A DNA stretch of 21,237 bases. Origin: a virus. A program made the translations under genes and the position numbers. Positions 1 to 21,237 of the stretch are shown here, piece after piece (position 1 is the stretch's first letter; the number at the start of each line of letters is the position of its first letter). The stretch spans positions 1 through 21,237 of the IMG/VR virus record IMGVR_UViG_3300022226_000023. One strand, 5' to 3'. The notes beneath the pieces are model-generated. The model was not told the DNA's origin, did not search any database, and saw nothing but the letters and a program-made list of their open reading frames with translations.

Positions 1-1177
1 ACAGGTCGAGTGGCAGCGTCGAGAACGCTTCCTCCGAAAACGAAGGATTGGCGGAGCCCATCTGGACGAAGACTTTATTGGCGTACTCGCCTGACGACTT
101 GGTGACCTCCAGCGAGCCTTGCCCTTCGAGCAAGTCGCCGTCGTCGTACGTCTGCTTGTACGTTCCAGCCGAGGGCGTCCACGGCGTGCCGCGCTTGAAC
201 CAGAAAATCTGCCGGTATTCGTCCATGAACCAATCAGCGCCGATCTCGCCGCCGATTTGATTCAGAAACTCGAAGGCCAGCATCGGCTGGTAGTTTCGGT
301 CGGCATCGCTCGCGCCGGCGAAGGCCGCGCCGGGTATCGAGTTGATTCCTTCCTCTCTGAGAAAGCGGGTCTCGATCGTCTCTACAGCGAAATTCTGATC
401 CTCGTCTTCGAAGAACCCGAAAACGACGCGGCGCTGAAGCAGCTCAGCTGCGAGATCGTTCACGATGCACGCCGTGGCTTCGGCGGTTTCGGCAGCGTCC
501 GGAACACGGGTTTGGTTGGTGGTCTTGATGATCCCGACAAACCACAGCTCGGTACCCATGTAGAAGCGCACTTCCTGGCCCGGAGCCGGCACGTAAGCGC
601 CTGACGGGTCGAAGATGACGAATCGGGCCGAGGAGCCGCCGTTGGCCGCGTAGGAGATCTCTATGCCTGAGACGGAGAACCAAACGTCGTTGCGCTTCGT
701 GCCTCCGATGATCAGCGCGAAATCTTGGTCTTCGGGAAGGATCGACGGCCGCCCGAATTGGGCTCTGGCCACAAGTCCGTCGATCAGCGTAATCAGGCTA
801 GCGGTCGAGTGCGCACCGAAAAGGGCCGTCCCGACAAGGCCAGTCACGAACAGGCCGCCGATTTCCTGTGAGCCAAACAGGCCGGGACCGACGAGGGAGG
901 GAGCTTGCAGGCTGGCCTCCGTCACGCGCGGCGGCCCCAGTAGCGCGGAGCCGAGGAGTGAAGGCGGAGCCACTCCAGGAGCCAGGACCTTGTAGAAGCC
1001 GAAGTCGGCCAACGCAACTAGGCCGGGGACTGTGACGCCGTCAGACGCAATTCCTTGGGAGCCAAACGCCGCCGTGGAGAGCAGCCCCGGGGGCCGCACG
1101 CCGTCGAGAGTGACTTCTGAGGCTCCGAGCTGTGCTTTGCCGAGTTCCGCGCGGCCGAGCTGAGAGGTTCTCGCCAC
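1..1177 (-). CDS. Partial baseplate hub/tail-tip protein with 21-residue N-terminal repeats
   Basis: The minus-strand frame is open without a stop from a GTG at 1177 to the left edge, giving 392 codons and no C-terminus. The GTG lies 3 bases after the stop of the preceding gene and has a GAGG 8 bases upstream, inside that gene's end. Residues 17-142 carry a hydrophobic-Gly pair (LG or FG) at 17, 38, 59, 80, 101, 120 and 141, so about six units of 21 residues. From about residue 150 the sequence looks like a siphovirus hub domain: a beta-rich part with FYMGTELWFVGI, then an alpha/beta part with FEFLNQIGGEIGADWFMDEY and FWFKRG. Hub proteins sit at the tail tip and organise fibres and DNA exit. 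Its place after the tape measure and two fibre-like genes fits this. The gene assignment rests on pattern recognition and position; the open frame itself is certain. Confidence 0.75.
   Translation of the reverse strand, partial: MARTSQLGRAELGKAQLGASEVTLDGVRPPGLLSTAAFGSQGIASDGVTVPGLVALADFGFYKVLAPGVAPPSLLGSALLGPPRVTEASLQAPSLVGPGLFGSQEIGGLFVTGLVGTALFGAHSTASLITLIDGLVARAQFGRPSILPEDQDFALIIGGTKRNDVWFSVSGIEISYAANGGSSARFVIFDPSGAYVPAPGQEVRFYMGTELWFVGIIKTTNQTRVPDAAETAEATACIVNDLAAELLQRRVVFGFFEDEDQNFAVETIETRFLREEGINSIPGAAFAGASDADRNYQPMLAFEFLNQIGGEIGADWFMDEYRQIFWFKRGTPWTPSAGTYKQTYDDGDLLEGQGSLEVTKSSGEYANKVFVQMGSANPSFSEEAFSTLPLDL
752..1129 (-). repeat. Six-unit 21-residue protein repeat in the hub N-terminus
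   Basis: Residues 17-142 of the partial hub protein form units of the type xAx(F/L)GxxxVxxxGVxxPxLL. The F/L-Gly pairs are spaced 21, 21, 21, 21, 19 and 21 residues apart. The units are diverged in both DNA and protein, so this is an old repeat, seen as a regular pattern rather than as identical copies. Such short Gly-punctuated hydrophobic repeats often form stacked beta rungs; that structure is inferred. Confidence 0.7.
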
Positions 1178-1180
1178 GGC

Positions 1181-2203
1181 TTAGACCTCAGTGAAGTGGA
1201 AAAGCTCGACTTCCGGCTGTATTAGATTCGATCGCGGGTTCAGCGCGAATCCGACCTGCGTCGGAGTGACGAACACGGTGCGGCCTTCGTCCAGTATTTC
1301 GTTGAAGTCGCGGCCGTTTACCGAGATACTCGACGTCCTGTTCGTGCCGTTGTCGACGATCCTGATGATCGCCTTGGCGTAGGCCCCAATCGCGACGTCG
1401 TCCGTCTGGGAATTTGAGGCGGAAAACGTCGTGGCGTTAGTGAAGTCGTTCGTGAAGACGTCGGGGGCGTTGTTTTTGCCCGAGCCATGCCCTGCTACGT
1501 TGACAAAGCCGCCGCCGCTGCCATCGCGCAGCAAAGCAGTGAAGGCGTCGTTGTTCGTGTTCTCCGGGCCCATCAGCCAGGCGAAGCCCATCTCGATCGT
1601 GTAGTTGCTCGACGAGACCAGCGTGCGCACACGAAGATGGTGATCGACGCCAGTGCCCTTGGGCGCCACGAGATGCTCCGCTCCGCCCCGCGTCTCGATC
1701 GTGGCGCTTCCTTGGTTCACCCAGGACCAGCCGGAGGAAGGCGGCAGGGTGCATTCGTAGATCCCGTTCCCCATAGCCGCGTAATACTTCCAGGCCGCAC
1801 CGTCAAATCGTGCGAACTCAAGCGGCGAGTCGGTGAAGCGGTAGACGTCGCCTTCGCGCGCGGCGGCAGTTGCCGGCAGATTGCCGAAGGTTCCGATCTG
1901 GAACTGTTGAGCGGTCAGGACGTCGAGCGAATCTTTTACGAGAACGGCGCGGATCGGCACGCTCGCAGAATGAGCGGCCGCCGCCGTGTTGGCCTGGCCG
2001 CGCGTGACGGTGAACGTCGTGCCGGAGACGCCAGTCACCTTCACGACTTCGTAATCCGCGTCTTCCGAATTCTCGAGTGAAACGTAGAAGTCGCCGTCGG
2101 TCGGAAAGCCTGTGGCGCTCACGACCGATAGCGAGCCGTCTCCGGAGCCGATGCCGGTATCGAGAGTGGTTTCGGCGTTGTCTGCTAGTTTCAGCCCAGC
2201 CAT
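1181..2203 (-). CDS. Tail fibre/lectin-like virion protein (340 aa)
   Basis: The ATG at 2203 has GGGAGG about 7 bases upstream. Residues 1 to about 95 match a widespread phage fibre N-terminal module: an FPTDGDFYVSLE stretch, then YEVVKVTGVSGTTFTVTRGQ, ending in a short linker with DSLDVLTAQQ. Residues about 100-150 form a small domain of the 'ATAAAREGDVYRFTDSP' type that is often found in fibres. Residues about 150-340 are beta-rich (IETRGGAEHLV, YTIEMGFAWLMG, AIIRIVDNGTNRTSSISVNG), the pattern of a concanavalin/LamG-like jelly roll that would bind carbohydrate. A role at the tail tip in receptor contact is inferred from this layout and from the hub gene directly downstream (3-base gap). No catalytic residues of a depolymerase are evident. 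Confidence 0.65.
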   Translation of the reverse strand: MAGLKLADNAETTLDTGIGSGDGSLSVVSATGFPTDGDFYVSLENSEDADYEVVKVTGVSGTTFTVTRGQANTAAAAHSASVPIRAVLVKDSLDVLTAQQFQIGTFGNLPATAAAREGDVYRFTDSPLEFARFDGAAWKYYAAMGNGIYECTLPPSSGWSWVNQGSATIETRGGAEHLVAPKGTGVDHHLRVRTLVSSSNYTIEMGFAWLMGPENTNNDAFTALLRDGSGGGFVNVAGHGSGKNNAPDVFTNDFTNATTFSASNSQTDDVAIGAYAKAIIRIVDNGTNRTSSISVNGRDFNEILDEGRTVFVTPTQVGFALNPRSNLIQPEVELFHFTEV

Positions 2204-2221
2204 TGCGTTGACCTCCCTGGC

Positions 2222-2635
2222 TCAGCCGCTGAAGTTGAAGATCTTGTTGGCGCCGTCGTCCCAGGTGATCGTAATGTCGCCGCCGTTGGTCGAGAAAGGC
2301 AGCCCGGTAACGTTGGTGTCGAAGTAGCAGATCAGTCGGCTCGTCGAGTCGGTTCCGGTGTCTAGCGAAACGATGATCGCGGCGGCCGTCTGGCTGCCCG
2401 TGACGGTCGGTAGCGTAGTGTTTGCGGCATCAAATACGCCGCCGGTGAACGTCTTGCTCCCGAGGTTGGGGCTACGTCCGTCCGTGAGGATGCCGGTGAG
2501 GTCGCTGATGAAGGTGTCCGACGCCGAAAACGTATAAGCCGATGTGACCAGGATCGCCTTCACGTTGCCCGATGAGAGATTGACCCCCGCTTGCAGCATC
2601 TGCTCTTTGAAGGGACTGAAAAAAGCGTTCGCCAT
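2222..2635 (-). CDS. Conserved phage virion protein after tape measure (137 aa)
   Basis: The ATG at 2635 has GAGGAG about 9 bases upstream, with the tape measure stop 23 bases before. The protein resembles a small virion-protein type found in many siphoviruses: an N-terminal helix with FKEQMLQAGVNL, a 'VKAILVTSAYTFSASDTFISDL' region, a central SKTFTGGVFDAANTTLP and a C-terminal ITWDDGANKIFNFSG. It has no signal peptide or membrane segment. It is probably a tail-tip or fibre-associated structural protein; the biochemical role is unknown to me. Its position between tape measure and fibre genes supports a structural job in the distal tail. Confidence 0.6.
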   Translation of the reverse strand: MANAFFSPFKEQMLQAGVNLSSGNVKAILVTSAYTFSASDTFISDLTGILTDGRSPNLGSKTFTGGVFDAANTTLPTVTGSQTAAAIIVSLDTGTDSTSRLICYFDTNVTGLPFSTNGGDITITWDDGANKIFNFSG

Positions 2636-2658
2636 GGCTCGATTCTCCTCGTTTTCCG

Positions 2659-5628
2659 CTAGAACTTCAATTCGAGCGCCTGAGTGCCTCGCTGGCCTCC
2701 ACGCGCTTTGACGGCCTCGACGATCTTCTGACCGATCTCGACCGGATCCAGATTCGAGACGTTGACCTGTCCCACGAGCGGCGCCCGTCCGCCTCCGGTT
2801 ACGGATTCCGGGATACCAAACGGGATCGTTTCGTCGCCGCCCCCGCTACCAGCCTTGATCGCGTTCAGCGTCAACAGAATCGCGACCAATAGCGAGTTCT
2901 GCATCTTCAGCTGGGGCAAGATCACGTTTGCCTGCTGCTGGCCGAGCATGACGACGCCGAAGACGACAGTCTGGATCGCTTCCTTGATCGCGAAGATCTC
3001 GGCTGCCAGGATCGGGCCCGCCTCGACTATCAAGGGATCTTGCGAGCCGCTGGTGACGACTCCGCCCAGCGCGGCCGCTAGGATCATGTTCGTCTCTTTG
3101 ATCGCTTCCTTGATATCCCACAGCGCCGGAATGGCAAGGTCGAACTTGGCTAGTAGCCCGTCGTGCTGAGACCAGGCATCGTCGCGCCGGTTCAGCAGTT
3201 CGTTCAGCATGCCGCGCGTGGTTACTTCGATCCGTGCGACGTCTTTCTCGATCCGCCGGATCGTGAACAGGTTGATCAGCGACGTGATGATGTTGACCAA
3301 GCTATCGAGCGCCGCCAACACGCCGCCGAATTCTCCGAGACCGCCGCCCGCTCCGCCGCCTCCGCCCTTGCCGCCCTTGCCGCCGAGGCTCTTCGCCGAG
3401 CCGGTGAACAGGCCGATGAACTTCTTAAAGGCGCTGATGAGGCCGCCCACAGCGACTTCGTTCTCTTTAATCGATTCGATCATCAGCGACAGCGCGCCTT
3501 CAATGATCGTGCGTAGAATGGCTTCGGCAATCGCCTTGGCCGCGTTCACAAAGGCGTCGGAGAGCGACTGTGCGCCCAGGATGGAATCGGCGATCGACTT
3601 GCCCAAATCGGTCAGGATCGTCGAGATCTGAGTGCCGAGCGTCGCCCAAGCGTTGCCCGACGACGTGGTGAACTCCTCCATCTTGGCTTGATTCGTCTCA
3701 AGTCGTTGCTGAAGATCGTCAGACCACTCGGCCGCGCCTAAAATTGCCGCGTTCTTCCACTGATCGAGCAGTGCGATCCGAGCTTGTATAACGTCGCGGC
3801 TGGACGCTAGACCTTGCTTCTCGGCAAGCTCGATCGCTTGGACGGCCGCCTTCGCTTCTTGGAGCGATTGCACGAGTTCGGCCTTAACCACGAAATTCAG
3901 TGACTTGGCGGCTTCCTTCGCCCGCTCCAGCGGGCTCGGGATCTTCTCTAGCGCGTCCTCGGCTTCCTCGGCCGATGTTGCGAGGCCCTTCATGCCAGCG
4001 GCCGCCTGATCGATCTTCGGCGGAATCTCGCCGGCGACGTCGCGCAAAGCCGCCGTTTCTTCCTTCGCCTTCTTGATCGCCTGAGCGAGCACGAAGTTAG
4101 CGTTGTTGGAAAGGATCTGGAACATCAGAGCGATGTCCGGCAGAACCTTCGCAGCCTTGGCTGCCGCGTCGCCGCCGCGTATGACCTGATCGGCCCAGTT
4201 GCCCACCTTAGGCGCGGCCTTGGACGCCGCGTCGCCGACTTCCTCGGTAGCGCCGGCGACCGCCTTGGCTTCGTCACTGATCTTCTTGAACTGATCAGCC
4301 TGGAAGTTGCGCACCGCGACTTGAAAATCTTTGGCGGCCTTCCCGACCGAGCCGGGCAGTTTGGCTAGCACGTCAGCGAGTCGGATAACGCTATCGACCA
4401 CGACGACGAGCGCCCGCTTCACTAGGTCGGCGACAAACCCGAAGACCGCGCCGACGATCGCCTTCAGAACGCCGAGCTGGCGGATGAACTCGTCGAAGAA
4501 CGCCGCCCCTCCAAACGCAACAAGCGCCGCCTTGGCGATCTCCAAGACGAGCAACATGCCGGTCCAGACGATCTCCCAACGCTCCATCAAAGCGCTCGCC
4601 GCCGCCTTGATCTGATCGAAGAACAGGACGAAGGCTGCGCCGGCGGCCGCCAGAACGACCCCCACGCCACTGATCGCTGCGATCACGCCCGTCGATGCCG
4701 TGGCGACGATGGCGATCACCTTGGCCACGCCTGCCAGTGCGAGAACGATCGGACCGAGCGCCGCGAGGAAGCCAGCGAAGGCTACGACCATTCGTTGAAT
4801 CGCCGGATCGGCGTCTTTGAAGGCTGCCGCTAGGTCGCGGACCTTTTCGAGCGCCATGGCGACAAAGCCCAGGACTGGCTCGACCGTCGGCATGATCGCC
4901 TGACCGATATCGCGGAGCAGAAGTACAGCCTCATCTTTGATCCGCTCGATCTGTCCGAGCAGAGTGGCGGCCTGCTTCTCCATCAGGCCGCCGAACTCTT
5001 CACTGAGGCCTTCGGCCAGCGCCTTGACGGCCGTGATGCCGTTCAGCGCGCCTTGCTCCGCCAGCTTCATCGCCTTGGGAACATCGACGCCAATCTTTTC
5101 GGCCAGGATCTGCCATGCAGGGATGCCGCGCTCGGCGAGCTGCCGCATTTCCTCGGCCGAGACCTTCGCCTTGGCCGTCATCTGCCCGAGCGCTGTGACG
5201 ATGCCGTTCAGGACGTCCTTTCCGCCGCCGATCGCGGCGGTGGCATCGCCGACCGCGCTCAGCGTCGGGATCACGTCTTTCGCCGCAATCCCCATTGCGA
5301 TCAGCCGCTTGGCTGCGTCTTGCACTCCAGCAAGATCAAACGGCGTCCGCTTCGCGAAGTCCGCCAGCTTCTCGAGGAATTCAGCAGCCGCCTTAGCCGA
5401 GCCGAGCAACGTTTCGAAGGCGATCTGGGACTGCTCGAATTCGCCGGCGATCTTGAGAGAGGCCGCGCCCAGGCCGAGGATCGCCGGGGTAACCGTCAAT
5501 GAGAGTGTTTTGCCGATCGACCCGAGTTTGTCTCCGAACTCCCTGAGGTCCCTGGTAGCTGAACGGAGGGCGGCCTTCAGTCCCTTGTTGTCGCCCGAGA
5601 TGACGACGATCAAATCCCTTTTAGCCAT
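2659..5628 (-). CDS. Tail tape measure protein (989 aa)
   Basis: This is the largest protein in the window and has the usual tape measure architecture. Residues 1-60 are the N-terminal segment (ISGDNKGLKAALRSATRDLREFG). Residues about 60-245 match the tape-measure core domain (FEQSQIAFETLLGSAKAAAEFL, FAKRTPFDLAGVQDAAKRL, and EEMRQLAERGIPAW at 159-172). Residues about 280-340 are a strongly hydrophobic Ala/Val/Ile-rich stretch of likely membrane-inserting helices. Long Ala/Lys/Glu helices follow, then a Gly/Lys-rich linker near residues 740-765. The ATG at 5628 overlaps the end of the chaperone frame by 8 bases and has GAGGTG about 10 bases upstream. In this family protein length sets tail length, about 0.15 nm per residue, so a tail near 145-150 nm is expected if little is cleaved off. 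The protein also enters the host envelope with the DNA. Confidence 0.93.
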   Translation of the reverse strand: MAKRDLIVVISGDNKGLKAALRSATRDLREFGDKLGSIGKTLSLTVTPAILGLGAASLKIAGEFEQSQIAFETLLGSAKAAAEFLEKLADFAKRTPFDLAGVQDAAKRLIAMGIAAKDVIPTLSAVGDATAAIGGGKDVLNGIVTALGQMTAKAKVSAEEMRQLAERGIPAWQILAEKIGVDVPKAMKLAEQGALNGITAVKALAEGLSEEFGGLMEKQAATLLGQIERIKDEAVLLLRDIGQAIMPTVEPVLGFVAMALEKVRDLAAAFKDADPAIQRMVVAFAGFLAALGPIVLALAGVAKVIAIVATASTGVIAAISGVGVVLAAAGAAFVLFFDQIKAAASALMERWEIVWTGMLLVLEIAKAALVAFGGAAFFDEFIRQLGVLKAIVGAVFGFVADLVKRALVVVVDSVIRLADVLAKLPGSVGKAAKDFQVAVRNFQADQFKKISDEAKAVAGATEEVGDAASKAAPKVGNWADQVIRGGDAAAKAAKVLPDIALMFQILSNNANFVLAQAIKKAKEETAALRDVAGEIPPKIDQAAAGMKGLATSAEEAEDALEKIPSPLERAKEAAKSLNFVVKAELVQSLQEAKAAVQAIELAEKQGLASSRDVIQARIALLDQWKNAAILGAAEWSDDLQQRLETNQAKMEEFTTSSGNAWATLGTQISTILTDLGKSIADSILGAQSLSDAFVNAAKAIAEAILRTIIEGALSLMIESIKENEVAVGGLISAFKKFIGLFTGSAKSLGGKGGKGGGGGAGGGLGEFGGVLAALDSLVNIITSLINLFTIRRIEKDVARIEVTTRGMLNELLNRRDDAWSQHDGLLAKFDLAIPALWDIKEAIKETNMILAAALGGVVTSGSQDPLIVEAGPILAAEIFAIKEAIQTVVFGVVMLGQQQANVILPQLKMQNSLLVAILLTLNAIKAGSGGGDETIPFGIPESVTGGGRAPLVGQVNVSNLDPVEIGQKIVEAVKARGGQRGTQALELKF

Positions 5629-6109
5629 GGCTCGCCTTCACCTCGGCGGACGCTAGCTCGCGGCCTTCCTTCTCGCGCCGTCGAGCCGCCTTGCGCCGTT
5701 CGCGCTCTTCGTTGGCCTTGTTGTGAGCCTTCGCCATCATGACGAACTGCCCCCAGATTCGGCGCGACTGTTCAGCGTCAGGGCGCTGGCCGGCGGAAGA
5801 CGCTTTCTTGTAGTCCTTTGCGTTCTCCGGAACGATGAAGACCTTGGCCGGGTCGATCTTCGCGCCGAGGCCGCCGGCGACGAAGCACGTAGAGATGACG
5901 TTGAGGCGGTCGAGGAACTTCCATTCCTCCAGGTGTGAGTGTTTGAGCGCTGCATACTCACCTATCCCCATCTCCCAGAACTGGCTGTCCAAGTCCCAGG
6001 CTCCGCTCAAGCCCAGCCGCGCAACTCCATCCGCCCAGAACACCCGCCAATCTATGGGCGTCGGACGCTTCAGGCCGCCGTCGCTTCGGCCGTCGTAGGG
6101 CGTTCGTCG
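5621..6109 (-). CDS. Tail assembly chaperone, -1 frame extension (T part of G-T)
   Basis: The frame is open from 6265 down to the stop at 5621 but has no convincing independent start. The only in-frame near candidate is a GTG at 6043 with a poor ribosome site, which would cut into a conserved-looking IDWRVFWADGVARLGLSG motif. That W-rich motif resembles the short chaperone families of gene transfer agents and related phages. The C-terminus is highly basic (NEERERRKAARRREKEGRE). The frame is -1 relative to the upstream chaperone gene, overlaps its end and runs into the tape measure start, exactly as the T part does in lambda-type G/GT pairs. I take it as the extension made by ribosomal slippage near 6109-6115, giving a fusion of about 291 residues. 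Separate initiation at 6043 is the alternative. Confidence 0.6.
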   Translation of the reverse strand, partial: RRTPYDGRSDGGLKRPTPIDWRVFWADGVARLGLSGAWDLDSQFWEMGIGEYAALKHSHLEEWKFLDRLNVISTCFVAGGLGAKIDPAKVFIVPENAKDYKKASSAGQRPDAEQSRRIWGQFVMMAKAHNKANEERERRKAARRREKEGRELASAEVKASHG

Positions 6110-6495
6110 CCCTTGATCTGCGCCAGCAGCTCCGGCATCTTGGAAGCAAACTCCATCAGCTTGGCTGCGTCGAGCTCTTCCAGGAACGACTCGTATTCGT
6201 CCGGCTCTTCCATCAGGTCGCCGATCGGCGGATTCTGCCTCTTGCTCTTCAGCAGAGCCCAGCACAGCGCCTCGACGTGCCTGAACTCGATCGGCAGCTT
6301 GTCAACCTGTCCCAGGTTGATGCGGAGCTCGTCGCCAGCGCTGTCGACGTTCGTGCTTTCGAGCTTCCGCCACGCATCGAATAGCACGACGAAGGGATCG
6401 TCTCCGGTCTTCTCGCGGAACATCCGCAAGGCGCGGGCGTTCAGGTGGAGCAAGTAGGTCTTGCCTAGGAATTTGATTGTTGGCAGTTTGGTCAT
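6070..6495 (-). CDS. Tail assembly chaperone (G-like), 141 aa
   Basis: The gene starts at the ATG at 6495 (MTKLPTIKFLGKTY), with GGAGGG about 12 bases upstream. Upstream codons in the same frame (to 6552) read as low-quality sequence and overlap the major tail gene, so I do not use them. The protein is helical and acidic, with an N-terminal beta segment and a typical FREKTGDDPFVVLFDAW region. It lies between the major tail protein and the tape measure, the invariant place of the G chaperone, which coats the tape measure during tail tube assembly and is not found in the virion. Its last codons overlap a second chaperone frame in -1. The family is assigned by position and architecture more than by residue motifs. 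Confidence 0.72.
   Translation of the reverse strand: MTKLPTIKFLGKTYLLHLNARALRMFREKTGDDPFVVLFDAWRKLESTNVDSAGDELRINLGQVDKLPIEFRHVEALCWALLKSKRQNPPIGDLMEEPDEYESFLEELDAAKLMEFASKMPELLAQIKGDERPTTAEATAA
6109..6115 (-). promoter_or_regulatory. Candidate -1 ribosomal slippery site
   Basis: On the minus strand the heptamer reads C AAG GGC in the chaperone frame. A -1 slip would move AAG to CAA and GGC to GGG; the A-site codon re-pairs well and the P-site codon has a first-position mismatch. It is the best X XXY YYZ-like heptamer I found in the overlap of the two frames, but it is not a perfect one. Confidence 0.35.
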
Positions 6496-6538
6496 GAAAA
6501 CTCGTGGCCCTCCTGGTTTTGCTATCGGCGCGGTCCCT

Positions 6539-6988
6539 CTAGAAGCCGTCAAACGTGAAGTTGCCGCTCACCTGAAGCGAGCAGTTGAGAGTGTTCACGC
6601 CTTCGACAGGCACGTTGAGTTCGGCCTGTGCGACGAAGGCCGCAAACGAAATCTTGAAATCGCCGGTGTCCTGAAGCGTCATCTGGAAGTTGCGCAGAGT
6701 GCCCGACATGCCGTCGCCGATGATGCCGGTGGCGGCATCGTCGCCGTGGATCACGTCGGAGCTGTCGAACCACAGAGGGAACGACAGTTGGGTTGCTTTA
6801 CCGAGCGACGCGATGAAGGTCCGGCGCCGGCCGTTCAAGTTGGCCTCGTGGCTCGTGGTCTCGACTGCGTCGTGGCCGAAGTCCGGGCCGGTGAAGTCTC
6901 CGATCTGGCCGATCGATTCGAATGTCCCCGGGGCGCCGGGATCCTCCCGCGCGAGGATAATGCCTAGTGAACTGGTTGGTGTAGCCAC
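6539..6988 (-). CDS. Major tail (tube) protein, 149 aa
   Basis: The gene starts at a GTG at 6988, with GGAGG about 12 bases upstream in the 99-base gap. The protein is short, beta-rich and lacks membrane segments. It begins with MATPTSSLGIILARED and contains FESIGQIGDFTGPDFGHDAVETTSHE, a layout typical of siphovirus tube proteins (initial strand, then an ETTSH-type loop), and ends in LNCSLQVSGNFTF. These proteins stack as hexameric rings around the tape measure to make the tail tube. It lies between the tail terminator gene and the chaperone gene, as expected. High expression is likely; a GC palindrome lies in the leader about 30 bases upstream. Confidence 0.82.
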   Translation of the reverse strand: MATPTSSLGIILAREDPGAPGTFESIGQIGDFTGPDFGHDAVETTSHEANLNGRRRTFIASLGKATQLSFPLWFDSSDVIHGDDAATGIIGDGMSGTLRNFQMTLQDTGDFKISFAAFVAQAELNVPVEGVNTLNCSLQVSGNFTFDGF

Positions 6989-7016
6989 GTGATGTTAAAT
7001 CCTCCGTTTCTCGGCC

Positions 7017-7028
7017 CCCTCGCGAGGG
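7017..7028. repeat. 12-base GC palindrome in tail-protein leader
   Basis: CCCTCGCGAGGG is a perfect palindrome in the 99-base gap (6989-7087) before the major tail gene. It could fold as a 4-base stem with a CGCG loop in the RNA, or be a protein site. It has no U-tract, so it is not an obvious terminator. Nothing else stands out in this gap beyond the ribosome site of the tail gene. Confidence 0.35.
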
Positions 7029-7087
7029 CTTGCAAAGAAAGATCTAACCCGTGGGTCAGCGACGGCGTGGTCTTTGATGAAAGGGTA

Positions 7088-7531
7088 TCAGGTTCGGTCG
7101 CGCGCGACGAATACAGTCATGTTGAAATCTGTCTCGAAGCGGTCGACCTGCGAATTCCATTCGGGCGGTTCGATCGACTCCAGCCTTACGCCTGAGTAGC
7201 GCCGATCGCCGATGACGCCGCGCATCTTCAGCATGGCCGTGTAGATCGTCTGAGCCTGCTCTTTCGCCAGCGCAGTCGATGGCGTCTTCGAGTGGACGGT
7301 GAACTCGACCTCTACAAAGCCGGATCGGTCGATAGCCAGGAACTCGTCGGGAAGGTCCGTGTCGTCTTGGCTGTGGACATGGCTCGTCTGCTCCAGCAAG
7401 TCGAAGACTGCGAACGGCGCGGAGACGCCTGTCCTGATCCTCGACTCTGCGACCCGAATCGGATCTCCGAAGATCGCTTTCACTTCCACGTCGGCTGACA
7501 GGTGGTCGTAGATCGCTTTGCCAACACTCAC
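7088..7531 (-). CDS. Tail terminator/completion protein (DUF3168-like), 147 aa
   Basis: A GTG at 7531 follows the previous gene's stop by 3 bases and has GGGAGG about 9 bases upstream. The protein starts MSVGKAIYDHLSADVEVKAIFGD and continues with a beta-rich part (PFAVFDLLEQTSHVHSQDD, FVEVEFTVHSKT) and a SRVRLESIEPP-type strand (here SGVRLESIEPPEW). This is the usual pattern of DUF3168 proteins, which cap the tail tube and join it to the head. Its place between an HK97 gp10-like gene and the major tail gene is the standard order. The family call is from pattern and position. Confidence 0.75.
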   Translation of the reverse strand: MSVGKAIYDHLSADVEVKAIFGDPIRVAESRIRTGVSAPFAVFDLLEQTSHVHSQDDTDLPDEFLAIDRSGFVEVEFTVHSKTPSTALAKEQAQTIYTAMLKMRGVIGDRRYSGVRLESIEPPEWNSQVDRFETDFNMTVFVARDRT

Positions 7532-7534
7532 GGC

Positions 7535-8023
7535 TTAGAACCTCCCAAGCAGCCCGATTGAGCTGAGCATTTTATCCAGACCGTCGAAAGCCGCCTGCTC
7601 GGCCGCGCTGAAAGCTTTCGCCCAACCGCGCGGCAGAAACTTGTCCGCTTTGGGTCCGCGAGCTTTTTCGCTGATAATCCAATTCACATAGGGAAAACCG
7701 GTCGGGTACTTCGGCGAAATCCGGAGAGCCCTCTTGCGGTCGACGACGATCAGAAGAACCGGCGCGTTTCTGACAGCCCGAACCACGATCGATTTCATCA
7801 GCCGGCGCGTCACGCCTTTCGGAGCTTCGACCTTGGCCGCCCGGACTCCGATCTTCGCCGCCGGCCGCAACGCGCGTTTGGTCTCGGTTGGGCCTAGGCG
7901 TTTCACCGATCGCTCGAAGAGTGTGATCAGTTCGCGGTTTCCCCGTAACTCCAACGTCGCAGAGCCTTGGAGCGCGCGGCCACTGCTTCCGCTTCCTTGA
8001 CCGACAGACGCCATTGCTGCCAT
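7535..8023 (-). CDS. HK97 gp10-like tail completion protein (162 aa)
   Basis: I use the ATG at 8023 (MAAMASVGQGSG), with a GGGG run 5-9 bases upstream; the ATG at 8014 is also possible. Codons further upstream in the frame overlap the divergent plus-strand gene and look non-coding. The sequence has the typical gp10 features: a GNRELITLFERSVKRLG N-terminal helix, RALRPAAKIGVRAAKVEAP, a TRRLMKSIVVRAV strand, and a FPYVNWIISEKARGPKADKFLPRGW segment. These proteins act at the head-tail interface or in tail completion. The protein is basic. Its start codon faces that of a plus-strand gene only 9 bases away, leaving almost no non-coding space on either side. Confidence 0.8.
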   Translation of the reverse strand: MAAMASVGQGSGSSGRALQGSATLELRGNRELITLFERSVKRLGPTETKRALRPAAKIGVRAAKVEAPKGVTRRLMKSIVVRAVRNAPVLLIVVDRKRALRISPKYPTGFPYVNWIISEKARGPKADKFLPRGWAKAFSAAEQAAFDGLDKMLSSIGLLGRF

Positions 8024-8026
8024 CTT
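7997..8026 (+). promoter_or_regulatory. Weak candidate promoter for plus-strand cassette
   Basis: TTGACC at 7997-8002 matches the -35 consensus at 5 of 6 bases. With an 18-base spacer the -10 would be CATCTT at 8021-8026, which matches only 3 of 6. The start point would fall near 8033, the A of the first plus-strand ATG, so the transcript could be leaderless. No clear Shine-Dalgarno precedes that ATG, which agrees with this but does not prove it. Confidence 0.25.
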
Positions 8027-8032
8027 AACCCC

Positions 8033-8353
8033 ATGCGGATATTCCGAAACAAAAAGGCCGACAAGCTGGAAGTCAAGGTGAAGGCCCGCCCCGACGGGGG
8101 CCTGATCCGCAAGGTCAAGTTTCAATGGGGCGCGACGGGGCTGCTCGTCGTCCTCTCTGTGGTCACTGGGATGTTCGGCGTCGATCTCGACGCACTGATG
8201 CCGGGCTGGCGTGACACCTTACGTCCGGTCGCGGATCTTGCCGTGTGGTTCCACGAGAACGGACCCGCTTTCGCGGCCGCAATCGCCGCTCTCGTTACCC
8301 TCGTCGGTCAGGTGGTCCGCTCCGCAAAGGGCGACAAGCCGACCGAGGAGTAG
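8033..8353 (+). CDS. Small two-helix membrane protein, holin-like (106 aa)
   Basis: The ATG at 8033 opens a 106-residue frame on the opposite strand to all virion genes. The N-terminus is basic (MRIFRNKKADKLEVKVKARP). Two hydrophobic segments follow at about 33-50 (GATGLLVVLSVVTGMFGV) and 78-95 (GPAFAAAIAALVTLVGQVV), then a short charged tail. Size, two membrane helices and charged tail suit a class II holin, which would make holes in the inner membrane at lysis. The start is the weak point: no ribosome site is visible. An in-frame TTG at 7967 would add residues that look non-coding. The next gene starts 4 bases after the stop, so a small operon is likely. The holin role is an inference. Confidence 0.6.
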   Translation: MRIFRNKKADKLEVKVKARPDGGLIRKVKFQWGATGLLVVLSVVTGMFGVDLDALMPGWRDTLRPVADLAVWFHENGPAFAAAIAALVTLVGQVVRSAKGDKPTEE

Positions 8354-8357
8354 GCCC

Positions 8358-8699
8358 GTGCCTGAAGATGGTGTAGACAAGGTCATCGAAACCAGCCAGC
8401 GACTGATTGCGGTCGCTGCATCGGTGGCCTCAAGCGCGCCGATAGTTGCTTCCTGGCAAGCTGTCGTAACGCTGCTTGAGGGCATCCGCAACAGACAGGC
8501 TCGGCTTCAGGCGATCAATGCCGTCGCCGCCGTTCTAGAGCATCAAACCCGCGAGCTGCGAGAAGTCTGCCTCGCGTACAGAGGAAAGCCGATCCCGGTC
8601 GAAGACATCCTCATCGTTCACCAGAGTTCCCTGGAGCGCGCGCTAGCGCTGATCCGAGAGATCAGCGACCCCGATAACCGGAGGAAGCCTAAGCCATGA
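8358..8699 (+). CDS. Unknown small helical protein in plus-strand cassette (113 aa)
   Basis: The gene starts at a GTG at 8358, with GAGGAG at 8345-8350, 7 bases upstream and inside the end of the preceding gene. The last four bases overlap the next start as ATGA. The protein is largely helical: a moderately hydrophobic stretch at about 15-40 (RLIAVAASVASSAPIVASW), then an amphipathic part (RQARLQAINAVAAVLEHQTRELREV) with likely coiled-coil character, ending in a basic tail (NRRKPKP). I do not recognise the family. It could be an accessory to the neighbouring membrane proteins, such as an antiholin or regulator, but nothing in the sequence shows this. Confidence 0.7.
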   Translation: MPEDGVDKVIETSQRLIAVAASVASSAPIVASWQAVVTLLEGIRNRQARLQAINAVAAVLEHQTRELREVCLAYRGKPIPVEDILIVHQSSLERALALIREISDPDNRRKPKP

Positions 8700-8869
8700 G
8701 ATGGTGGAAATACTTACCGCCGAAGGGCCATCCGTTCTGGGAGTTCGCCCACTACGTCTTCATCGCCGCCGTGCTGTACGGAACGGCCTCGACGCCGTCG
8801 TGGGATGAACTGGGCGAATTTCTGCTTGTCGCCGGCGGGGTGAAGGGCTTCTCGAAGCTGTCGGGCTGA
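8696..8869 (+). CDS. 57-aa small membrane-type protein
   Basis: This short gene has strong start signals: GGAGGAA at 8680-8686, 9 bases before the ATG at 8696, which overlaps the preceding stop as ATGA. The protein begins MRWWKYLPPKGHPFWEFAHY, continues with a hydrophobic stretch at about residues 18-30 (HYVFIAAVLYGTA) and has a second weaker one at about 40-50 (EFLLVAGGV). The aromatic N-terminus (three Trp in the first 16 residues) suggests an interface at the membrane. Translational coupling to the upstream gene is very likely. No known family is recognised; a small lysis or membrane accessory protein is a guess from context. Confidence 0.72.
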   Translation: MRWWKYLPPKGHPFWEFAHYVFIAAVLYGTASTPSWDELGEFLLVAGGVKGFSKLSG

Positions 8870-8989
8870 CAGAAAGGCAGCGATACAGTAGAGCCCCACA
8901 GAGCCGCTCTAAGCCATCGGAGAGGCAAAGCGCTCCCTAACCGCCCACCTCGCCCCGTCGTGAGCGCCTGCGCAGCGAAACGGGCCGGA
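8870..8989. other. Convergent intergenic region, no clear terminator
   Basis: This 120-base gap separates the end of the plus-strand cassette from the end of the minus-strand closure gene. Transcripts converge here, so a terminator would be expected. I see only a weak possible stem (CCCGT pairing with ACGGG, near 8955-8983) without a U-tract. No gene is evident. Confidence 0.4.
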
Positions 8990-9337
8990 TCACGTATTCT
9001 GGTCTTCGATTCTAAGGGTCAAAGTGAGGATCAGGAACTTCCGGAGGCCTGGGGCGTCGTCGATGCCCTTGACGTCGTAGAGCCGCGAGCGGAACAGGAT
9101 TCGGGCCGATTCGTCGAAATCGTTCCGAAAGATGATTGCCAGCCGCGTCAGGTTCTGGGGGACTTCGCGGGAGCGGTCCATCTCTTCGAGGCGCCGCGCC
9201 GGCATCTTCTGAGCCATGATCCGGATCGTCTTGGCGCGGCCAGCCGCCGTGTAGTCCTGTGTGGGAGCGCCGACTTCGTCAGTCCCGAGGGTCGGCACGT
9301 GGATCTCAATTTGATCGCGTAGGCGGCCGAGTTGCAT
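8990..9337 (-). CDS. Head-tail closure/adaptor protein (SPP1 gp16-like), 115 aa
   Basis: The ATG at 9337 gives MQLGRLRDQIEIHVPTLGTDEVGAP, the usual opening of this family (LRDxIxIxxPxxxxDExG). Further matches are RAKTIRIMAQKMPARRLEEM, a LAIIFRNDFDESARILFRSRLYDVKGIDD stretch and a final run of beta strands. These small proteins form a ring under the connector and close the head pore after packaging. Length matches the family (about 100-120 residues). The start has a weak TAGGG upstream, and the parS-like palindrome ends 14 bases before the ATG, so a protein bound there could affect expression. It is the last minus-strand gene before the inverted plus-strand cassette. Confidence 0.8.
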   Translation of the reverse strand: MQLGRLRDQIEIHVPTLGTDEVGAPTQDYTAAGRAKTIRIMAQKMPARRLEEMDRSREVPQNLTRLAIIFRNDFDESARILFRSRLYDVKGIDDAPGLRKFLILTLTLRIEDQNT

Positions 9338-9350
9338 GGCTGGACCCTAT

Positions 9351-9366
9351 TGTTCCACGTGGAACA
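9351..9366. promoter_or_regulatory. parS: parS-like perfect palindrome
   Basis: TGTTCCACGTGGAACA is a perfect 16-base inverted repeat. The Bacillus subtilis parS is TGTTCCACGTGAAACA, so this site differs at one position, and that change makes it fully symmetric. parS is bound by the chromosome and plasmid segregation protein ParB. The site lies in the 53-base gap between the connector gene (stop at 9391) and the closure gene (start at 9337), so its sequence is not forced by codons. I found no second copy and no ParA or ParB gene in the window. It could instead be an operator for another dimeric regulator. Confidence 0.65.
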
Positions 9367-9390
9367 TCGGCGAGCAAAGCAACACTCAGA

Positions 9391-10044
9391 TCAGGGCTGG
9401 CGCATCTGCATCGTCAAGATGCTGTTCGCGCCGAAGGGAACCTCGGCGATCGTCATGCCGGGCGCGATAACGACTTCCTCGCGGTTCATGTACCAGTGAG
9501 CAATCAGCATCTTCAGAGCGTGCTTCACGTCGCCCGGCACAGACGCAGGGTCAGTCCAACCCGCCTTGTATTCCATCTGCACGGCCGTTGCCGGGCGCAA
9601 GCCAGCCGTCGGCCAGGATTCGCCGCCAAGCAGCACAGCTCGGTCGACCTGCTTGGAATTGTCGAGGAAGACCTTCTCGGCCGTCGTCACCACATGCCAG
9701 GGCTGCAAGACGTTGTCCGCGTCCCAGTAGCTGATGGCCGAGATCTCAGTGACAGGTCCTACGGGCAGATCGAGGTAGTTCGCCGGTGGAAAGGCGTCGG
9801 TCCAGCTCCGCACGACTCGCTCTAGAAGCGAGAAGCTGTAGGCGTTCTGAACGAATGCCTCGGCCGCCGGTATCGCATCGGTGAACCATTCGTCCTCTAG
9901 GTCATCGTCAGCGCTCAGCTTGGCCTGAAGCTTCGCCTGCTTCACGCTTAAGACGCTGTCTTCGCTCGCCGTGACCACGTTGATTCCGCTGGATCGAACG
10001 GAGACGTTTAGAGTCCGGCCGATCTGTTCAAGTAGCGTTGCCAT
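9391..10044 (-). CDS. Head-tail connector (phiE125 gp8/HK97 gp6-like), 217 aa
   Basis: The ATG at 10044 has GAGGAG 5 bases upstream. The sequence shows the family layout: an N-terminal helical part (AKLSADDDLEDEWFTDAIPAAEAFVQ), a strand region with PANYLDLPVGPVTEISAISYWDADN, then AVQMEYKAGWTDPASVPGDVKHALKMLIAHWYMNREEV, a characteristic stretch of phiE125 gp8-type proteins, and a short C-terminal strand. These proteins form the ring directly under the portal. The gene is followed by the closure protein, the normal order, but is separated from the capsid by an unusual four-gene block. Start and family are well supported. Confidence 0.85.
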   Translation of the reverse strand: MATLLEQIGRTLNVSVRSSGINVVTASEDSVLSVKQAKLQAKLSADDDLEDEWFTDAIPAAEAFVQNAYSFSLLERVVRSWTDAFPPANYLDLPVGPVTEISAISYWDADNVLQPWHVVTTAEKVFLDNSKQVDRAVLLGGESWPTAGLRPATAVQMEYKAGWTDPASVPGDVKHALKMLIAHWYMNREEVVIAPGMTIAEVPFGANSILTMQMRQP

Positions 10045-10056
10045 GGCAGCTCCTCG

Positions 10057-10440
10057 TCAAAGGGTGATCGGTCCGCCCTGCGTCGGAAGGCTATCGGCCG
10101 GGAACATCCCGAGCGACTTCGCCGCGTCGGCCGGAGTAAGCTCCGAGTCGTCGATGAAGATGAGCTCGATAACGTACGGCCCGTCCCTGAGCAGCGCGGC
10201 GTCCGCTTGCGCGATCCGAACTGTTGCGCGCGGCGGGCTCGCGGAGGTATCCAGGTTAACCGTCGAGCCGTTGGGCGTGTTCGCGCCGGAGATCAGCTCA
10301 AGATCCGGGGTCGCCTGCCCTGCCGTCTTCGACACCTTGGCCCGGACCTTGTCGCCCGCTGCCATCTCCAACGGCACGCCGCCGATGCCTTCCAGGTCAA
10401 ACGGGATATCGTTCGTCCGATTCTTAGATATCTCGATCAT
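10057..10440 (-). CDS. Unknown beta-rich virion-associated protein (127 aa)
   Basis: The ATG at 10440 overlaps the stop of the 980-residue gene as ATGA, so the two are translationally coupled. The protein is rich in short strands: an opening MIEISKNRTNDIPFDLE, then GDKVRAKVSKTAG, LELISGANTPNG, ATVRIAQADAALLRDGPYVIELIF and a Pro-rich C-terminus. The pattern recalls the N-terminal immunoglobulin-like modules of phage baseplate/receptor-binding scaffold proteins (BppU-type), where a polymerisation or input-limit formula is replaced by strand pairs. That is only a resemblance. Its coupling to the repeat protein suggests the two form one structure on the virion. Confidence 0.5.
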   Translation of the reverse strand: MIEISKNRTNDIPFDLEGIGGVPLEMAAGDKVRAKVSKTAGQATPDLELISGANTPNGSTVNLDTSASPPRATVRIAQADAALLRDGPYVIELIFIDDSELTPADAAKSLGMFPADSLPTQGGPITL

Positions 10441-13379
10441 TGGACTCGCTTTGCGCTCGGCCTTGAATCGGAGGCTCGCTTTGCTCGGGCTTGTTGGACG
10501 CGGACGGCTCCGATCCCGCCTGCGACTAGCTTAGCCGATCCCGGGGTGAAGTCAGCAGCGCCTTCGACTTGCCCGGTTGTGATCAGGCTGCCGGTCGCTG
10601 TCAAAGTGGCTGATCCTAGGGCGCGCTGAAGCCCGGTCGTGGCCAGTGTTCCCGAGGCGCTCAGCGTCGCGTTTCCAGCTGCGATGACATCGCCGGTAAA
10701 GCTGGCGGCTCCGCTAGCCGTCAGCGTGGCAGTCCCGGCAGCTATTGCCGCGCCACTGAAAGCGGCCGTGCCGCTCGCCTGGAGCGTCGACGTGCCGGCC
10801 GCAATTGCAGCGCCCGCCGCCGCCAAGGATCCGGACGCCTGCAAGGTCGCAGTCCCGTTGACGGTCCCGAGCTCCTGGCCGGTCGTAGTGAGCGAGCCTG
10901 TCGCTTGAAGCGTTGCTGCCGCTATCGAGACCTCGATGCCGTCCGCCGCTAGCGAGCCGCTAGCGTCAAGCGTGGCAGTCCCGGAAACGATCGCTGCGCC
11001 GGCCGACGTCGTCAGAGAACCGGAGGCCTGGAGTGTCGCCGTACCCGAGGCGATCGCTGCGCCGGCTGCCGCTAGCGACCCAGCCGCTCCCAGCGTCGCC
11101 GTCCCGTCGGCGATGGCCGCGCCGGCTGTCGCCAGAGAACCGGACGCCTGGAGCGTGGCTGTTCCGTTCACGGTCCCGAGCTGGGTTCCGGTGGTGATCA
11201 GCGAGCCGGTTGCGCCGAGTGTCGCTGTGCCGGTAGCGATCCCGGCGCCGTCCGTTGTCAGCGAGCCGGTAGCGGCCAGCGTCGACGTTGCCGGCAGAAC
11301 GACAGAGCCTGTCGCGGCGAGCGATCCGGTCGCCGCCAGTGTGGCCGTCCCTGCCACGAGAGCTGCGCCGTTCGTTGTCAGCGAGCCGCTAGCCGCTAGC
11401 GTTGATGTGCCGCTCAGAATGCCCGCGCCGGAGGTGGTGAGAGAGCCAGTTGCGGACAGGGTCGCCGTACCGTTGACCGTTCCGACTTGTGCGCCGGTCG
11501 TAATGAGCGAGCCCGTTGCGCCGAGCGTTGAAGTGCCGTTTGCGATCGCCGCGCCGGCGGAAGTGAACGATCCTGTAGCGCCGAGCGTCGAGCTCGCCGG
11601 CACGACGGTCAAGCCAGTCGTTACGAGCGAGCCTGTGGCTGCTAGGGTTGCTGTCCCAGTCAGCAGCGTCGCGCCCGTCGCGGCAAGGCTCCCGGCTGCA
11701 ACCAGCGTCGCCGTTCCGCTCAGGATTCCAGAGCCGGCCGAAGCAAGAGATCCGGTCGCGCCCAAGGTAGAGGAACCAGATAGAAGCCCAGCGCCGGCGG
11801 CAGCGAGTGAGCCAGTCGCCCCCAGGGTCGCCGTACCGGTTGCCAGTGCGAAGCCTGTGAAGGCGACAGAGCCGGTCGCGGCCAGCGTGGACGTGCCTGA
11901 AAGCAGACCCGCGCCGGTCGCCGAAAGCGAGCCCGACGCCGCCAGCGTTGCGGTCCCGCTCAGCAGCCCGGCGCCCGTCGCGGCAAAGTCGCCAGTCGCC
12001 GCTAGCGTGGCAGTTCCTGAGGCCAGCGAGAAGCCATCAGTAGCGAGTGAGCCAGTCGCCGCGAGCGTTGCCGCGCCATTGACGACGACAACCCCAGTAG
12101 CCGCCAGCGAGCCGCTGGCAGCGAGAGTCGCCGAGCCGCTCCGTATCGTCGCGCCGTCCGTCGTGAGCGAACCGGTAGCCGCCAGCGTGGCAGTCCCGCT
12201 CCGTATGCCGGCGCCGTCTGTTGTCAACGAACCAGTCGCGGCCATCGTGGCCGTGCCGTTGACGGTGCCAACGCTGGCAAACAGCTGAAGGGCGACGACG
12301 GACGAATCCGACATACCGGCCGTGATGCCGGTCGATTCCGCCCGCCATTGCGTCTTGATGGTGTGCGACGCAGCAGTGTAGGACTTCCGGAAGAAAACGA
12401 ACTGGGGATACCTGTTCGAGGCGTCGAACGGTTCTTGCTCGAATTCGTGATTGGTCGCGCCGTCGTCGTCGACCTTCGCGTAGACTGACTGATTCGTCGC
12501 GCTGCCGTCGAATGAGCCGCCGGCGAGCACGAGGTGGTCGCCCAGCAGGAACGTATCGGTTAGCGTCGCCTTGTCTTGGTAGCTCGGCGAGCTGGTCGTG
12601 CTGCGTCCGCTCGATTCAGCTGCATAGGAACCGTCAAAGCTGTCGAGCCGGAGCGCGATGATGCGCTGATCCTCAATTCCGACGGTCTGGTTTACCTCGG
12701 TCGCGAATTGGATTTTGATCGTGTGCGACGCTGCCGTCAGCGTTACTTTGCGAATCCACGCAGGCCCGTGGATCTCGTCGGCCGCGTCTCGCTCTTCGAT
12801 CTCGAATTCGCACCATGGCGTGCCATCGACGTCGATCCGGGCCCGCGCCGCGTTGTTCGATGTGCGATCCAGCGAGGCGCTGGCGATGATCAGATAGTCG
12901 CCGGCCGTTGCCGGGGTGAATGTCAGCGAGGCTCCGTCGCCAAACGTCGAGCTCGTCGTGGTGTCTCGGGTGAGAACTTCCGCGTCTTCGTCGGCCGCGT
13001 CGGCTTTCAGGGCCCACAGTCGGGCGTCGCGAATGTAGCCAGTGCCGGACGTGAGCTTCGCGAATTGAATCTGGAATGTCTGCGAAGCCGGCGAAGCCCC
13101 AAAGCTGACCTTGACGACGCAGCCGTTGTTCAGGAACTCGACGTTCGGATCGGAGAGGCGGCCGCAATCCCATTGCGCCAGCTCGGCGGAGCCAGTGACA
13201 TGATACAGCCGGTGGATCGTCGAAGCGGTGTCGCTTGAGCGGATCCGGCTGGTCGCGAAGATGTAGTAATCGGAGTTGGCGTCAGGGGTGAAAGTCAGGC
13301 CGACTTTCGAGGTGTACGTCGAAGAGGTTGTGGTGCTTTCGCCGTTGCTCTCTGCGAAGTGATTTGTCCGGGCGGCCAT
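10437..13379 (-). CDS. Large repeat-rich virion protein (980 aa)
   Basis: The protein has three parts. Residues 1 to about 370 hold three tandem copies of a beta-sandwich-like domain of about 120 residues; each has a TFTPxxxxDYxI-type strand or its relic, an ASHTIKxQ (or SQTFQIQF) motif and an ALxL-type ending. Residues 375-941 are about 28 copies of a 20-residue unit of the form GTATLxATGSLxxxGAxIxS. Residues 942-980 are a Lys/Arg-rich tail. There is no signal peptide or membrane segment. The ATG at 13379 follows the previous stop by 1 base. The layout (globular head, long Gly/Ala/Thr solenoid) suits a fibre or adhesin. Its place in the head module hints at a head fibre; that is inferred. 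The repeat is GC-rich but codon phase is kept throughout. Confidence 0.75.
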   Translation of the reverse strand: MAARTNHFAESNGESTTTSSTYTSKVGLTFTPDANSDYYIFATSRIRSSDTASTIHRLYHVTGSAELAQWDCGRLSDPNVEFLNNGCVVKVSFGASPASQTFQIQFAKLTSGTGYIRDARLWALKADAADEDAEVLTRDTTTSSTFGDGASLTFTPATAGDYLIIASASLDRTSNNAARARIDVDGTPWCEFEIEERDAADEIHGPAWIRKVTLTAASHTIKIQFATEVNQTVGIEDQRIIALRLDSFDGSYAAESSGRSTTSSPSYQDKATLTDTFLLGDHLVLAGGSFDGSATNQSVYAKVDDDGATNHEFEQEPFDASNRYPQFVFFRKSYTAASHTIKTQWRAESTGITAGMSDSSVVALQLFASVGTVNGTATMAATGSLTTDGAGIRSGTATLAATGSLTTDGATIRSGSATLAASGSLAATGVVVVNGAATLAATGSLATDGFSLASGTATLAATGDFAATGAGLLSGTATLAASGSLSATGAGLLSGTSTLAATGSVAFTGFALATGTATLGATGSLAAAGAGLLSGSSTLGATGSLASAGSGILSGTATLVAAGSLAATGATLLTGTATLAATGSLVTTGLTVVPASSTLGATGSFTSAGAAIANGTSTLGATGSLITTGAQVGTVNGTATLSATGSLTTSGAGILSGTSTLAASGSLTTNGAALVAGTATLAATGSLAATGSVVLPATSTLAATGSLTTDGAGIATGTATLGATGSLITTGTQLGTVNGTATLQASGSLATAGAAIADGTATLGAAGSLAAAGAAIASGTATLQASGSLTTSAGAAIVSGTATLDASGSLAADGIEVSIAAATLQATGSLTTTGQELGTVNGTATLQASGSLAAAGAAIAAGTSTLQASGTAAFSGAAIAAGTATLTASGAASFTGDVIAAGNATLSASGTLATTGLQRALGSATLTATGSLITTGQVEGAADFTPGSAKLVAGGIGAVRVQQARAKRASDSRPSAKRVQ
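10557..12257 (-). repeat. About 28 tandem 60-base units (20-residue repeat)
   Basis: The DNA shows a 60-base period. The protein unit is G(T/S)(A/S)TL-xA(T/S)GSL-xxxGAxIxx, nearly all exactly 20 residues. Three units (13, 18 and 23) are 22 residues long and end in GTVN, one (unit 21) has 21. A GTVN also precedes unit 1. The units are not identical, so the array has diverged by point change and, in its C-terminal half, seems to have grown in blocks of five units. Confidence 0.85.
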
Positions 13380-13380
13380 C

Positions 13381-13743
13381 CTAGGAGCCTAAGTCTAGGT
13401 TGTCGGCAATCCATCGCACCATCTTTTTCAGGAACACCCGGACAGCCGCTGTAGTGTTGATCGGATCGATCTGGTTCGTCTCGATCCCGACTATCCAGGC
13501 TTCCAGTTCCTGCGCATTCCAAGCGGCTTCGTCCAGCCAGGCGTGGCTCGTGATAAAGGCCTGCGCTGTGGCTTGCTGGGGCGCTGTCAGCACGATATCC
13601 GTTTCTGCCGTTGTCGTCAGCGCGCCTTGGTCGGTCGTGACCGAGAGGATGTTTACCCCGCCGAACTGGCTTTGCAGTTCTTCCTGCACCTGGCCAGCGC
13701 CGGGGTTCGATCCGCCGGGAAGCGTGAACGTATAGAACGGCAC
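13381..13743 (-). CDS. Unknown small virion-block protein (120 aa)
   Basis: The gene starts at a GTG at 13743 with a weak AGGGG about 9 bases upstream and ends one base before the 980-residue gene. The N-terminal half is polar and beta-rich (MPFYTFTLPGGSNPGAG, SVTTDQGALTTTAETDIVL); the C-terminal half has helices with EAAWNAQELEAWIVGIETNQ and ends in FLKKMVRWIADNLDL. No family is recognised. The tight packing with the genes on both sides suggests a part of the same accessory virion module, possibly a chaperone or linker of the repeat protein. Confidence 0.6.
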   Translation of the reverse strand: MPFYTFTLPGGSNPGAGQVQEELQSQFGGVNILSVTTDQGALTTTAETDIVLTAPQQATAQAFITSHAWLDEAAWNAQELEAWIVGIETNQIDPINTTAAVRVFLKKMVRWIADNLDLGS

Positions 13744-13755
13744 TGGAGGAGTCCC

Positions 13756-14502
13756 CTAGTCCAGCGTCATCGTGATGTCACCCACGAGCAGCCGGAAGGT
13801 GTTACCCGAGCCGACCGCTTGATCAGGTGACTGATCGCCGCCCCAAATGAAGTTGCCAGCTGAGACTGCATCGAAGATGCCGGCGTGCGTGACCGTGACG
13901 GCCGGCATGCCGGTGAAGTCTTCTTGCGAGTCGTTCTGGATTTGTCCGGCGGCCGCCGCGCCGTAGCTCGTGAGCTGCCGCGCATAGCTGCCGCCAACAA
14001 CCTCTGACGTTCCCGTGTTGCCAGGGTCGGCGGTGTGCAGGCTTGTATACGGGTTGGTGACGGAGAACGACGTGTTGTTGAAGATCGCGTCCAGAATTGC
14101 GTCGGCCGCAAAGGTAGCCAGTCCAGTCACGCCAGTCAGAACGGCGTCGAGTGCGCCAATCGCGAACTCGAAGGTGTTGTTGACCGCGACCACCTGGCTC
14201 GCATCGAGCGCTTGCCCCCAAATGAAGTTGCCGCCGGAAACTGCGTCGAAGATGCCGACGTGCGTGACCGTGACGGCCGGCATCAGAGCGTACGTGATAG
14301 CCGCGTCGTTGTCGAGCGCCTCGGATGACGCGGCTCCGAAAGAGCCAAGCTGACGCGCGTAGCTGCCGCCAGTAACTTCTGCTGTGCCGGTCTCCCCAGG
14401 GTCGGCATCATGCAGAGAGACGTAGGGCGTAGTGACTGCGAATCCTGTGGCGTTGCCGATCGCGTCAAGGATTGCCAGTTCGGCAAAGTTGGAAAGGCTC
14501 AT
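13756..14502 (-). CDS. Tandem-duplicated tail-fibre-type domain protein (248 aa)
   Basis: The protein consists of two copies of one domain, residues 1 to about 124 and 125-248. Matching landmarks are SLHDADPG at 29-36 against SLHTADPG at 154-161, GGSYARQL, MPAVTVTH(V/A)GIFDAVS and GNFIWG, all offset by 125 residues. A single copy of this 'SLHTADPG..GGSYARQ' domain is a common small phage virion protein, often labelled tail fibre protein. The ATG at 14502 has GAGGAA about 8 bases upstream. Two in-frame copies in one chain are unusual to my knowledge. It follows the capsid terminator and leads the accessory block, so a surface role on head or neck is plausible; this is inferred from position. 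Confidence 0.72.
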   Translation of the reverse strand: MSLSNFAELAILDAIGNATGFAVTTPYVSLHDADPGETGTAEVTGGSYARQLGSFGAASSEALDNDAAITYALMPAVTVTHVGIFDAVSGGNFIWGQALDASQVVAVNNTFEFAIGALDAVLTGVTGLATFAADAILDAIFNNTSFSVTNPYTSLHTADPGNTGTSEVVGGSYARQLTSYGAAAAGQIQNDSQEDFTGMPAVTVTHAGIFDAVSAGNFIWGGDQSPDQAVGSGNTFRLLVGDITMTLD

Positions 14503-14530
14503 CTCTGGGTTCCTCGCTTCCGCGCTTTGT

Positions 14531-14566
14531 AAAAGCCCTGGGGCCGCCGAAGCATGGCCCCAGGGC
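14531..14566 (-). terminator. Intrinsic terminator after the capsid genes
   Basis: On the minus strand an 11-base perfect stem (GCCCTGGGGCC pairing with GGCCCCAGGGC) with a 10-base loop is followed by TTTTA. It lies 23 bases after the stop of the decoration gene and 29 bases before the next ATG. It would cap high-level capsid transcripts and reduce readthrough into the accessory block. Confidence 0.8.
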
Positions 14567-14588
14567 AGTCTTCACTTTCCGCCCGTCC

Positions 14589-15005
14589 TTAGCGAACCGG
14601 CGTGTTTTGCGGTCGACCTCTGATGATCATGGCGCTGATCAGCCCGCCCGTCGCCGGCGAACCGGTGACAGTGAAGCCGACGCGCAGGAACCGCTTGGAG
14701 CCGATGTAGCCCAGCTCCGAGGTGACCCGGTCGCTGGTGTTGACGAACGCCCCTTGCGTGCCAAGGATGAACTCGGCCGCGACGTCCGCAACGTCCGTCT
14801 TGGCCGCCGCCTCGACGTCCGCATCCTCGAGCCTAGTAGTGAACACGCCGTCCGTAATGATGCCGATGTCGATCACTATCAAGGCTCCCTGGAAGCCTTG
14901 CAGATCGACCCAGCCGGTCGTATTGTCGGTTTGCGGATCGGCCGTGAAGGCCGCCGCCTCGATGGTCTTGACCGCCGAGAACTCGTTGTACAGATCGAAT
15001 TTCAT
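14589..15005 (-). CDS. Putative head decoration/capsid-associated protein (138 aa)
   Basis: The ATG at 15005 has GGAGGAA 10 bases upstream and follows the capsid gene by 34 bases. The sequence is beta-rich with a central LQGFQGALIVIDIGIITDG, an EFILGTQGAF segment, and an ELGYIGSKRFLRVGFTVTG stretch followed by LISAMIIRGRPQNTPVR. The GYIG-KRxxRV and final RGxPxxxPV pattern is typical of small proteins encoded right after HK97-type capsid genes. In other phages the gene at this place encodes a decoration or cement protein that binds the mature capsid. It ends just before a strong terminator, so it shares the capsid's transcript. The role is inferred from place and pattern. Confidence 0.62.
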   Translation of the reverse strand: MKFDLYNEFSAVKTIEAAAFTADPQTDNTTGWVDLQGFQGALIVIDIGIITDGVFTTRLEDADVEAAAKTDVADVAAEFILGTQGAFVNTSDRVTSELGYIGSKRFLRVGFTVTGSPATGGLISAMIIRGRPQNTPVR

Positions 15006-15039
15006 CGTCTAGGTTCCTCCGTTTGTTTTCCGGCGCCGC

Positions 15040-16383
15040 CTAGGCGCTGAAGACGAGACCCTTCAAAGCCTCGAAGTCCGCCATGCCGCCGCCGACAAAC
15101 GTCGAGATATCGAAGAGCGTGTAGCCTTTCTGCGTCACCTGATCGCGAATGACCACCATGCCGCGCCGCTGGGCGATGGTGTAGGCCTTGCGCATGTCGC
15201 CGAAGTAGATCGACTTCGAGTCCGTGGCGATCGCCGGGACTTCCTCATCTTCGATGAAGGGGAAGCCCAGCAACGTCAGGTTGAATCCCGACTTCTGATC
15301 GAAGCGCGGAAGCGTGATGTAGTCGCCGGAGGTGGAGCCCTTCAGCTTCATCGTTGCGGCCAGCGTCGCGCGCGAGCCGTAGAACGCCGAGGCCGCCCGA
15401 TAGCCGGGCTTGAGCGTCGCGATCAGATCCAGCAGAATATCGGCCGGGTCGGTGGCGTTGAAGGCGCCGGCGTTGCCGGTCTTGACTGTCTCGACCTGCT
15501 TCCAGTCGACTTCGTTGTCGTACGAAGCGGTGTCGGTGTGCGTGTAGGTCGTGATGCCTCGCGGCTGAATCACGCCGTTGCCCGCCCAGAATGCCTCGCC
15601 TTCGAGAATCGCCAAGTCTTCGCTTGCCGTGTCCTTCAGCATCTGCTCGACGTTGAAGACCGCGACGCCTTCCATCAGCTCCCAGTTGGTCGCCTTGGGC
15701 AGAGCATAGGCTTCGTTAAGCGACAGCTCCAGCAGGTCGATCTTGGGAGTTGTGGTTTCGGCTTTGGTGTCGGTCTCTCCACGCCAGCCGGCGCTGCCGC
15801 GCTGGGTCTTGTACAGCGACTTGAAAGAGAATCCCGAGCGGACTTCCTTTACGGTCGCATTGCGACGCATCGGAGACAGATCGAACATGCGAGCCAGGAT
15901 GCCGCGCTCGATCGTCGGAAAGACAGCGAAGCCGCCGTCAGGTCCCGAGCCGACCGACATGGCCGCCTGAAGCTCCGGGCCCAGAGCGGCCGCGCCTTCG
16001 GTCAACCACTTCGGAACCGCCTTCTCGTATGCTTCCGCCCACTCGGGCGTGAATTGGCTGGCGTCGACCTGCTTTCGCGAGCTTTTGGCCATGTACGCCG
16101 CGAGCTCCTCATAGTCGGGCTTTTCGCCGGACTTGATTGCATCGATAGCCAGTTCGCGCCGGAGAGATTCCAGCGAATCGTTGCTCTTGTCGATCTTCGC
16201 GAAGATGTCATCTTCCATCTTCTTGAGTCGAGCATCGACGTCGGCGGCAACCGCCACTCCATCGAATTTCGCATCGACGTCAGCGCGGTACTTGCTGACC
16301 ACGCCGGTTAGGTCTTCGAGGGCGGCCTTCACGTCGCCGTGGTGAAGAGTCGCCTCGGTCTTGTCAACCTGGGTGCCTTCCAT
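15040..16383 (-). CDS. Major capsid protein, HK97 fold (447 aa)
   Basis: The ATG at 16383 has GGAGG about 9 bases upstream, within the end of the protease gene. Residues 1 to about 130 are a charged helical N-terminal region (RLKKMEDDIFAKIDKSNDSLESLRREL), the scaffolding-like delta domain. The mature capsid domain probably begins near residue 142-150 (SVGSGPDGGFAVFP), with typical HK97-fold landmarks FSFKSLYKTQRGSAGWRGET, FWAGNGVIQPRGI and LLGFPFIEDEEVP. Such capsid precursors are cut by the neighbouring S49 protease after shell assembly. The adjacent gene order portal-protease-capsid is standard. It is the most abundant virion protein expected. Confidence 0.95.
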   Translation of the reverse strand: MEGTQVDKTEATLHHGDVKAALEDLTGVVSKYRADVDAKFDGVAVAADVDARLKKMEDDIFAKIDKSNDSLESLRRELAIDAIKSGEKPDYEELAAYMAKSSRKQVDASQFTPEWAEAYEKAVPKWLTEGAAALGPELQAAMSVGSGPDGGFAVFPTIERGILARMFDLSPMRRNATVKEVRSGFSFKSLYKTQRGSAGWRGETDTKAETTTPKIDLLELSLNEAYALPKATNWELMEGVAVFNVEQMLKDTASEDLAILEGEAFWAGNGVIQPRGITTYTHTDTASYDNEVDWKQVETVKTGNAGAFNATDPADILLDLIATLKPGYRAASAFYGSRATLAATMKLKGSTSGDYITLPRFDQKSGFNLTLLGFPFIEDEEVPAIATDSKSIYFGDMRKAYTIAQRRGMVVIRDQVTQKGYTLFDISTFVGGGMADFEALKGLVFSA

Positions 16384-16388
16384 TCTTT

Positions 16389-17270
16389 TTAGCCTCCGAA
16401 ACTAGACGTGAGGGCCCGCAATTGCGACGAGACGGCCGCGAGATCCTCTAGGTTTTCCGTAGGTTGTACGGCCGGCGTGGTGATCGCAGAGAACTCGCCG
16501 ATCTTGTCGATCAACCCAGCCTCTAGCGCTTCCTCGGCTTCGAGCATCCGCCCGCCGCCGAACTTCTCTCTGGCTTCTTGAGCCGTGACGCCGCGCGCCT
16601 CAGCAATCGCGGCGTGAAACTTCCCGGACCACAAATCTACGATGGCCTTCAGGCGGTCCTTTGCATCGTCGCTCAGCTTCTGAGCCGGGTGCAGCTCAGC
16701 CTTACGAGGCGGATCGGCGATCACGGTCCGCTCGATTCCTTGCTCGCCGCTGAACGATGTGTGTTCGACGATAACGCCGATCCCGCCGACTTCGCCCGAA
16801 GGCGTCGCCCAGACCTCCCTGGCCTGCCCAGCGATCCAGAGCGCCGCCGATGCGATGCGAGGCCGCGCTACTGCAATGGTTGGCTTCGCCTCCGACAGCT
16901 CAGCGAGAGCGGCTGCAGCTTCAGGAGTGCCGCGTACGCCGCCGCCCGGCGAGTCGACGTCCAAGATCACCCGCGAAATCTGGGCGTCCGCTGCCAGCTC
17001 CCGAAACAGGTCGGCAAGCCCAAAGGCCGAAACAGCACCGAAGAAAAACGCTTCGAACAGGCCGACAGACGGCAAAATTGGCCCTCTGATCTGTACGATT
17101 GCGTCTGTTCCGCCGGAGGGCCGCATCTCGCGGACCCGCGTTGCAGCTTGCAGTTTGTCGTGGGTCGCGGCGTCGAGCTTCAGCTTCGTCGTGTCCGTTG
17201 CGCGCAGGGCTTCGAGTACTTCCGGAACGATCGCCCAGGGCTTGAACTGCTCGCTATTCCTGGCTGTCAT
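16389..17270 (-). CDS. Prohead protease, S49 (SppA-like) family (293 aa)
   Basis: I set the start at the ATG at 17270 (MTARNSEQFKPW), with GGGAG 10 bases upstream; the frame is open further up but that part overlaps the portal's C-terminus. It overlaps the portal gene by 17 bases. The S49 signature is visible: a SRVILDVDSPGGGVRG strand-loop at about 99-114, the nucleophile Ser141 in RIASAALWIAGQA, a VGGIGVIVEH strand, and Lys190 in DPPRKAELHP as the probable dyad lysine. The family cleaves the capsid N-terminal domain and itself in the prohead. Family members with an extra C-terminal scaffold are common; here the C-terminus is short. The family call is strong, the catalytic lysine less so. 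Confidence 0.88.
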   Translation of the reverse strand: MTARNSEQFKPWAIVPEVLEALRATDTTKLKLDAATHDKLQAATRVREMRPSGGTDAIVQIRGPILPSVGLFEAFFFGAVSAFGLADLFRELAADAQISRVILDVDSPGGGVRGTPEAAAALAELSEAKPTIAVARPRIASAALWIAGQAREVWATPSGEVGGIGVIVEHTSFSGEQGIERTVIADPPRKAELHPAQKLSDDAKDRLKAIVDLWSGKFHAAIAEARGVTAQEAREKFGGGRMLEAEEALEAGLIDKIGEFSAITTPAVQPTENLEDLAAVSSQLRALTSSFGG

Positions 17271-18621
17271 CGTCGTCCGTCTCCCGGCGCTGCTGCGCCC
17301 GCCGCTCCCGCCGGCCCTGCCCGGTTTGCTCCATCTTAACTTGTTGAGGGAATGGCCCGTCCAGCGGCACAAGATTATTGCCTGCGATGAAGAGCTTGTC
17401 TCCGCCTTCGGCGGGCGGCCTGCGCTTCCGGGCTCGCAGTTCATTCGGGGAAGCCTGCGCGGTCTCCAATTCGATCTGATCGCCTTCGAGCTCGGCGATG
17501 CGATTGCCGCGTTCGAGCTCGTACAGATCGAAGCGGGCTTCGAACTCCGGATCGCGGATCAGCTGCCGCTGGACGGCAGCCTCCACGCGGGAAGCCCACG
17601 GCCGAAGAGCCAGCCGCGTAAATTGGTTGTCGCCGACGGTTGCGATAGACGAGCGGGTGGCTTCCTCGCTAAACATGAAGGCGGGGATTCCGAGAAAACG
17701 GCCGACGGCGATGTCCTCGTGCCGGCGGGCTTCGATCAACTCGCTGTCTTTGGCCGTCACCATGTTGCCCAAGATCTTCATGGGGAACGGCGGCACGAAC
17801 AGCTTGCCGGCGTTTCTCCAGCCGCTCGGCGAGTCCTTTTCGTCCGGATCGTCGATGATCCGCTTCAGCTGATCCCATTGCTTGGGTCCGATGGGCGCTT
17901 CAGGGCTGGCTATTCCGCCGGACATCATGCCATTTGCCAAGAACCGCGCGAACGTGTTCTGGCTGGCGGCCGCAACGCTTAGCGATCCCTGGGCATAATC
18001 CAGAAGCCCGCCTGATTGTTGGCCGTCGAGCGAGATCCAACGCACGCCGAACCAGTCGCGCGGGTTGAGCGCCTGGCCGCGTCGAAGGCGGCCGACTCCG
18101 CGATTCTTGAGCAGCAACGGCGCCAGCGGATCCGAAGGATCTCGGCTGCGCTCGATCAATTTAGGGTCGCTCAGCGGGATCAGGTCTGGCTTCGGCTCGC
18201 CGCGCACCGATCGATTGCCGATGAAGCTGTAATGCTCGCCGTACACGCAGACCTGGGCCAGCACGGTCTCCCAATATTCAACGGCATCCATCTCCCTAGA
18301 TGGCAAGAAGCGCAGCGTCTGGTACCAAGGATGGTCCGGCGCTTCCTCTGCATAGCGAAAGGTGCGGCCCGCGCGCTGCTCAAACTTCACCCGTGAAACG
18401 ATCATCGGGCAAGTGGCCAGCGTCGTCGCGATCAGAGTGATCGCCCGGTGCGCAGCTGAGATCCGGAAGATCAGATCAGGCGTGACGACGATGCCGGCGG
18501 ACGCCAAGCTTTGCGCCGCGATCAGCGTGCGCACCTCGTGAGGAATCAGGGTTCCGTTCAGCGCGGCCGCCGCCAGCTTTACGTTCCCTACGAATCCCGA
18601 CAAGCGGGTGAGAGCGCTCAT
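17254..18621 (-). CDS. Portal protein, HK97 family (455 aa)
   Basis: The ATG at 18621 overlaps the terminase stop as ATGA and has GGAGGG 9 bases upstream. The open frame continues to 18669, but those codons lie inside the terminase gene and lack a ribosome site. The protein has the HK97-portal pattern: an N-terminal FRISAAHRAITLIATTLATCPMIV helix, VYGEHYSFIGNR, a long central part with SLDGQQSGGLLDYAQGSL and FLGIPAFMFSEEA, and a C-terminus of alternating charged residues (RRERRAQQRRETDDDDSQE). The portal forms the 12-fold ring through which the terminase pumps DNA. It is followed by the protease, in the standard order. Confidence 0.93.
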   Translation of the reverse strand: MSALTRLSGFVGNVKLAAAALNGTLIPHEVRTLIAAQSLASAGIVVTPDLIFRISAAHRAITLIATTLATCPMIVSRVKFEQRAGRTFRYAEEAPDHPWYQTLRFLPSREMDAVEYWETVLAQVCVYGEHYSFIGNRSVRGEPKPDLIPLSDPKLIERSRDPSDPLAPLLLKNRGVGRLRRGQALNPRDWFGVRWISLDGQQSGGLLDYAQGSLSVAAASQNTFARFLANGMMSGGIASPEAPIGPKQWDQLKRIIDDPDEKDSPSGWRNAGKLFVPPFPMKILGNMVTAKDSELIEARRHEDIAVGRFLGIPAFMFSEEATRSSIATVGDNQFTRLALRPWASRVEAAVQRQLIRDPEFEARFDLYELERGNRIAELEGDQIELETAQASPNELRARKRRPPAEGGDKLFIAGNNLVPLDGPFPQQVKMEQTGQGRRERRAQQRRETDDDDSQE

Positions 18622-20294
18622 AGATACAGGCCCTCCACGTTCGCAACTCCGAAGTCTTTGATCCTGCAATACTCGGCCATCGCGGCCGCCGCCCAGCCGT
18701 CAATTCGGCGCGTGTCTTTGCTGCGCTCGATCTTGCCGGGGAGAATCCCGTCATCGTGAAAGATCCTCAGCATCAAACTTTCTGCGTTCCAGCGTAGCAC
18801 TGGCGAGTGGTGAAGCCGAGCGCGGCCGCTCATGTACGCTGACTCGATCGAGCGCCAAGGCTCGGTGTAGGTCTCGCTTGTCTGGCGTAGCTTCACCATC
18901 GGAAGTCCGTCGTCTGTGAGCTCTCGGAACAACCTCGAAGCGAACTTCGGATCTGTGCCGCACGCCCGCAAGTTGAAGGTCTCGAAGGCTTTCCTGACGT
19001 GCATCTCGATCACCTTGTCGTTGATGGTGTCGCCCTTGGTGGTCAACAGGTGCCCCTTCTTGACCCACTCGCGCAGCGGGCGCTCCGTGAGCTGCTCAAG
19101 TGGTATAACCCGCTCTTCCGGTACCCAGAATTGGACGTACACTGCGAACTTCGGCAGCACCCGAGTTGCGCCAGGCATCAGCTCTTCGAGGCTCAGGCGC
19201 TCGTCTTCGTCTTCGAGGTCGATTTCAACCTCGACTTCCCCTTCCGGGAAGATCAGACCGAACGCAGCCAAATCGGTGTTGGCTGCCAGATCGAGGCCGG
19301 CGAAGCACTCGCGCCCGAACAGCTCTTCGATGGAGAACTCCGGATCAACGCACTCGTCGTATCGAGGCATGTTGAAGGCGGCGCTCTCGGCCGACGTCGG
19401 TTTGCAGAAGTGCAGCCGTACGATCGTGTTCTTCAGGCTTGGGGTCATCTCGGCTTCATGGGCACGCGACTGAAGGAACTGCTCAGTGATTAGGCCGCCG
19501 CGCAGACCGTCGTGGAAGTCGTACCAGACCTTCGGGCTTTTCAGTAGCTCGTCGACTTCGATGTCCGGAGGCGGCTCGGATATCATGGCGCAGTAGGTCG
19601 GATCGAAGTCGGGATCTTGTTGCACGCGCCGTGCGTAGCGCAACTCATCCCAGAACGCAGGGCTTGAGCCAATCTCTCCCCAGTTGCTCACGAGCACGAC
19701 CAGATAGCCGTCGACAGGGTCGATCGATTCCCAGACCCCCATGCCTTCGGCCACGTTGTCGAAGCTACGGCGGTCGTGGATCGCGTGCAGCTCGTCGACT
19801 ACGAGCAGCCGAGGCGCTTTGCCGTGCAGCTTCTCGACGTCTGTCGACAGCACCCTGACTTTGTTCTCGAAGGCAGGGAACCGGATCTCCTGGGTCGCGC
19901 TCCTGATCTGCAAGTCGAGCGGCTGGAGCTTGGGCGAATGCTTGGCGACGGTAGCCGCCGGCTTGAAGATCTCTTCGCCTTGCTGGAAGCTCGACGCGAT
20001 CGCATAGACATCGCCGCCCGGTTTGCCGAGCAACGTCAACTCGAACACGCACAGGTGACCGAAGACGAAGCTTTTGCCGATCTTCTTGGGGCCGCAAATG
20101 AAAACCTTCTTGTAGCGGCGTGAGCCGTCAGGGTTCCGGGTGTAAATCTTTCGGACGTAGTCGCGTTGGAAGTCGAGCAGAGTAGCGGGCGCTCCCAGCT
20201 CTTCGCCTTTCAGCTTGACTGCGTAGTTATCGAAGGCAGCAAGGGCGACCTCGGGCGTCGCCGTAAACGTTCCGCTACTGGACAGTTGACCCAA
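18618..20294 (-). CDS. Terminase large subunit (558 aa)
   Basis: This is the ATPase and nuclease that packages DNA into the prohead. Walker A is GPKKIGKS (68-75); Walker B is LLVVDE (163-168) with the catalytic Glu168. A coupling-type motif is LVSNWG (201-206). The C-terminal nuclease domain has GLDLA with Asp335, GTDP with Asp448 and IDGWAA with Asp532, which are likely metal ligands. Between the first two lies an acidic insert at about 351-371 (EGEVEVEIDLEDEDERLSLE). The family is the HK97/YmfN-type terminase. The start is a TTG at 20294, overlapping the small subunit by 20 bases, with GAGGG about 10 bases upstream; an in-frame TGA just above rules out longer forms. Confidence 0.95.
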   Translation of the reverse strand: MGQLSSSGTFTATPEVALAAFDNYAVKLKGEELGAPATLLDFQRDYVRKIYTRNPDGSRRYKKVFICGPKKIGKSFVFGHLCVFELTLLGKPGGDVYAIASSFQQGEEIFKPAATVAKHSPKLQPLDLQIRSATQEIRFPAFENKVRVLSTDVEKLHGKAPRLLVVDELHAIHDRRSFDNVAEGMGVWESIDPVDGYLVVLVSNWGEIGSSPAFWDELRYARRVQQDPDFDPTYCAMISEPPPDIEVDELLKSPKVWYDFHDGLRGGLITEQFLQSRAHEAEMTPSLKNTIVRLHFCKPTSAESAAFNMPRYDECVDPEFSIEELFGRECFAGLDLAANTDLAAFGLIFPEGEVEVEIDLEDEDERLSLEELMPGATRVLPKFAVYVQFWVPEERVIPLEQLTERPLREWVKKGHLLTTKGDTINDKVIEMHVRKAFETFNLRACGTDPKFASRLFRELTDDGLPMVKLRQTSETYTEPWRSIESAYMSGRARLHHSPVLRWNAESLMLRIFHDDGILPGKIERSKDTRRIDGWAAAAMAEYCRIKDFGVANVEGLYL

Positions 20295-20751
20295 GCAGAT
20301 CGGCCCTCATCGTGTCGAGTTGGCGCTTTGCCTGTTCGATCTTATCGTGTGGGCCGATGGGTTGCTTCTGACCGGGGCCCTGATCGCGTTGGGCGGCTGC
20401 CCGGGGAGCTACCAATCCTAGAAGGCTCGCGTACTGCCGCGCTATCCGCGCCGCCCGCGTGCAGTCGTTCATGAGTTGCTGCCGCTGCGCGGCTTGGCAG
20501 GGCTGGCCTAGCTTGCGGCGTGCCACGACGAAGTCGCCCATTGCGGAGCAGTACACTAGCGCCACGTCCTCAATCTCCATTGGGATCTTGTCGTCGACGA
20601 ATCGTATAGCGATACGATCCCAGATCCGGCGGCCCGTCGCATTCAGCTCGGAACGCAGCGACACGGGGGCGGCCTTTTTTGGGGCGGCCTTGCGGGCGCG
20701 CTTCGCCGGCGCTTTCTTGGCTGCTTTTTTGCGCTTTCTGGTGGCCTTCAT
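20275..20751 (-). CDS. Terminase small subunit, P27-like (158 aa)
   Basis: The small subunit recognises the viral DNA end or cos/pac site and loads the large subunit. The ATG at 20751 has GGGG runs in its leader. Residues 1-30 are almost only Lys, Arg, Ala and Pro (MKATRKRKKAAKKAPAKRAR and on), like a histone H1 tail. From about residue 31 a helical region (LRSELNATGRRIWDRIAIRF, MEIEDVALVYCSAMGDFVVARRKLG) matches the P27-type small terminase layout; the C-terminal helix (HDKIEQAKRQLDTMRADLLG) would contact the large subunit. It overlaps the large subunit by 20 bases, which supports coupled synthesis. The family is inferred from pattern and position. Confidence 0.8.
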   Translation of the reverse strand: MKATRKRKKAAKKAPAKRARKAAPKKAAPVSLRSELNATGRRIWDRIAIRFVDDKIPMEIEDVALVYCSAMGDFVVARRKLGQPCQAAQRQQLMNDCTRAARIARQYASLLGLVAPRAAAQRDQGPGQKQPIGPHDKIEQAKRQLDTMRADLLGSTVQ

Positions 20752-20792
20752 TTCCCCTTGCTCCCCTGCGTCCCCTCATGGTATCTTGTCCC

Positions 20793-20875
20793 TGTCGGTT
20801 GGTCCCGACACGCGAACGCCCTCAGACATGGGGCAGAAGGGCCGGCAGCCGGGGGGCGCCGGCCCTTCGCTTTTT
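20793..20875 (+). ncRNA. Speculative plus-strand small RNA
   Basis: A weak promoter (TTGCTC at 20758-20763, 18-base spacer, TATCTT at 20782-20787) is followed by a 6-base hairpin (TGTCGG/CCGACA at 20793-20810) and then the plus-strand terminator-like hairpin. This would give an RNA of about 80 bases antisense to the terminase leader. The promoter match is poor (3 and 4 of 6 bases), so this is only a candidate. Confidence 0.2.
20837..20875 (+). terminator. GC hairpin with T-tract, plus-strand terminator
   Basis: A 10-base perfect stem (AAGGGCCGGC at 20837-20846 with GCCGGCCCTT at 20858-20867) and an 11-base G-rich loop precede CGCTTTTT on the plus strand. It has no T-tract on the minus strand. 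It has the form of an intrinsic terminator for a plus-strand transcript, or it may be part of the packaging site next to the terminase genes. Confidence 0.55.
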
Positions 20876-20963
20876 CCTGCTACCATCGTTCCCGGAAGGT
20901 TCGGCCGATCTCGGTCGGCTGGATCTATCTAACTCGTGGCGAGCTATTGGCGTGGTCTCGCCA

Positions 20964-20993
20964 GGAAGGGGCGGTCGACGAGCCGCCCCTTCC
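20964..20993 (-). terminator. GC hairpin after the right-edge gene
   Basis: An 11-base perfect stem (GGAAGGGGCGG with CCGCCCCTTCC) and an 8-base loop lie 3 bases after the stop of the minus-strand gene at 20996. This position fits a terminator, but the minus strand shows no U-tract (it continues TGGCGAG). The rest of 20752-20995 contains no gene I can support. Confidence 0.45.
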
Positions 20994-20995
20994 GC

Positions 20996-21237
20996 TTATA
21001 GTTGCCCGCCCTCGATTTCCTCCAGTGCTTGCGGTTCAGCTGCGTTGAGCCAAGCTTCCGGACAGCCCTCTCGCAAGACGGCGATCAGCCGCTTCAGCTC
21101 CCGTTCTTCCAGGTCGCCGGCGCGACAGTTGACCCAACCTGTCTGGTCTTCCAGCGAGAAAATCATGTCGTCGGCTATCGCGACGAGCCTCTCAAGCTCA
21201 GCAGCCTTGCCGAAGACCAAACGATAAACCGGGCAGA
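20996..21237 (-). CDS. Partial small helical protein (at least 80 residues)
   Basis: The frame is open from the right edge to the stop at 20996. A TTG at 21220 could start it, but it has no ribosome site, and the codons above it (VYR before LVFGK) look natural, so I take the gene as running off the edge. The sequence is acidic and helical (AAELERLVAIADDMIFSLED, EERELKRLIAVLREG), with a small Cys/Trp-containing middle (GWVNCRAGD). No family is recognised. It lies upstream of the terminase genes, where phages often keep small DNA-binding or HNH genes, but no HNH motif is visible here. Confidence 0.55.
   Translation of the reverse strand, partial: CPVYRLVFGKAAELERLVAIADDMIFSLEDQTGWVNCRAGDLEERELKRLIAVLREGCPEAWLNAAEPQALEEIEGGQL

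Follow-up and report, generated by a model that had tools for sequence, protein, structure and literature searches.

In podophage GP4, Zheng et al. (2023) reportedly found five gp80 dimers linked by an elongated rope protein and anchored to a 15-fold adaptor. The Anabaena myophage A-1(L) carries a bead-chain neck fibre, gp82-gp81-gp80, in which five neck-attached chains of repeated beads, ~100 nm, sit on a 15-mer ring and have a distal carbohydrate-binding-module fold (PMC10966104). Here we compare these fibres with a gene block in a 21,237-base linear virus record, which was analysed at its full length (referred to as the window) and is probably a fragment.

Results

A four-gene block between the decoration-like and connector genes

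The minus strand of the window reads as the structural module of an HK97-type siphophage (Table 1). The decoration-like protein that precedes the block also showed weak similarity to decoration or cement proteins in the PDB (8cjz_B, E=0.011; 3j4u_H, E=0.07). Searches of viral and genome contigs with the capsid and rope sequences found no close relatives of the window. The first-pass annotation had described four genes here, set behind a strong terminator between the capsid or decoration gene and the connector, and all four ORFs are present where it had placed them. The gene said to hold a duplicated fibre-type domain encodes two halves that are 58% identical over 120 aa. The 980-residue repeat protein (hereafter the rope) has a 20-aa period (z ~19) with ~28 units, a few of which are 21-22 residues long, and the 127-residue protein is translationally coupled to it, the start of its gene overlapping the rope stop in the sequence ATGA. 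The terminator-like hairpin (14566-14535) likewise proved strong, with an 11-bp G+C-rich stem, GCCCTGGGGCC, a TTTT tail and a dG of -37.1 kcal/mol for 76 nt (z -3.0). It is the sole hairpin on the minus strand with a perfect stem of at least 9 bp and at least 4 T, and it was missed by the automatic scan because its loop is 10 nt.

Two sets of ORFs run against the module. Plus-strand ORFs at 7967-8699 lie between the gp10-like and head-closure genes, one of them with a hydrophobic, membrane-like stretch. A 450-aa antisense ORF (10936-12288, plus strand) spans the rope repeats and is most likely a by-product of repetitive DNA.

Table 1. Features of the window and the basis on which each was assigned
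Feature	Positions	Strand	Assignment or place
TerS-like ORF		minus	position and appearance
TerL		minus	PHROG_9
Portal		minus	PHROG_12
Head maturation protease		minus	PHROG_53
HK97-type major capsid protein		minus	PHROG_10, E=5e-40
Decoration-like protein, 138 aa	14589..15005	minus	PHROG_5707, E=8.5e-21; just before block
Intrinsic-terminator-like hairpin	14535..14566	minus	boundary of decoration-like gene and fibre block
Four-gene block	10057..14502	minus	between decoration-like and connector genes
Bead (248 aa), two tandem copies of the Gp80 domain known from GP4 fibre I	13756..14502	minus	
120-aa protein	13381..13743	minus	between bead and rope
Rope, 980 aa: three N-terminal jelly-roll-like domains, ~28 repeats, basic C-terminal tail	10437..13379	minus	
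N-terminal part of rope, with three ~120-aa domains that resemble one another	12264..13379	minus	alignment
Rope domain 2 (the one modelled)	12639-12980	minus	
Rope repeat array, GTATLAATGSLxTxGAGIxS, period 20 aa	10557..12257	minus	
127-aa small beta-sandwich protein, candidate fibre-neck adaptor	10057..10440	minus	
gp6-like head-tail connector (head-tail adaptor)	9391..10044	minus	PHROG_442, E=1.2e-19; PF05135, E=2.1e-6; next after block
Head closure Hc1		minus	downstream of head-tail adaptor
gp10-like and completion-like proteins		minus	position and appearance
Tail tube		minus	downstream of completion-like protein
PHROG_709 protein		minus	chaperone position, after tail tube
Tape measure, 989 aa		minus	
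PHROG_644 protein	2222-2635	minus	downstream of tape measure
Fibre-like protein, 340 aa		minus	between PHROG_644 gene and hub-like ORF
Tail-hub-like ORF, runs off contig	2-1177	minus	position and appearance

The bead and the rope

The 248-aa protein matched Pfam PF23140 ('Podophage GP4 fiber I protein gp80') over two stretches, passing the cut-off (E=3.1e-50), as well as PHROG_240 (E=2.9e-57) and, in the PDB, 8jou_a (E=1.8e-9), which belongs to a structure holding 10 chains of Gp80. On the strength of the PF23140 and 8jou_a matches, we identify it by homology as a fibre-bead protein. The GP4 bead is said to be a dimer; in the window the Gp80 dimer would be covalent, as a tandem fusion. The tandem form recurs in a Desulfofustis phage, there beside a repeat protein of a different period (strongest at lag 14, lag 42 being close behind). 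Three other loci (L061, L062 and L082) have two Gp80 ORFs that are adjacent or overlapping, possibly an unfused or frameshifted state of the tandem bead.

The rope had no match in Pfam, PHROGs, the PDB or phage records. Its N-terminal part, ~370 residues, consists of three similar beta domains. Domain 2 was aligned with its siblings, domains 1 and 3, and with domains of the relatives L011 and L014 described below, and yielded an AF2 model with a pLDDT of 81.6 and a pTM of 0.73. The best Foldseek matches of this model included the EclA sugar-binding domain, the TNF-like lectin PLTL, C1q-like domains, the short-tail-fibre CBD of cyanophage A-1(L) and CBM35/CBM6. Since the TM-scores were ~0.4-0.75, the lectin-like jelly roll that the model predicts for domain 2 is a statement of fold and not proof of sugar binding.

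The two small proteins

The 120-aa protein had no convincing family match in Pfam or PHROGs. By eye, its positional counterpart in L011, L014 and L015 is a short protein whose gene immediately precedes that of the rope, but the two showed no sequence similarity and no phmmer match. The single-sequence AF2 model of the 127-aa protein (pLDDT 67.8, pTM 0.63) is a small beta sandwich whose fold neighbours are only generic and loose, of Ig/LtfC-like type. Searches with hhalign and HMMs linked its sequence neither to Gp77 nor to any solved chain (the hhalign probability against the Gp77 alignment was 0.04%). The PF23148 profile (Gp77 fibre-tail adaptor) had no match anywhere in the record, although a Gp77 gene could lie outside it because the record is probably a fragment. 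The 127-aa protein is put forward as a candidate fibre-neck adaptor.

Bead genes are regularly accompanied by repeat proteins

We gathered 188 Gp80 loci, drawing on annotated phages, on IMG/VR and on the window itself, and measured residue-level periodicity in all ORFs of 110 aa or more. Strong periodicity (z>7 at lag 20, 40 or 60) was found in 109 of 936 ORFs near Gp80 (gene ranks -2 to +6) and in none of the 573 farther away. Where the flank was sufficient (downstream 3.5 kb or more, upstream 800 bases or more), a rope-type protein, called at lags 20, 21, 40, 42-44 or 60 with z>6, was present in 101 of 127 loci. Most of the 188 loci are mutually related and clusters of repeat proteins are the proper independent count: at 45% identity there are 29, with a modal period of 20, 21, 40, 42, 44 or 60 in 22, and at 35% identity there are 16, with a period of 20, 21 or 40 in 10, the counted clusters including one collagen-like Gly-X-Y protein (L034) that passed the period filter at lag 21, was rejected as a rope and is to be discounted.

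Below the threshold, the ropes of BcepMigl, PBC5 and C72C1 also peak at 20, that of Gordonia phage Gmala1 at 60/40/20, and those of mycobacteriophages at 18-19. Prophage loci from genome contigs added further bead-rope cases that are less uniform, and several Gp80 loci of this prophage set had no periodic neighbour. A universal repeat consensus obtained by EM was weak, meaning that the repeats hold to their period better than to their residues. Judged from sequence, the bead gene family is regularly paired with a 20-residue-repeat protein in many unrelated phages.

Position and virion annotation in relatives

In Burkholderia phage BcepIL02, the bead (gp55), a 20-aa-repeat rope (gp56; ~285 aa, ~11 repeat units) and gp57 are consecutive and all annotated as virion-associated. 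BcepIL02 gp57 matched PF23148, 'GP4 fiber-tail adaptor gp77' (E=5.8e-22), and 8jou_D (E=3e-20), of which there are 3 chains in 8jou. Three gp77 chains against ten of Gp80 would be compatible with one fifth of a 15-mer ring carrying a fibre of ten beads; the phage DEV paper mentions a 15:12 mismatch as in GP4 (PMC10925440). The bead, repeat protein and adaptor of BcepMigl are likewise annotated as virion proteins, and the annotation of the phiM5 bead records its detection in particles. Ropes from three GP4 kin had no credible chain match in the PDB.

Four other loci (L011, L012, L014 and L015; IMGVR_UViG_3300043167_000020 and others) resemble the window in gene order. In L011, L012 and L015 the order is capsid, decoration, bead, small proteins, a long rope, a 125/127-aa protein and connector, and L014 follows the order of the window as far as the rope. 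The ropes of L011, L012 and L014 have N-terminal domains homologous to those of the window rope, whereas the N-terminal region of the L015 rope differs. Unlike the window with its tandem bead, all four have a single-domain bead, extra small genes from bead to rope, and other capsid and tube types. The statement in the first-pass annotation that a connector normally lies close behind the capsid gene is borne out by L105, a distant relative of the window by TerL, portal, capsid and connector, where the connector (9201) comes directly behind the capsid gene (ends 8949). The Gp80 cassette of L105, whose rope is short and weak, stands instead between the portal and protease genes; compared with the window, this placement makes the block a movable unit of the head module.

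A different arrangement is found in a Ferrovum myxofaciens prophage (L201, 9047-10417), where rope-like repeats and the baseplate hub attachment domain PF09931 (E=1e-33) form a single protein, and a Gp80 gene lies upstream of it. This fusion is a tail-tip version of the rope. Its repeats lie N-terminal to the hub attachment domain, which suggests that the C-terminal side of the rope is virion-proximal. In mycobacteriophages and Gordonia phages, the run of minor tail genes ends with Gp80. Term searches of the text of mycobacteriophage cryo-EM papers (Douge, Claus/Corndog/Mysterious) returned neither Douge gp21/gp22 nor a GP4-type rope/bead chain.

We also observed that in many IMG/VR relatives (L207-L226) the genes next to PHROG_644 encode proteins with repeats of 20-23 residues, in which an EAFG motif is common; in the window, the PHROG_644 gene is upstream of the repeat-bearing tail-hub-like ORF. 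PHROG_644 has no sequence similarity to Gp80, and together with its repeat protein it looks like a second bead/rope pair.

Discussion

We propose, as the probable reading, that the block encodes a bead-and-rope fibre like GP4 fibre I, in which the rope repeats are docking sites for beads, the fibre is anchored at the neck and the lectin domains are distal. A Gp80-type bead, fused as a covalent dimer, would bind repeatedly along the elongated rope, and the 20-residue repeats would be equally spaced docking sites, such that repeat number sets both bead number and fibre length. The ~28 repeats would then take ~28 bead domains or 14 tandem beads, over a length of at most ~185 nm when fully extended. 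The three N-terminal jelly-roll domains would form the outer end of the fibre and recognise a surface sugar, and anchoring to the neck would fall to the C-terminal tail, either by itself or together with the 127-aa beta-sandwich protein. We hold more tentatively, at somewhat less than an even chance, a broader proposal in which the rope is a molecular ruler taking one Gp80 domain per 20-residue repeat, so that repeat number dictates the length and valency of the fibre, and the module has moved between head/neck and tail tip among tailed phages and become fused to hubs, with PHROG_644 as a second, unrelated family of beads using the same 20-23-residue principle. One repeat per bead comes from a single data point, the 10 Gp80 chains of 8jou set against the ~11 repeats of BcepIL02.

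Where on the virion such a fibre sits is not fixed by gene order, because of the L201 hub fusion and the actinobacteriophage Gp80 genes that close the minor tail gene run. The same observations speak for mounting the same bead-and-rope fibre on the tail tip or hub, its gene position being incidental. We consider this unlikely, if worth keeping in mind, since capsid and connector genes enclose the cassette in the window, L011, L012 and L015, as portal and protease genes do in L105. Moreover, the window's tail-hub-like ORF (2-1177) begins with its own array of ~6 repeats of 21 residues (z 7.5), so the tail tip seems separately equipped, which argues mildly for the block being a second, separate device. 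Neck attachment is plausible, in line with gene position, the GP4 precedent and the separate hub array. The first-pass annotation had suggested a dedicated head- or neck-attached apparatus; the fibre part of this is well supported by the Gp80 bead family and the accompanying repeat protein, whereas attachment to head or neck is only plausible, as the same modules occur in the tail modules of the Ferrovum prophage and the mycobacteriophages.

The remaining alternatives dispense with beads on a rope. Trimeric shafts are typically built of short Gly-rich beta repeats, and the 980-aa protein could be a self-standing trimeric beta-spiral shaft, like that of adenovirus, with lectin heads and with Gp80 as a cap or a separate fibre. 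We give this only a small chance, since the 20-residue period goes with Gp80 specifically, across dissimilar repeat proteins, and since ten Gp80 chains in 8jou are what a strung bead would give. It is highly improbable that Gp80-type proteins decorate the capsid shell: the solved homologue is a fibre component according to its Pfam description, and many Gp80 genes lie in tail modules, even though PHROG_240 is annotated 'head protein' and the bead gene follows the capsid genes. Finally, the hairpin parts the block from the capsid genes, as might be expected of non-virion cargo (secreted or host-surface proteins) behind its own terminator. However, L011, L014 and L015 keep the block with no comparable hairpin seen by eye, the homologues in BcepIL02, BcepMigl and phiM5 are annotated as virion-associated, and the block shares its strand with the connector genes at tight spacing, which leaves this idea scarcely credible.

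If the bead-and-rope reading is true, the pairing would mark chain fibres at the level of genes in siphophages that have none annotated, and would offer a candidate for the rope that partners the Gp80 fibre. It would also give a simple rule for fibre length, with one 20-residue repeat for each bead, open to test by repeat deletion, and an adhesion device that moves as a module between neck and tail tip.

Compared with GP4, the window bead belongs by sequence to the same family as fibre I (gp80), which is found in PDB 8jou with the adaptor gp77 (PF23140, PF23148), and the window shares with the GP4 kin BcepIL02 and BcepMigl the gene set of bead, rope and small protein. The neighbouring 20-residue-repeat protein, of a kind paired with the bead in many phages, is a candidate counterpart of the GP4 rope. 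The differences are that GP4 is a podophage, whereas the window comes from a siphophage with an HK97-type head and a covalently duplicated bead; that the window rope has ~980 aa and ~28 repeats, whereas that of BcepIL02, a phage akin to GP4 but distinct from it, has ~285 aa and ~11; and that the window has lectin-like domains on the rope and a 127-aa protein not recognisably gp77. The beads of A-1(L) are trimers joined head to tail without a rope protein, whereas the window has a rope; none of the A-1(L) chains was matched by bead or rope in the PDB sequence search, where only gp82N of that fibre is solved. The first-pass annotation knew of no description of such an apparatus, which does not hold for chain-like neck fibres, described in GP4 (8jou, PF23140/PF23148) and A-1(L) (PMC10966104), but seems to hold for the siphophage version and the bead-rope pairing. 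Two things appear to be new: a probable chain fibre in an HK97-type siphophage whose bead is covalently duplicated and whose rope is very long, and the association of the Gp80 bead with a 20-residue-repeat rope.
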